From Martelella mediterranea (GTDB taxonomy: Bacteria > Pseudomonadota > Alphaproteobacteria > Rhizobiales > Rhizobiaceae): a stretch of DNA of 64,000 bases. A program made the translations under genes and the position numbers. Positions 1 to 64,000 of this stretch are shown piece by piece; positions within the stretch are counted from its first letter, which is position 1, and every line of letters begins with the position of its first letter. The stretch covers positions 124,001 to 188,000 of the forward strand of contig PVUG01000001.1 in assembly GCA_003001975.1 (NCBI GenBank), in the 5' to 3' direction. A model generated the notes under the pieces. That model saw only the letters and a list, made by a program, of their open reading frames with translations, searched no databases and was not told the origin of the DNA.

Positions 1-744
1 CATGAACAGCAGCAGGCAGACCGCGGTGATGGCGTGCATCAGCGACAGGTCCATGCCGAGGAAATGCAGCACCGGCGCCTGCTCGCCCGCAGCAACGGCA
101 ACCGCATGGTCGTCGGCAATGCGTTCGGCGGCGGCGAAGATCGGCTCGAAATTGATGGAATGCGCCAGGAAGAACAGGCCGGCAATGCCGAGCAGGAAAC
201 CGAAGTCACCCACACGGTTGACAATGAAGGCCTTCATCGCGGCAGCGCAGGCCGACGGCTTCTTGTACCAGAAACCGATCAGAAGATAGGAGGCAAGGCC
301 AACGCCTTCCCAGCCGAAGAACATCTGCAGCAGGTTGTCGGCGGTGACCAGCGACAGCATCGCAAAGGTGAACAGCGACAGATAGGCAAAGAAGCGCGGA
401 CGATGCGGATCGTCGTGCATGTAGCCCACCGAATAAAGGTGGACGAGACAGGACACCGTATTGACCACGACCAGCATGACGGCGGTCAGCGTGTCGATCC
501 TCAGCGACCAGGCAACATCGATATTGCCGGAGGAAATCCACTGCATCACCGGAACCTGGATCACCAGATCCTCTGCATGCGACAGGAAGCCGACCGAGAT
601 GAACACGTACCAGGACAGGATGGCGGAAACGGCCATGAAGGCGATGGTCAGCCATTCGGTGGCTTTCGCGCCCATACGGTTTCCGAAGAGGCCTGCGATG
701 AGGAAGCCGAGCAACGGCAGGAAAATGATGAGTTTGTATATCAT
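1..744 (-). CDS. nuoL: NADH-quinone oxidoreductase subunit L (partial, N-terminal 248 residues)
   Basis: Proton-pumping membrane-arm subunit of respiratory complex I. The visible N-terminal 248 residues contain several hydrophobic helices and the family hallmarks [16 protein letters not shown] (glutamate near residue 145) and [11 protein letters not shown] (lysine near residue 171), residues implicated in proton transfer in this antiporter-like family. The ATG at 744 lies 7 bases after the nuoK stop, so the two are probably translated from one message. The gene runs off the left edge of the window, so about 60 percent of the usual length of roughly 660 residues is missing; this is truncation by the window and not a broken gene. 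Confidence 0.95.
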
Positions 745-751
745 CTGGTAG

Positions 752-1060
752 TCAGCCCTTCATCATATTGACGTCTTCGACCGCAATCGAGCCGCGGTTA
801 CGATAAAACACCACGAGGATCGCCAATCCGATCGCCGCTTCGGCCGCTGCCACCGTGAGGATGAAAAGCGCGAAGACCTGACCGACCACGTCATTCAGGA
901 ACGAAGAAAACGCGACCATGTTGAGATTGACCGAAAGCAGGATCAGCTCAATGGACATGAGAATGATGATGACGTTCTTTCGGTTCAGAAAGATGCCGAA
1001 AACGCCGATCGTGAAAAGTATGGCACTGACCGTCAGGTAGTGGGAAAGTCCGATTTCCAT
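752..1060 (-). CDS. nuoK: NADH-quinone oxidoreductase subunit K
   Basis: Small membrane subunit of complex I, 102 residues, matching the family length of about 100. Three hydrophobic helices are visible. The second and third contain the conserved glutamates, in the stretches [13 protein letters not shown] and [11 protein letters not shown], that belong to the E-channel part of the proton path. It lies between nuoJ (43-base gap) and nuoL (7-base gap) on the same strand. The ATG at 1060 gives the expected N-terminus starting [15 protein letters not shown]. Confidence 0.96.
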
Positions 1061-1103
1061 TGCTCTGTCCTTGAGTCCGTATCCCTGCTGAATTCTCTTA
1101 AAT

Positions 1104-1718
1104 TTACAGGCCCTGTCCGGGCTTGACCTTGACGGCCTCGTGCGCTGTTTCCGGCGTGCGCGCCACCTGCTTGCCGATGTTCTGGCGCTTGACGTCGGTG
1201 CGATGCTTCAGCGTCAGCACGATCGCACCGATCATGGCCACCAGAAGGATGAGGCCGGCGACCTGGAAGAAATAGGCGTAATGCGTGTAGATCACATCGC
1301 CCAGCGTCTGAATGCTGGAGGATTCGGAAAGCGGCGCCATCGGCATCGCGGTATTGGCTGCGATCTCCGGGGAAATGAAGGTGCCGCCGACAACGATGAT
1401 CAGTTCGGCCAGAAGCGCGACACCGATCAGCGCGCCTACCGGCGCATAGCGCAAGATGCCGGATCTGAGCGCCGTGAAATCAATGTCGAGCATCATCACC
1501 ACGAACAGGAACAGCACCGCGACCGCGCCGACATAGACGACGAGCAGCAACAGGCCGAGATATTCCGCGCCGGCCAGAATGAACAGCGCAGCGGCATTCA
1601 CGAACACCACGATCAGAAACAGGACCGAATGGACCGGGTTCCGCGCGGAAATCACCATGAACGCCGAGGCCACGGCGATAAACGCGAAAATATAGAAAAA
1701 AAGAGCCTGGAGACCCAT
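1104..1718 (-). CDS. nuoJ: NADH-quinone oxidoreductase subunit J
   Basis: Membrane subunit of complex I, 204 residues, about the alphaproteobacterial length. The N-terminus starts [19 protein letters not shown] and there are five predicted membrane helices. The third contains [20 protein letters not shown], which is the conserved region of this subunit that contacts NuoK. The final 30 or so residues are polar ([20 protein letters not shown]) and presumably cytoplasmic. It is separated from nuoI by 138 bases, one of the longer gaps in the operon; that gap contains GC-rich imperfect palindromes but no reading frame I can support. Confidence 0.95.
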
Positions 1719-1856
1719 CTTGGTGCCTTCTCTTCCTGTACGCCGCGGGAACCCCGGACGCGTCTCATTGAAAAACCGGCCGACTGGCCAGGCTTTCCGT
1801 TCTCAAATCGTCTCACCGGCCGGCCTTATGCCGCCCGGCCACTTATTGTTCAAATC

Positions 1857-2348
1857 TCAGCGATAAGGTGCGTCCATGGCGATGTTCTGCCCGATTTCGC
1901 GCTCCCACCGGTCGCCATTGGCGAGCAGGCGCTCCTTGTCGTAGTAAAGTTCTTCGCGCGTTTCGGTCGCGAATTCGAAATTCGGCCCTTCGACGATGGC
2001 CTCGACGGGACATGCCTCCTGGCAGAAGCCGCAATAGATGCACTTCACCATATCGATGTCGTAGCGCACCGTGCGGCGCGTGCCGTCATTGCGGCGCGGG
2101 CCGGCCTCAATCGTAATGGCCTGGGCGGGACAGATCGCCTCGCACAGCTTGCAGGCAATACAGCGTTCCTCGCCGTTGGGATAACGGCGCAGCGCATGTT
2201 CACCGCGAAAGCGCGGGCTCACCGGTCCCTTCTCGAAGGGGTAATTGACCGTCGACTTCTGGGCGAAGAAGTAGCGCATCGTCAGAAAGAACGCGCCGAC
2301 GAACTCCTTCAGGAAGACGGCATTGAAAGCCTGAGCAACAGAACCCAT
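1857..2348 (-). CDS. nuoI: NADH-quinone oxidoreductase subunit I (8Fe ferredoxin)
   Basis: Peripheral-arm subunit of complex I carrying two [4Fe-4S] clusters (N6a, N6b). The protein has 163 residues, the normal length. Two classical ferredoxin motifs are visible, [12 protein letters not shown] and [12 protein letters not shown], each with the CxxCxxCxxxCP pattern. The N-terminal helix ([22 protein letters not shown]) anchors it to the membrane arm. It lies between nuoH (40-base gap) and nuoJ. The ATG at 2348 gives the N-terminus [11 protein letters not shown], as expected for rhizobial relatives. Confidence 0.97.
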
Positions 2349-2388
2349 TTCAAATTCTCCAATCCGGCACTTCGAAAAGTACCATCAA

Positions 2389-3435
2389 TCAGCCCACCCA
2401 GCCGGTCAGTTTAACAACGAAGGCCACGATGACGACCATGGCGAGCGACAGCGGAAGGAAGACCTTCCAGCCGAGACGCATCAGCTGGTCGTAGCGATAA
2501 CGCGGCACGAATGCCTTCACCATGCCGAACATGAAGAAGCACAGCAGCACCTTGATCAGGAACCAGATCACACCGGGAACCCAGTTCAGCACCGGCACAT
2601 CCAGGATCGGCAGCCAGCCACCGAGGAACAGCGTCGTCGTCATCGCGCACATCAGGACGATGGCCGCATATTCGCCGAGCATGAACATCATGTACGGGGT
2701 CGAGCCATATTCCACCATGAAGCCCGCAACCAGTTCCGATTCCGCTTCCGGCAGATCGAAGGGCGGACGGTTGGTTTCGGCAAGGGCGGAGATGAAGAAC
2801 ACGATGAACATCGGGAACAGCGCCAGCCAGTTCCAGTCGAGGAACGAGTTGGGCAGGCCGAGCATGGTGCCGAGGCCGGTTTCCTGCGCATAGACGATAT
2901 CCGAAAGGTTCAGCGAGCCGACCGTCAGCAGCACGGTGACAATCACGAGACCGATCGACACTTCGTAGGACACCATCTGCGCGGCAGAGCGCAGCGAGCC
3001 GAGAAAGGCGTATTTCGAGTTCGACGCCCAGCCGCCCATGATCACGCCGTAAACCTCGAGCGAGGAAATCGCGAAAACATAGAGAATGCCGATATTGATA
3101 TTGGCAATCACCCAGCCATCGGCCACCGGCATCACCGCCCAGGTGGCCAGCGCCAGCGTCACAGTGATCAGCGGCGCCAACAGGAACACGACCTTGTCGG
3201 CACTGGCCGGAATGATCGGCTCCTTCAGCACGAACTTGAACAGGTCGGCAAAGGACTGGAACAGGCCAAACGGCCCAACCACATTCGGTCCGCGCCGCAT
3301 CTGCACGGCGGCCCAGATCTTGCGGTCGGCCAGCAGGATGAAGGCGATACCGACAAGCAGCAGGACCAGCAGCAGCAGCGACTGACCGACCATGATCAGT
3401 CCGGGCCAGAGATAGGTTGAGAGAAAAGAATCCAT
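2389..3435 (-). CDS. nuoH: NADH-quinone oxidoreductase subunit H
   Basis: Membrane subunit at the junction of the two arms of complex I, forming part of the quinone chamber. It has 348 residues with about eight hydrophobic helices. Family signatures visible are the loop [21 protein letters not shown] (residues about 43-63) and the stretch [20 protein letters not shown], whose acidic residues line the quinone site. The start at 3435 follows the nuoG stop by 10 bases, consistent with one transcript. Confidence 0.97.
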
Positions 3436-3445
3436 TGTTCGGTCC

Positions 3446-5527
3446 TTATTCCGCCGCTGCCTTGAAATTATTGCGCGCCAGCGCCGAGCATTCGGCCATC
3501 ACGGCAGAGGCCCGGGCAATCGGGTTGGTCAGGTAGAAATCGGTGATCGGCGAGACGAAACCGGCTTCGCCCAGGTCCCCACCCTTCGATGCCGCCGTTT
3601 CGACCGCCTTGATATCAGCGTCAGCGACCGCGTCAAGCGCAGCAAGGTGTGGATATTCGCCATAAATCGCTGCACGCAACGCCATCAGCGAGTCGTAGGG
3701 CAGCGTCTTGCCGAGAATGCCGGAAAGCGCACGCAGCACCGCCCAGTCCTCACGCGCATCCCCCGGCGCAAAACCTGCGCGGTTGGTCATCTGCACGCGA
3801 CCCTCGGTGTTGACGTAGGTGCCCGACTTTTCCGTATAGGTCGCAGCCGGCAGAACCACATCGGCGTTCATCGCGCCGGCATCGCCGTGCGAGCCGATAT
3901 AGACGGTGAACCCGGCCTTTTTGGCGGAGAAATCAAGTTCGTCGGCGCCGAGCAGGAACAAAACGTCGGTATCGCCCAGCATCTGGGCTGCGGTCTTGCC
4001 GCCCTCGCCCGGCACGAAGCCGATATCGAGACCGCCGACGCGCGATGCTGCGGTGTGCAGCACGGCAAAGCCGTTCCAGTCTTCGCTCACCGCACCGACA
4101 TCGCCGGCAAGCTGAGCCGCCTTGGCAAGCACGGCCGCGCCGTCTTCGCGGGTCAGGGCGCCCTGCCCGATCAGAACGATCGGACGTTCGGCGTTCTTCA
4201 GCACGTCGAGGAAACCGAGCGAACCGGAGGCGAGATCGGAAAGCGTCTGGGGACCGGCGCCGAGATACTCGTAGTCGTACCGCAGGTCCGCATGTTCGCC
4301 GATCACGCCGATCGGGAAATTGCCCTTGCGGAAACGCTTGCGGATGCGGGCGTTGAGAACCGATGCCTCGAAACGCGGATTGGCGCCGATGATCAGAAGA
4401 GCGTCAGCGTTTTCAATGCCTTCGATCGTCGGGTTAAACAGGTAGCTTGCGCGGCCGAGCGACGGATCAAGCGCCGTCCCGTCCTGCCGACAGTCGATAT
4501 TGACCGAGCCGAGCGAGGCCATCAGACCTTTCAGCGCATACATTTCCTCAACCGTTGCCAGATCGCCGGCAATCGCGCCGATCCTGTCGCCGGAAACACC
4601 GTCGACGGCGGACTTGATCGCGGCAAAGGCATCGTTCCAGTTGGACGCCTGAAGACGGCCGTTGACGCGGATATAGGGCTTGTCGATGCGCTGGGTGCGC
4701 AGGCCGTCCCAGATGAAGCGGGTCTTGTCGGAGATCCACTCCTCGTTCACCTCTTCATTGACGCGCGGCATGATGCGCATCACTTCGCGGCCGCGCGTAT
4801 CGACGCGGATCGCCGAACCGACGGCATCCATCACGTCGATGGATTCGGTCTTGTTCAGCTCCCACGGACGGGCGGTGAAGGCGAACGGCTTGGAGGTCAG
4901 CGCGCCAACCGGGCAAAGGTCGACGACATTGCCCTGCAGTTCCGACGTCATTGCCTGTTCGAGATAGGTGGTGATCTCGGCATCCTCGCCGCGGCCGATC
5001 AGGCCAAGCTCGGAGATGCCGGCCACTTCCGTGGTGAAACGAACGCAGCGCGTGCAGTGGATGCAGCGGTTCATCACCGTCTTGACCAGCGGGCCGATAT
5101 ACTTGTCCTCGACGGCGCGCTTGTCTTCCTGATAGCGCGAGGCGTCGATGCCGAAGGCCATCGCCTGGTCCTGCAGGTCGCATTCTCCGCCCTGGTCGCA
5201 GATCGGGCAGTCGAGCGGATGGTTGATGAGCAGGAACTCCATCACCCCTTCGCGCGCCTTCTTGACCATCGGCGTCTTGGTGTAGATTTCCGGCAGCGAG
5301 CCATCCGGTCCGCCGCGAATATCCTTGACCCCCATGGCGCAGGAGGCTGCCGGCTTCGGCGGTCCGCCCTTCACCTGGATCAGGCACATGCGGCAATTGC
5401 CGGCAATCGACAGCCGCTCGTGAAAACAGAAGCGCGGAATTTCAGCGCCCGCCGCTTCCGCCGCCTGCAGCAGCGTATAGTGGTCGGGAACCTCGATTTC
5501 GTTGCCGTCAACAATCAGATTTACCAT
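3446..5527 (-). CDS. nuoG: NADH-quinone oxidoreductase subunit G
   Basis: Large peripheral subunit of complex I, 693 residues, the usual mitochondrial/alphaproteobacterial length, that passes electrons from the FMN module along iron-sulfur clusters. The N-terminal [2Fe-2S] ligands are Cys34, Cys45, Cys48 and Cys63. Next come the [13 protein letters not shown] region near residues 105-117 and a cluster motif [10 protein letters not shown] near residue 155. The rest is a molybdopterin-oxidoreductase-like fold without a cofactor role in this family. The ATG at 5527 is 82 bases after the stop of the pentapeptide gene. A long antisense frame over this gene is only a shadow. Confidence 0.97.
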
Positions 5528-5609
5528 ATCCGTTCTTCCCGCTTCGCCGACGATCCAAAGGCCGCCGACAGTCCATTCTCGCTTGCGTGCGCCCGGTCAG
5601 GGCCTCGTC

Positions 5610-5969
5610 TCAAGCCTTATGTTCTTTCCACAGCGCCAGCATTGCGCCGACATCGATGCCTTCGACCGTCATGCCGTCGAGACGACAATCGCTGATCGAG
5701 ACACCGGAGAGATTGGCATCCGTCACCACCATGCCGGAGAAATTGGCGTTGTTCACGCACCACCCCGACATATTCACGTTCTCGAACCCGCAACCCGACA
5801 TGTTCACATCGTCGAAGCTGGAGCCGGACAGCGTGATACGATGATACTTGCCGCCCGAGAGATTGACGTTCTCATGGGAAACCCCGGACAGGTTGACATC
5901 GTCGAAGGCCGATCCCGAAAGATCGCTTTTCCTTGCGTCGATGCGTGTGGCCTGTCCGTGGATGTCCAT
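5610..5969 (-). CDS. Pentapeptide-repeat-like protein inside the nuo operon
   Basis: A 119-residue protein of unknown function. From about residue 15 to 100 it is built of tandem five-residue units of the type S/A-x-L/F/V-S-G or x-N-V-N-L/M (for example DLSGSAFDDVNLSG and NVNMSGCGFENVNMSG), which is the pattern of right-handed quadrilateral beta-helix pentapeptide proteins. There is no signal peptide or membrane segment, so it is probably cytoplasmic. I chose the ATG at 5969, which has GGAG 7 bases upstream; a GTG at 5972 is also possible. The start falls 4 bases past the nuoF stop, so expression is coupled to complex I subunits. A role in assembly or stability is a guess from context only. 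Confidence 0.85.
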   Translation of the reverse strand: MDIHGQATRIDARKSDLSGSAFDDVNLSGVSHENVNLSGGKYHRITLSGSSFDDVNMSGCGFENVNMSGWCVNNANFSGMVVTDANLSGVSISDCRLDGMTVEGIDVGAMLALWKEHKA

Positions 5970-5973
5970 CACC

Positions 5974-7272
<1,299 letters not shown>

Positions 7273-7281
7273 GCTTCACTC

Positions 7282-8247
7282 CTAGCGCGCTGTTCTGCCG
7301 AATACTTTTTCATATTCCTCGATGCCGCCCTTGGCCAGCACCCCGGCCTGACGCACCCATTCGTCGCGTTCGATGCGACCGCCGAGTTTCAGCGATTCAT
7401 TGACCCAGGCGCATTCGCCGGGCGTCCATGCCGCAATCTGCTCGAACTTGTAGATGCCGATATCGTTGAGAAGCTTCTCGATCTTCGGGCCGACGCCGGA
7501 CATCATTTTCAGATCATCCGGGTCTTCCGGCTTTTCTTCGGCAGCCGGCGGGCGATCGCCCTTGGCGCCGTTGATCGCTTCGGGCGAACCGGCATCGTCT
7601 TCGGTCTCGTCCTCGCGGGCCGTCACGGCATCGTCGTCGTCATCCGTCAGCGAGGTGAAGCCGCCTTCAGGGGCGGAAAACCAGCGGTCGATCTGCGGAC
7701 CGGGCTTGATTTCGTCACCGCGACCGGCTTCGAACGCATCGATGATTTCCTCAAGCCGTTCCGGCGTCAGGTCCTCATAGGCGTCCTTGAAGATCATCAC
7801 CATCGGCGCGTTGGCACAGGCGCCCTGGCATTCAACCTCTTCCCAGGACAGCGTGCCATCGGCATTCGGCTCAAGCGCTGCCGCGCCGATCTTCTTCTTG
7901 CAGACATTGATCAGGTCGCCTGCCCCGCGCAGCATGCAGGGCGTCGTGCCGCAGACCTGGATATGGGCCTTGGTGCCTACCGGCTTCAGTTGGAACTGGG
8001 TATAGAAGGTTGCGACCTCGAGCACCCGGATCAGCGGCATGGACAGCATGTCGGCGACCTTTTCGATCGCTGCACGCGTCACCCAGCCTTCCTGTTCCTG
8101 CGCGCGCATCAAAAGCGGGATGACGGCGGATTGCTGGCGGCCTTCGGGATATTTCTTGATCGTGGCTTCGGCCCAGGCGGCATTCTCGTCTGAAAACGCA
8201 AATGCGGCAGGCTGGACATTCTCTTCGGCTAGTCGACGAACGGACAT
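7282..8247 (-). CDS. nuoE: NADH-quinone oxidoreductase subunit E with C-terminal helix-hairpin-helix-like extension
   Basis: Thioredoxin-like [2Fe-2S] (N1a) subunit of complex I. The core of about 185 residues carries the four ligands Cys99, Cys104, Cys140 and Cys144 (CGTTPC ... CQGAC). The total of 321 residues is roughly twice the minimal NuoE. After the core comes an acidic low-complexity linker (about 200-245, with a run of five Asp), then a compact domain at 243-300 ([20 protein letters not shown] ... FEQIAAW) resembling the helix-hairpin-helix module known from rhizobial NuoE and some rhizobial L21 proteins. The function of that tail is not established. The ATG at 8247 gives the typical [10 protein letters not shown]-terminus. 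Confidence 0.95.
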
Positions 8248-8305
8248 GCTCTCTTATACCTCTTCGGAGGTTTTAGTCACAGCTCTCGCATATCCCATGT
8301 TCTGG

Positions 8306-8325
8306 TACCGGCCTTCAACCGGTCC
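8306..8325. repeat. Short palindrome in the nuoD-nuoE gap
   Basis: An inverted repeat with ACCGG and CCGGT arms around CCTTCAA. The core TACCGGCCTTCAACCGGT resembles the better-preserved palindrome at 23812-23840 (TACCGGCCTTGAGCCGGT), so it may be a decayed copy of the same repeat family. It has no T-run and is unlikely to be a terminator within the operon. Confidence 0.4.
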
Positions 8326-8369
8326 GGGACAGCAAAAAGCGGTTCTTGAAAGTTCAAAGGCGTCTGGCT

Positions 8370-9560
8370 TCACCGGTCCACCTCACCGAACACGATGTCG
8401 AGCGTCCCGATAATGGCGGTGACGTCGGCAAGCTGATAGCCCTTCGACATGAAGTCCATCGCGGAAAGATGGGCAAAGCCCGGCGCGCGGATCTTGCAGC
8501 GGTAAGGCTTATTGGTGCCGTCGGACACCAGGTAGACGCCGAACTCGCCCTTCGGCGCTTCGACGGCGGCATAAACCTCACCTTCCGGCACATGATAGCC
8601 TTCGGTGTAGAGCTTGAAGTGATGGATCAGCGCTTCCATCGAGCGCTTCATCTGCGCGCGCTTGGGCGGAACCACCTTGCCGTCCATGGAATTGAACGGG
8701 CCGGTCTTGGCATCGCCCAGAAGCCGCTCGACGCACTGCTTCATGATCTTCACCGATTCGCGCATCTCGTTGATGCGCAGAACCCAGCGGTCATAACAGT
8801 CGCCGTTCTTGCCGATCACAACATCGAAATCGAGATCGGAATAGCATTCATAGGGCTGCGCGCGGCGCAGGTCCCAGGCCGCGCCCGAACCACGCACCAT
8901 CGGGCCGGAGAACCCCCAGGCAAAGGCATCATCGAGCGAAACCACGCCGATATCGACATTGCGCTGCTTGAAGATACGGTTGCCGGCCAGAAGCGCCTCG
9001 ATGTCATCAAGGCGTGCCGGGAACTGCTCGCACCATTTGCCGATATCCTCGACCAGTTCCGGCGGCAGATCCTGATGCACGCCGCCGGGGCGGAAATAGG
9101 CCGCATGCATGCGCGCGCCACAGGCCCGCTCGTAAAACACCATCAGCTTTTCGCGCTCTTCAAAGCCCCACAGCGGCGGGGTCAGCGCGCCGACGTCCAT
9201 GGCGGCGGTCGTCGAGTTCAGAAGATGGTTGAGAACACGGCCGATTTCGGAAAACAGCACGCGGATGAGCTGCCCGCGGATCGGGATTTCGACCTCCAGC
9301 AGCTTTTCCACGGCAAGCGCGAAAGCGTGTTCCTGGTTCATCGGCGCCACGTAATCGAGGCGGTCGAAATACGGCACGGCCTGAAGGAAGGTCTTGCTCT
9401 CGATCAGCTTTTCGGTTCCGCGGTGAAGCAGGCCGATATGCGGGTCGACACGTTCTACGATCTCGCCGTCCAGCTCCAGCACCAGACGCAGCACGCCGTG
9501 GGCAGACGGATGCTCCGGGCCGAAATTGATCGTGAAATTGCGGACATTATGTTCAGTCAT
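8370..9560 (-). CDS. nuoD: NADH-quinone oxidoreductase subunit D (49 kDa)
   Basis: Quinone-site subunit of complex I, related to the large subunit of NiFe hydrogenases. It has 396 residues, the normal length. Visible motifs are [16 protein letters not shown] near residue 10 and HRGTEKLIE near residue 46, which form part of the quinone pocket, and a terminal [14 protein letters not shown]. The ATG at 9560 overlaps the stop of the upstream GFA gene in an ATGA arrangement, implying translational coupling. A 122-base gap to nuoE holds a short palindrome (see repeat at 8306). Confidence 0.97.
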
Positions 9561-9991
9561 GCCGATGGATCCTGTTGTGCAGCATAAGCCGCAAAGAATT
9601 CTGCGGACGTCATCTTCTTGGTCTCGTTGGCGAAGGCGTAGTTGTCCGGCTTCTCGTCAATGAAAATCTCGCTGGTGAAGCGGAAGGCGCCCGGCGCATC
9701 GAAAGCATGGGCGGAAACGACCACGTCGGAACCATCCTGCATGCGCCAGAAAAGCGTCGTTCCGCAGGTCTTGCAGAATACGCGTTCTCCATACTCGGAC
9801 GATTTGTAGACGCCGAGCATGTCCCCGTTTTCGACGTCCACAGCCGTGCCGCATTCAACGCCGAGAAAACCGGCACCACCGCTCCAGCGACGGCACAGGC
9901 CGCAATGGCAAACGCCCATCTCATCGTTTACCGGGACAGCGGTAAAACGAATCGCAGCACAGATACAGCCGCCAGAAAGCCGTTCAGCCAT
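9557..9991 (-). CDS. GFA-family (glutathione-dependent formaldehyde-activating enzyme-like) zinc protein
   Basis: A 144-residue protein of the GFA/CENP-V fold. The zinc-binding cysteines are visible in [19 protein letters not shown] and [11 protein letters not shown]. Most members have no proven substrate, so the family name should not be read as formaldehyde activity. I chose the ATG at 9991, preceded by GAGGAG at 8 bases, over an in-frame start further upstream inside nuoC. It overlaps the nuoC end by 10 bases or less, and its own stop overlaps the nuoD start (ATGA), so it is fully embedded in the complex I operon. Confidence 0.9.
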
Positions 9992-10001
9992 CACACGCTC
10001 C

Positions 10002-10598
10002 TCAGCTCGCCTTCTCGTCACCGGGCAGGACATATTCGGGTCCTTCCCAGGGGCTCAGGAAATCAAAACTGCGGAATTCCTGGCGAAGCTCGACCGGCTC
10101 GTAGATCACCCGCTTGGCTTCCTCGTCGTAACGCAGCTCGACAAAGCCGGTCGTCGGGAAGTCCTTGCGCAGCGGATGGCCCTCGAAACCGTAATCGGTC
10201 AGCAGCCGGCGCAGGTCCGGATGGCCGGAGAAGGGAATGCCGTACATGTCCCAGGTCTCGCGCTCGAACCAGTCGGCGCCGGGAAAGATCGAAGTGATCG
10301 AAGGTACGACCTCATCTTCTTCCACCGCAAGCTTGATGCGGATACGAACGTTCTGGGTCGGCGACAGAAGGTGGTAGACGACGTCGAAACGCTGTTCACG
10401 TCCGGGCCAGTCGACACCGCAAACATCAATGATGTTCACGAAAGCGCACTGCCCGTCATCACGCAGGAACTTTGCAACATCCACGATCGCTTCCGGCGTC
10501 GTGAACACGGTCAGCTCACCATGGGCGACGCGGCTATCGTGGACACCGTTGCAGGCCTCGCGGATATGGGCGCCGAGTTCGTTCAAAACTTCACTCAT
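10002..10598 (-). CDS. nuoC: NADH-quinone oxidoreductase subunit C (30 kDa)
   Basis: Peripheral-arm subunit of complex I, 198 residues, encoded as a separate protein and not fused to NuoD as in enterobacteria. The family signature is visible around [19 protein letters not shown] followed by [20 protein letters not shown]. The C-terminus ([20 protein letters not shown]) is also typical. The ATG at 10598 has GGAGA 8 bases upstream and lies 15 bases after the nuoB stop. Confidence 0.97.
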
Positions 10599-10613
10599 AA
10601 TGGTCTCCAGCCG

Positions 10614-11192
10614 CTATCGCTCGATGGTACCGGTACGCCGGATCTTCTTCTGCAGCAGAAGCACGCCGTAAAGCAGCGCCTCGGCCGTGGGCGGACAGCC
10701 TGGCACGTAAATATCGACGGGAACAACCCGGTCACAGCCACGCACGACGGAATAGGAATAGTGATAATAGCCGCCGCCATTGGCGCACGACCCCATCGAG
10801 ATGACGTAACGCGGCTCGGGCATCTGGTCATAGACCTTGCGCAGCGCGGGCGCCATCTTGTTGGTCAGCGTGCCGGCAACGATCATCACATCCGACTGGC
10901 GCGGTGAAGCGCGCGGCGCGAAACCGAAGCGTTCGCAGTCATAACGCGGCATCGACATCTGCATCATCTCGACGGCGCAACAGGCAAGACCGAACTGCAT
11001 CCACATCAGCGAGCCGGTACGCGCCCAGGTGATCAGCTGCGCGGACGAGGTAACAAGAAAGCCCTTGTCGGCAAGCTCATTGTTGATTTCACCGAAAAAG
11101 CGGTCGTCAGCGCCGACCGGCTTGTTGGTCATCGGGTCAACGACGCCTTTGGGCACCGGTGCGACCAGCGTTTCGTCCTGGCTCACTCCCAT
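10614..11192 (-). CDS. nuoB: NADH-quinone oxidoreductase subunit B (20 kDa)
   Basis: Carries cluster N2, the last iron-sulfur centre before quinone. It has 192 residues from the ATG at 11192 ([12 protein letters not shown]), which is the start used by rhizobial homologues; an upstream ATG at 11213 would add seven residues with no family support. Cluster ligands are the tandem cysteines in [13 protein letters not shown], plus [12 protein letters not shown] and [14 protein letters not shown]. The start overlaps the nuoA end by 10 bases. Confidence 0.97.
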
Positions 11193-11548
11193 TCGAGTGC
11201 TCCTTTTTTCCATTCGTAGATGAAGCCGATCGTCAGCACGCCGAGGAACACCATCATCGACCAGAAACCGAACCAGCCGATTGTCCCGAAGGATACCGCC
11301 CAGGGAAACAGGAAGGCCACTTCGAGGTCAAAGATGATGAACAGAATCGCAACAAGATAGAAGCGGATATCGAACTTCATGCGGGCGTCATCAAACGCGT
11401 TAAAACCGCACTCATAGGCCGAAAGCTTTTCTGCATCGGGCGCCTTGAAGGCCAGCGCAAAGGGCGCGACCATCAGGGCAAGCCCGATGATGAGACAGAT
11501 TGCGATAAAGATGACGATCGGAATATAGGAACTGAGGACTTCAGCCAT
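11183..11548 (-). CDS. nuoA: NADH-quinone oxidoreductase subunit A
   Basis: First gene of the complex I operon. It encodes a 121-residue membrane subunit with three hydrophobic helices and the conserved loop [23 protein letters not shown], part of the quinone-site region. The ATG at 11548 has AAGGG upstream. The 411-base gap before it, which begins just downstream of tRNA-Asp on the same strand, should contain the main operon promoter. Confidence 0.97.
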
Positions 11549-11959
11549 AAAAACACCCTTGCCGTTAGATGGCGCCCGGGTCAGCGCACTCGCAGAATAA
11601 ACCGCGAGACCGAAAATTGATAGATGTCGGGGTTGTGGTTAGCGCAGCCGACGCGCTCACGCAAGCCAATTATGACTTCATTTCGTCGCGCTGCAGCATT
11701 CGGTGACGGACGAAATGCGGCGTTTTTATACCCGTTGCAGGGCTTATTTAAGGGTGCGGCAATTTGCTGCGCCCGGCGACACGCGCCACCGCCCACCATG
11801 ACATTCGTCAACAAAGACAGCCAAAACAAATCGAGTCGCACAAAGCTGCAGACTCGCGCGCACACGCAAACAGCCGAACGCATCCTGACAAAAGAGTTTA
11901 AGTCAGGCGGCGAACCGCATTGCAACAAAAGAGAAAAAGCATTTTCAGAAAGAAGAAAA
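11549..11959 (-). promoter_or_regulatory. Gap upstream of nuoA; expected nuo promoter region
   Basis: This 411-base stretch has no supportable gene. Read on the minus strand it lies between the 3-prime end of tRNA-Asp and the nuoA start. Just after the tRNA the strand is T-rich (TTTTCTTCTTTC), which could end tRNA transcription. I see no confident -35/-10 pair, so the promoter position is inferred from gene order alone. Confidence 0.4.
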
Positions 11960-12036
11960 TGGCGCGAGTGACGGGGCTCGAACCCGCGACCTCCGGCGTG
12001 ACAGGCCGGCACTCTAACCAGCTGAGCTACACCCGC
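11960..12036 (-). tRNA. tRNA-Asp (anticodon GTC)
   Basis: The 77-base gene includes an encoded CCA. The acceptor arms GCGGGTG and CACTCGC pair over seven positions with one G-T. The anticodon stem-loop GGCCTGTCACGCC gives anticodon GTC for aspartate. The D-loop (AGCTCAGCTGGTTAGAG) and T-loop (GGTTCGAGCCC) are standard. Confidence 0.97.
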
Positions 12037-12316
12037 GCATTTTCGCCGTTTCAGGGTCAAACGCTTGTTTTCGTGAGCGCTTGTCTGTCTGGCGTGAGCG
12101 GCTGTTTAAGGGGGACGCCTGCCACTGTCAAGCAGCTTGTCACGCATTTCTGCTTTTTTTACGCGGCCAATTTCAAGACCCCCGCAAAACCGGGAAAACC
12201 GCCGTCAAAAAAATGCGCCTCTATAAGATCAGGCCGCAGCACACCGACGGCGAAAACCACCATCATGGCCGCCCCGGCCAAAGAGCGATTCACTTTTCAC
12301 CTATCCGTCACTCACA

Positions 12317-12578
12317 CCAGGAGTCGATGATTAGGACTCATATGACAGGAGCGATTTTGAAAGCGGCCAGGCGAAAGCCGCAGTCGTAGCCCTAGCGACA
12401 GTGAGGATTTTCAACGCCGCAGGCTTTCAAAAGCGCCCTGCCCTTTAAGGGTGCGACTGGACTGGCCGCCGAGGGCGTCAAAATCTCGCGCTATGCTCCG
12501 GCATCGCTCTCACGGCATTTTCCTGCTCGCACAGCCATTCCAGCACGCATCATATGGCTCCCAATCATCGACTCTTGG
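12317..12578. mobile_element. MITE-like inverted-repeat element, copy 1
   Basis: A 262-base noncoding element bounded by imperfect terminal inverted repeats. The left end starts CCAGGAGTCGATGATTAG and the right end, reverse-complemented, starts CCAAGAGTCGATGATTGG; both continue to a shared CATATGA. The interior matches the copy at 46105-46367 along its whole length, by eye roughly 85 percent. The same dinucleotide CA flanks both ends. There is no open frame of note and no transposase nearby, so it would need help from elsewhere to move. It sits between tRNA-Asp and tRNA-Val. Confidence 0.8.
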
Positions 12579-12681
12579 CACTACACACGGCAGCGTCTTT
12601 TTGAAAAAAATTGCAGATTCCGCGAAAACCCTCTTGCGGTTTCCGCGCGTTCCGCATATTTCACGCCTCACCAACGCGGTC

Positions 12682-12757
12682 GGGCGATTAGCTCAGTTGG
12701 TAGAGCGCCTCGTTTACACCGAGGATGTCGGGAGTTCGAGCCTCTCATCGCCCACCA
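12682..12757 (+). tRNA. tRNA-Val (anticodon TAC)
   Basis: A 76-base gene with encoded CCA. Acceptor arms GGGCGAT and ATCGCCC pair perfectly. The anticodon arm CCTCGTTTACACCGAGG gives anticodon TAC for valine. D-loop AGCTCAGTTGGTAGAG and T-loop AGTTCGAGCCT are standard. It is transcribed away from tRNA-Asp. Confidence 0.97.
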
Positions 12758-13085
12758 TTCTTTTCCCTTTCTTCCTTTTCAGCATTCGAAACCGTAACAT
12801 CGCGGTTCGGATTTTCGGCACGCTTTGCTTTCAGGCTATCCGGTTATGAATCGCATCGACGAAGGCGGCTTTTGTCACCGGACGGCGCTGCCACGCAGAA
12901 TACGGGAAGGCCACGTTCATGCGCCGGACCTTTCGGCAAATAGAACTTTTCTAATAAAGCATAATATAAATCACACAAACGACCTCCCATACCCTAAACA
13001 CCGACAATAAATTTCAAGAATGTTCAACTTGATTGCGCTGCCATTCAGGACTATTCTTTCGCGCATCACGGGGGAGTCGATTATT
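12758..13085. other. Intergenic stretch after tRNA-Val
   Basis: The 328 bases hold no gene I can support. A run of pyrimidines follows tRNA-Val (TTCTTTTCCCTTTCTTCC), plausibly part of its termination. The last 130 bases are notably AT-rich for this genome (AATAAAGCATAATATAAATC), fitting a promoter region for the small zinc-ribbon gene. Confidence 0.4.
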
Positions 13086-13313
13086 ATGGCCCATTACAAG
13101 TGTTCCGATTGCTTGATGGTGCAGGATACCGGGCGCGTTTGCCGTCGGTGCGGAAGTTACAGCCTTGCGGCGCTTGAGACGCATAGCGGTGCTGCCGACG
13201 AGCGCGAGCAGAACACCCAGGTGCCCGCGGCGACGTCGTTCAACATGCCGGTATGGATCTCCTTTTTCGGGATCGCCATCCTGACCAGTTATCTGCTGAT
13301 CTTTCATATGTAG
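13086..13313 (+). CDS. Small zinc-ribbon protein with C-terminal membrane helix
   Basis: A 75-residue protein of unknown function. The N-terminus has two CxxC pairs (CSDCLMVQDTGRVCRRC, residues about 5-21), a typical zinc ribbon. A polar linker follows, and then a hydrophobic C-terminal helix (VWISFFGIAILTSYLLIF), suggesting a tail-anchored inner-membrane protein with the zinc ribbon in the cytoplasm. I chose the ATG at 13086, which has GGGGGAG about 9 bases upstream; the longer frame from 13020 has no such site. It is monocistronic as far as can be seen. The intact motif and good ribosome-binding site argue that it is real. Confidence 0.6.
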   Translation: MAHYKCSDCLMVQDTGRVCRRCGSYSLAALETHSGAADEREQNTQVPAATSFNMPVWISFFGIAILTSYLLIFHM

Positions 13314-13664
13314 CGACGGCAGGTCGCCGGTGTCGGCAGAAAGACGGTGGTTGCGCTGACCGCTTGGCAGCGGACACGCCGTGTCACGCGTTGGTTTCCT
13401 CGCCAGCGGGCGGCAACGGCACCGTCTTCGAAGGTGTATGGCAAGGAGATATGCTTATCTGGCCGACTCGCAGGGCCGGCTGGCTGCTGCATGGAGAAAA
13501 AGCCAGCGAGGCCGCTTTCGCCGTACTGCACGGATCATTTCACGCGCAGCGCATTATTCGCAGGATGCGGGATTACATGCAGCGGATGCACGGCGCGGCG
13601 GCAGAGCCAATAAAGCCGCCACACAGGGAAGATGCTTCAATCCTGTTTCCGAAATCGGGCCAGA
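13314..13664. other. Intergenic stretch without recognisable gene
   Basis: These 351 bases lie between the zinc-ribbon gene and the converging hlyU. Several short frames overlap here in different phases, but none has a recognisable domain, a good ribosome-binding site or a convincing start. I see no repeat or RNA gene. Confidence 0.4.
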
Positions 13665-13991
13665 TCAGGCCGTGCGATTCTTTTCGCCGTCGGAAAACAG
13701 AGACTTGCCGTTCTGGTCGATGATCTGCTTGCCCTTTTTCAGGCTCCACTCAATCGCTTCGTCCTGAGAGGCAAACAGGTCGGCGCGAATGAAGGTGCGG
13801 ACCAATGTTTCCTCGCCGACTTCCTTCTCGATGCGGCCCTGAAGCCGGTATTGCGCGCCTTCCTTCACCGGCTCGGCGAAGATGATGCACTCCTCATGGA
13901 CGATCGACTTGACGGCCTGATCGTTCTCCTGGCCGCCGCCGCCGGGGCCACCGGAAAACAGAGAACCGAGCTTCGAGAAAAACGATGCCAT
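13665..13991 (-). CDS. HlyU-family protein
   Basis: A 108-residue protein of the HlyU family, named after the Vibrio haemolysin activator, though rhizobial members are uncharacterised and their role as transcription regulators is not shown. The N-terminus (MASFFSKLGSLFSGGPGGGG) leads into a compact domain of about 75 residues with the conserved ECIIFAEPVKEGAQYRLQGRI and FIRADLFASQDEAIEWSLKKG. The ATG at 13991 has GGGAG 8 bases upstream. It precedes ilvA on the minus strand only by map position; ilvA lies upstream of it in transcription, with about 100 bases between them. Confidence 0.85.
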   Translation of the reverse strand: MASFFSKLGSLFSGGPGGGGQENDQAVKSIVHEECIIFAEPVKEGAQYRLQGRIEKEVGEETLVRTFIRADLFASQDEAIEWSLKKGKQIIDQNGKSLFSDGEKNRTA

Positions 13992-14092
13992 AGAAACAAC
14001 TCCCTTTTTTGCGTTCTTAACCGATCAACCCCGGTTTCGCCAGCCTTGCACACCGAATTTAAGCGCAATGCAAACGCGGCATGCCGCCGCGC

Positions 14093-15343
14093 TCAGATGA
14101 TCAGGTTCGCCAGAATTTCGTTTTCGGTAATGTCCTGATATTTGAGGCCACTTGCCGTCATCTTCTCGAACAATGCCGCAAAATTCTCCGGTTCCGCCGT
14201 TTCGATGCCGATCAGGATCGATCCGAAATTGCGGGCGGATTTTTTCAGATATTCAAACCGGGCAATATCGTCGTGCGGGCCAAGCAGGCCGAGAAAATCC
14301 TTCAGCGCACCCGGTCGCTGCGGCAGGCGCAGGATGAAATATTTCTTCAGCCCGGAATAGCGCATCGCCCTTTCTTTCACGTCCGGCAGGCGGTCGAAAT
14401 CGAAATTGCCGCCGGAGACCAGAACGACGATCCTGCGGCCGCGCACCTGTTCGGGCGAAAGCATGCCAAGCGCGGTCAGCGCCAGCGCGCCGGCGGGCTC
14501 GAGCACGACCCCCTCGACATTCAGCATTTCCGTCATCGTCACGCAGATCGCATTTTCCGGCACAAGCGTCACCTGTTGGGCGGAAAACCGGCTCAATGCG
14601 GCAAAATTGGCCTCGCCGATCCGCGCAACGGCCGCGCCGTCAACGAAATTGTCGACCTCGTCCAGCGTGACGATTTCTCCCGCCTCCAGAGAACGCCTGA
14701 GGCTCGGCGCGCCGGAGGGCTCGGCAAACAGGAAGGCATCGGGCGCAAGCCGCCCTTCGAAATATCCCGTAACGCCGGCCGAAAGCCCGCCGCCGCCGAC
14801 AGGCATCACGATCAGGTCGGGCAGTTCCTCCGCCTCCGGCCATGCGGCCTCGATTTCGGCTGCCACGCTTGCCTGCCCCTCGATGATATCCGGGTCGTCG
14901 AAGGGCGGCACCATCACCCCGTCATTTGCTGCCACGAAATCCCTGGCGGCCGCATAGCAGACGTCGAAAATATCGCCGACAAGTTCGATTCGTATATTGC
15001 CGCCCCCGAAAATGCGGGTCTTGTCGATCTTCTGCTGCGGCGTGGTCACCGGCATGAAGACGACGCCCTGAACCCCGAAATGGCTGCAGCAATAGGCAAA
15101 GCCCTGGGCATGGTTGCCGGCCGAGGCGCAGGCGAACACCTTGTCGCCCCCGCCTTCGGCCATGCGTTTGCGCATGAAGTTGAAGGCCCCGCGCAGCTTG
15201 TAGGAACGCACAGGCGTCAGGTCCTCGCGTTTCAGATAGATGTCGGCATCAAATTGTGCGCTCAGATGCGCATTGCGCTGGAGCGGTGTCGGTTCGAACA
15301 GGCTTCTGAGTGCTGTGGTCGCTTCTTGAACTTGATCGCGCAT
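14093..15343 (-). CDS. ilvA: Threonine ammonia-lyase (threonine dehydratase)
   Basis: A PLP enzyme that deaminates threonine to 2-oxobutanoate, the first committed step to isoleucine. It has 416 residues from the ATG at 15343, preceded by GGAAG at 8 bases; the ATG five codons upstream lacks a ribosome-binding site. The PLP lysine is in SYKLRGAFNF (about residue 49) and the phosphate loop is VGGGGLSAG (about residue 190). The last 80 or so residues form a single ACT-like regulatory domain (RPGALKDFLGLLG onward), so one regulatory domain is present and not the two of E. coli IlvA. Divergent from trkH. Confidence 0.93.
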   Translation of the reverse strand: MRDQVQEATTALRSLFEPTPLQRNAHLSAQFDADIYLKREDLTPVRSYKLRGAFNFMRKRMAEGGGDKVFACASAGNHAQGFAYCCSHFGVQGVVFMPVTTPQQKIDKTRIFGGGNIRIELVGDIFDVCYAAARDFVAANDGVMVPPFDDPDIIEGQASVAAEIEAAWPEAEELPDLIVMPVGGGGLSAGVTGYFEGRLAPDAFLFAEPSGAPSLRRSLEAGEIVTLDEVDNFVDGAAVARIGEANFAALSRFSAQQVTLVPENAICVTMTEMLNVEGVVLEPAGALALTALGMLSPEQVRGRRIVVLVSGGNFDFDRLPDVKERAMRYSGLKKYFILRLPQRPGALKDFLGLLGPHDDIARFEYLKKSARNFGSILIGIETAEPENFAALFEKMTASGLKYQDITENEILANLII

Positions 15344-15447
15344 TCTGGTGCTTCCCATTGAGTTTGTGCCGCTACACCGCTATGGCATAGATCGCGGGTT
15401 TGGAAAAACCCCGCTCATGACACTGAGTATGACAGGGTACGGTCTCC

Positions 15448-16902
15448 TTGAACGCCACTCTATTGCGGTCAGCCTTTTATATTGCGGCCATCTGCGGGAT
15501 CTATCTTGCCGCCGCGATGTTCGTACCGGCCATGGCCGACCTCTATTACGCGAATGACGATTGGCAGGTCTTCGCCATTTGCGGCTTCATGGTCGGCGGC
15601 ACCAGCCTTGTCACCGCTGTGGCGATGCGCGGCAACCCGCCGCCATTCAGCCGGCGACTGGGCTTCTTCCTCGTCAATCTGCTGTGGATCACCTTTGCGC
15701 TGGTCGGCTCGATCCCGATTTACCTCGCACGCGAAGACCTTACCTTTGCGCAGGCGCTGTTCGAGGCGGTCTCCGCCATCACCACGACTGGCTCGACCGT
15801 TTTGACAGGACTGGACGATTCGGCGCCCGGTCTTCTGCTCTGGCGTTCGCTGCTGCAATGGATGGGCGGTATCGGGATTGTTGCTCTCGGGTTGTTCATC
15901 CTGCCGTTCCTGCGCATCGGCGGCATGGCCTTCTTCAAGATGGAATCGTCGGATACCAGCGACAAGCCGTTCGCCCGCATGGCAAGCTTCACCCGGGCCT
16001 TCCTCGCCATTTATGTCGGCATCACCATCGCCTGTGCCGTGGCTTACGATCTCGCCGGCATGTCGCATTTCGATGCCGTCAACCACGCGTTGACGACGGT
16101 GGCGACCGGCGGGTTTTCCACACATGATGCGTCGTTCGGCTATTTCGACAGCCCTGCCCTGCTGTTGATTTCCAGCTTCTTCATGATGCTGTGCAGCCTG
16201 CCGTTTTCGATCCTGATCCTGTTCGTGGTCCGCGGCCGTCTCGATACGCTGCGCGATCCGCAGATCATGCTGTTCCTGTCCTATCTGGCGATGGCCACCT
16301 TCGTGCTGGCGCTTTATATCAGCCTGGACGGGCAGATGGATTTCGTGAATGCGCTGATACAGTCTTACTTCAATGTGTCATCGATCCTCTCGACGACGGG
16401 TTACGCCAGCACCGATTACACACAGTGGGGCGCGTTTGCCATCGTGCTGGTGTTCTTCCTGATGTTTATGGGCGGATGCTCCGGTTCGACGGCAGGCGGG
16501 ATCAAGGCCTATCGTTTTCTGATTCTCTACAACATGCTGTCGACCGGCATGAAAAAGCTGATCTATCCGAATGCCGTCTATTCGATCCGTTACGGGCGGC
16601 TGAGCGTCGATTCGGAAACGCAGCGCGCCGTCTCGATGTTCTTTTCAGCCTTCATCCTTCTGTGGGCGTTCGGCAGCATTGCCATGGCGGCTTTCGGCTA
16701 TGACCTGATCACTGCCATTTCCTCGGTGCTGACCGCGCTTTCGAATGTCGGCCCGGGACTGGGAGACATCATTGGCCCGGCCGGCAATTTTGCCACCTTC
16801 GCCGATCCGGAGCTTTACCTCCTGTCGGTGCTGATGCTGCTTGGCCGTCTTGAAATCCTCACCGTCGCCGTGATCCTGATGCCGATGTACTGGCGCGGGT
16901 AA
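15448..16902 (+). CDS. trkH: Trk/Ktr-type potassium transport membrane protein
   Basis: Membrane subunit of a K+ uptake system, 484 residues with about ten hydrophobic helices arranged as four M1-P-M2 units. Selectivity-filter-like glycine loops are visible as AITTTGSTVL, TTVATGGFSTHD, ILSTTGYASTD and TALSNVGPGLGDI. The start is a TTG at 15448 giving LNATLLRSAFYIAAI, which fits family N-termini; no ATG is in frame upstream. The cytoplasmic partner TrkA is not in this window. Confidence 0.92.
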   Translation: MNATLLRSAFYIAAICGIYLAAAMFVPAMADLYYANDDWQVFAICGFMVGGTSLVTAVAMRGNPPPFSRRLGFFLVNLLWITFALVGSIPIYLAREDLTFAQALFEAVSAITTTGSTVLTGLDDSAPGLLLWRSLLQWMGGIGIVALGLFILPFLRIGGMAFFKMESSDTSDKPFARMASFTRAFLAIYVGITIACAVAYDLAGMSHFDAVNHALTTVATGGFSTHDASFGYFDSPALLLISSFFMMLCSLPFSILILFVVRGRLDTLRDPQIMLFLSYLAMATFVLALYISLDGQMDFVNALIQSYFNVSSILSTTGYASTDYTQWGAFAIVLVFFLMFMGGCSGSTAGGIKAYRFLILYNMLSTGMKKLIYPNAVYSIRYGRLSVDSETQRAVSMFFSAFILLWAFGSIAMAAFGYDLITAISSVLTALSNVGPGLGDIIGPAGNFATFADPELYLLSVLMLLGRLEILTVAVILMPMYWRG

Positions 16903-17032
16903 TCCGCAGCCGTCATCTGTCAGCGGAAAACCGTGCGCGGGCGGTGGAGAAGCTTCCATTTCAGCGTGAACCGCTTTATTGAGGGGCGAAAACGCGCGAA
17001 CGTCGAAAACCAATGCGGGATGCTCTTGTCTC

Positions 17033-19294
<2,262 letters not shown>

Positions 19295-19296
19295 AT

Positions 19297-19530
19297 ATGG
19301 CAATGAACGCGGGCGAAATCGAAGACATGATCAAGGCTGCAATCCCGGACGCCACGGTCACGATCAGGGATCTGGCAGGCGACGGCGATCACTTTGCTGC
19401 CGAAGTTGTGTCGGAAAGCTTCCGGGGCAAGACCAGGGTGCAGCAGCACCAGATGGTTTATGATGCCCTGCAGGGAAACATGGGCGATGCGCTGCACGCT
19501 CTTGCCCTGCAGACTTCGGCGCCACAATAA
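19297..19530 (+). CDS. bolA: BolA-family protein
   Basis: A 77-residue protein of the BolA/YrbA family, which pairs with monothiol glutaredoxins to bridge [2Fe-2S] clusters. The conserved stretch VSESFRGKTRVQQHQMVYDAL contains the invariant histidine. It starts 2 bases after the purL stop, so it is co-translated with purL, and the glutaredoxin partner gene lies 135 bases downstream. That gene order is known from many alphaproteobacteria and supports a BolA-Grx complex in iron-sulfur homeostasis. Confidence 0.93.
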   Translation: MAMNAGEIEDMIKAAIPDATVTIRDLAGDGDHFAAEVVSESFRGKTRVQQHQMVYDALQGNMGDALHALALQTSAPQ

Positions 19531-19665
19531 GCGCGTACCGGTTCGTTTTCGACCTGTCGCGGTCAATTCGCCGGCCTGGGGGCTTGGCGGTTGTAAATCG
19601 ATCGATTATATGCTGAAAGCAAATAAACGCTACGGATCTTGAACCCGTATGTGAAAGGATTACGC

Positions 19666-20001
19666 ATGAGTGACATCAACGCCTACATCAAGAGCGAAGT
19701 CGACGGTAACGATGTCGTCGTCTTCATGAAGGGCACACCGCAGTTTCCGCAGTGTGGTTTCTCCGGTCAGGTCGTTCAGATTCTCGACTATCTCGGCGTC
19801 GACTACAAAGGCATCAACGTGCTGGCCGACGGCGACCTGCGCCAGGGCATCAAGGACTATTCCAACTGGCCGACCATTCCCCAGCTCTACGTCAAGGGCG
19901 AGTTTGTCGGCGGCTGTGATATCGTACGCGAGATGTTCCAGGCGGGCGAATTGCAGGAACACCTGTCATCCAAGGGTGTCGCCGTCAGCGGCGCGGCCTG
20001 A
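19666..20001 (+). CDS. grxD: Monothiol glutaredoxin, Grx4 type
   Basis: A 111-residue CGFS-type glutaredoxin involved in [2Fe-2S] transfer. The active site [10 protein letters not shown] is at about residues 25-34, and the glutathione-binding [19 protein letters not shown] follows. I chose the ATG at 19666 ([12 protein letters not shown]), preceded by AAAGGA at about 9 bases; the frame extends nine codons further upstream. It follows bolA on the same strand. Confidence 0.96.
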
Positions 20002-20168
20002 GACCGGGCGTCGGCTTTTTCACAAGGAAAGCCGGCCGGAGGGCGCCGCGCCAAGCGGCTGCCCGGACATGCTCTGCATTTGTTTGGGTACAGGCGTCGC
20101 TCTAGCGGCGCCTTCTTTTGCTTTCAGGATTATTCGTTTTGACAGATACGTTACAGAGATCGGGACCA

Positions 20169-21389
20169 ATGGTCCGAAAAGCACCGGGAAAATGGGAACT
20201 GGTCGCGATGATGGCCGGGTTGATGGCGCTCAACGCGCTGGCCATCGACATCATGCTGCCCGGCCTGAAACAGATTGGCGCCAGCCTCGGCGTCGAGGCG
20301 GCAAATCAGCATCAGTTCATCATCACCTCCTATGTGCTCGGTTTCGGCATAGCCCAGCTCGCCTACGGCCCGCTTGCCGACCGTTTCGGCCGCAAACTGC
20401 CGCTTCTGGTGGGGCTGGCAATCTATTTCGCCGGCGCCGTCACCTGTGCCTTTGTGCCGACATTTACGGCATTGCTGCTTGTGCGCTTCTGCCAGGGACT
20501 GGGCGCGGCAGCCACGCGCGTCATTTCCGTTGCCGTGGTGCGTGACCTTTACGGCGGGCGCAAGATGGCCGAGATCATGTCGCTGATCATGATGGTGTTC
20601 ATGATCATCCCCGTGATTGCACCGTCAATCGGCCAGACGATCATGTTTCTCGGCGACTGGCATCTGGTTTTCGTGTTCCTCGGTCTGGCCGCACTGGGCA
20701 ATTTCTTCTGGGTGACGTTCCGTCTGCCTGAAACCCAGCATCCCGAAGATGTCATCCAACTGACGCCGAAGGCTGTCGCCCACAGCTTCCTCTACGTGCT
20801 GAGCCATCGTGTTGCCCTGTTCTACACGCTGGCGACCACCTTCATCATGGCCTGCATCTTCGGTTTCGTGACCTCGGCACAGCAGGTCTATATCGACATA
20901 TACGGGCTTGGTGCGCTGTTTCCCCTGGCATTTGCCGGCATCGGCGTCACCATGGCGGCATCGTCTCTGGCCAATTCCCGCATTGTCGGCAAGATCGGTA
21001 TGCGCAGGCTTTCCCACGGCGCGCTGATCGGCTTTGTCCTGACAAACGGCGTCTGGCTCGCCATCGACCTGATATTCGCCGGCGCCATGCCGTTCGTGCT
21101 GTTCTATCTGATCTTCATGATCGCCTGGTTCCAGTTCGGCTGGATCGCGCCGAACTTCAACGCGCTGGCGATGGAGCCGCTCGGCCATGTGGCCGGTGCA
21201 GCCTCATCCGTTCTCGGGTTTGCCAGCACGGCCGGTTCCGCGCTTCTCGGCGCGATGATCGGGCTGTCCTTCAACGGCACGACGACACCGATGATCGCCG
21301 GGTTCTTCGTCTTCGCCCTCGTTGCGCTGGGCCTGACGCTGATTGCGGAAAAAGGAAAGCTTTTCCAACCACATAATCCAGAAGTCTGA
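20169..21389 (+). CDS. Bcr/CflA-family MFS drug efflux transporter (copy 1)
   Basis: A proton-coupled exporter of the DHA1 12-helix group, about 406 residues from the ATG at 20169; TTG codons at 20139 and 20118 are alternative starts and none has a strong ribosome-binding site. Motif A of the family is visible as YGPLADRFGRKLPLL and motif C-like sequence as MVFMIIPVIAPSIGQ. The substrate is unknown. It is followed by a GC-rich hairpin and then by a close paralogue, with near-identical stretches such as KWELVAMMAGLMALNALAID and the C-terminal KGKLFQPHNPEV. Confidence 0.9.
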   Translation: MVRKAPGKWELVAMMAGLMALNALAIDIMLPGLKQIGASLGVEAANQHQFIITSYVLGFGIAQLAYGPLADRFGRKLPLLVGLAIYFAGAVTCAFVPTFTALLLVRFCQGLGAAATRVISVAVVRDLYGGRKMAEIMSLIMMVFMIIPVIAPSIGQTIMFLGDWHLVFVFLGLAALGNFFWVTFRLPETQHPEDVIQLTPKAVAHSFLYVLSHRVALFYTLATTFIMACIFGFVTSAQQVYIDIYGLGALFPLAFAGIGVTMAASSLANSRIVGKIGMRRLSHGALIGFVLTNGVWLAIDLIFAGAMPFVLFYLIFMIAWFQFGWIAPNFNALAMEPLGHVAGAASSVLGFASTAGSALLGAMIGLSFNGTTTPMIAGFFVFALVALGLTLIAEKGKLFQPHNPEV

Positions 21390-21397
21390 AGTCAATA

Positions 21398-21419
21398 CCC
21401 GGTTCCGGCTGGGACCGGG
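21398..21419 (+). terminator. Hairpin between the two MFS genes
   Basis: A nine-pair GC-rich stem (CCCGGTTCC with GGGACCGGG, one T-G pair) around the loop GGCT, starting 9 bases after the copy-1 stop. There is no T-run after it, so full termination is doubtful; it may pause transcription or protect the 3-prime end. Confidence 0.45.
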
Positions 21420-21443
21420 CCCTCCTCCCGAAAGTCCCCGCCC

Positions 21444-22694
21444 GTGACCTATGCCTCTCACCCCGAACACGCAACAATAACCGCCCGGCTCCCCAAATGG
21501 GAGCTGGTCGCCATGATGGCCGGATTGATGGCGCTCAATGCGCTCGCCATCGACATCATGCTCCCTGGCCTTCAGCAGATCGGCGCAAGCCTCGGCGTTG
21601 AAGAGGAAAACCGGCGACAGTTCATCGTCACCGCCTATGTTCTCGGCATGGGCTGCGGGCAATTGCTGTTCGGGCCGCTGTCCGACCGGTTCGGGCGCAA
21701 AATGCCTCTGCTTGCCGGTCTGGCTCTTTATCTCGCGACATCGGTTTGCGCCGCCTTCGTTCCCAGCTTCGCCCTGATGTTGTTCGTCCGGGTCATTCAG
21801 GGTGTAAGCTCGGCGGCAACCCGCGTGATCTCGATTTCAATCGTGCGCGATCTCTATGGCGGGCGGATGATGGCGGAAGTCATGTCGCTGATCATGATGG
21901 TGTTCATGATCATACCGATATTGGCGCCCTCGATCGGCGAGGTCATTCTGCTTGCCGGCGAATGGCACCTGATCTTTCTTTTTCTGGCGCTGTTTTCGTC
22001 GGCCATGTTTATCTGGACACTGACCCGGCTGCCGGAATCGCTCCACCCTTCCGACAGACGCCCCTTCAGCATCGCCTCGATTGCGGGCGGCTTCATGCTC
22101 GTGATCCGCAATCGCTCTGTGGCATTCTACATCCTGGCAACCACCTTCATTCAGGCCTGCATGTTCGGCTACATCACCTCGGCCCAGCAGATCTATATCG
22201 GCGTTTTCGATCTTGGAAAGCTGTTTCCGGTCGCGTTTGCAGGGCTTGGCATCACCATGTCCTGTTCGGCGCTGTTGAACTCGCGCCTTGTCGGCCGCTT
22301 CGGTATGCGGCGGCTGTCGCAGGCAGGCCTGATCATCTTCACCACGCTGATCGGGATATGGCTGGTGCTCGACCTTGCCTATGCGGGCGTGATGCCGTTC
22401 TGGCTGTTTTACACGATGTTCTGTCTCGCCTGGCTGCAATTCGGCATTCTCGGCGCCAATTTCAATTCCATGGCCATGGAGCCGCTCGGTCATGTCGCCG
22501 GCATCGGCTCCTCGGTCCTGGGCTTCACCAGCACCGCCGGGTCCGCGCTTATCGGTTCGCTCGTCGGCCAGTCGTTCAACGGTACCACCACGCCGCTGAT
22601 CACCGGGTTCTTCACCTTCGCTGTCGGCGCCTGCATTGCCACGGTGATCGCCGAACGCGGCAAACTGTTCCAGCCGCACAATCCCGAGGTCTGA
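21444..22694 (+). CDS. Bcr/CflA-family MFS drug efflux transporter (copy 2)
   Basis: A 416-residue paralogue of the preceding gene, same family and topology, with motif A as FGPLSDRFGRKMPLL and MVFMIIPILAPSIGE at the equivalent of motif C. It starts at GTG 21444 (MTYASHPEHATI), 54 bases after copy 1. The two proteins align end to end, differing mainly in loops and the middle helices, so this is a tandem duplication old enough for substrate divergence. The substrate is unknown. Confidence 0.9.
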   Translation: MTYASHPEHATITARLPKWELVAMMAGLMALNALAIDIMLPGLQQIGASLGVEEENRRQFIVTAYVLGMGCGQLLFGPLSDRFGRKMPLLAGLALYLATSVCAAFVPSFALMLFVRVIQGVSSAATRVISISIVRDLYGGRMMAEVMSLIMMVFMIIPILAPSIGEVILLAGEWHLIFLFLALFSSAMFIWTLTRLPESLHPSDRRPFSIASIAGGFMLVIRNRSVAFYILATTFIQACMFGYITSAQQIYIGVFDLGKLFPVAFAGLGITMSCSALLNSRLVGRFGMRRLSQAGLIIFTTLIGIWLVLDLAYAGVMPFWLFYTMFCLAWLQFGILGANFNSMAMEPLGHVAGIGSSVLGFTSTAGSALIGSLVGQSFNGTTTPLITGFFTFAVGACIATVIAERGKLFQPHNPEV

Positions 22695-23005
22695 ACAAAA
22701 ACGACGCCTTCGGACGGCAGCCCCAGCAATAGCCAAGGGGTTGCCGGTGGCCTGAACTATGGCATGAATCGCACCGTATCCTCCCTGAAATATTAATTCT
22801 TTTCAGAGCATTACACCGTTTCGATCTACTAAATTCTCGTCCCGCACATCATGAATGCAAATGTGAAGTTGCGCGTTTAGCTGGAACTAAAATTCCAGAA
22901 CTCACGTTTATCAACCTGAGACCGGGCGGGAGGCTCGGTCCGTTTCCGACTGAACACGCGGTTGAACTCGGTGACTTCATGCCGGGAGCCCAGAAGGAGG
23001 ACATG
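22695..23005 (+). other. Leader region of the repeat-protein gene
   Basis: A 311-base gap that is AT-richer than its surroundings. It contains the EcfG-type promoter at 22883-22908 and ends with a strong AAGGAGG ribosome-binding site at 22994-23000. I see no gene in it. Confidence 0.5.
22883..22908 (+). promoter_or_regulatory. EcfG-type (general stress response) promoter
   Basis: GGAAC at 22883-22887, a 17-base spacer and CGTT at 22905-22908 match exactly the consensus known for the alphaproteobacterial extracytoplasmic sigma factor EcfG. It lies about 100 bases upstream of the start of the secreted repeat protein and points toward it. Confidence 0.75.
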
Positions 23006-23686
23006 ATGATCACAGCTATTTTGAAATCCAGACTGCTTGCCGGTTCGGTAATCGCCGGATCTCTGCTGGTTTCGGCATCGATAACCCAGCAGGCTCACGC
23101 TATCGATGTCAATGTCGGTGGTGAAAACGGAGTGAGTGCAAGTGTTGATGTTGGCCAGAACGACGATGGCGGCCTCGGCGCCGACGCCGGCGCCAGTGTC
23201 GGCGGCGACAGCGGCGTAAATGCCGATGCCGGCGCGGATGTTGGCGGCAGCCAGGCTGCCAGTGCCGATGTAGACGCCAGCGTTGGCGGTTCCAGTGGCG
23301 TTGATACCAGCACCAGTGCGTCGGTCGGCGGCGACCAGGCCGTGGATGCGGATGTCAGCGCCAGTATCGGCGGTTCAGATGGCGTGAATGCCGACGTCGG
23401 TGCTGATGTTGGCGGCGACAGCGGCATCGGTGCCGATGTGGATGTCGGCATCGGCGATAGTGCGGCTGTTCCCGGCAATGGCGGCGGGGCTGGCAGCGGC
23501 ACGGGCGGCGGTGGCGGCCCAATGCCTCCGGCGAACGACGACCGTCAACTTGTTGCTGGTTTCGACCAGCTTTCGGGTGACGAGCAGGCTGTCGTTAGAA
23601 AGCAGTGCGAGCAGGTCATGCGGACCCCGCAGTCCTTTGAAGTGGGACTGCAGCGCCTGTGCAAGCTCGTCGACACCTACCGCTGA
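23006..23686 (+). CDS. Secreted low-complexity protein with 14-residue repeats
   Basis: A 226-residue protein of unknown function. Residues 1-32 are a Sec signal peptide ending in AHA. Residues 33-155 consist of about nine units of 14 residues with the pattern x-A-D-V-x-A-S/D-V-G-G-D/S-x-x-V, strongly acidic and rich in Gly, Ala, Asp and Ser. A Gly/Pro linker (156-178) joins a C-terminal helical region (about 180-226) with Cys201 and Cys219, which could form a disulfide in the periplasm. The ATG at 23006 is 5 bases after AAGGAGG; an ATG at 23003 is too close. The regular repeats suggest a beta-solenoid or extended cell-surface filler, which is inference. An EcfG promoter lies upstream. Confidence 0.85.
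   Translation: MITAILKSRLLAGSVIAGSLLVSASITQQAHAIDVNVGGENGVSASVDVGQNDDGGLGADAGASVGGDSGVNADAGADVGGSQAASADVDASVGGSSGVDTSTSASVGGDQAVDADVSASIGGSDGVNADVGADVGGDSGIGADVDVGIGDSAAVPGNGGGAGSGTGGGGGPMPPANDDRQLVAGFDQLSGDEQAVVRKQCEQVMRTPQSFEVGLQRLCKLVDTYR
23135..23470 (+). repeat. 42-base coding tandem repeats
   Basis: Eight 42-base units encode the 14-residue repeats of the secreted protein. The amino acid pattern is kept better than the nucleotide sequence, so the units are old duplications held by selection on the protein and not a recent slippage tract. Confidence 0.75.
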
Positions 23687-23811
23687 ACCGGCGCATCGAA
23701 TAGCGCTGGCCACAGACGCTACACGACAACACAAAACAGGCGCGCTGCAGTCAGCGCGCCTCAGTTTGATGACAAACCCTCCAAGGAATCACAACTTTGC
23801 CTATCCCCCGC

Positions 23812-23840
23812 CGTCATACCGGCCTTGAGCCGGTATGACG
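23812..23840. repeat. Perfect 12-bp palindromic hairpin
   Basis: Arms CGTCATACCGGC and GCCGGTATGACG pair perfectly around the loop CTTGA. There is no T-run on either strand. The form resembles dispersed intergenic palindromes known in alphaproteobacterial genomes. It lies between the converging repeat-protein and IMPase genes. Confidence 0.75.
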
Positions 23841-23922
23841 AAAGAACGAGGGGCGAGCTTTGTCAGCAGTCTGAAGCGCGCTGCAATCAGTGCGTCTGTT
23901 TTTCTCACAAACCGGGCAAGGC

Positions 23923-24750
23923 CTAGATCGTAAACACTTTCTCGCGCAGTTCCTGCCAGCTTTCCTTGTTGGGCGCCCCCAGCAGGCCGCCATCGAGGTG
24001 GTCGGGACGGTAGGGGGAGCCGTCATAGCGGGCGATATAGCCGCCGGCTTCCTGGCCGATCAGAACGCCGGCCAGATGATCCCACGGCATCAGCTTGAAA
24101 TAGGTGAAGAAGTGCAGGCCGCCGGAGGCGAAGGCGCGGTATTCGACGGCGGCGCAGCGATAGCTCGCCGCATAGCGCAGCTTTGCGGTGTTGGCCAGAA
24201 GCGTAGCGCGCTTATCGCGCGGCATGAAGGCGACGGAGGCGGTTCCGAGCATATCCGCAAGCGCAACCGGGGCTGCAACCTTCATCCGGCTTGTCGAACC
24301 GTCAGCGCGTTTCAGCCAGGCACCGCTACCCTTTTCGGCGACCATGAAGTCATCGCCCATCGGATCATAGATCAGCCCGGCAACGGTTTCGCCGTTGACC
24401 ACGATTGCCGCCATCACGCCATAGGCGGAAATCCCGTGGGCAAAATTGAACGTGCCGTCGATAGGGTCCACGACCACCGCCAGTTCGGCATCCTTCAGTT
24501 TCGAAAGCAGCGTCGGATCGGCAGCAACGCCTTCCTCGCCGACAAAGGCGGCGTCGGGCAGGATTTTCTCGATACCGGCCTTGATCACGCGCTCCGCACC
24601 GGTATCGGCGATGGTGACGAGATCGCTTGCCTCGGTCTTTTCCGCAACGTCCTGATCGTCGAGTTTTCGAAAACGCGGCAGGATTTCCTGCGCCGCAGCG
24701 TCGCGCATCAGCCCGGCGATGGCGTCGAGCGTTTCGGAGGTGATCGTCAT
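23923..24750 (-). CDS. Inositol monophosphatase family protein
   Basis: A Mg-dependent phosphatase of the IMPase/FBPase/CysQ superfamily, 275 residues. Metal-binding motifs are visible: GEEG near residue 71, the DPIDGTFNFAHG signature near residue 94, and PWDHLAGVLIGQEAGG near residue 222. The substrate cannot be told from sequence; candidates in the family are inositol phosphate, histidinol phosphate and PAP. The ATG at 24750 gives MTITSETLDAIAGL. It stands alone, converging on the repeat-protein gene. Confidence 0.9.
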   Translation of the reverse strand: MTITSETLDAIAGLMRDAAAQEILPRFRKLDDQDVAEKTEASDLVTIADTGAERVIKAGIEKILPDAAFVGEEGVAADPTLLSKLKDAELAVVVDPIDGTFNFAHGISAYGVMAAIVVNGETVAGLIYDPMGDDFMVAEKGSGAWLKRADGSTSRMKVAAPVALADMLGTASVAFMPRDKRATLLANTAKLRYAASYRCAAVEYRAFASGGLHFFTYFKLMPWDHLAGVLIGQEAGGYIARYDGSPYRPDHLDGGLLGAPNKESWQELREKVFTI

Positions 24751-24963
24751 GTGATGAAATCCCGGTTGACTAGACTAAGCTGGCGCCGGTTAAATCATGA
24801 CCATGGCGGCAAAGTCCATGGTTTGCCGGCCAAAGCCGCGTGCTTTGTCGTTGACTTTTCGCCAAAACCCGACTATTTCCGCGCCAACACCGGCTCCGGC
24901 CGATGTTTCACCGACATGTCCCGTGGTTTTCCGGGCGCTTTTTTCCGCGAAAACCTGTCAGGA

Positions 24964-25030
24964 TCTTCCCTCGGGAAGAACCAAAGGAGGGCGTGTTTCC
25001 TTGGAGCCGGGAAAACCCGGTTCTTTTGTT
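24964..25030 (+). promoter_or_regulatory. Hairpin-rich leader just before rpsD
   Basis: Two hairpins lie within 90 bases of the rpsD start. The first pairs TCTTCC with GGAAGA around CTCG. The second pairs AGCCGGG with CCCGGTT around AAAA and is followed by CTTTTGTT, like a weak intrinsic terminator. Many bacteria autoregulate S4 through a leader RNA, so this could be an attenuator; that role is inference. Confidence 0.4.
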
Positions 25031-25049
25031 ATGACTTAAAGGAAATACG

Positions 25050-25667
25050 ATGAGCAAGCGCGAATCGTCCAAGCATAAAATTGACCGCCGTATGGGCGAA
25101 AACATCTGGGGCCGTCCGAAGTCCCCGGTCAACCGCCGCGAATACGGCCCCGGCCAGCACGGCCAGCGCCGCAAGGGCAAGCTTTCCGACTTCGGTGTAC
25201 AGCTGCGCGCCAAGCAGAAGCTGAAGGGTTACTACGGCGAACTGCGCGAAAAGCAGTTCCTGGCCACCTTCGAGGAAGCCAACCGCCGCAAGGGCGACAC
25301 CGGTGAAAACCTGGTCGGCCTGCTCGAAAGCCGCCTCGACGCGATCGTCTACCGCGCCAAGTTCGTTCCGACGGTCTTTGCTGCCCGTCAGTTCGTCAAC
25401 CACGGCCACGTTACGGTCAACGGCACCAAGGTCAATGTCGGCTCCTATCGCTGCAAGCCGGGTGATGTCATCGAAGTGCGCGAGCGCTCCAAGCAGCTCG
25501 CCAGCGTTCTCGAAGCAAGCCAGCTTTCCGAGCGTGATGTTCCCGAATACATCGATGCCGACCACAACAAGATGGTTGCGACCTACGTACGGGTTCCGGC
25601 GCTCGCCGATATCCCCTACCCGGTCATCATGGAACCGAACCTCGTTGTCGAATTCTATTCGCGCTGA
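25050..25667 (+). CDS. rpsD: 30S ribosomal protein S4
   Basis: A primary 16S rRNA-binding protein that nucleates assembly of the small subunit. It has 205 residues, the normal length. The N-terminal domain has the conserved [12 protein letters not shown]-like region (here [22 protein letters not shown]), and the S4 RNA-binding domain spans about 94-157 ([14 protein letters not shown] ... NHGHVTVNG). The ATG at 25050 has AAAGGAAA upstream. It is monocistronic here, outside the alpha operon, as in other rhizobia, and ends with a strong terminator. Confidence 0.98.
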
Positions 25668-25691
25668 TTTTTCACGCGGATCGAAATCCGG

Positions 25692-25722
25692 AAAGCCGCT
25701 CCTTCGGGGCGGCTTTTCTTTT
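25692..25722 (+). terminator. Rho-independent terminator of rpsD
   Basis: A stem of about eleven pairs (AAAGCCGCTCC with GGGGCGGCTTT) capped by a TTCG tetraloop and followed by TTCTTTTG, 25 bases after the rpsD stop. Confidence 0.9.
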
Positions 25723-25772
25723 GTCCGGTGTGTTTTGCGCATAGGGTAGCAACGAAACCCGAGAGAGCGACC

Positions 25773-26699
25773 ATGGATCTGCAGGCCATTGCCGACGACA
25801 TCGTGCGTGACCTCGCCCCCCGTCTCGGCGAGGGCAAGGTGGCCGATTACATTCCCGAGCTTGCCAAGGTGGAGCCCGAGCAGCTCGGCATCGCGATTTC
25901 CACCGTTGACGGCACGACCTATCAGGCCGGCGATGCGCAGACCATCTTTTCCGTGCAAAGCATCAGCAAGGCATTCATGCTGACACTCGCCCTTGGCAAG
26001 GTCGGCGAAACGATCTGGCGCCGGGTCGGGCGCGAACCCTCGGGCACGGCCTTCAATTCCATCGTCCAGCTCGAGCACGAGCATGGCATTCCGCGCAATC
26101 CCTTCATCAATGCCGGCGCCATCGTCGTCACCGACATCGTGCTTTCAGGCCACCGCCCGCGCGAGGCGATCGGCGAATTCCTGCGCTTCATGCACTATGT
26201 CGCCGACGATGACAGCCTCTATATCGACGAGAAGGTCGCGCGCTCCGAACAGCGCACCGGCTACCGCAATTACGCGCTCGCCAACTTCATGCGCGGTTTT
26301 GACAATCTCAAACATCCCGTCGATCATGTTCTCGGCGTCTATTTCCACCAGTGCGCGCTTGCCATGAACTGCGTTCAGCTGTCCCATGCGGGACTGTTTC
26401 TGGCCAATCGCGGCACCAATCCGCTGACCGGCTTTTCGGTCGTGTCACCGCGGCGTGCGCGGCGCATCAACGCCATCATGCTGACCTGCGGCCATTATGA
26501 CGGATCCGGCGATTTCGCTTTCCGCGTCGGTCTTCCGGGAAAATCCGGCGTTGGCGGCGGCATTCTCGCCGTGGCGCCCGGCAAGGCCTCGATCGCGGTC
26601 TGGTCGCCGGCGCTCGATGAAACCGGCAACTCCCTGCTTGGCGGCGTTGCCCTCGAAATGCTTGCCGCGCGCACGGGCTGGTCGGTGTTCGGCACTTGA
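25773..26699 (+). CDS. glsA: Glutaminase A
   Basis: Hydrolyses glutamine to glutamate and ammonia. It has 308 residues of the beta-lactamase-like glutaminase family. The catalytic serine and lysine lie in SVQSISKAF near residue 65, with [10 protein letters not shown] and [10 protein letters not shown] further on as family blocks. The C-terminus [15 protein letters not shown] is also diagnostic. I chose the ATG at 25773 after GAGAGAG; the frame extends 15 codons upstream into the rpsD terminator. ttcA begins 27 bases after its stop. Confidence 0.95.
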
Positions 26700-26725
26700 T
26701 CACGGCCGCGGGACAAGGCATGTGC

Positions 26726-27628
26726 ATGACCAACGGAATGAAACATGACGGACATCAGGCCATGAGTGAAACTGCAATCTTTGCCGAAGCTGACGACACA
26801 TCGCCGGAAGACAGGGCGTTCCGCGCGCTGTTTGCCAACGCGCCGTCCTCCGTCAATTTTGCAAGGCTGCGCAAGCGGCTGTTGCGGCAGACGCGCCAGG
26901 CGATTGCCGATTTTGCCATGCTTGAGGGGCAGAAACGCTGGCTTGTTGCCCTTTCCGGCGGCAAGGACAGCTACGGACTTCTTGCCATCCTGATAGAACT
27001 GAAATGGCGCGGCCTGTTGCCGGTCGAGCTGATCGCCTGCAATCTCGATCAGGGCCAGCCGAACTTTCCCAAACATATCCTGCCGGAATATCTGGACCGT
27101 CTGGGCGTGAAGCACCGGATCGAATATCGCGACACCTATTCGATTGTCACAGACAAGCTCGCGCCCGGTTCCACCTATTGCTCGCTGTGTTCGCGGCTCA
27201 GGCGCGGCCATCTTTACCGGATCGCGCGCGAAGAAGGCTGCGATGCACTGGTGCTCGGCCATCACCGCGAGGATATTCTTGAAACCTTCTTCATGAACCT
27301 GTTTCACGGCGGCAAGCTCGCCACCATGCCGGCGAAGCTGTTGAACGACGAAGGCGACCTGACCCTGCTGCGCCCCCTCGCCTATGCCGCTGAGGATGAC
27401 ATGGCGCGCTTTGCCGAAGCCATGCAGTTTCCGATCATCCCCTGCGACCTCTGTGGCTCGCAGGACGGGCTGGAACGCAACGCCATGAAGCAGATGCTGG
27501 CCGACATGGAAGCCCGCATGCCGGGCCGCAAGGATGTGATGTTAAGGGCGCTTTCAAACGTCAATGCCTCGCATCTCCTCGATCCGAAGCTGTTTGATTT
27601 TGCCGGTTTGAAACCCGGAAACGACTGA
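26726..27628 (+). CDS. ttcA: tRNA 2-thiocytidine(32) synthetase TtcA
   Basis: An iron-sulfur PP-loop ATPase that thiolates C32 of certain tRNAs. The PP-loop [10 protein letters not shown] lies near residue 75. The cluster-binding cysteines are in [11 protein letters not shown] and the later CDLCGSQ. It has about 300 residues. Several ATGs are possible; I chose 26726, which has GGACAAGG 7 bases upstream, but 26720, 26738 and 26762 cannot be excluded. It probably shares a transcript with glsA. Confidence 0.94.
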
Positions 27629-27792
27629 AATTTGCCCTCCGGCACGGTTCGGATTCCGCCTTTAAAAACATGTCAGTTTTACTAAACTTTCGATCATCTT
27701 CCTGAAAAGAGACAGTTTTGCGGCTCCGACCCTTGCTGTTTGTTTTTTGCGGTGCCACAAAAGGCCACCATCAAAACACGAGAGGTGATGTC

Positions 27793-29217
27793 GTGGAAAA
27801 AGCAGAAATCGGACTGATCGGTCTGGGTGTCATGGGCTCCAACCTCGCCCTGAACATTGCTGAAAAAGGCAACAGAATCGCCGTTTACAATCGTACGGTC
27901 GACAAGACGCGCGCGTTTTATGCGGGTGCAGGTGAACTTCAAAAGAATATCGTTCCCACAGAAACGCTTTCGGAATTCGTCGCAGCCATCCGTCCGCCGC
28001 GCCCGCTCATCATCATGATCAAGGCCGGCGAGCCCGTCGACCAGGAAATCGAAAAGCTTCGCCCCTATCTCGGCAAGGGCGACATCATCATCGATGCCGG
28101 CAATGCCAATTTCCACGACACCCGCCGCCGTTTCCAGGAGCTGGAAGGCACCGGCCTGACCTTTATCGGCATGGGTGTTTCGGGCGGCGAGGAAGGTGCG
28201 CGCCACGGCCCGTCGATCATGGTCGGCGGCACGGAAGACAGCTACGCCCGGGTCGAAAAGGTCCTGACCTCGATCTCGGCAAAATATGAAGACGATCCCT
28301 GCTGCGCATGGCTTGGCCCGGACGGCGCAGGACATTTCGTCAAGACCATCCATAACGGCATCGAATATGCCGACATGCAGATGATCGCCGAAATCTACGG
28401 TATCCTTCGTGATGGTGTCGGCCTGAATGCTGCCGAAATCGCCCAGGTGTTCAGCGAGTGGAACGATGGCCGCCTGAACTCCTTCCTCATCGAAATCACC
28501 GCGAAGGTGCTGACGGCCGCCGACCCGGAAACCGGCAAGGCCATGCCCGACGTCATCGTCGATGCCGCCGGTCAGAAGGGCACCGGTCGCTGGTCGGCGA
28601 TCGAGGCCCAGCAGCTTGCCGTGCCGGCCACCGTCATCGAGGCCGCCGTTGCCGCGCGTTGCCTTTCCTCGATGCGCGATGAACGCAAGAACGCCGAACC
28701 GATGTTCAACAAGGAAGAGCTTGAATTCGGCATTGCGCCCGGCCCCTGGCTCAACCGCGATCTCGAACTTGCCCTGTTTGCCGCCAAGATCGCGGCCTAT
28801 GCGCAGGGCTTCGACGTGATGGCGTCGGCTTCGCAGGAATATGACTGGAAACTGCCGATGCCCGAGATCGCCCGGATATGGCGTGCCGGCTGCATCATCC
28901 GCTCGCAGTTCCTCGACGAGATCACCAAGGCGTTCTCCGACACACCGGATGTCGCCAACCTGATCGTCACACCGGCCTTTGCCGCCATGGTCAACGAGTG
29001 CCTGCCGTCGCTGCGCCGCATTGTTGCAGCCGCAACCTCTGCCGGCCTGCCGGTTCCGGGTCTTGCCTCGGCACTGACCTATTTCGATGCCTATCGCCAG
29101 TCGCGCGGCACTGCCAACCTGATCCAGGCACAGCGCGATTTCTTCGGCGCGCATGGTTTCGACCGTCTCGATGGCCTCGACATCCATCACGGCCCCTGGG
29201 GCAGCGGCGCGGCCTGA
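27793..29217 (+). CDS. gnd: 6-phosphogluconate dehydrogenase (decarboxylating)
   Basis: NADP-dependent enzyme of the oxidative pentose phosphate pathway making ribulose 5-phosphate. It has 474 residues. The dinucleotide fold GLGVMGSNLALNIAEKG lies at residues 8-24, the substrate site GVSGGEEGARHGPSIMVGG near residue 128, and the C-terminal RDFFGAHGFDRLDG is typical of the long NADP form. The start is GTG at 27793 with AGAGG 7 bases upstream; earlier codons in the frame have no ribosome-binding site. A strong terminator follows. Confidence 0.96.
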   Translation: MEKAEIGLIGLGVMGSNLALNIAEKGNRIAVYNRTVDKTRAFYAGAGELQKNIVPTETLSEFVAAIRPPRPLIIMIKAGEPVDQEIEKLRPYLGKGDIIIDAGNANFHDTRRRFQELEGTGLTFIGMGVSGGEEGARHGPSIMVGGTEDSYARVEKVLTSISAKYEDDPCCAWLGPDGAGHFVKTIHNGIEYADMQMIAEIYGILRDGVGLNAAEIAQVFSEWNDGRLNSFLIEITAKVLTAADPETGKAMPDVIVDAAGQKGTGRWSAIEAQQLAVPATVIEAAVAARCLSSMRDERKNAEPMFNKEELEFGIAPGPWLNRDLELALFAAKIAAYAQGFDVMASASQEYDWKLPMPEIARIWRAGCIIRSQFLDEITKAFSDTPDVANLIVTPAFAAMVNECLPSLRRIVAAATSAGLPVPGLASALTYFDAYRQSRGTANLIQAQRDFFGAHGFDRLDGLDIHHGPWGSGAA

Positions 29218-29246
29218 GGCGCTCCGCACCAAGGCTATAAATGCAG

Positions 29247-29273
29247 AAAAGCCCCGGAAACGGGGCTTTTTTT
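29247..29273 (+). terminator. Rho-independent terminator of gnd
   Basis: The stem AAAAGCCCCG with CGGGGCTTTT around GAAA is followed by further T residues, 30 bases after the gnd stop. The symmetric A-run and T-run would also serve the converging diguanylate cyclase gene. Confidence 0.92.
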
Positions 29274-29294
29274 ATGAAACAGCGGAACGACCCG

Positions 29295-30386
29295 TCATCC
29301 AGGGAGATAGACAGGTTTCGAATAGGTCACGACCTCGTTCCGCCCCTTGTGTTTGGCCATATAGAGCGCCATGTCGGCATTCTTGATCACAGTATAGACC
29401 GACGAAGCCTCCTGCGATGACTGCGCAACGCCGGCGCTGGCCGTGACGGTGACGTTGCGGGAAAAGTTTTCCCTGGCAAGCTGCTGTCTGATGTCCTCGG
29501 CGATACGCTCGGCATTATCGAGACGGGCATCGTTGAGGATCACGCAGAACTCCTCGCCGCCATAGCGCACCACGAGATCGCTTCCACGGATCCGCATTGA
29601 AATGATCTCGGCAAAACGGGCCAGCACCACATCGCCAAAGCTGTGGCCATAGGTGTCATTCACGCTCTTGAAGTGATCAAGATCGAACATGATGACGCAA
29701 AAAAGCCCGGAACTCTCATGGCCGGGCGTGCGTCGTTCGACAAGTTCCAACGCCCGCCGATTGCTGAGCCCCGTGAGAGCATCGCGTTCGGCAAGCTGCT
29801 TGAAGGTCATATACTCCTTCTCGCGCCGTTCCTCCATGGCCAGCAGAGAGCCGACGAGCATGGTTCCGACGATGTTTCTCACAATCAGCGCAGGCAGGGA
29901 TTTCACGGCCATGGTCACCAGCACGTCAACCGGCAGCAACAGGGCGCTCAAAAGACTGAATGATATGACCAGCCCCAGAAGGGCAAGGGTCGGCAAATCG
30001 CGTCTGTTGCCGCGAAAATGCACGAATGTAAGCGCAATCACGGTCCCCAGAATGATGCTGACCGTTCCGGGCAGAAGCCCCGCTCCACCGATAGCGATAC
30101 GGACGAGAACCGCAATCGAGCCCGCGATAACAGCTGACCAGACACCACCGAAGACGGCGGCAAGAGCAATCATGACATTTCGAACGTCGATCATGACGCC
30201 CGGACTGACTTCGAACGGGTCAATCATGGTGACGACTGCAGCAAGCCCGAAGAGCACACCGATCGCCGGTCCGCGCCACAACGCCGGCAAATGCCAGCGC
30301 AGAATGATACGGTAGGTCAGGACCACCAGCGCGGCCAGCCCGACCTTCTCGAGCATGCCGGCGAGAATGTTCATATTCTCAATCAT
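29295..30386 (-). CDS. Membrane diguanylate cyclase, 5TMR-LYT-like sensor plus GGDEF
   Basis: Makes the second messenger cyclic di-GMP. It has 363 residues. Residues 1-185 hold about five or six hydrophobic helices resembling the LytS-type 5TM receptor domain, followed by a GGDEF domain (about 195-355). The active site is RYGGEEF, preceded five residues earlier by RGSD, a canonical RxxD inhibitory I-site, so product feedback is expected. No EAL domain is present. The ATG at 30386 is used; 30374 is an alternative. Confidence 0.9.
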   Translation of the reverse strand: MIENMNILAGMLEKVGLAALVVLTYRIILRWHLPALWRGPAIGVLFGLAAVVTMIDPFEVSPGVMIDVRNVMIALAAVFGGVWSAVIAGSIAVLVRIAIGGAGLLPGTVSIILGTVIALTFVHFRGNRRDLPTLALLGLVISFSLLSALLLPVDVLVTMAVKSLPALIVRNIVGTMLVGSLLAMEERREKEYMTFKQLAERDALTGLSNRRALELVERRTPGHESSGLFCVIMFDLDHFKSVNDTYGHSFGDVVLARFAEIISMRIRGSDLVVRYGGEEFCVILNDARLDNAERIAEDIRQQLARENFSRNVTVTASAGVAQSSQEASSVYTVIKNADMALYMAKHKGRNEVVTYSKPVYLPG

Positions 30387-30708
30387 CGGTCACAGTCCTA
30401 CCACTTCCATCTGCACGGTCAGTTTCAAATTTTTCGCAAATACCAGCGCGCAACGACCGCATTGCAGCAACCGGCACCCCTCAGGCACCACAGCACGAGA
30501 CCGACGACAATTTTCGGAGAACACACCTCACACGCTCTGACGCGTAAGTATGGTTAACGGCCTTAGACCACAAGTAAAAAAAGCCATCAGCGCAAACCAT
30601 CCCCGTTTATGTCATCGTTGTCTAATGTACCGCTTGATCAACCTGTCCGAATGCGCAAGGTTCCAGACCCCGACCCGGCATAACGACAAGACAAAAGGCA
30701 CCCCGACA
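30387..30708. other. Divergent intergenic region
   Basis: The 322 bases lie between the diguanylate cyclase and the FAH-family gene and must contain promoters for both. I see no clear binding site and no gene. Confidence 0.35.
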
Positions 30709-31398
30709 ATGTCCGCCACCGTATTTCCACCTTCGCCTCCCGTATTACTGCCCGTCACCGGGATCCAGAACTGTTTCCCGGTCCGCCGCGTTTATTGTGT
30801 CGGGCGCAATTATGCCGCCCATGCCGTCGAGATGGGGCACGATCCAAGCCGCGAAGCGCCTTTTTTCTTTCAGAAAAACCCCGACAATCTTCTTCTGCCG
30901 GGCCTGCCCTTTCCCTATCCGGGTCTTTCGAAAAACGTCCACCACGAAGTCGAATGCTATGTTGCCCTCAAAAGTGGCGGCGCCAACATTCCCGTCAGTG
31001 AGGCTCTCGACTGCATATACGGTTATGGCGTGTCCGTGGATTTCACCCGGCGCGACATTCAGGACGAAGCCAAGAAGAAAAGCCGCCCCTGGGAAATGGC
31101 AAAGGCATTCGAGCATTCAGCACCCGTTTCCGCGATCGCCCGCGCGGAGGATATCGGCCACCCTTTTGAAGGCACCATCGTGCTTTCACGCAACGGTGTG
31201 GACGTCCAGTATGGAAACCTCAACCAGATGATCTGGAAAGTGCCGGAAATCATCGCCGCGCTGTCGGAATACGTGACGCTGGCGCCCGGTGATGTCATTC
31301 TGACAGGCACACCGTCCGGCGTCGGGCCGGTCACACGCGGAGATCGTATTTCCTGCGCGATTAAGTCTGTCGCACAACTTGCGTTCGACGTAATCTGA
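30709..31398 (+). CDS. Fumarylacetoacetate hydrolase family protein
   Basis: A 229-residue member of the FAH fold, close to the fumarylpyruvate hydrolase/acylpyruvase branch. The start of the domain is VYCVGRNYAAHAVEMG (residues about 28-43) and the metal ligands are in HHEVECYV. The KKKSRPWEMAKAFE and LTGTPSGVGPV blocks are typical. Probable role: hydrolysis of an acylpyruvate or decarboxylation of oxaloacetate; the exact substrate is unknown. I chose the ATG at 30709 (MSATVFPPSPPV), since the upstream extension is not conserved-looking. The gamma-carbonic anhydrase gene follows after 34 bases. Confidence 0.88.
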   Translation: MSATVFPPSPPVLLPVTGIQNCFPVRRVYCVGRNYAAHAVEMGHDPSREAPFFFQKNPDNLLLPGLPFPYPGLSKNVHHEVECYVALKSGGANIPVSEALDCIYGYGVSVDFTRRDIQDEAKKKSRPWEMAKAFEHSAPVSAIARAEDIGHPFEGTIVLSRNGVDVQYGNLNQMIWKVPEIIAALSEYVTLAPGDVILTGTPSGVGPVTRGDRISCAIKSVAQLAFDVI

Positions 31399-31432
31399 TA
31401 TACTGTGGCGTTTCTCTTCTGGAGGATGTGAC

Positions 31433-31975
31433 GTGACGATTTATGCTCTTGGCGACCGCCGACCGAGCTTGCCCTCGGCCGACAGATACTGGATCGCGCC
31501 CGACGCGGCGGTGATCGGCGACATCGTCGTCGGTGACAATGTGGGTATCTGGTTCAATGCCGTCCTGCGGGGGGATAACGAGCCGATCACCATCGGTGCA
31601 GGCAGCAATATCCAGGACGGCGTGATGGTCCACACCGATATGGGTTCGCCGGCAACCATCGGAGAGGGCTGCACCATCGGCCACCACGCCATCATTCATG
31701 GCTGCACCATCGGCGACAACAGCCTGGTCGGCATGGGCGCAACCATTCTCAACGGCGCCGTTATCGGCAAGAACTGCCTGGTGGGCGCCAATGCTCTGGT
31801 CACCGAAGGCAAGACCTTTCCCGACAACAGCCTGATTGTCGGCGCGCCGGCAAAAGCGATCCGCACGCTCGACGAAGCGGCCATCGAAGGGCTTCGCCAT
31901 TCGGCAGAGAGCTATCGTCAGAACTGGCAGCGCTTCAGCCGGGATCTCGTTGTCGTCGATGATGGTCATGCCTGA
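31433..31975 (+). CDS. Gamma-carbonic anhydrase family protein
   Basis: A left-handed beta-helix hexapeptide protein of 180 residues (YrdA/CaiE/PaaY group). The zinc-ligand histidines are His67, His84 or His85, and His89 (MVHTDMG and IGHHAIIHG). Many repeats of the form I-G-x-G/D-x-x are visible from residue 25 to 130. It may be a carbonic anhydrase, but activity varies in this family. The start is GTG at 31433 with GGAGG 7 bases upstream. Its stop overlaps the start of the next diguanylate cyclase. Confidence 0.9.
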   Translation: MTIYALGDRRPSLPSADRYWIAPDAAVIGDIVVGDNVGIWFNAVLRGDNEPITIGAGSNIQDGVMVHTDMGSPATIGEGCTIGHHAIIHGCTIGDNSLVGMGATILNGAVIGKNCLVGANALVTEGKTFPDNSLIVGAPAKAIRTLDEAAIEGLRHSAESYRQNWQRFSRDLVVVDDGHA

Positions 31976-33252
31976 TGCGCACCGCCCCGGCCATCACATT
32001 GTCGGCGCATGATCAGGCACTGGATGAGCTGATCGGCAGGAATCTGGCGCGCTCCGGCTGGATGATCAGTTTTCCCGCAGCACTCGAAGACCGGTTCAAC
32101 GAACATATCCACACCAACCGTCACCGGCAGGTCGTTCGCGCGGCCGTGGTCGGGATCGTGTTTCTGTTTGCCTTCGTTTCCATCGACCTGATCTATCGCC
32201 CGGCATTGCTCGTGCATCTGTCGATCATCCGGGCTGGCGTAATTTTGACCATAATGGCAGCGCTATCACTTGTGATTATCTGCAAACAGGACATCCGCCT
32301 GCCGGGCCTCATGTCCATTCTCGGCATATCGGCGGCATCGCTCGGCACCGGGCTGATGTTGGTCTCCATCGGCAACCCGATTGTCCGCTTTGAGCCCTAC
32401 ACGTTCATCCTCGTCGCCGTCATTGCCAATATCGCGCTGCCGCTGCGCCCGCCTCAGGCACTTCTGGCTTCGACCATCAATTTCGCCATTGCCGTCTATT
32501 TCATCATGCCTCTGCCGGCCCTCCTGCCGGACGAAAAGGCCTCGCCGCTGATCTTTCTTCTGGCAACGACCCTGATGACGCTGCTGGCCAATGTCCGCAT
32601 CGAAACCATCGAGCGGAAAATATTCCTGCTCTATCTGCGCGAAAAGCTGCGGGGCGAGGCCCTGTTGCACGAATACCGTTCGCTCGATCAGATATCGAAC
32701 ACCGACGCCCTGACCGATCTTGCCAATCGCCGGCTGTTCGACGACAGCCTCAAGCAGAACTGGCAGGCCGCCAGGCTAAACGGCGAGCCGCTCACATTGC
32801 TGATGATCGATATCGACCATTTCAAGGGCTATAACGATACCTATGGCCACCCCGCCGGCGATGAATGCCTCAAGCGCGTCGCGCAGGCGCTCAAGGCCTG
32901 CACCCGCTCGGACCGCGACCTGCCCGCGCGTTTCGGCGGCGAGGAATTTGCCCTGATCCTGTCCGGTTGCGACGAGAGCGGCGGACTTCGCATGGCCGCG
33001 CGCATCCACGAAACCATTGCCGGGCTGGCGATTACCCATGCCACAAGTCCGCTGAAGCGGCTTTCGGTCAGCATCGGGGTGGCGTCCGCGCGGCCGTCGG
33101 ACACGACCCATGAGCCGCGCAACCTGCTGCTCAGGGCCGACCGCGTGCTTTATGAAGCCAAGCAGGCCGGTCGCAACCGGACACGTATTGACAAGCAGAC
33201 GGCGCAGAATTCATTCGAAGAAAGCGAGGCTGCGGAATATCGAGCCTATTGA
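31975..33252 (+). CDS. Membrane diguanylate cyclase (GGDEF)
   Basis: A second cyclic di-GMP synthase, 425 residues. Residues about 55-215 carry six hydrophobic helices, and the GGDEF domain spans about 240-405 with the active site RFGGEEF. The position that would hold an RxxD I-site reads SDRD, so strict feedback inhibition is doubtful, unlike the cyclase at 29295. The ATG at 31975 overlaps the carbonic anhydrase stop by one base, so the two are translationally coupled. The signal sensed by the membrane part is unknown. Confidence 0.9.
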   Translation: MRTAPAITLSAHDQALDELIGRNLARSGWMISFPAALEDRFNEHIHTNRHRQVVRAAVVGIVFLFAFVSIDLIYRPALLVHLSIIRAGVILTIMAALSLVIICKQDIRLPGLMSILGISAASLGTGLMLVSIGNPIVRFEPYTFILVAVIANIALPLRPPQALLASTINFAIAVYFIMPLPALLPDEKASPLIFLLATTLMTLLANVRIETIERKIFLLYLREKLRGEALLHEYRSLDQISNTDALTDLANRRLFDDSLKQNWQAARLNGEPLTLLMIDIDHFKGYNDTYGHPAGDECLKRVAQALKACTRSDRDLPARFGGEEFALILSGCDESGGLRMAARIHETIAGLAITHATSPLKRLSVSIGVASARPSDTTHEPRNLLLRADRVLYEAKQAGRNRTRIDKQTAQNSFEESEAAEYRAY

Positions 33253-33285
33253 AGGCAAGGCAGTTCCTGCGGCATCAAGGGGGCA

Positions 33286-33690
33286 TCAGTTCCGGCAGGC
33301 CTCGCAAAGCCCCCGCATTTCCACGGTCATCCGTTCCGGTTTGAAGTTTTTGGCTTTGGCGAGCGAGACCAGCGCATCCTCGATATCGTGAGCGTGGAAT
33401 TCGATCACCGCGCCGCAGCCTTCGCAGATCGCAAAAGCGGTCATGCCGTGATGGGTACAGTCTTCATCCGGATGGGCGCAGGCGACATAGGCATTCATGC
33501 TTTCCAGCCGGTGCACCATACCGGCATCGGTCAGCTTGTCGAGCGCGCGATAGACCTGCAGCGGCGCCTTGAAACCATGATCGCGCAGCCGGTCGAGGAT
33601 GGTGTAGGCGCTCAGCGGTCCGTCGCTTCCGGCAAGGCAGTCGAACACAAGCGACTGATTGCGGGTCAGTTTTCTGGCGGCAATATTCAT
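33286..33690 (-). CDS. zur: Zinc uptake regulator Zur (Fur family)
   Basis: A 134-residue Fur-family repressor. A winged-helix region (about 10-65, with LQVYRALDKLTDAGMVHRLE as recognition part) is followed by the dimerisation domain. Structural zinc cysteines are Cys89/Cys92 (CEGCG) and Cys129/Cys132 (CEAC). It lies downstream of znuB, 13 bases from its stop, so it belongs to the znuC-znuB-zur transcript and should control its own operon through the sites at 35381-35415. Confidence 0.93.
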   Translation of the reverse strand: MNIAARKLTRNQSLVFDCLAGSDGPLSAYTILDRLRDHGFKAPLQVYRALDKLTDAGMVHRLESMNAYVACAHPDEDCTHHGMTAFAICEGCGAVIEFHAHDIEDALVSLAKAKNFKPERMTVEMRGLCEACRN

Positions 33691-33703
33691 AACAAGACCT
33701 CCT

Positions 33704-34498
33704 TCATGCCCGACGGACAGCGAGCGGCATCAGGCCGGCAAGAAACAGCAGCATGGCAGCCACCACGATCGAAGGGCCGGACGGCGTATCATAATAGAGT
33801 GAGGCGTAAAGGCCCAGCACCACGGAGACCGCCCCGATCAGGGATGCGATCACGGCCATCGCCTCCGGGGTTCTGGCAAAGCGCCGGGCGGTTGCTGCCG
33901 GAACGATCAGAAGCGAGGTGATCAGCATGATGCCGACGATCTTCATCGCGATCGCGATCACCAGCGCCATCAGCAGCATGAAGATGAACCGCGAGGTTTC
34001 CGGCCGCATCCCTTCAGCCTGGGCAATTTCAGGCGAAACGGTTGCCGCCAGAAGCGGCCGCCACAGGGCGGCAATGACCCCGACGACCACCAGGCCACCA
34101 AGCCAGACAATGGCTATATCGGTGCGCGTTACCGAAAGAATGTCCCCGAAAAGGAAACTGATGAGATCGACCCTGACCCAGGTGAGGAAGGAGACGATCA
34201 CCAGCCCGACGGCAAGTGTGGAATGGGCGAGAATGCCAAGCAGGCTGTCGGTCGACAGCGCACGGTGGCGCTCCAGAAGGATCAGCATGACCGAGACGGC
34301 TGTAGCGACGACGAAGACGCTGAGCGTCAGATTGACGGTAAACAGCAGCGACAGCGCCACCCCCAACAGCGCGGAGTGCGCCATGGTGTCGCCGAAATAG
34401 GCCATCTTCCGCCAGATGATGAAACAGCCGAGCGGCCCGGCCGTCAACGCCACGCCAATACCGGCAATCAGCGCGCGGGTGAAGAAATCGTCAAGCAT
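33704..34498 (-). CDS. znuB: Zinc ABC transporter permease
   Basis: Inner-membrane channel of the high-affinity zinc importer, about 264 residues from the ATG at 34498 with about eight hydrophobic helices; family block AYFGDTMAHSALLGVALS near residue 30. I chose the ATG that overlaps the znuC stop by 8 bases and has GGAGAC upstream; the longer frame starts within the His-rich tail of znuC and gives an implausible Met-rich extension. Confidence 0.94.
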   Translation of the reverse strand: MLDDFFTRALIAGIGVALTAGPLGCFIIWRKMAYFGDTMAHSALLGVALSLLFTVNLTLSVFVVATAVSVMLILLERHRALSTDSLLGILAHSTLAVGLVIVSFLTWVRVDLISFLFGDILSVTRTDIAIVWLGGLVVVGVIAALWRPLLAATVSPEIAQAEGMRPETSRFIFMLLMALVIAIAMKIVGIMLITSLLIVPAATARRFARTPEAMAVIASLIGAVSVVLGLYASLYYDTPSGPSIVVAAMLLFLAGLMPLAVRRA

Positions 34499-35336
34499 GC
34501 GACGTCTCCCCATGTCCATGTTCATGTTCATGCGCGTGGTCATGATGACCGTCACCCGGTGTGCAATGCTCGGTCACCGTGCCGTCGGCATGGCGCACCT
34601 TGCCGTCGGGCAGATGGGTATGATCGTGATGATGGCGATAGACGGCAAGCGCGCCGGACGCCCGCGCACCGAAGAGGGCCTGATAGGCCTCGCTGCCGCT
34701 GACGGCCTCCGGCGTGCCCGTGCAGCAGACATGACCGTTGAGGCAGACCACGGTATCGGTCTGCGCCATCACCACATGCAGGTCGTGCGAAATCATCAGC
34801 ACGCCGCAGCCCTGCCGGTCGCGGATCTTCGAAATCAACTCGTAAAGCGCAATCTCGCCGGAATAATCGACACCCTGCACCGGCTCGTCGAGCACAAGCA
34901 GATCGGGCTTGCGGGCAATTGCCCGGGCCAGCAGCGCGCGCTGGAACTCGCCGCCGGAAAGGGTCTGCACACTGGCCTCTTCCATATGGGCGATGCCCAC
35001 CTGCTCCAGGGCGTCCTGTATGGCAGATCGCGGCAACGGGCCGGTCACCGTCATCAGCCGGCGCACGGTCAACGGCAGCGAATGGTCGATATTGAGCTTC
35101 TGCGGCACATAACCGATCTTCAGCCGGACAGCACGCGTGACCCTGCCCTCATCCGGCTCGAACACGCCGATCGCCATTTTCGCGCTGGTCGATTTGCCGG
35201 CGCCGTTCGGGCCGATCAGGGTGACGATCTCGCCGCGGCGGACATCAAAGCTCACGCCGCGCACCAGAAAGCGCCCCTCGCGCCTAATCCCGGCATCGTC
35301 CAGCGACACCAGCAGGTCGGCGTCTTTTTTGGTCAT
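34491..35336 (-). CDS. znuC: Zinc ABC transporter ATP-binding protein
   Basis: ATPase of the zinc importer, 281 residues. Walker A is GPNGAGKSTS near residue 42, the signature is LSGGEFQRALLARA, and Walker B is LLVLDEPVQGVD. The last 25 or so residues are very His-rich (DGHHDHAHEHEHGHG), a plausible zinc-buffering tail that is longer than in enterobacterial ZnuC. The ATG at 35336 is preferred to a TTG two codons upstream. First gene of the operon facing znuA. Confidence 0.95.
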   Translation of the reverse strand: MTKKDADLLVSLDDAGIRREGRFLVRGVSFDVRRGEIVTLIGPNGAGKSTSAKMAIGVFEPDEGRVTRAVRLKIGYVPQKLNIDHSLPLTVRRLMTVTGPLPRSAIQDALEQVGIAHMEEASVQTLSGGEFQRALLARAIARKPDLLVLDEPVQGVDYSGEIALYELISKIRDRQGCGVLMISHDLHVVMAQTDTVVCLNGHVCCTGTPEAVSGSEAYQALFGARASGALAVYRHHHDHTHLPDGKVRHADGTVTEHCTPGDGHHDHAHEHEHGHGETSHA

Positions 35337-35380
35337 GTTCAATTTCTCAAAACTCCGTCTTGCGGTGCTCTATGACATAC

Positions 35381-35415
35381 GTTATAGCATTACGCAATTA
35401 ATGTAATAACATTAC
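35381..35415. promoter_or_regulatory. Two tandem Zur-box-like operators between znuC and znuA
   Basis: GTTATAGCATTAC at 35381-35393 and GTAATAACATTAC at 35403-35415 are both palindromes of the form GTwAT-N3-ATTAC with starts 22 bases apart, about two helical turns. They sit in the 102-base divergent promoter region of znuC and znuA, the expected place for Zur operators in rhizobia. The AT-rich content also fits both promoters. Binding by Zur is inferred. Confidence 0.7.
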
Positions 35416-35438
35416 GTTTTAATGCAAGTGAGGTGACA

Positions 35439-36446
35439 ATGAAATCGCTCAAGATGCTTCTCCTGACCACAGCGGTCGTCTCGGCCGCAGGAGCCGCCAT
35501 GGCAGACGACGGCCTGAAAGTGGTAACCTCGATCAAGCCGCTTTATGCGCTGACAACCGCGCTGACGGCGGGAACGGAGACGGAAACGACGCTGCTGGTC
35601 AAGGGCGCAGCCTCACCCCATACCTACAACATGACACCGTCGGAAGCACGCGCGCTGCAGAACGCCGATGTGGTGTTCTGGATCGGTCCGGCGCTCGAGC
35701 ACTTCCTTGAAAAACCGCTCGATGCGCTTGGCGGCAATGCGACACTGGTCGAACTGGAAGATGCCCCCGGCGTGGAAACGCTGGCGCCGCGTGAAGGCGG
35801 CGCTTTCGAGGCGCATGATCACGACCACGAAGGTCATGACCATGACGGCGAAGATCACACCCATCACGACGAGGATGAGCATGATGACCACGAAGCGCAT
35901 GCGGAAGACGGGCATCACCATGACGGCGAGGTCGATCCGCATATGTGGCTGGACCCGCTGAACGCCAAGGCCTTTGCCGCGACCATGGCCGAAACGCTGG
36001 CGGCAAGCGACCCCGCCAATGCCGAAATCTACGCCGACAATGCCGAAAAGCTCGAAGACAGGCTCGATGGCCTGACGGCCGACATCCAGACCCAGATCGA
36101 CAGTGTTTCGGCCAAGCCCTACGTCGTCTTCCACGACGCCTATCACTATTTCGGCCACCGCTTCGGCGTCGAGGCCGCAGGCTCGATCACGGTCAACCCG
36201 GAAGCCCCGCCGAGCGCCCAGCGCATCCGCGAAATCCATGACAAGCTGACCGATCTCGGCGCGGCCTGCGTGTTCTCCGAACCGCAGTTTCCGCCGAAGA
36301 TCATCAATGCGGTGATCGAGGGCACGGATGCCCGCACCGGCGTTCTGGACCCGCTGGGCGCAGGGCTGGAAGACGGGCCGGACCTTTATTTCGTGCTGCT
36401 GGAAAACCTTGCCGGCAATCTGACCGACTGCTTCGTGGCTGAATAA
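35439..36446 (+). CDS. znuA: Zinc ABC transporter periplasmic binding protein
   Basis: Captures zinc in the periplasm for ZnuBC. It has 335 residues, and the signal peptide ends near AAMADD. The metal site histidines are in SPHTYNMTP, DPHMWLDP and FHDAYHYFG, and a flexible His/Asp-rich loop (about residues 127-165) is typical of zinc-specific members. I chose the ATG at 35439, 5 bases after GAGG; a GTG two codons upstream is possible. Transcribed away from znuCB-zur across the Zur boxes. Confidence 0.95.
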   Translation: MKSLKMLLLTTAVVSAAGAAMADDGLKVVTSIKPLYALTTALTAGTETETTLLVKGAASPHTYNMTPSEARALQNADVVFWIGPALEHFLEKPLDALGGNATLVELEDAPGVETLAPREGGAFEAHDHDHEGHDHDGEDHTHHDEDEHDDHEAHAEDGHHHDGEVDPHMWLDPLNAKAFAATMAETLAASDPANAEIYADNAEKLEDRLDGLTADIQTQIDSVSAKPYVVFHDAYHYFGHRFGVEAAGSITVNPEAPPSAQRIREIHDKLTDLGAACVFSEPQFPPKIINAVIEGTDARTGVLDPLGAGLEDGPDLYFVLLENLAGNLTDCFVAE

Positions 36447-36459
36447 ACGGCTGTGAAGG

Positions 36460-36493
36460 CATCATCCCGGGCATGCGCATGACCGGGATGATG
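36460..36493. repeat. Intergenic palindrome after znuA
   Basis: Arms CATCATCCCGG and CCGGGATGATG pair over 11 bases around a 12-base loop that itself contains GCATGC. No T-run follows. It resembles the 23812-23840 repeat in size and style (TCAT ... CCGG arms), typical of dispersed alphaproteobacterial palindromes. It lies between znuA and its terminator. Confidence 0.65.
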
Positions 36494-36496
36494 GAG

Positions 36497-36535
36497 CCTG
36501 CGGGTGTCGTAGCTGCCACCCGCGGGCCTTTTTTA
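36497..36535 (+). terminator. Rho-independent terminator of znuA
   Basis: A 10-bp stem (CCTGCGGGTG with CACCCGCGGG, one T-G pair) is followed by CCTTTTTTATTTC. It overlaps the last codon of the convergent aldo/keto reductase gene. Confidence 0.9.
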
Positions 36536-37582
36536 TTTCTTGCGATCGGGGCCTTTGCGCTCGGCCGATTTTGCCCAGATATTGATATTGGCATCCAGCG
36601 CATAGCTGTCGATTTCGGCCAGTTCGGCAGCGGTGAAATCAGGATTGTCGAGGGCGGCAACGCAATCTTCCACCTGTTCGGGACGGCTTGCGCCGATCAG
36701 CGCCGTGGTCACCCGGCCCTTGCGCAGCACCCAGGCGAGCGCCATCTGCGCCAGCGTCTGCCCGCGCCGCTCGGCAATCGCGTTCAGCGAGCGGATATGG
36801 GCGATGGTCTCGTCCTTCAAGAAGGCCTGCTGCAAGGACTTGCCCTGGGCAGCGCGGCTGTCTTCGGGAATGCCCTTGAGATATTTCGACGTCAGCATGC
36901 CCTGGGCCAGCGGCGAAAACACGATGGAACCAAGACCCAGTGCTTCCAGCGTATCGAGCAGCCCGTCATCCTCGACCCAGCGATTGATCATCGAATAGCT
37001 CGGCTGATGGATCACGAAAGGCGTCTTCAGCTCTTTCAGGATGGCATAGGCCTCGCGGGTGCGCTGGGAGTTATAGGAAGAAATGCCTACGTAAAGCGCC
37101 CTGCCCGACCGCACGATATGATCGAGCGCCATCATGGTTTCCTCAAGCGGCGTATCGGGGTCAAAACGGTGGGAATAGAAGATGTCGACATAGTCGAGGC
37201 CGAGCCGCTTGAGGCTCTGGTCGCAGGATGCAATCAGGTTCTTGCGGCTGCCCCACTCGCCATAGGGCCCTTCCCACATGCCGTAACCGGCCTTGGACGA
37301 GACGATCAGTTCGTCGCGAAGGCCCGCAAATTCGCGCTTCAAAATGGTGCCGAACGCCAACTCCGCGCTTCCGGGCGGCGGCCCGTAGTTATTGGCGAGA
37401 TCGAAATGGGTAATGCCCTTGTCGAAGGCCGTCTGGCAAATGGCAACCTTGCGTTCGCGCGGCGTATCATCACCGAAATTATGCCAGAGCCCCAGCGAAA
37501 TGGCCGGCAGCTTGAGGCCGGATTTGCCGCAGCGGTTATATTTCATCGTGTCGTAACGCGTTTCGGACGGTGTCCAGCTCAT
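36533..37582 (-). CDS. Aldo/keto reductase, YghZ-like (L-glyceraldehyde 3-phosphate reductase type)
   Basis: An NADPH-dependent TIM-barrel reductase of about 349 residues. The catalytic tetrad is visible in FDLANNYGPPPGSAE (Asp, Tyr), SSKAGYG (Lys) and FYSHRFDPDTP (His). The sequence YNRCGKSGLKLPAISLGLWHNFGD at the N-terminus marks the YghZ/AKR14 group, which reduces L-glyceraldehyde 3-phosphate and methylglyoxal in E. coli. I chose the ATG at 37582 (MSWTPSETRYDTMKY). A terminator separates it from the sugar operon upstream, so it has its own promoter. Confidence 0.88.
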   Translation of the reverse strand: MSWTPSETRYDTMKYNRCGKSGLKLPAISLGLWHNFGDDTPRERKVAICQTAFDKGITHFDLANNYGPPPGSAELAFGTILKREFAGLRDELIVSSKAGYGMWEGPYGEWGSRKNLIASCDQSLKRLGLDYVDIFYSHRFDPDTPLEETMMALDHIVRSGRALYVGISSYNSQRTREAYAILKELKTPFVIHQPSYSMINRWVEDDGLLDTLEALGLGSIVFSPLAQGMLTSKYLKGIPEDSRAAQGKSLQQAFLKDETIAHIRSLNAIAERRGQTLAQMALAWVLRKGRVTTALIGASRPEQVEDCVAALDNPDFTAAELAEIDSYALDANINIWAKSAERKGPDRKK

Positions 37583-37636
37583 TATGTCGTTCCCGTTTTT
37601 GAAGAACGCCGTCGCGCCTACCGGCACGGCGGCATG

Positions 37637-37660
37637 AAAAAGGCGGCCAGGCCGCCTTTC
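37637..37660 (-). terminator. Rho-independent terminator of the sugar operon
   Basis: A nine-pair stem (AAAGGCGGC with GCCGCCTTT on the plus strand) with a three-base loop. Read on the minus strand it is followed by TTTTTCATG. It lies 54 bases after the stop of the last operon gene at 37714. Confidence 0.8.
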
Positions 37661-37713
37661 TTGTTTGCAATTATAGGCAATGCCCCTGCTTCAGGCCATG
37701 CCTTATGGCAAGA

Positions 37714-38847
37714 CTACCGCAAAAGAGCAGAAGCCGCAGCGGCATCGAGAGCGGCCGGCCGGGTGCAGGTCGTCGACAAATCCACAAACGCGCCGGTTTC
37801 TCCGGATTTCAGGATTGCCGCCATGACATCAACGCCATGAAGCGCCCGCTGAAGCGAGCATCGCGCGTCGCGCCCCTCGATGAGGGCGAGCGCCATGTCG
37901 GCAAGCCCGGCCGTGCGATAATTCGCCCGCGATCCGCGCGGCGTTTCCTGATTCGGTTTGCCGAAAGGATGCCCGCGCTCTTCGAGCACCTCAATCTGCC
38001 CGTCGCGGCCTGCCGCTTCCACGGTGCCGCCGAAAAAGTTAGGATCCGGCACGAACAGGGAACCTTCAGTGCCGTAAAGCTCCATGTTGGCATGCCGGTG
38101 CGCCCAGACATCCCAACTGGCAACGAGCGATATCGTTGCCCCGTTTTCGAACTCCAGCAGCGCATGGATATTGGTTGGCGTCTCAACCGGAATGATTTCG
38201 CCATTGCGCGGTTCGCTGGTGATCGTGCGGGTATTGGTTGCCGCGGAGGCAAGTGCCGCAACGCGCTTTACCGGCCCGACAAGATTGATCAGATTGGCGA
38301 TATAATAGGGCCCGATGTCAAACACAGGCCCTCCCCCCGGCAGAAAGAAGAAATCGGGATTGGGGTGCCACATCTCCATACCATGGCTCATGACATGACA
38401 TGTGCCGGAGGTTATCGCGCCAATACCACCTTCATCGATGAAGGCACGGGCAAGCTGATGCGCGCCGCCCAGAAACGTATCGGGCGCGCACCCGACAGAC
38501 AGGTTCTGTTCCGCGGCGATGCGGCCGAGCGTCTTGCCCTCGTCGACGGAAAGCACCAGCGGCTTTTCCGAATAGACATGCTTTCCGGCCTCAAGCGCGC
38601 GCTTCGACATGTCGTAATGCGCTCCGGGAACCGTGAGATTGACGATGACATCAACCTCGTCATTAGCCAGAAGCTCATCCACGCCTTGCGCGGTGACGCC
38701 ATATTCTTCGGCCCGCACTGTAGCCATTGCCGGATTGATATCCGCGCATGCCAGAAGCTTCAGCCCCTTGAACATCGGCGCGAGCGAAAAATAGGTCGCA
38801 GAAATATTGCCGCATCCCAGGATGCCGACGCCCAGTTCCTTGGTCAT
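37714..38847 (-). CDS. Gfo/Idh/MocA family sugar dehydrogenase
   Basis: An NAD(P)-dependent oxidoreductase of 377 residues. The Rossmann motif GILGCGNISATYFSL lies near residue 8 and the catalytic EKP motif in YSEKPLVLS near residue 95. The Gfo/Idh C-terminal domain includes GGPVFDIGPYYIANLINLVG with the catalytic-site DxxxH-like position replaced by DIGPYY. As last gene of a sugar ABC operon, next to a TIM-barrel isomerase, it probably oxidises the imported sugar or a derivative. The exact substrate is unknown. Confidence 0.88.
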   Translation of the reverse strand: MTKELGVGILGCGNISATYFSLAPMFKGLKLLACADINPAMATVRAEEYGVTAQGVDELLANDEVDVIVNLTVPGAHYDMSKRALEAGKHVYSEKPLVLSVDEGKTLGRIAAEQNLSVGCAPDTFLGGAHQLARAFIDEGGIGAITSGTCHVMSHGMEMWHPNPDFFFLPGGGPVFDIGPYYIANLINLVGPVKRVAALASAATNTRTITSEPRNGEIIPVETPTNIHALLEFENGATISLVASWDVWAHRHANMELYGTEGSLFVPDPNFFGGTVEAAGRDGQIEVLEERGHPFGKPNQETPRGSRANYRTAGLADMALALIEGRDARCSLQRALHGVDVMAAILKSGETGAFVDLSTTCTRPAALDAAAASALLR

Positions 38848-38858
38848 GGATGCCTCGC

Positions 38859-39620
38859 TCAGAATGTCTGGAAGGATGCGATTGAACGCTCGATCGTGCG
38901 GTCGATGTCATTCGGGTTGTCATGTTCGACAACATAATGTCTGACCGGCATGGATTTCAGCAGCTTCATCAGCCCCTTCCAGTCGACCGTGCCGTGGCCG
39001 ACATCGGCCCAGCCGTCCTCATCCTCGTTCTCCCCTTCTTCCGCAAGGTCCTTCACGTGGACGGCGGTGATGCGCTCCTTGAAAAGCTCGATCCAGAAAT
39101 AAGGATCGGCGCCGGCCCGGATCAGCCACGCAAGATCGGCCTCCCAGGCCAGAGTGGGGCCGTTCTCCAGAATATGGCGGAGCGGCGCCGTGCCATCGGG
39201 CAGAAGCTCGAATTCGAAATTGTGGTTATGCCAGCCGAAGATGAGACCGGCATCGCGGAACGGTGTGCCGATGGTTTCTAGCCGTGCGCCGAATGCCTTC
39301 CAGTCCGCTGTGGTATCGGGCCGCTGCTCGGGCGGCAGGTAAGGGCAAAACACGCTGTCCATGTTCAGCCTTGTGGCAATTTCCAGAACGCGGCCCGGCT
39401 CGTTCTCCAGCATACCGATACTGAAATGACCGGTCGGCATCGAAAGGCCTAGGGCATCGAGATCGGCAGCCAGCCGTTCCAGACCGGCCGTATCGAGATC
39501 GTCATAGAGCACGCCGTAGCCTTCAACCTCGCCATAACCCGCGGCTGCCAACTTCTTGAAAATACCCGAAAAAGGTTGATATTCCCGAGCGCCGTAAAGT
39601 TGAAATCCAAGTTTTGTCAT
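38859..39620 (-). CDS. Sugar phosphate isomerase/epimerase (AP endonuclease-2-like TIM barrel)
   Basis: A xylose-isomerase-like TIM-barrel protein of 253 residues. Likely metal ligands are visible in VEGYGVLYDD (Glu), GWHNHNFEF, WEADLAWL (Asp), AVHVKDLAEEG and VVEHDNP (Glu). Members isomerise, epimerise or dehydrate sugars, and several act on keto-sugars made by Gfo/Idh partners. The ATG at 39620 has GGAGGAAG upstream; the frame extends 13 codons more without support. It is 11 bases from the Gfo/Idh gene. Confidence 0.88.
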   Translation of the reverse strand: MTKLGFQLYGAREYQPFSGIFKKLAAAGYGEVEGYGVLYDDLDTAGLERLAADLDALGLSMPTGHFSIGMLENEPGRVLEIATRLNMDSVFCPYLPPEQRPDTTADWKAFGARLETIGTPFRDAGLIFGWHNHNFEFELLPDGTAPLRHILENGPTLAWEADLAWLIRAGADPYFWIELFKERITAVHVKDLAEEGENEDEDGWADVGHGTVDWKGLMKLLKSMPVRHYVVEHDNPNDIDRTIERSIASFQTF

Positions 39621-39748
39621 GTCTTCCTCCCGGCAGCGTATTGCCGCCGATCTCCGCAATGCGACCGGCGCGCACGCCGGCGATCCTTCTCATTTTTTAT
39701 ATATTAGTGCGTTCCCCCAAAAGGGAAAGCCGCAACTTTCCAAACGGA

Positions 39749-40843
39749 TCAAAGCCTGAGTTCGGTCTCCGCATCGAAAACGGACGCCAGCTCCATGGCG
39801 AAAGCGAGCCTGATTTCCTGACCCGGGCGATACCGTTTGTTGCCGCCGACACGCACGGTAAACAGATGACCTGCATGTTTCAGCCACAGCAGATTGTCGG
39901 CGCCCATCGGCTCTTCCAGATCGACCACGGCCTGATGGACCTCCTGACCGGACGGAATTTCATCATCGACCATCACATGCTCGGGCCGGACACCGAGGGT
40001 CACCTTGCCCGACGTCGGCAACGGCCCATTGCCGTCATAGCCGTCGAGGTCGAAATCGACGCCGTTGGAACGGAAGATCGTCTTGCCGTCCTTCTGCGCC
40101 AGTTCCCCATCGAGAAAATTCATCGAGGGCGAGCCGATGAAGCCGGCAACATAGCGATTGACCGGGCGATTGTAGATCGTTGTCGGCTCGTCGAGCTGCT
40201 GGATCACTCCGCCGCGCATGATCGCGATACGGTCGGCCAGCGTCATCGCCTCGATCTGGTCATGCGTCACATAAATCATCGTATTTTCAAGAGATTGATG
40301 CAATCTCTTGATCTCGACACGCAACTCCGATCTGAGCTTTGCATCGAGATTGGACAGCGGTTCGTCGAACAGGAACACGTCCACGTCGCGCACCAGCGCC
40401 CGGCCGATGGCAACACGCTGGCGCTGACCGCCGGACAGTTCGGCGGGCTTGCGCTTCAGAAGTGGCTCGATCTGCAGGATTTCGGAAGCCCGTTTGACCC
40501 GCTTGTCGATCTCCGGTTTGGGAACCTTGCCGACCTGCAGGCCGAAGGAGAGGTTCTTTGCCACCGTCATCTGCGGATAGAGCGCATAGGACTGGAACAC
40601 CATGCCGATGCCGCGATCCTTCGGCTCCAGCCAGGTGACGTTTCTGTCCTTGATGAAAATCTGGCCGGCCGAGACATCCAGAAGCCCGGCAATGCAGTTC
40701 AGAAGCGTTGACTTGCCGCAGCCCGACGAGCCGAGCAGAACCAGAAACTCGCCGTCATGGACATCTAGATCGAGGTTCTTCAACACATCGATAGCGCCGA
40801 AGGAAAGCGACAGATCCTTGATGGAAACACTTGTGTTCATCAT
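39749..40843 (-). CDS. Sugar ABC transporter ATP-binding protein (CUT1, UgpC/MsmK type)
   Basis: ATPase of a carbohydrate importer, 364 residues. Walker A GSSGCGKSTLL near residue 37, signature LSGGQRQRVAIGRA near residue 135, Walker B VFLFDEPLSNLD near residue 156, and a C-terminal TOBE/OB regulatory domain of about 120 residues. The ATG at 40843 touches the stop of the upstream permease gene, implying coupled translation. Confidence 0.93.
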   Translation of the reverse strand: MMNTSVSIKDLSLSFGAIDVLKNLDLDVHDGEFLVLLGSSGCGKSTLLNCIAGLLDVSAGQIFIKDRNVTWLEPKDRGIGMVFQSYALYPQMTVAKNLSFGLQVGKVPKPEIDKRVKRASEILQIEPLLKRKPAELSGGQRQRVAIGRALVRDVDVFLFDEPLSNLDAKLRSELRVEIKRLHQSLENTMIYVTHDQIEAMTLADRIAIMRGGVIQQLDEPTTIYNRPVNRYVAGFIGSPSMNFLDGELAQKDGKTIFRSNGVDFDLDGYDGNGPLPTSGKVTLGVRPEHVMVDDEIPSGQEVHQAVVDLEEPMGADNLLWLKHAGHLFTVRVGGNKRYRPGQEIRLAFAMELASVFDAETELRL

Positions 40844-41743
40844 TCAGCCTTTCACCGCGCCGGCGGCGATGCCGCGCACGAACAACGGTCCGGAAATGAA
40901 ATAGACGATAAGCGGAACGAGGCCGGTCAGAAGCGTTGCCGCCATGTTGACGTTGTACTCCTTGACCCCCTGCACCGCGTTGACGATGTTGTTGAGCTGC
41001 ACCGTCATCGGATAGTTCTGCTGGCCGGCGAAGATCACGCCGAACAGGAAGTCATTCCAGATGCCGGTGGTCTGGATGATCATCCCGACAACGAAGATCG
41101 GCAGCGACATCGGCAGCATGATCCTGAAGAAGATCTGCCAGAAACCGGCGCCATCGACGCGCGCGGCCTTGAACAGCTCTTCGGGCAGCGAGGCGAAATA
41201 GTTGCGGAACAGCAGTGTCAGGATCGGCATGCCGAAGATCGTGTGCACCATCACAATGCCGGGCAGCGTGGAGAAGATATGCAGCTCGCGCAGGATGATC
41301 ACCAGCGGATAGAGCAGCACCTGGTAGGGAATGAACGCCCCGAACAGCAGCACGGTGAAGAAGAATTCGGAGCCCTTGAAGCGCCAGTTCGCCAGCGCAT
41401 AGCCATTGACCGAGGCAACGGCAATCGAGACGATGATGCCCGGCACGGTGATCTTCACCGAATTCCAGAAGCCGACGCGGATACCCTCGCAGTAAAGCCC
41501 GGTGCAGGCTTGGCTCCAGGCCTTCACCCACGGTTCGAAGGTGATCTCGACCGGCGGCGCAAAGATGTTGCCCATGCGGATTTCCGGCATGCCCTTCAGC
41601 GAGGTCACCACCATCACGTAAAGCGGGATCAGGTAATAGACGGCGGCGACGAACAGGATGGAATAGAGAATGATCCGTGAGGGCGCGAGACGGCGTTTCG
41701 GGCGCGGGCCGGACGGTTCGGTTGATTGAACAGCACTCATCAT
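40844..41743 (-). CDS. Sugar ABC transporter permease 2 (CUT1, MalG type)
   Basis: Inner-membrane permease of 299 residues with six hydrophobic helices. The cytoplasmic EAA loop is visible as EELFKAARVDGAGFWQIFFRIMLP near residue 190. An extended periplasmic loop with two cysteines (QACTGLYCEG) follows the first helix, as in the AglG-like group. It pairs with the next permease and lies 7 bases from it. Confidence 0.92.
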   Translation of the reverse strand: MMSAVQSTEPSGPRPKRRLAPSRIILYSILFVAAVYYLIPLYVMVVTSLKGMPEIRMGNIFAPPVEITFEPWVKAWSQACTGLYCEGIRVGFWNSVKITVPGIIVSIAVASVNGYALANWRFKGSEFFFTVLLFGAFIPYQVLLYPLVIILRELHIFSTLPGIVMVHTIFGMPILTLLFRNYFASLPEELFKAARVDGAGFWQIFFRIMLPMSLPIFVVGMIIQTTGIWNDFLFGVIFAGQQNYPMTVQLNNIVNAVQGVKEYNVNMAATLLTGLVPLIVYFISGPLFVRGIAAGAVKG

Positions 41744-41750
41744 CCGTTCC

Positions 41751-42644
41751 TCACTTCTTCTTGTCTCTGAATTCCATCAGCGCCCATGGCACGATGATGA
41801 TGAAGACGGTGACCAGCATGATGGTCGAGGCGGCAAGCCCCTGACCGATATTGCCGCGCTGGAACATCAGGTCGTAGACGTATTTCGCCGGCACTTCGGA
41901 GGCAAAGCCGGGGCCCCCTTGGGTCATCGCGACAACAAGGTCGTAGACGCGGACAATACCGGAGGCGACGATCACCAGCGTGGTCACGAACACGCCGCGC
42001 ATCATCGGAATGACGATGAAGATATAGGTGCGCCAGGCGGGAATGCCGTCGACCTTTGCCGCCTTCCAGATTTCGTTGTCGATGCCGCGCAGCCCCGCCA
42101 GCATCAGCACCATGACCAGACCGGTTCCCTGCCACAGACCGGCAATCACGAGCGCATAGATGACGGTGCTCTTGTTGCCGAGCAGCGCAAGATCGCCGCC
42201 GGGAAGGCCAAGATCGTCAAGAAATTTCGGCACGCCGAGACCGGGATCGAGGATCCACTGCCAGACAAGGCCCGTGACGATAAAGGAAAGCGCGAAGGGA
42301 TAGAGAAAGATGGTGCGGAATGTATTTTCGAAACGGATCTTCTGATCCAGCAGCGTTGCCAGCAGAAAGCCGACGACAAAGGAAAAGACGAGGCTCAGGC
42401 CCCCGTAGATCAGCAGGTTGACGATTGCGACATTCCAGCGCGTGGTGTCGAACAACCGGTCATACTGGTCAAAGCCGACGAAATTTTCGCTCGGCAGCAG
42501 ACGCGAGTCGGTGAATGAATAAATGACCGTCCAAGCGGTGCAGCCGATAAAGATGACCACGGCGGTCAGCATCATCGGGATTGCCGCGATCTTGGCGTTC
42601 AGATTCTTGAACAGACCAAACGGACGGCGAGCAACAGCAGCCAT
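41751..42644 (-). CDS. Sugar ABC transporter permease 1 (CUT1, MalF type)
   Basis: Inner-membrane permease of 297 residues with six hydrophobic helices and the EAA loop NEIWKAAKVDGIPAWRTYIFIVIP near residue 195. The ATG at 42644 has AGGGGAG upstream. The binding-protein gene lies 88 bases upstream on the same strand. Confidence 0.92.
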   Translation of the reverse strand: MAAVARRPFGLFKNLNAKIAAIPMMLTAVVIFIGCTAWTVIYSFTDSRLLPSENFVGFDQYDRLFDTTRWNVAIVNLLIYGGLSLVFSFVVGFLLATLLDQKIRFENTFRTIFLYPFALSFIVTGLVWQWILDPGLGVPKFLDDLGLPGGDLALLGNKSTVIYALVIAGLWQGTGLVMVLMLAGLRGIDNEIWKAAKVDGIPAWRTYIFIVIPMMRGVFVTTLVIVASGIVRVYDLVVAMTQGGPGFASEVPAKYVYDLMFQRGNIGQGLAASTIMLVTVFIIIVPWALMEFRDKKK

Positions 42645-42732
42645 TGCAGCTCCCCTTGAAAGGTTGGCATCAGACCTTGAGGAAACGGAGCGGGTTCGCC
42701 GATTGCGCCCCGCTCCGGATCATATGGCAGGC

Positions 42733-43965
42733 TTATCGGGCCTGCTCGATGATCGATTGCTGCTGCTCGAGCGCCTCATCGACCGACATGTCGGAGGAGA
42801 AGAACTCAAGCGCCAGATCGGTGATCTGTCCCTGGGTGTCGGAATCGAGCATCTGCTCGGTCGACGGCAGGACATTTTCCGGGTTGGCGAGAATTTCGAG
42901 CCCCTTCTTCATGCAGGCATTGGCAGCCTCCAGGTCGACATCGCCACGCACCGGCAGAGAGCCCTTGACGAGATTGAACTCGACCTGGGTTTCCGGCGAA
43001 ACCAGCATCGACGCCAGCTCCAGCTGGGCGGCCGTAATCTCTTCATTGTCATTTTTCGGGAAGTAGAACGCATCGCCGCCGGTATCGAGCACGGCGGTGT
43101 TGCCAAGCCCCGGAAGGCAATCGTAATCGACGCCGGCTTCCTGACCGGCCATGGCGAATTCGCCCTGCGCCCAGTCGCCCATGATCTGGGCAGCGGCATC
43201 GCCCTGGATCACCATATTGGTGGCCACGTTCCAGTCACGACCGGAATAGGCATCGTCCACCATCTCGCGGGCCTGGGCGAAAGCCTCCCAGATGGACCGG
43301 TTTGCATCGCTCATCACGGCATCGGGATCTTTTTCGTCGTTGACGGCAAGATAGTTGTCGACACCGCCGACAGCGCTCTGCATGACGTTGCGGATACCGT
43401 CCACCTGCCAGGGCTGGCCGGTGGCCAGCGGAATGACGCCGGCTTCACGAAGCGCAGGCGCAGCCTCCACCAGCTCATCCCAGTTGGTCGGCACGGCAAG
43501 GCCGTTATCCTCGAACACATGTCGGTTCAGCCACATCCACTGCCAGGAGTGGATGTTGATCGGCACGCAATAGATCTTGCCATCATATTCGCAGGCTTCC
43601 AGAAGCTTTGCCGGACGGATCTTTTCGGCCCAGTTCTCCTCCTCGGCCAGCTCCGTCAGGTCCACCATCAGCCCGGCCTTGATCAGTTCCTCCGCATCGC
43701 GGCCGGTGTTCATCTGGGTTGCACCCATGGGATTGCCGCCGATAATCCGGCTGATGATGATCGGGTTCGCCGTCGAGCCGGATCCGGCAATCGCACTATC
43801 CACCCAGTTGTTACCGGTTTCATTGAAATTGTCAGCGAGCACCTTCACGGCCTCCGCCTCGCCACCGGAAGTCCACCAGTGGGTGACCTCGAGGTCGGTC
43901 GCATTGGCTGCGACAGGCATGGCCACGCCGGCCGCCAGGGCGGCGGTGAGAATTGCATGTTTCAT
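42733..43965 (-). CDS. Sugar ABC transporter substrate-binding protein (CUT1)
   Basis: Periplasmic receptor of the importer, 410 residues. The signal peptide ends near VAANATD; the mature protein begins LEVTHWWTSGGEAEAVKVLADNF, typical of family 1 solute-binding proteins for mono- and disaccharides. I chose the ATG at 43965 with GGGAGGACAG upstream; the frame extends 36 codons without support. A LacI-like half-palindrome (TGAAACGTTGCC at 43980-43991) sits just before the ribosome-binding site. The ligand is unknown. Confidence 0.92.
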   Translation of the reverse strand: MKHAILTAALAAGVAMPVAANATDLEVTHWWTSGGEAEAVKVLADNFNETGNNWVDSAIAGSGSTANPIIISRIIGGNPMGATQMNTGRDAEELIKAGLMVDLTELAEEENWAEKIRPAKLLEACEYDGKIYCVPINIHSWQWMWLNRHVFEDNGLAVPTNWDELVEAAPALREAGVIPLATGQPWQVDGIRNVMQSAVGGVDNYLAVNDEKDPDAVMSDANRSIWEAFAQAREMVDDAYSGRDWNVATNMVIQGDAAAQIMGDWAQGEFAMAGQEAGVDYDCLPGLGNTAVLDTGGDAFYFPKNDNEEITAAQLELASMLVSPETQVEFNLVKGSLPVRGDVDLEAANACMKKGLEILANPENVLPSTEQMLDSDTQGQITDLALEFFSSDMSVDEALEQQQSIIEQAR

Positions 43966-44549
43966 ACTGTCCTCCCAACTGAAACGTTGCCGTAAAACGG
44001 TATTCGAAAGCCAAATATCGCGCAACCCTTTTATTAGAACCCCGCCGCCAGACTTAAGTCGACACAAGATCAAAATCGCGATATCAACGCCATATTGCAG
44101 TGCAAATTTTCCGCATTTATCTGTTAAATATATATTTTCATGGAAATATTACGCCGATTACTCCTGATGCTTCGCATCTGCGAAAGCCGACCGGATATAT
44201 CCTTGAGTACGGCCTCACCGGTTCGAAAAAAGGTGCTCTAACACGCAACAGCATTTTTCTGTATCGTTACAGCCAATATCACATTAAGCTGCCCAATACG
44301 GGTGCCGGACCGCAGTGAACCCGGTATTTTCGTCCACGATAGGCAGGACGGAGAACGGTTGCGGGCCTGGCGGAAAGGACGCCGCGCAAAATTGCCAGCA
44401 AGGTTCGCAAAGTTCGCGCGATCCGGGAGAATCAGCGTATCGTGGCCCATTCAGGCTGGCCACGATCCGGGGTCAGACAGGTTCAGACACCAGCAGGGAG
44501 AGAGGCCGAACCGCCTGAACCGGAACGACGCGGGAGATGAAGGACGCCG
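43966..44549. promoter_or_regulatory. Divergent regulatory region, sugar operon and LacI gene
   Basis: A 584-base gap, the largest in the window and AT-rich in its first 250 bases. It must hold both promoters. Small palindromes are visible: TGAAACGTTGCC at 43980-43991, which resembles a degenerate LacI-family operator with central CG, and GACTTAAGTC near 44051. I see no gene in it; operator assignment is tentative. Confidence 0.4.
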
Positions 44550-45605
44550 ATGAAATCCACGACCGGCCAGATGCGCGACACAACCAGTGCGCGCCCGACA
44601 CTGAAGACCATTGCCTATATGACCGGCCTCGGGGTGACGACCGTCTCCCGGGCGCTGAAGGATGCACCGGACATTGCCGAACACACCAAGGAACGCGTGC
44701 GCCTCGTCGCCAAACAGCTCGGCTACATGCCGAACCGCGCCGGCGTGAGGCTTCGCACCGGCAAGACCAATGTGATCGCGCTCGTCCTCAACATGGAAGA
44801 GGAGATCATGGGCATGTCCGGGCAGATGATTTTCGGCATTTCGGACGCCCTCTCCGGTACGCCCTATCATCTCGTCTTGATGCCCCAGCCGATCCATCAC
44901 GACCCGATGGCGCCGATCCGCTACATTCTCGACACCGGCTCGGCCGATGGCGTGATCATTTCGCGCATCGCACCCGACGATCCGCGCATTGCGCTGATGC
45001 GCGAGCGCGGCATGCCATTCGCCACCCACGGCCGCACCGAGAACGATCACGACTATCCTTTTCATGATTTCGACAACGAAGCCTATGCGATGGATGCGGT
45101 CGAAAGGCTGGCAGAGCGTGGGCGCCGGCGTATTGTCTGTCTGCAGCCGCCAAGCCACCTGACCTATTACCGCTATTTCCGCAGCGGCTTCGAGCGCGGT
45201 CTTGGCCGTTTCGGCCTTCAGGAAACGCCGCTGACCTCCGTCAGCACAGATTCCCCGCTTTCGGAAATCCGCGAAGGAATGATGGCCGCACTGTCATCCA
45301 GCACCCCGCCGGACGGGATTATCGCCTGCAGCGGCAGCAGCGCCGTGCCGATCATGGCGGCGTTGCGCTCACGCGGGCTGACGCTCGGCGAGGATATCGA
45401 CCTCGTCGCCAAACAGCCGGCGCATTTTCTCAATTGGATAAGCCCGGAGATCATCGCCATGAGCGAGGATTTCAGACAGGCCGGGCGCGAACTCGCCCGC
45501 GCCGTCCTCGCCCGTATTGAAGATCGCACATCTGCGCCGCGACAAAGCATCAGCAAACCGGACTGGTCGATGGCGCCGGTGCTGAAAACGCCCGGCGATA
45601 ACTGA
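44550..45605 (+). CDS. LacI-family transcriptional regulator
   Basis: A 351-residue repressor. The N-terminal helix-turn-helix is TLKTIAYMTGLGVTTVSRALKDAPDIAEHTKERV (residues about 17-50) with hinge LGYMPNRAGVRLRTGKTNVIALV; a periplasmic-binding-protein-like effector domain follows. The ATG at 44550 has AAGGA 6 bases upstream. Divergent from the sugar ABC operon, so it most likely represses that operon and responds to its sugar. Confidence 0.92.
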   Translation: MKSTTGQMRDTTSARPTLKTIAYMTGLGVTTVSRALKDAPDIAEHTKERVRLVAKQLGYMPNRAGVRLRTGKTNVIALVLNMEEEIMGMSGQMIFGISDALSGTPYHLVLMPQPIHHDPMAPIRYILDTGSADGVIISRIAPDDPRIALMRERGMPFATHGRTENDHDYPFHDFDNEAYAMDAVERLAERGRRRIVCLQPPSHLTYYRYFRSGFERGLGRFGLQETPLTSVSTDSPLSEIREGMMAALSSSTPPDGIIACSGSSAVPIMAALRSRGLTLGEDIDLVAKQPAHFLNWISPEIIAMSEDFRQAGRELARAVLARIEDRTSAPRQSISKPDWSMAPVLKTPGDN

Positions 45606-45613
45606 CGCTCGCT

Positions 45614-46003
45614 TCAGCGATCCGACCGCACGGCAACAGGTGCGGGGGACGGACGCGTCACCACGAAGGCGGCGCAACTCAGAAGCACCAGCCCGACGGC
45701 AAGCTGCAGCCAGAAAAAAGACTGTGCGAAAAACAGTACGGAAAGGAAACTGCACCCCATGGCCAGGACCGCCATGATCTTGGCCGGAACGGCGATTGCG
45801 CCCTGATGGCGCCATTGCCGGAGATGAGCACCGAAACGGGGATGGTTCATCAACCGCGCTTCAAGCTCCGGCGACGAGCGCGCGAAGGCCGCAGCGGCAA
45901 CAATGAGAAACGGCGCTGTCGGCATCAGCGGCAGAAAAACGCCGATAACCCCCAGTCCAACCATGATCCAACCGACAACAAGCAAAAATCTGCGCTTCAA
46001 CAC
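45614..46003 (-). CDS. DUF454 (YbaN-like) inner-membrane protein
   Basis: A small membrane protein of about 129 residues with three hydrophobic helices and the family block GVIGVFLPLMPTAPFLIVAAAAFARSSPE at the N-terminus. Function unknown. I chose GTG at 46003, 4 bases after GGGAGG; TTG at 46000 is equally possible, and the longer frame to 46036 is less likely. It converges on the LacI gene with 8 bases between the stops. Confidence 0.8.
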   Translation of the reverse strand: MLKRRFLLVVGWIMVGLGVIGVFLPLMPTAPFLIVAAAAFARSSPELEARLMNHPRFGAHLRQWRHQGAIAVPAKIMAVLAMGCSFLSVLFFAQSFFWLQLAVGLVLLSCAAFVVTRPSPAPVAVRSDR

Positions 46004-46104
46004 CCTGCCTCCCGAAATCCGGGCTTCAATAACCAAAAACGTCTTCCCGGTCCAGAAGCGGCGTTCATGCGTTTGAAAACAGGCTTTTTTTTGACTGGGT
46101 TATA

Positions 46105-46367
46105 CCAAGAGTCGATGATTAGAACGCATATGACCGGAGCGATTTTGAAAGCCGGCTAGGCGAAAACCGCAGTCGTAGCCATAGCTACGGCAAGGATTTT
46201 CAACGACGCGGGCTTTCAAAAGCGCCCGGCCCTTTAAGGGTGCGGCTGGAATGGCCACCGAGGGCGTCAAAATCCTCGCGCGATGCTACGGCATCGCTCT
46301 GCGGTATTTTCCTACTCGGACGACCATTCCAGCGCGCATCATATGAGTCCTAATCATCGACTCTTGG
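46105..46367. mobile_element. MITE-like inverted-repeat element, copy 2
   Basis: A 263-base noncoding element with near-perfect terminal inverted repeats of about 29 bases: both ends read inward begin CCAAGAGTCGATGATTAG and continue to CATATGA. The dinucleotide TA flanks both ends. The interior matches copy 1 at 12317-12578. Internal inverted repeats include 46139-46153 with 46211-46225, 46245-46254 with 46324-46333, and small hairpins at 46174-46189 and 46280-46297. No coding capacity and no transposase nearby. Its right end touches the stop codon of the AsmA-like gene. Confidence 0.85.
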
Positions 46368-46369
46368 TA

Positions 46370-49300
46370 TTACGGCGCAGGCGGCGAAATGCCCTGTTGT
46401 TCGGCACTTCCTTCAATGATCGATTCGATCAGCCTGTCCCAGTCACTGTCGGCGGGCAGCGGCGGTTCGCCCTGCACGGCGGTCTCGCCATCGGGAGAAG
46501 GTGCTGGAATGGCGGACTGATCATCGGCGGCGTCACCGGCCTCGCGCGCGCGGCGCTGTTCTTCCTCACGGCGCAGGCGTTCGGCTTCTTCGCGCTGCTG
46601 ACGCTCGATTTCCCGCTGTTCCGCACGGAAGCTGTAGAGCGTCGCTTCACGGCGCAGGCGCTGCTTTTCAAGAATATCGGCCTGCAGCCGCTCGACCCGT
46701 GCCCGTTCGCGTTCAACCGCCCGCAAGGCCAGAAAATTGTTCACCTCCGTCAGCTCGAGGCTGCGGTCGGGATCGGCAAGCGGCCCGGAAAAACCGATGG
46801 AAAAGCCCGCATTGGCCCCCTCTTCGCTTTCCTCACCGAGCTTCAGCGCCACATTGATCGAAGCGTCAACGTCACGCCTGGCAAGATCGGTGCGCATGGC
46901 CCCGTATATCCGCGCTTCCGGCAGGTCGACGAAGACATTGCGGGCCTGCAGCACACCATCGGTAATACTGAAAGGCACAGCGACATCGCCTGCCTCAAAC
47001 GATCCGTCGACAAAGATCAGCGAACGCATTTCCTGTTCGATTGCCTCATTGGTCACCTCGGTGCCCTGCGCATCGGCCCAGGCAAGCAGCGGATCGGCAA
47101 CAGAAAGATCCAGCCCGGAAACGACCGGCGATTTCAGTGTCAACATGCCGGAACCGCTCGCCTGTTCCAAAAGTCCGGCCGCAGTATCCGCCGTCGTTTC
47201 CACGACAAGGCCGAGATCGAAGCGCCCGCTCACCACAGGTGCTCCGTTCGATTGCCACAGCGTTTCCGGCAGTGCTGCGTCGGCGAGATTGACCTGCGCC
47301 TGAAAATAACCGTCACCGCCGGCATTGCCGATCTGCAAATCACCCGACAGCGTGCCGCCCAGAAAGCGCCCGGAAAGCCCGGTCATCGAAAGCCCGCCGC
47401 CGCGAAAATCCACCGTGCCGCTCATGCCGGTCACCGGTTCCATCAGGCCGGCATCGAATGAGGCGGCCTGAATGTCGATATCGGCCTCCGCCGTACCGAA
47501 ATAGGCAGAGCCGAACGACGTATCGGGCAATCCTTCCGGGCCGAGCGTGAAATTCGGACCGTAGACCGCCTCCATCAACCATCCGAGATCGAAGCTGTCG
47601 AACGACAGCGCCCCCTCAAGATGCGCCACCGGTTCGCCGCGGGCCAGCGCAAGCCGGCCGCGCACGGCATTGCCGTCCAGTTCCCCCTCGATGGCCGAAA
47701 GCGCGTATTGCTGCGCGGAAATATCGAGCGTCGCCTTTGCCGACAGCGGAACCCCGAACGCCGTTCCCGGCACGGCGAATGCGTTCATCGCAAGGTAAGG
47801 TTCAAGATCGGGACTGGTCAGGGAAACGGCATAACGGCCGCCGAGGAAATTTTCGGTATCGAGACCGGCCTCGCCGGAGACCGAAAGCCGCGTCTCCCCG
47901 CTTGCCGCACGCAGGCCGAGCGAGACCGGCCCCGTCGCTTCGGAGCGCTCCAGCGTGAGCGAAACCTGCGCGCCGGCCGGCGCGGGGATCGGCAGCGGCG
48001 CAAACCCGGCCTGACCGAAGACAATAGCGGCATCGGGGTTCGACAGCTGAATCTGGCCACTCATGCCGCCGGGGCCCATAAGCGCATCGCGCCGCCACGA
48101 CCCGGAGATTTTGCTGTCATTGGCGCTGCCGCTGAAAACCGCGGAAACGCCTGTCCCGTCCTGTCCGAAGGCGATATCCGCCTCCAGATCGGTATTCTGA
48201 TACCAGGCGGCATTTTCCGCCAGTCTGTCGAGAACCGGATGCTCGCCGAAACGCTGTTCAAGCGTTGCAACAAAACCGGAAATATCGTCAGCCGCAAAGG
48301 TCACGCGCCCCGACCCTGTCGGCAGCGTGCGGCCGGTTTGGGCCTGCCCGGAAAGCGTGATGGCCGCACCGGCGAGATCGCCGATCTCGAGCCGGTCAAC
48401 GGTCACCGCGCCGGACTGATAGGTGAAATCCGTATCCACGACCTCGGCGCTCAGATCAAAGGCGTTTACGGTACCCGCCCGCAGTGTCGCGTGAATGCGG
48501 TGCTGGTTGAGGCCGCCATCGATATTCTCGCCGACCATCAGCCCGGCAAGGGCCCGCAATGCGCTGAGGTCGATGACATTGCCGGAAAGATCGAGGTCCA
48601 GCTGGGGTATCCCCGCGCCCTGCGACTGGCGCGAGACGGCACCATCGAGCACCGCATCCCCTGCAACGACCTGGAGATTTTCGAAAATCTGGGTGTCCGG
48701 CGTCAAATTGACATCGGCGGAAAAGCCGGCCCTGTTCAGCGCCCGGATTTCCGGCCCCACCTCGCCCGTCAGCCACTGTGACAGACCGGAAGGCTGGCGC
48801 GAGGCAACAAGCAGGGAACCGGCAAACGATGTCTCGTCACCGAGCGCAAGCCTGCCGGAAACCTCCACCTGCGTGCGCCCCGGCAGTTCGGCCGATCCGT
48901 CCTCGATCGTCCAGCCATCGCCGTCGGGCGCGGCGTCGAGAACGATGGAGCGGATCGTGGTGTCACCGGACACGAGTGCCGGCAGACGGAAGGTGACCGT
49001 GCCCGGCAGCTGCGGCACCGGCACCTGCCGCAGAAAGCCGATCAGCGTATCGAGCCTTTCGCGCGCGCTCGGCGTTGCAACACGATCCTTCTTCAGATTG
49101 GTATCGTAATCGGACAGCCGCTCGACATTGAATTGCTGGCCGTTAGCCGTCAGCAGAAACGTACCGCCCGGCCGTGTATCGAAATTCGCCTCGCCGGAAA
49201 TCACGTAAGGGTCGACCTGGGTGCCAATCTCAAGCCGGTATTCGGAAACGGCGATCGACTCATTGGTGAGTTCGAACTGGCCGCTGGCGCGCGGCGGCGG

Positions 49301-50065
49301 GATATCATCGGCATCGGCGTCATCATCGATAACCGAAAGCCGGAAACCGCCGGCATAAGCCGGGCGGCCATCCGTCAGCGTGACATCGCCTTCAAGTGCG
49401 GCCGAAACCGGCCATTCCTCGGGGTCCGCGGAAAGCCGGAGGCGCATCGTGCCGGTTTCGGCATCCGGCCGCCCCGTCAGGATGGTGAAGGCGCCCGGAT
49501 GACCGTCAAGCACGGCGCTGCCTTCCATCCGCCACGGCCCTTCGATGGCGTTTGCCGACAGCATGGCGTTGATATCGGAAAGGGTGCGCACGCGACCGCT
49601 GCCGTCATCGGCCAGGCGGATCTCGCCATCGCGCACTTCAACGTCCTCGAACACCACGCGTCGGGCCGAAAGCGGCGCATTGCCGGTGGCCGTCCACGAC
49701 ATTGCCCCGTTTTCATCCAGCGTCAGATTGAGAACCGGGTGATCCAGCAGCATCTTGAAGATGCGGACCTCGCCGCTGAGAAACGGCGCAAGCTCGGCAT
49801 CCATCGAAAAGGCATCGGCCGTGGCCAGCGGCATGCCCGACGCATCGCGGCCAACGCGAACATCATGCATGGTGATCGAGGGAAACGGCAGCACCCTGAC
49901 ATCGACCTCGCCGACAACCTCGACCTTCTTGCCCAGCGCCCGGCTTGCCTGAACCTCGAATTCCTTGCGAAAACTGCCCCAGTCGACGAAATACGGGATA
50001 ACCAGCGCCGAAAACAGCAGAAGAACCAGAAGCGCTCCGATGAAAACAAGTATTCGTCCCAGCAA
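46370..50065 (-). CDS. AsmA-family protein
   Basis: A very large (1231 residues) protein of the AsmA/TamB-related group, proposed to move phospholipids between membranes or influence outer-membrane assembly. It has one N-terminal membrane helix (ILVFIGALLVLLLFSALVIPY), then a long periplasmic beta-rich region with many alternating short hydrophobic strands, an AsmA C-terminal-like domain around residues 850-1090, and a charged coiled-coil tail (about 1110-1180, rich in Glu/Arg/Gln) ending in a Pro-rich stretch. The start is TTG at 50065 with AGGGAA upstream. The TAA stop at 46370-46372 abuts the inverted-repeat element. Confidence 0.88.
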   Translation of the reverse strand: MLGRILVFIGALLVLLLFSALVIPYFVDWGSFRKEFEVQASRALGKKVEVVGEVDVRVLPFPSITMHDVRVGRDASGMPLATADAFSMDAELAPFLSGEVRIFKMLLDHPVLNLTLDENGAMSWTATGNAPLSARRVVFEDVEVRDGEIRLADDGSGRVRTLSDINAMLSANAIEGPWRMEGSAVLDGHPGAFTILTGRPDAETGTMRLRLSADPEEWPVSAALEGDVTLTDGRPAYAGGFRLSVIDDDADADDIPPPRASGQFELTNESIAVSEYRLEIGTQVDPYVISGEANFDTRPGGTFLLTANGQQFNVERLSDYDTNLKKDRVATPSARERLDTLIGFLRQVPVPQLPGTVTFRLPALVSGDTTIRSIVLDAAPDGDGWTIEDGSAELPGRTQVEVSGRLALGDETSFAGSLLVASRQPSGLSQWLTGEVGPEIRALNRAGFSADVNLTPDTQIFENLQVVAGDAVLDGAVSRQSQGAGIPQLDLDLSGNVIDLSALRALAGLMVGENIDGGLNQHRIHATLRAGTVNAFDLSAEVVDTDFTYQSGAVTVDRLEIGDLAGAAITLSGQAQTGRTLPTGSGRVTFAADDISGFVATLEQRFGEHPVLDRLAENAAWYQNTDLEADIAFGQDGTGVSAVFSGSANDSKISGSWRRDALMGPGGMSGQIQLSNPDAAIVFGQAGFAPLPIPAPAGAQVSLTLERSEATGPVSLGLRAASGETRLSVSGEAGLDTENFLGGRYAVSLTSPDLEPYLAMNAFAVPGTAFGVPLSAKATLDISAQQYALSAIEGELDGNAVRGRLALARGEPVAHLEGALSFDSFDLGWLMEAVYGPNFTLGPEGLPDTSFGSAYFGTAEADIDIQAASFDAGLMEPVTGMSGTVDFRGGGLSMTGLSGRFLGGTLSGDLQIGNAGGDGYFQAQVNLADAALPETLWQSNGAPVVSGRFDLGLVVETTADTAAGLLEQASGSGMLTLKSPVVSGLDLSVADPLLAWADAQGTEVTNEAIEQEMRSLIFVDGSFEAGDVAVPFSITDGVLQARNVFVDLPEARIYGAMRTDLARRDVDASINVALKLGEESEEGANAGFSIGFSGPLADPDRSLELTEVNNFLALRAVERERARVERLQADILEKQRLRREATLYSFRAEQREIERQQREEAERLRREEEQRRAREAGDAADDQSAIPAPSPDGETAVQGEPPLPADSDWDRLIESIIEGSAEQQGISPPAP

Positions 50066-50260
50066 TCTTGCGGTTCCCTTATGTCATTCATGCAGGCGGT
50101 CGCGATGGTGCCGGCACCGGCAGATCGGACTTGCCCCCTCCCGTGCCGCAGGCGGCCTGTTCCGCCCGGATTACGTCATTGCCGCAAACCTATCACGAGC
50201 GACACAGGCAAACCAGTTCGGCGTGACTCCCGACAGCCCCGACCGACCGATTTTACGCGG

Positions 50261-51664
50261 TCAGAAGATCTTGCCCGGATTGAAGATGTTGTCCGGATCG
50301 AGCGACTGCTTGATGGCGCGCATCGCCGCCACCGCCGTGCCGATCTCCTGACCGACGACGCGTTTCTTGCCCTGCCCCACGCCATGTTCTCCGGTCGCGG
50401 TTCCGCCCATCGCAATCGCGCGTTCGGCCAGGCGTGTGGTGAAATCCTCGACGCGGATAATTTCGTCGGGATTTTTTGCGTCGAACAGCACCAGAAGATG
50501 AAAATTACCATCGCCCGCATGGCCGACCACCGGTGCCAGAATGCCTTCGCGCTGAACATCGTCGCGGGTTTCGCGCATGCAATCGGCCAGCCGCGAGATC
50601 GGCACACAGACATCTGTTGAAAACCCGTCGAGTTCCGGCGCCAGCGCCCGCCCCGCCCAATAGGCGCTGTGACGCGCTTTCCACAGTTTGGTGCGCTCTT
50701 CGGCATTGGCCGTCCAGATGAATTCCGAACCGCCGCATTCGGCCGCGATTTCGGCAAACTGGGCCGACTGCATGGCAACCGCCTCCTCACTGCCGTGAAA
50801 TTCCAGCAGCAGCAGCGGCTTTTCGGGAAATTCAAGCCCGGAATAGGCGTTGCAGGCCTTCACCTGCAAACTGTCGAGAAGCTCGATACGGGCCACGGGA
50901 ATGCCCATCTGGATCGTCATGATCACGGCGTTGCAGGCGTCTTCCGGCGTTTCGAAGGACGATACCCCGCCGGCAATCTTTTCAGGAATGCCGGCAAGCC
51001 GCAGCGTGATCGAGGTTATGATGCCGAGCGTGCCTTCCGCGCCGACGAAAAGCCGCGTCAGGTCATAACCGGCAGACGATTTGCGCGCGCGCCGCGCCGT
51101 GGTGATCTCCTCGCCATCGGCCGTTACCACCGTCAGCGCCAGCACCATGTCCTTCATCGTGCCGTAACGCACGGCATTGGTGCCGGACGCCCGGGTTGAG
51201 GCCATGCCCCCGATCGAGGCATTGGCACCGGGATCAAGCGGAAAGAACAGCCCGGTATCGCGCAGATATTCATTCAGCTCCTCGCGGGTCACGCCGGGTT
51301 CGACCCGGCAATCGAGGTCTTCGGCATTGACTTCCAGCACCCGGTTCATGCGCGACAGGTCAAGGGAAATACCGCCCTCGGGCGCATTGACCTGCCCTTC
51401 GAGCGAGGAGCCGGTCCCGAAGGGGATGATCGGAACCTTGTATTCGGCGCAAAGCTTCACAACCGCCTTCACATCGTCCGAGCTTTCGGCGAAGAACACC
51501 GCATCCGGCAGCTGCGGCGGCAGATAGGTGGTGGTGTGCGCATGCTGCGCACGGAAAGCTTCACCCGTCTGCACCTTGTCGCCGAAGCGCTCCTTCAACA
51601 GCGCAATGACCTGCTGGGCTGCCTGCTGATCACGCGGACGGGTCTGAACGTCTTCAATTGCCAA
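50261..51664 (-). CDS. FAD-linked oxidase, GlcD/D-lactate dehydrogenase type
   Basis: A VAO-fold flavoprotein of about 467 residues that oxidises a 2-hydroxy acid such as D-lactate or glycolate and likely passes electrons to cytochrome c or quinone. The FAD-binding loop is PFGTGSSLEGQVNAPEGG near residue 80, with DPGANASIGGMASTRASGTN following; the C-terminal domain has GHAGDGNFHLLVLF and GEHGVGQGKK. I chose TTG at 51664 (LAIEDVQTRPRD), 8 bases after GGAG, which gives the family length; the 34-residue extension to 51766 looks non-native. The substrate is not certain. Confidence 0.88.
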   Translation of the reverse strand: MAIEDVQTRPRDQQAAQQVIALLKERFGDKVQTGEAFRAQHAHTTTYLPPQLPDAVFFAESSDDVKAVVKLCAEYKVPIIPFGTGSSLEGQVNAPEGGISLDLSRMNRVLEVNAEDLDCRVEPGVTREELNEYLRDTGLFFPLDPGANASIGGMASTRASGTNAVRYGTMKDMVLALTVVTADGEEITTARRARKSSAGYDLTRLFVGAEGTLGIITSITLRLAGIPEKIAGGVSSFETPEDACNAVIMTIQMGIPVARIELLDSLQVKACNAYSGLEFPEKPLLLLEFHGSEEAVAMQSAQFAEIAAECGGSEFIWTANAEERTKLWKARHSAYWAGRALAPELDGFSTDVCVPISRLADCMRETRDDVQREGILAPVVGHAGDGNFHLLVLFDAKNPDEIIRVEDFTTRLAERAIAMGGTATGEHGVGQGKKRVVGQEIGTAVAAMRAIKQSLDPDNIFNPGKIF

Positions 51665-51794
51665 AACTTGCACTCCGAACCTGTTTTGCCATAGCTTCTC
51701 ACCGAAGCCGGACCGTTTCAGCGTTTTATGCGAGGATCGTCCCCGACGTCCAGAGCCGGCAGGCATTGTAAACCATCCAGCAACGGCATTCCCG

Positions 51795-52601
51795 ATGAAT
51801 GATTTTCAGGACACGATTGCGCAATTGCTCGGTGTCGAGCGTGTCACCCTTTCCCATTTTGCGTCCGGCGACCTGTCGTCCGTCATGCGGGTCGATACAC
51901 ACGATAACCGGCATTTCATCGCCAAGGGCGGCCCGGCGCCGGCGCTCGAAGCCGAAATGCTGCGCCTGATTGCCGCTGCCGGGGCGCCAGCGCCCAAGGT
52001 GGTTGCCGCCAACGACAAGGTGCTGATCATCACTCAGGTTGACGGTCACGGTGGCTTTTCCGGCGCTCAGTCCGATCTCGGGCGCGCGCTTGCAACGCTT
52101 CATGCTGCCACCGGCACACACTTCGGCTTTGGGGATGACTACGCCTTCGGCAAGGTGGCGATCATCAATGACGAAACCGATTCCTGGGTTGCCTTCTGGC
52201 GCGACCACCGGCTTTTGAACAATATCGGCGATACCCCGCCGGCAATTGCCCGGCGCCTCGAAAAGCTTGCCGGCAATCTGGCCGATTTACTGCCCGACAG
52301 CCCGCCGGCTGCCCTGCTTCACGGCGACCTCTGGTCCGGCAATGTGATGTCGTCGTCCGGCAGGGTCACGGCCTTCATCGATCCTGCCAGCTATTACGGC
52401 CACTGCGAAGTCGACCTGGCCATGCTCAATCTTTTCGGAAGTCTCGACGACGCCTTTTATGGCAATTACCCGGCGCTTGAGCCCGGTTATCGCGAGCGAC
52501 AGGCCATCTACAGCCTTTGGCCCGCCCTGGTGCACCTGCGTCTGTTCGGCAGCGGATACCGGTCTATGGTAGAAGGATTTCTTTCGCGCTGCGGTTACTG
52601 A
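51795..52601 (+). CDS. Fructosamine kinase family protein
   Basis: A protein-kinase-like fold enzyme of 268 residues, related to fructosamine-3-kinases that phosphorylate sugars attached to amines so the glycation can be undone. The catalytic loop LLHGDLWSGNVM lies near residue 175, and the metal-binding region FIDPASYYGHCEVDLAML near residue 195. It diverges from the FAD oxidase. The 324-base gap after it precedes a Gfo/Idh dehydrogenase on the same strand. Confidence 0.9.
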   Translation: MNDFQDTIAQLLGVERVTLSHFASGDLSSVMRVDTHDNRHFIAKGGPAPALEAEMLRLIAAAGAPAPKVVAANDKVLIITQVDGHGGFSGAQSDLGRALATLHAATGTHFGFGDDYAFGKVAIINDETDSWVAFWRDHRLLNNIGDTPPAIARRLEKLAGNLADLLPDSPPAALLHGDLWSGNVMSSSGRVTAFIDPASYYGHCEVDLAMLNLFGSLDDAFYGNYPALEPGYRERQAIYSLWPALVHLRLFGSGYRSMVEGFLSRCGY

Positions 52602-52925
52602 ACGCCAGTGCTTTTCAAAGCGGTGACCACGGGAGAAATTCGGTTTATGCTGAATCAATGATTTAAAAAGCGTCTGATTCTCTTGCAAAGTTTGCATTGA
52701 CCAGTCTTAGTGTGGCCGTGATCGGCGCCAAACAAACTCATCTTTTTGGCCGCGCGAAATCCTGGGTCTTGCCGTCAGCTTGCCCGGCGCTTTATGCGTC
52801 GCACGGGCCTTTGCAGCAATCGGATCTTGCGCAAGGGACGCCATGACGGGGACTTTGGTCCGCGCCATTGGCGGGAGGAGCAAAACAGCTTGTCGGAACA
52901 GGCAACATCATATCAGGACATGTGA
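52602..52925 (+). other. Gap upstream of the second Gfo/Idh gene
   Basis: The 324 bases have no supportable gene. A short frame starting at 52868 overlaps the start of the dehydrogenase in another phase and looks spurious. The region presumably contains the promoter of the dehydrogenase, but I cannot place it. Confidence 0.35.
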
Positions 52926-54002
52926 ATGACAAGAAAGCTGAAAGTCGCTGTTGTCGGGCTCGGCATCGGCCGCAACCACATTCTGAACGGTTACCGCACC
53001 AATACCGAGCGCTTCGAGGTCGCCGCGCTCTGCGACCTGGATACCGATCTGCTGCATTCCTGCGGCAAGGAATTCGGCGTCGAACGGCTTGAGAAAGACT
53101 ACCTCGAAATCGTCGGAATGGACGATATCGACGTGATCGATGTCTGTACCCCGCCCGGCACGCACCGCAAGATGATCCTGGCGGCGCTGCACGCGGGAAA
53201 ATACGTTATCTGTGAAAAGCCGCTTGTCGGTGCGCTGGCGGAAATCGACGAGCTTCTCGACGCAGAATCGCGTTCTTCCGGGCGGGTCATGCCGATCATG
53301 CAGTATCGCTACAATGATGGCGCCCAGAAGGCACGCCACATCATCAATGCGGGTCTTGCCGGCAAACCGCTCGTGGCCACCTGCGAGGTGCACTGGCTGC
53401 GCGATGAAACCTATTATGAAAAGGACTGGCGCAAGAGCTGGTCCGGCGCGCTGGGCGGCGTTCTGATGAACCACGCCATCCATGCCAACGACCTGATGTT
53501 CTATCTTCTGGGGCCCGTTCGATCGCTGTTTGCGCGCACGGCAACCCGGGTCAACAAGATCGAGGTCGAGGATTGCGCCAGCATCAGCGTCGAACTGGAA
53601 TGCGGGGCGCTGGCCACCACATCCGCCACGCTCGGGTCCGTCGAACCGCTCAGCCGAATGCGGCTGTGCTTCGAAAACGTCACCATCGAAACCGACAGCA
53701 GGCCGGATTTCACCGCCGCAGACGCCCCCTGGCGCTTTGTTGCCGCCAATGATGCAATCGGCCGCAAGATCGATGCGGCACTGGCCGATTTCGCACCGCC
53801 GCCTTCCGGTTTTGCCGGCCAGATGCAGGATTTCCACAAGGCGGTGTGTGAAAAGACGCCGCTTCCGCTGACGCTCGGCGATGCCCGGCAGAGCCTCGAT
53901 TTTGCCACTGCGGCCTACTGGTCTGCGAAAACCTACAGCGCCGTCGCGCTGCCGATCCTGCCGGACCACCCGTTCTACAATGGCTGGCAGAACGCCTTTT
54001 GA
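52926..54002 (+). CDS. Gfo/Idh/MocA family oxidoreductase
   Basis: An NAD(P)-dependent sugar dehydrogenase-like protein of 358 residues. The Rossmann motif VVGLGIGRNHILNGY is at the N-terminus, and the catalytic EKP is in VICEKPLVGAL near residue 95. The C-terminal domain includes GGVLMNHAIHANDLMFYLLGP, with the two histidines typical of the active site. It is only distantly similar to the enzyme at 37714. The substrate is unknown. Confidence 0.87.
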   Translation: MTRKLKVAVVGLGIGRNHILNGYRTNTERFEVAALCDLDTDLLHSCGKEFGVERLEKDYLEIVGMDDIDVIDVCTPPGTHRKMILAALHAGKYVICEKPLVGALAEIDELLDAESRSSGRVMPIMQYRYNDGAQKARHIINAGLAGKPLVATCEVHWLRDETYYEKDWRKSWSGALGGVLMNHAIHANDLMFYLLGPVRSLFARTATRVNKIEVEDCASISVELECGALATTSATLGSVEPLSRMRLCFENVTIETDSRPDFTAADAPWRFVAANDAIGRKIDAALADFAPPPSGFAGQMQDFHKAVCEKTPLPLTLGDARQSLDFATAAYWSAKTYSAVALPILPDHPFYNGWQNAF

Positions 54003-54016
54003 GGGCTGAACGACAA

Positions 54017-54043
54017 AACGCCCGGATATCAAACCCGGGCGTT
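54017..54043 (-). terminator. Hairpin between converging Gfo/Idh and entericidin genes
   Basis: Arms AACGCCCGG and CCGGGCGTT pair over nine bases. On the minus strand it is followed by TTGTCGTT, so it could end the entericidin transcript; on the plus strand it lies 14 bases after the dehydrogenase stop. Confidence 0.65.
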
Positions 54044-54068
54044 GAGGAAATCAGACTGTCTGCAGAAA

Positions 54069-54230
54069 TCAATAAGATGCTGCATTATCAATCGAGCGGC
54101 CGGCATCCTGCGTTGCGTTGATCGCGCCTGCAGTGTCTTCGCCCATGCCCTCGATTGTGTTGCCACAGGAGGTGATCAGAGCGCTCATGGCAAACAGTGT
54201 AGCGGCGGCAATGACTTTCTTCTTGAACAT
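54069..54230 (-). CDS. Entericidin A/B family lipoprotein
   Basis: A tiny membrane lipoprotein of 53 residues. The signal sequence MFKKKVIAAATLFAMSALITSC ends in a lipobox-type cysteine near residue 22, and the mature part GNTIEGMGEDTAGAINATQD matches the entericidin pattern. In E. coli entericidin B is induced by the stationary-phase sigma factor. The ATG at 54230 has GGAG 7 bases upstream; the much longer frame upstream is spurious. A stress promoter lies 35 bases before the start. Confidence 0.9.
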   Translation of the reverse strand: MFKKKVIAAATLFAMSALITSCGNTIEGMGEDTAGAINATQDAGRSIDNAASY

Positions 54231-54264
54231 TTCAAACTCCTGAATTTTGATCGGTCGTCGGATA

Positions 54265-54289
54265 AACGCCTGGAAGCCGGCAGGGTTCC
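54265..54289 (-). promoter_or_regulatory. EcfG-type promoter of the entericidin gene
   Basis: Read on the minus strand, GGAAC (54289-54285), a 16-base spacer and CGTT (54268-54265) match the EcfG consensus. The -10 element is about 35 bases upstream of the entericidin ATG, an ideal distance. This agrees with the known stress induction of entericidins. Confidence 0.75.
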
Positions 54290-54494
54290 CCAGGCTGCGC
54301 AAGTTTCTGCCCGGTTTGGTTCGTGCACAGGCGATCCACAGCTTATCCACAGGCCCGGCGGCGGATTTCCACAGGCTTTCCACCTCTAGCCGCCTGCCTC
54401 GCGTCACGCCCTCGAAGACAGAGTCAAAAAACAACTGGTTTCAAACACCCTCAGTCACCATGTTTGCGAACACGAGGAACGAGGATTTGCAGAC

Positions 54495-55124
54495 GTGAAT
54501 GACAGTGAACCGGATTTTGAGCCCCGTGGCGATGATGGCGACAAACTCTCCGATATTCTGGCCCGCCTGCGGCCGGATGCGAATGGCCGGGTCACGCTCG
54601 AACGGCTGGACAATGCACTTGCGGAACGCTCTTTCGGCGCCTTCATTGCGCTGTTTGCAATTCCGAACCTTGTTCCGCTTCCGCCCGGCGCGACACTTGT
54701 TCTGGGGCTTCCGCTGATCCTTGTGACCTGGCAGATGATGGCCTCACGACACGCCCGGGTCTGGTTTCCCGAACGTATTGCCCGTTTTTCGATCGATGGC
54801 GAGCGCTGCATGCGGCTTCTGGCGCGTATCCTGCCATGGCTCAGGTGGATCGAAAGCGCCGTGCGTCCGCGCTTCTGGTTTGTTGAAACACGACGGGCCG
54901 AACGCGTTCTCGGCGCATTCGGCCTTGTGCTGGCAATCGTGGTGTTTTTTCCGATCCCGTTCGGCAACTGGCTGCCCGCTCTCGCGCTGGCCATCATCGG
55001 CCTGTCGGCAACGGAACGGGACGGTTACGGACTGATCGTCGGGCTGGTGATCGGCGTGCTCTCGATCCTGCTGGCCGGTCTTGTGCTCCTTGCCGCAGGT
55101 TTCCTGCTCGCGCTGTTGTTCTGA
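54495..55124 (+). CDS. exoD: Exopolysaccharide synthesis protein ExoD
   Basis: A membrane protein of 209 residues of the ExoD family, first described in Sinorhizobium meliloti, where mutants have altered exopolysaccharide and nodule invasion; molecular function is unclear. The conserved core ERSFGAFIALFAIPNLVPLPPGATLVLGLPL is followed by three to four hydrophobic helices at the C-terminus. The start is GTG at 54495 with GAGGA about 9 bases upstream. It is transcribed toward the LysR gene. Confidence 0.9.
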   Translation: MNDSEPDFEPRGDDGDKLSDILARLRPDANGRVTLERLDNALAERSFGAFIALFAIPNLVPLPPGATLVLGLPLILVTWQMMASRHARVWFPERIARFSIDGERCMRLLARILPWLRWIESAVRPRFWFVETRRAERVLGAFGLVLAIVVFFPIPFGNWLPALALAIIGLSATERDGYGLIVGLVIGVLSILLAGLVLLAAGFLLALLF

Positions 55125-55130
55125 AGAGCT

Positions 55131-56033
55131 CTAAGCCACGCGGCTTTGCCGCTGGGCCGCGCCGAAGGCATGGCGGATGGCATCGGCCACAGCTTCGACA
55201 AGCTCGCCGCCCTGCTCGGAAAATTTCAACCGGATTTCATAAAAGCCGAGCTCCGGCAGCCCCTCGGCCTCGCCCAGCACCTGCATCCCGTCTGCGACAT
55301 AATAGGACGCAATCGGTGCGACGGCGAGGTCGGACAGCACAGCGGCCCGTTGCACCATGGTCGTCGCACTCATGTAGGCAACGCGGTAGGCGCGTCCCTT
55401 TTCCGTCAGTTTCTGAACGGCTTCGTTGCGCCAGGAACAGCCCTGCTCCCACATGGACACCGGCAACGGATCCTTCATATATGCCGTGCCGCAGGACGCA
55501 CCGGCCCAGACCAGCCGCTCGCGCAGGATGAGTTCACTGTTCTCATCTACCGTTTCATCACCATCGTTAAGCAGCGTGAGATCGAGCCGTTGCTCGCTCA
55601 GCCGCCGCCTGAGCCCGATACTGTTATCGATGCAGACATCGACCATCACCCCCGGAAAGGCCTCGGCAAAACGCTTCAGAATAGACGGCAGGATCTTCTC
55701 GCCGATATCGTCTGTCGCGCCAAGGCGCACGACGCCGTGCATGTCGGGATGTCTGAAACGCGACATCGCCTCGTTGGAAAGAGCCAGCATGCGCCGCGCG
55801 TAATTGAGCAGCGTCTCGCCGCTGTGGGTCAGCCGCACGGCGCGCGCATCGCGCACGAACAATGAGACACCCAACTGCTCTTCCAGCCGCTTGATCTGCA
55901 TGGAAACCGCCGAGGGCGTTCGAAACACTCTTTCAGCGGCACCGGAAAAGCTGCCGGTTTCGGCAATCGCAACAAATGTTCGCAGAATATCATTGTCCAG
56001 AACCGGAAGCGGCGTTTGCAGAAAATGAGCCAT
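55131..56033 (-). CDS. LysR-family regulator, VtlR-like
   Basis: A LysR-type regulator of 300 residues. The winged helix-turn-helix is LRTFVAIAETGSFSGAAERV followed by RTPSAVSMQIKRLEEQLG (residues about 17-55); the effector domain follows. The N-terminus FLQTPLPVLDNDILRTFVAI and the RTPSAVSMQIK recognition helix resemble, from memory, VtlR of Brucella and Agrobacterium, which activates genes for small DUF1127-type proteins and an AbcR small RNA. Assignment to that subgroup is inference. The ATG at 56033 is used. It diverges from the 55-residue protein gene across an inverted repeat. Confidence 0.88.
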   Translation of the reverse strand: MAHFLQTPLPVLDNDILRTFVAIAETGSFSGAAERVFRTPSAVSMQIKRLEEQLGVSLFVRDARAVRLTHSGETLLNYARRMLALSNEAMSRFRHPDMHGVVRLGATDDIGEKILPSILKRFAEAFPGVMVDVCIDNSIGLRRRLSEQRLDLTLLNDGDETVDENSELILRERLVWAGASCGTAYMKDPLPVSMWEQGCSWRNEAVQKLTEKGRAYRVAYMSATTMVQRAAVLSDLAVAPIASYYVADGMQVLGEAEGLPELGFYEIRLKFSEQGGELVEAVADAIRHAFGAAQRQSRVA

Positions 56034-56043
56034 GCGGCACTCC

Positions 56044-56063
56044 ATCAATTCAATTTCATTGAT
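56044..56063. promoter_or_regulatory. Inverted repeat in the LysR divergent promoter
   Basis: ATCAAT and ATTGAT arms with an 8-base spacer, immediately upstream of the LysR start; a related half-site TTGATTGAAT lies about 25 bases further. LysR-type regulators usually bind such repeats in the divergent region. Binding is inferred. Confidence 0.45.
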
Positions 56064-56154
56064 CTATATCATGACTACATTTCGTTTGATTGAATGTCAA
56101 ATACCCCTATCCTGCTTTCAGGTTCTCGAAAACGACCTTGAAGGAGAAAACGAA

Positions 56155-56322
56155 ATGGGACTGTTCATCATCCTGAAGCATCTTGTCACACCGCTCACAC
56201 GCCTGACCGAACTGCGTGGTGAATCCGAACAGCGCGCCGTGCGCGAACAGAGTCTCAACCGAATTCCGCCACATCTGCGCGACGACGTCATCGTTCGCGA
56301 AAAGCCCTGGCGTTATGACTGA
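56155..56322 (+). CDS. Small conserved-looking protein divergent from LysR
   Basis: A 55-residue protein starting MGLFIILKHLVTPLTRLTE, with an amphipathic N-terminal helix and a charged remainder (RGESEQRAVREQSLNRIPPH). AAGGAG lies 8 bases before the ATG at 56155, and a hairpin follows the stop, so it is a credible gene. Its size, the N-terminal helix, the arginine/glutamate-rich body and the VtlR-like neighbour recall DUF1127-type small proteins, but I do not see a firm family match. Confidence 0.65.
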   Translation: MGLFIILKHLVTPLTRLTELRGESEQRAVREQSLNRIPPHLRDDVIVREKPWRYD

Positions 56323-56327
56323 GACGG

Positions 56328-56357
56328 ACGACCGCCAATCTTATGAATGGCGGTCGT
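56328..56357 (+). terminator. Hairpin after the 55-residue protein gene
   Basis: A ten-pair stem (ACGACCGCCA with TGGCGGTCGT) around a ten-base loop, 5 bases after the stop. There is no T-run, so termination may be incomplete or Rho-assisted. Confidence 0.5.
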
Positions 56358-56579
56358 TCGTGCTGCAGTGCAGCAATGCTGCGCAATGACCGGCGCCCGC
56401 CGTCAGATCGGCGGCATGAAGCGAATAGGCCACGGTTTCACAAAAAAATCACAAACCGACCCCCGATCACCTTCTCTGGCGCATTTGTCTGTGGCAGTGT
56501 CGCAAACAGACAATTGAATGCCATAATTCTTGCAGAAGTTAAGTTTACAAGATCATAATCGGGGTTCTATTGGGGCGGT

Positions 56580-57599
56580 GTGAGCACAATGGTGAGATCA
56601 TTCGTTTTTTACCTGGTTCCGCAGTTTTCGCTACTGCCTTTTTCGGGCGCGGTCGAAACTTTGCGCATTGCCAACCGAATGCTGGGCTTCGAGGCCTATA
56701 GCTGGCGCATCGCCTCGGATAACGGCGAAAAGGTCACATCCTCCAGCGGCATCGCCGTCGATCCCGACACCTCGCTTGCAGACGAGCGCCGCTGTCTGAT
56801 GGGCGAGAACCGCCCCGACCTCGTCCTTGTCTGTTCCGGCGTCAATGTCGACGATTACGGCAACAAGTCGTTCGAAGCCTGGCTGCGCGAACTCAACAAT
56901 CGCGGCCGCGGCATCGGTTCGATGTGCACGGCGACCCATCTTCTGGCGCGTGCCGGGCTGCTCAAGGGCAAGCGCTGCGCCATCCATTGGGAAAACATGC
57001 CGGGGTTTTGCGAAACCTATCCGGAAATCGACGCCCATGCCGACCTTTTCGAGATCGACCGCAATATCTACACCTGCGCCGGCGGCACGGCCGCAATCGA
57101 CCTGATCCTGCACCTGATCAGCCAGGAATTCGGCGACGGCCTTGTCAACGCGATCTGCGAACAGACGCTGACCGACCGCGTGCGCCCCTCCAGCGAGCGC
57201 CAGCGCCTGCCGCTTCGCGCCCGTCTCGGCGTGCAGAACGGCAAGGTACTGCAGATCATCGAACTGATGGAGGCCAATCTGGCCGAACCGCTGTCGCTGA
57301 TCGAGATCGCCGATGCCGTCGGGCTGTCGCGCCGGCAAATCGAGCGGCTGTTCCGTCAGGAAATGGGCCGTTCTCCGGCACGCTACTATCTGGAAATCCG
57401 GCTGGACCGTGCGCGCAGGCTTCTGGCGCAGTCGACGCTTCCGGTCGTCGATGTCGCAGTGGCCTGCGGTTTCGTCTCGGCATCGCATTTTTCCAAGTGT
57501 TACCGCGAAATCTACCAGTGTTCGCCGCAGCAGGAGCGTGCCCTGCGCCGTCAGGCGCCCATGACCGTGCGTGAAAACACGTTCAGCCTCGCCGTCTGA
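56580..57599 (+). CDS. GlxA-family AraC-type transcriptional regulator
   Basis: A 339-residue regulator with an N-terminal DJ-1/PfpI-like domain (about 1-185, with GIGSMCTATHLLARAGLLKG) and a C-terminal AraC helix-turn-helix pair (about 235-320, SLIEIADAVGLSRRQIERLF and VVDVAVACGFVSASHFSKCY). Related proteins control use of glycine betaine, carnitine or similar amines, but the target here is unknown. The start is GTG at 56580; ATG 56589 is an alternative. No obvious target gene is adjacent. Confidence 0.9.
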   Translation: MSTMVRSFVFYLVPQFSLLPFSGAVETLRIANRMLGFEAYSWRIASDNGEKVTSSSGIAVDPDTSLADERRCLMGENRPDLVLVCSGVNVDDYGNKSFEAWLRELNNRGRGIGSMCTATHLLARAGLLKGKRCAIHWENMPGFCETYPEIDAHADLFEIDRNIYTCAGGTAAIDLILHLISQEFGDGLVNAICEQTLTDRVRPSSERQRLPLRARLGVQNGKVLQIIELMEANLAEPLSLIEIADAVGLSRRQIERLFRQEMGRSPARYYLEIRLDRARRLLAQSTLPVVDVAVACGFVSASHFSKCYREIYQCSPQQERALRRQAPMTVRENTFSLAV

Positions 57600-57612
57600 G
57601 CGTTGAGCGTTT

Positions 57613-58494
57613 TCACCCCTTGAGCAGAAGCGTCACCCAGCCTTCGCGCCAATAGGTGCGCACATGGCGCATGCCCTGTGCATTATAGGCGGCAAGCACC
57701 TTCCAGCGCTGCGTTTCCAGAATGCCCGACAGGATCACCGATCCGCCGGGCGCCAGATTGGCACGCACCCCCGGCGCCAGCTTCATCAGCGGGCGGGCAA
57801 GAATATTGGCAATCACCAGGTCGAAGGGGCCGTGTTCGGCAAAGGCCGCGTGGTGAAAGCCGGGTGCCGTGACGAAATCGACACCGGAAACAATACCGTT
57901 TCCGCGCGCATTATAGCGGGCCACCTTAACGGCAACATCATCGATATCGGTTGCAAGAACGGGAATCGGCCTGAGCTTGCGCACGGCCATGGCCAGAACG
58001 CCGGTGCCGGTGCCGAGATCGAGCGCATTGCGCGGGGCCTCGGCCTTCAGCACCGTATCGATCATCTCCAGGCAGCCGGCCGTGGTGCCGTGATGGCCGG
58101 TGCCGAAGGCCTGCCCGGCCTCGATCTGCAGCGCGATATCGCCTGCGCGACGGTCTTCGCGGTCATGCGCGCCATGCACCAGAAAGCGGCCGGCACGCAC
58201 GGGCTTCAGCCCTTCCAGAGACTTGGCGATCCAGTCGACATCGGGAATGATCTCCTTTTCGACATCGGGTCTTTCGCCCGCCCCGAAAATCGCAAGGGCG
58301 CTGTCAAACACCTGCCGCAGCGCGTCTTCCTCTTCGGCTTCCAGATAGACCGAGGCTTCCCAGATACAGGCCTTCTCATCGATTTCCATCGTTGCCAGCG
58401 CATAGGGCTCCTCGCCCAGAAGCTCCGAAAGCGCATCAAGAACGCGGCCCGCGCCGGCCTCATCGGTGGTGACGTAAAGACGGATCTGGCTCAC
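57613..58494 (-). CDS. prmA: Ribosomal protein L11 methyltransferase
   Basis: Transfers methyl groups from S-adenosylmethionine to L11. It has 293 residues. The SAM-binding loop is LDLGTGTGVLAMA near residue 155 and the catalytic block LVIANILARPLMKLAP near residue 225; the preceding GQAFGTGHHGTTAGCLE is the PrmA signature. The start is GTG at 58494. It stands between the GlxA regulator and the SCO gene. Confidence 0.94.
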   Translation of the reverse strand: MSQIRLYVTTDEAGAGRVLDALSELLGEEPYALATMEIDEKACIWEASVYLEAEEEDALRQVFDSALAIFGAGERPDVEKEIIPDVDWIAKSLEGLKPVRAGRFLVHGAHDREDRRAGDIALQIEAGQAFGTGHHGTTAGCLEMIDTVLKAEAPRNALDLGTGTGVLAMAVRKLRPIPVLATDIDDVAVKVARYNARGNGIVSGVDFVTAPGFHHAAFAEHGPFDLVIANILARPLMKLAPGVRANLAPGGSVILSGILETQRWKVLAAYNAQGMRHVRTYWREGWVTLLLKG

Positions 58495-58568
58495 TGGGGT
58501 CTGCCTCTGTTGCTGACGGAACGGTTTGCTGACTGGCGATACTGCCGCTGGCCCGTCAAGGCAAGCCC

Positions 58569-59165
58569 TCAGTCGAGCAGGTTTTCAAGCTTCTGAACCG
58601 CGACATCCGGGTCTTCGCCGTAGGCGATCGTGCCTTGCAGCACACCGCCATCATTGAGCAGGAAAACCGCGGCATTGTGGTTCATGGTATAGTCGCCGTC
58701 GGGCTGATTGGGGTCGAGCGGCACTTTCTCGTAGTAAATGCCGAAGTCATCGACCATCGCCAGCACCTTTTCCGGATCGCCCGAAATCGAACCGATCCTG
58801 TCGGAGACATTGGAAATATAGCGCTGCATGATTTCCGGCGTATCGCGCGCGGGATCGACGGTGATCCAGTAGGCATTGATCCTGTCGCCGTCGGGATCGA
58901 CCTCATGGAGCCAGCCGTTCATTTCGAAAAGCGTCGTCGGGCAGACCTCCGGGCAATGGGTGAAGCCGAAGAAGATCGCCGTCGGCTTTTCCCTGAGCGC
59001 CTGCTCGGTGATCGTGGAACCGTCACCTGCCGTCAGCTGAAACTCCGGGCCGAAGGGGACGTTCATCATCTCCTCGTTGGTCTGGCCGATTTCATAGACC
59101 AGCCAGACGATCAGCCCGCAAATGACAAGAACGGAAGCCCAGAGTACACGCCGAAACGTCTTCAT
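58569..59165 (-). CDS. SCO family protein (copper chaperone for cytochrome oxidase)
   Basis: A membrane-anchored thioredoxin-fold protein of 198 residues that delivers copper to the CuA site of cytochrome c oxidase. One N-terminal helix (VLWASVLVICGLIVWLVYEI) is followed by the copper motif CPEVCP (Cys71, Cys75) and a later histidine in TMNHNAAVF near residue 163. The ATG at 59165 is used. Downstream gene in the run is prmA. Confidence 0.93.
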   Translation of the reverse strand: MKTFRRVLWASVLVICGLIVWLVYEIGQTNEEMMNVPFGPEFQLTAGDGSTITEQALREKPTAIFFGFTHCPEVCPTTLFEMNGWLHEVDPDGDRINAYWITVDPARDTPEIMQRYISNVSDRIGSISGDPEKVLAMVDDFGIYYEKVPLDPNQPDGDYTMNHNAAVFLLNDGGVLQGTIAYGEDPDVAVQKLENLLD

Positions 59166-59193
59166 ATCCTAATTCCCTTCGCCAGAACCGGCC

Positions 59194-59718
59194 TCACGTC
59201 TCCAGCAGACCATGCCGGCGATGCCATTCCTCGATCGAAAGTTCCGGATAACCTTCGAAATGAACATGGCCCTCGCCTTCCGGCACATCGACCCAGGCGG
59301 CCTTCGATCCGAGCATGATATGCACGATTTCCGGCGGCCGCGGCAAGGGCGTATCGACGACGGAAGCGACCGGGTGAACCAGTTCCGGCCAGCGCGCGTC
59401 ATAAAGATAAAGCGCCGTGCCGCAATTTCCGCAGAAATGCCGCTCGGCCTCGCTTTCGCCGTCATGCATGCGGGCGTGATAGAAGCGCTTGTGCTCCGCA
59501 CCCGAAACCGACAGCGTTGCGGCGTCGCCTGCGAGATTGATGGCAAAGCCCCCGCCCCCGCCGGTTTTGCGGCAGATGCTGCAATAGCAGCGCATATAGG
59601 GATAAGGCGTCCTGCTCTCGACGGAAAAGTGAATTTTGCCGCACTGGCAACTGCAATCGAGTCTGATGGTCTCTCTCCCTGTTTCCGTCTGTTCGCCTTG
59701 CCTATTCCGGCGCGCCAT
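59194..59718 (-). CDS. GFA-family zinc protein
   Basis: A second protein of the GFA/CENP-V fold, 174 residues. Zinc ligands are visible as CSCQCGKIHF, RCYCSICRKTGG and FCGNCGTALYLY. It is only distantly similar to the one in the nuo operon. The ATG at 59718 overlaps the 3-prime end of the creA gene by 17 bases, implying one transcript. The function is unknown; as in the other copy, the family name does not prove formaldehyde chemistry. Confidence 0.88.
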   Translation of the reverse strand: MARRNRQGEQTETGRETIRLDCSCQCGKIHFSVESRTPYPYMRCYCSICRKTGGGGGFAINLAGDAATLSVSGAEHKRFYHARMHDGESEAERHFCGNCGTALYLYDARWPELVHPVASVVDTPLPRPPEIVHIMLGSKAAWVDVPEGEGHVHFEGYPELSIEEWHRRHGLLET

Positions 59719-60187
59719 TCTCCCAGACGACGTCCTGGCCGTAAAGCGGCACGGTCGACATCGACATCTTCGCCGAGCCCTCGGTGATTTCGCGGGTATG
59801 GGCCAGATAGATCAGCGTGTTGTTGGCGCGATCAAAGATCCTGTTGATCACAAGGTTCTTGAAGATCAGCGAGCGCCCCTGCTTGAACACCTCCTCGCCA
59901 TCCATGCCGAGATCGATATCGCCAATCCGGATCGGCCCGGTCTGGCGGCAGGCGATGGAGGAATTGGACGGGTCCTCGAACCAGTTGCCCTTCGACAGCC
60001 GGTCGATCACCGAACGGTCGAAATAGGCGATGTGACAGGTCACGCCATCGATTTCCGGGTCGTGCAGCGCCTCGATTTCGATATCGTTGCCGACCCAGTC
60101 GACCCCGACCTCACCCACCTGTTCGGCGCTTGCGGCAGTCGCCATCAGCGCCAGCCCCGCAATGAGGGAAACCATATATCCACGCAT
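59702..60187 (-). CDS. creA: CreA-family protein
   Basis: A secreted or periplasmic protein of 161 residues of the CreA family; its function is unknown although E. coli creA lies next to the CreBC two-component system. The signal peptide ends at ATAASA. Conserved parts are DPEIDGVTCHIAYFDR, SSIACRQTGPI and the hydrophobic SLIFKNLVINRIFD. I chose the ATG at 60187 with GGAGGG upstream; the frame extends 34 codons further with no ribosome-binding site. Confidence 0.9.
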   Translation of the reverse strand: MRGYMVSLIAGLALMATAASAEQVGEVGVDWVGNDIEIEALHDPEIDGVTCHIAYFDRSVIDRLSKGNWFEDPSNSSIACRQTGPIRIGDIDLGMDGEEVFKQGRSLIFKNLVINRIFDRANNTLIYLAHTREITEGSAKMSMSTVPLYGQDVVWENGAPE

Positions 60188-60264
60188 GCCCGCACCCTCC
60201 GTATGTTTCTTCGATACCTCAGCAGATAAGAGCGCACGCCGGTTTTGCAAGCAGACCGGACGTC

Positions 60265-62451
<2,187 letters not shown>

Positions 62452-62480
62452 TTAGAGCATCTGGCGCGCGCTCGGCAAGC

Positions 62481-63329
62481 TCAAAGACCGGCAGACGCCG
62501 AAACACCCTCGCCGGTCGCGCTCTCGCCCTTCAGCACCGCTGTGTTGAGCAGCGCCGTCAACGGCAGATGGTCGGATGCCGCCCGCGCCAGAAGCGAATC
62601 ATGAACGGCAAGATCGGCCACCAACCCATCGCGATTGGCGATGATCCGGTCGAGCGCCAGCACCGGCCAGCGGGCGGGAAAGCTCGCGCGCGCCGGCGGC
62701 AGAGACCCGAATGCCTGTTCAAACTTCTTCAGCGCCGAACCGTCGCCAAGCCGCCATTCATTCATGTCGCCCATGATCACCGACGGCGCTTCGACGCGGC
62801 GGCCGAGCATGCCGATGATATGATCCGCCTGCTGACGCCGCGCCCAGCGTAAAAGCCCCAGATGCACGGCGGCAACCCGGAGCGACAGGCCGTTGTTGAG
62901 CGCGATATCGGTGACCAGCGCGCCGCGCGGCTCAAGCCCCGGCAGTTTCTCGCGGTGGATATCGCGCACCGCGCCATCCCGAAACAGCAGCACATTGCCG
63001 TGCCAGCCATGAGCGCGGGCGCTTGCCTGCACAGGCACGGCCACCAGGCCGGTCTCGGCCTCGACCCGCTTCAGGTCTAAAAGCCCGGTGCGCTCGCCGA
63101 AGCGGGTATCGGCCTCCTGCAGGGCGATCAGGTCGGGACTGATTTCGCGAATCACTTCGAAGATGCGCTCCGGATCGCAGCGTCCATCAACCCCGACGCA
63201 TTTATGCACATTGTAGGTCGCAACCTTCAGCCCGTCTCCGGCCATGGGAACGGCCTTGTCCGGGCGTTTTCCATTTTCGCGGAAGGACCGCATCACGGCA
63301 TTGGCAAGAGGGGATTTGATCGGGCTCAT
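62481..63329 (-). CDS. Endonuclease/exonuclease/phosphatase family protein
   Basis: A metal-dependent hydrolase of 282 residues in the EEP fold. Catalytic motifs are visible: TYNVHKCVGVDGR near residue 38, LIALQEADTRFG near 67 (Glu), VIMGDMNEWR near 185 and ASDHLPLTAL near 250. Next to a phospholipase-D/cardiolipin-synthase-type gene, as is common in rhizobia, which suggests a link to phospholipid or membrane metabolism; the substrate is unknown. The start ATG at 63329 is used. Polarity: ligA lies downstream. Confidence 0.88.
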   Translation of the reverse strand: MSPIKSPLANAVMRSFRENGKRPDKAVPMAGDGLKVATYNVHKCVGVDGRCDPERIFEVIREISPDLIALQEADTRFGERTGLLDLKRVEAETGLVAVPVQASARAHGWHGNVLLFRDGAVRDIHREKLPGLEPRGALVTDIALNNGLSLRVAAVHLGLLRWARRQQADHIIGMLGRRVEAPSVIMGDMNEWRLGDGSALKKFEQAFGSLPPARASFPARWPVLALDRIIANRDGLVADLAVHDSLLARAASDHLPLTALLNTAVLKGESATGEGVSASAGL

Positions 63330-63381
63330 CGTTTCACTTTGGAAGAATGATCGGCAATAGCAAGCTTATAGTGGGTATCTT

Positions 63382-64000
63382 TCAAAGATACGGCAAGCCC
63401 AGCCACAAAATCCGGTCGCGCAGGCGATAGACAAAGGGGCGCTCGCGAAGCGCCTTCCGCAACACCTGGGTCGAGCGCTCGCGCGCTGCAGCGATCCGCG
63501 CCTCGATCTCACCGGCAAAGCCGATGTCGAAGACCTCCAGATCGGTCTCGAAGTTCAGCCGGAGAGACCGCGAATCCAGATTGGAAGACCCGAGATAGGA
63601 CCATTTTCCGTCAACAGTCATCAGCTTGGAGTGGTTGAACGGCCCGTTATCACGCCAGATCCGGCAACCGTTTTCGATGATCTCGTCGAACTGCGCCGTC
63701 ATCGCCCGGTCAACAAGGCCGAGATTGTTCTTGCCCGGCACGATGATGTCCACCGTCACGCCGCGCCGCGCCGCCGTTGCAAGGGCGGAGACAAGATCAC
63801 GATCGGGCAGGAAATAGGGCGACATGATCAGCACCCGGTCCTCGGCGACCGAAAGCGCGCCCATGATCATGTTGTTGTTGTTGGAAAGGTTGCGGTCCGG
63901 GCCGGACGGCACCACGCGGGCAATCAGCGGGCCCTCATCGGACGAGGTTTCGGCAATGCTCCAGGCATCGCCATCCAGCGTCTCGTGCGTTTCGAAATAC
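63382..64000 (-). CDS. Phospholipase D family protein, cardiolipin synthase type (partial, C-terminal part)
   Basis: Only the last 206 or so residues are present; the frame is open through the right edge of the window, so the true start lies outside. One HKD motif is visible as HSKLMTVDGKWSYLGSSNLD; the first of the two motifs would be outside. The stretch LIMSPYFLPDRDLVSALATAARRGVTVDIIV is typical of cardiolipin synthase ClsA-type enzymes that link two phosphatidylglycerols. A cardiolipin synthase role is likely but a related PLD enzyme is possible. Confidence 0.85.
   Translation of the reverse strand, partial: YFETHETLDGDAWSIAETSSDEGPLIARVVPSGPDRNLSNNNNMIMGALSVAEDRVLIMSPYFLPDRDLVSALATAARRGVTVDIIVPGKNNLGLVDRAMTAQFDEIIENGCRIWRDNGPFNHSKLMTVDGKWSYLGSSNLDSRSLRLNFETDLEVFDIGFAGEIEARIAAARERSTQVLRKALRERPFVYRLRDRILWLGLPYL

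Follow-up and report, generated by a model that had tools for sequence, protein, structure and literature searches.

A probable non-autonomous, TNA-duplicating element of Martelella and the folded core that it has in common with elements of other Pseudomonadota

In the 64,000-nucleotide stretch of the Martelella mediterranea genome that was analysed here (the window), a non-coding inverted repeat occurs twice, which raises the question of what kind of element it is, whether it moves and what might move it. An initial annotation had placed two copies of 262-263 bp at 12317-12578 and 46105-46367 and had read them as a non-autonomous transposable element (MITE) with no coding capacity. Both copies are present at those sites and are 88% identical, and the longest open reading frames lying wholly within them encode 29 (copy 1) and 37 (copy 2) amino acids, in agreement with the absence of coding capacity; the lengths needed correction, as the true limits of both copies are wider (Table 1). 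Copy 1 sits between genes for tRNA-Asp (11960-12036, minus strand) and tRNA-Val (12682-12757, plus strand), a region adjoined by nuoA-C-like open reading frames (the nuo names were assigned by eye). The left end of copy 2 lies partly within a sigma-70-like promoter match (9/12) at 46091-46119, one such match being found versus 0.2 in shuffled sequences.

Table 1. Features of the two copies of the element and of the adjoining gene, in window coordinates
Feature	Position	Strand	Description
Copy 1, full element	12315-12580	+	266 bp; more diverged, 88% identical to copy 2
Copy 2, full element	46103-46369	+	267 bp; ends TACCAAGAGTC...GACTCTTGGTA
Copy 2, left target duplication	46100-46102	.	TTA
Copy 2, right target duplication	46370-46372	.	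TTA; doubles as the TAA stop (minus strand) of ORF 46370-50065
Copy 2, left end arm	46103-46133	.	Pairs with right end arm; predicted fold and pair counts (helix 1)
Copy 2, right end arm	46339-46369	.	Predicted fold and pair counts
Copy 2, left hairpin	46134-46229	+	Core module 46144-46217 (L003:1540-1613); fold, pair counts and core model
Copy 2, small central hairpin	46230-46240	.	CCCTTTAAGGG; predicted fold
Copy 2, right hairpin	46241-46338	-	Inverted relative of left hairpin; fold and pair counts
Copy 2, core module of right hairpin	46253-46327	-	L003:1649-1723; core model
AsmA-family ORF	46370-50065	-	Its stop codon coincides with the right target duplication of copy 2

The two window copies belong to a dispersed family. 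The source genome (4.63 Mb in 46 contigs) holds nine full-length copies and short remnants, and matches to the element occur in ten of 60 other genomes (seven of the same genus, together with G015, G023 and G053), so that the search for further copies at home and in relatives, proposed as a check on mobility, gave a positive answer. Full-length copies in sister Martelella are 91-94% identical and one deleted copy 88% identical, the matches in G015 and G023, which belong to other genera, reach 73-85% identity over parts of the element, and that in G053 is a single match of 24 bases. One copy is carried by a plasmid of M. mediterranea DSM 17316, and five of the 12 other Martelella genomes have no match to the element. 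Two remnants of the source genome are a lone 36 bp end (G000:C8:102164-102199) and a degenerate fragment bounded by TAA-TACC and GGTA-TAA (G000:C5:47979-48045). Contigs C7 and C8 of the same genome (L008 and L010) both terminate at the same element copy with an identical flank, which indicates that the assembly is broken there and that C7 and C8 are probably contiguous; the copy terminating C7, the flank of which is 100% shared with the C8 copy, was not counted.

The element ends in TACCAAG...CTTGGTA and is flanked by a 3 bp target duplication of the form TNA. Among 25 tabulated copies (20 from Martelella, three from G015, one from G023 and one from an Ensifer canadensis plasmid), an identical TNA stands on both sides of TACCAA...TTGGTA in 21, the copies that have no exact duplication being window copy 1, L075, L030 and L084; an internally deleted copy of G007 (L021), with no exact duplication as judged by eye, was left out of this set. 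In copy 1 the ends are degenerate (CA...CA) and the flanks read TCA and CTA. The dinucleotides CA and TA flanking the copies had been taken as a hint of a target duplication: a short duplication does exist, but it is the 3 bp TNA, and CA and TA are the outermost bases of the element itself. Empty sites were sought by joining the flanks of the nine copies of the source genome with a single duplication, searching these in 13 Martelella genomes and aligning the sites found. For four of the nine, sister species provided uninterrupted alignments with clean empty sites that contain one TNA (L005 in four relatives, L002 and L009 in three each, and L007 in six of seven), and the alignments for L004, L006 and L008 contain indels close to the junction. 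Empty sites in sisters, as anticipated for a mobile element, are thus seen for these four members of the family and weakly for the window copies, the empty-site alignments of which are all gapped and of low identity (67% for copy 2 and 68-76% for copy 1). This presence or absence between species indicates that family members inserted, or were precisely lost, after these species split. Taken with the copies, the ends and the target duplication, it demonstrates that members of the family have moved.

For each strand of copy 2, a cloverleaf is predicted in which the end stem encloses two large hairpins, of about 95 and 98 nt, separated by a small central one; its two strands have z-scores of -11.7 and -12.7, and copy 1 has -6.6. 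The large hairpins are related to each other in inverted orientation. The cloverleaf is maintained across the family by compensatory changes. Indeed, among 24 full-length elements (24 of the 25 copies, L038 being omitted for a replaced stretch), standard pairs fill 96.9% of the pair cells versus 90.5% in shuffles, a count that is favoured by the structure having been taken from L003, itself one of the rows. Changes on both sides were found in 38 of 105 pairs versus 14.6 in shuffles, with none of 500 shuffles as high, and a sliding-partner control yielded 5-11 pairs changed on both sides. The covariation is present in both inner hairpins (helices 2 and 6) and in the ends, and is clearest in the end arms (AGTCAATG, GGATCAGTG and GGACCGATG), where other letters appear in other genera and are mostly matched on the opposite side. 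The agreement of one arm with the other is overall greater within elements (0.930) than between them (0.775), as it is in G001 (0.924 versus 0.845, p = 0.009), with no clear excess in G006 (0.959 versus 0.917, p = 0.20). Concerted evolution of the two arms within the source genome is unsupported (0.923 within and 0.920 between elements, p = 0.49).

Both large hairpins hold a core consisting of AGG..ACCGNAG, a variable stem and CGAGGATTT..AAC. The core pattern AAACCGNAG-(15-28)-CGAGGATTT is matched in 13 of 398 Pseudomonadota genomes and its reversed control in one of 398. A stem lies between the core halves in seven of the 13 pattern-matched genomes (judged partly by eye), and the matches in G060, G726, G514, G491, G466 and G547, in which no stem was seen by eye between the halves and which were not folded, were dismissed as chance. 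A covariance model built from 30 modules (R1), in which the inner stem is missing owing to loops misplaced in the alignment, matches 44 of the 398 genomes, six of which had provided training modules; 12 candidates were scored per genome and the E-values are rough. Elements with the core occur in alpha- and betaproteobacteria and in further Pseudomonadota, its named carriers including plasmids of Mitsuaria, Cupriavidus, Comamonas, Diaphorobacter and Ensifer, and a single query (from G784) found no core in 20,395 E. coli records. It was also matched in two viral contigs. Two one-hairpin elements lie 2.4 kb apart on one viral contig (L288:7206-7278 and L288:4773-4845), one of them with TTAA on both sides of its GGAACCTCTGAACAA ends. 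Interior-loop columns are slightly more conserved than paired columns (0.82 versus 0.75, in 17 of the 30 modules and with some loops misplaced by the alignment), which at most suggests that the bulges of the core are read.

The position of the core within the elements that carry it is similar from one to the next. End repeats were located at 18 of 30 core loci, at lengths of 265-277 bp (12), 159-168 bp (five) and 123 bp (one), and none was found at the other 12 when at least 17/20 was required in the range 110-320; the scan made no use of the distance to the core, but the ends had to enclose it. In all 24 elements measured (24 of 26 sources, those set aside being L214, L287 and the first L288 hit), the start of the core model lies 41-48 bp inside the end belonging to that core, a range obtained by taking the pair nearest an offset of 43 where the typed end string had several matches, and from elements that are not all independent (two are from G766, three from G584 and two from Martelella). 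Seventeen of the 24 are 263-270 bp long and have two hairpins, and seven are 159-165 bp long and have one; their ends differ, and include the TACCAA, GAGCCTGTT, GAACGTGTT, GAGCGTCAT, AGTGTCC, TAGTGTAGTG and GGAACCTCTGAACAA types. Six of the 17 long elements (L203, L208, L209, L218, L224 and L201) had only one module scored with R1, yet the fold of each contains two large hairpins. Element length is not fixed everywhere: of the 26 facing end pairs in G766, only 13 have a spacing of 266-269 bp, and the remaining spacings are 86-252 and 280 bp.

An IS with matching ends was looked for and none with TACCAAG ends was found among the genomes and loci searched: 30 loci retrieved out of 56 PF13340 matches (13 Martelella genomes), 30 retrieved out of 40 PF01609 matches (four Martelella genomes plus G015), and, by end pattern, 13 genomes of the genus (three single ends in G003, G001 and G005 being left out) and 394 genomes of the family. 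Single end-like matches outside Martelella (L048-L050) were rejected, as they have no partner and occur at the same level as a control pattern (two hits). The mover of the Martelella copies is therefore one that we infer from other features. IS1031-type branches of the IS5 family make TNA duplications, and the 3 bp TNA duplication of the element points to an IS5-type DDE transposase, likely of the IS1031-like branch, as its source; a transposase of another family could also be responsible. Other Martelella genomes carry a 931 bp IS1031-like IS (L091, L092, L093, L102 and L109) with ends GAGCCGGATT / GAGCCGGATTCAAAAGTT and duplications TGA, TTA and TCA; the end sequences set the two apart, being of the GAGCC kind in IS1031-like elements and TACCAAG in the Martelella copies. 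One sister family does have ends in common with an IS5-family IS of another genome. Its elements in G766 end in GAGCCTGTTNANNATCTTTTCAT (61 ends at no more than three mismatches), and an 850 bp segment of G636 with ends GAGAGCCTGTTTACGATC, which are common to this GAGCCTGTT family, contains a 184-residue open frame that scores above the cut-off of an NCBIfam IS5-family transposase model. No target duplication accompanies those ends of the segment, and its genome is not that of the G766 elements; G766 itself has no PF13340 match.

The Martelella genome G007 also has a second family, of small palindromes, the ends of which are of the TNA/TACCAAGG...TTGGTA type (L289:2247-2288 and L290-L294). It comprises six copies of 122-125 bp, one of 77 bp and one of 42 bp, the last consisting of two bare arms only, and the TNA duplication is exact in six of the eight; the existence of palindromes of these lengths suggests that TACCAA may suffice as a terminal signal.

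The MITE reading of the initial annotation is borne out, as the element is non-coding, multi-copy and bounded by terminal inverted repeats, has a 3 bp TNA duplication and is matched by empty sites in sisters. In the form that we consider probable, it is a non-autonomous TNA-duplicating element of 267 bp, moved in trans by a DDE transposase, in which the inverted hairpin cores would provide a subterminal signal. The enzyme that moves the element, or once moved it, would most probably come from the IS1031-like branch of the IS5 family. We infer a role for the core as a folded subterminal signal, and with it a function for the hairpins, as the best reading of the position of the core: it would be recognized in a folded strand, as single-stranded DNA or an extruded cruciform, and would act together with the end sequence in transposition or in copy maintenance. 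The element may retain the core and let its outer arms change to suit the IS5-type transposase that happens to be present. A wider reading, which is somewhat doubtful at present, is that of a phylum-wide mobile class defined by a folded core located about 41-48 bp inside each end, the arms of which would have been swapped or have diverged for different IS5-type transposases. Such a class would take in the end types TACCAA with TNA, GAGCCTGTT with TNA, AGTGTCC, and GGAACCTCTGAACAA with TTAA, with one or two hairpins per element and a core that would be read as folded DNA during transposition.

The element might instead be an ordinary MITE, a deletion derivative of an IS in which the ends alone matter and the interior is passive. 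The ends, the duplication and the copy number all fit this explanation, the G007 palindromes show that short elements with TNA and TACCAA need not carry the core, and half of the G766 end pairs depart from the common spacing. It leaves aside, however, that elements with unrelated ends have similar length and core position, that covariation affects both inner hairpins and not the ends alone, and that the core is common to genomes across Pseudomonadota, and we consider it unlikely.

A structured RNA or 3'-end element kept by the host, such as a terminator or an mRNA stabilizer, the mobility of which would be incidental, would account for the strong fold on either strand. It would also account for the placement of the duplication, which in 12 of the 25 copies, copy 2 among them, serves as the stop of an open frame 100 codons or more in length, compared with 22 of the 90 other TNA sites lying no more than 60 bp away (p = 0.009). 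Since TAA and TGA both fit TNA, the duplication restores the stop and such sites partly follow from target choice; with 22 of 90 neighbouring TNA sites also being stops, the excess is modest. Presence or absence in sister species, including the Martelella genomes devoid of the element, also argues against this explanation, as does the lack of a match to any Rfam family on the elements searched, where tRNAs and one SRP RNA were found beside them only, and the single terminator-like site around copy 2 versus 0.6 in shuffles. It appears highly improbable. REP/BIME-type palindromes moved by a RAYT (Y1, IS200/IS605-like) transposase can be given hardly any credence: the hairpins do adjoin genes and come in inverted pairs, as in BIMEs, but a 267 bp element with long end repeats and a 3 bp target duplication differs in size, tags, end repeats and duplication from REPs, which are 20-40 bp hairpins with a GTAG or CGTC tag (PMC3733652).

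With regard to known systems, the non-autonomous element proposed here has the short length, absence of coding capacity, terminal inverted repeats, fixed-length duplication, dispersed copies and empty sites of a MITE; an autonomous IS with the same ends was found solely for the GAGCCTGTT sister family, and not for TACCAAG. Bru-RS1/2, RIME and ABC repeats are palindromic repeats of related bacteria, and the likeness to them, by general description alone, lies in this palindromic nature. Bacterial MITEs, which include RUP, NEMIS, ERIC and Nezha, are described in excerpts of PMC3733652 as being of 70-300 bp, with end repeats of 15-30 bp, non-coding, often adjacent to genes and strongly folded, as is the case here, whereas a two-hairpin cloverleaf with a core common to families with different ends does not appear in those excerpts. 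No description of such a folded-core class was found in the accessible portions of the open-access literature (including PMC3733652, PMC2267715 and PMC4666352), and a literature query with the core and end letters returned no paper. What is new here, and had escaped the initial annotation, is the conserved folded interior common to elements with differing ends.

The interiors of MITEs are usually regarded as leftovers. Here, the interior is the common part and the ends vary, and elements of distant Pseudomonadota have the core at a similar position and are often of equal length. Should the core prove to be a signal, the recognition of folded strands in DDE-type transposition would become testable, and many unannotated repeats of Pseudomonadota would form one class.
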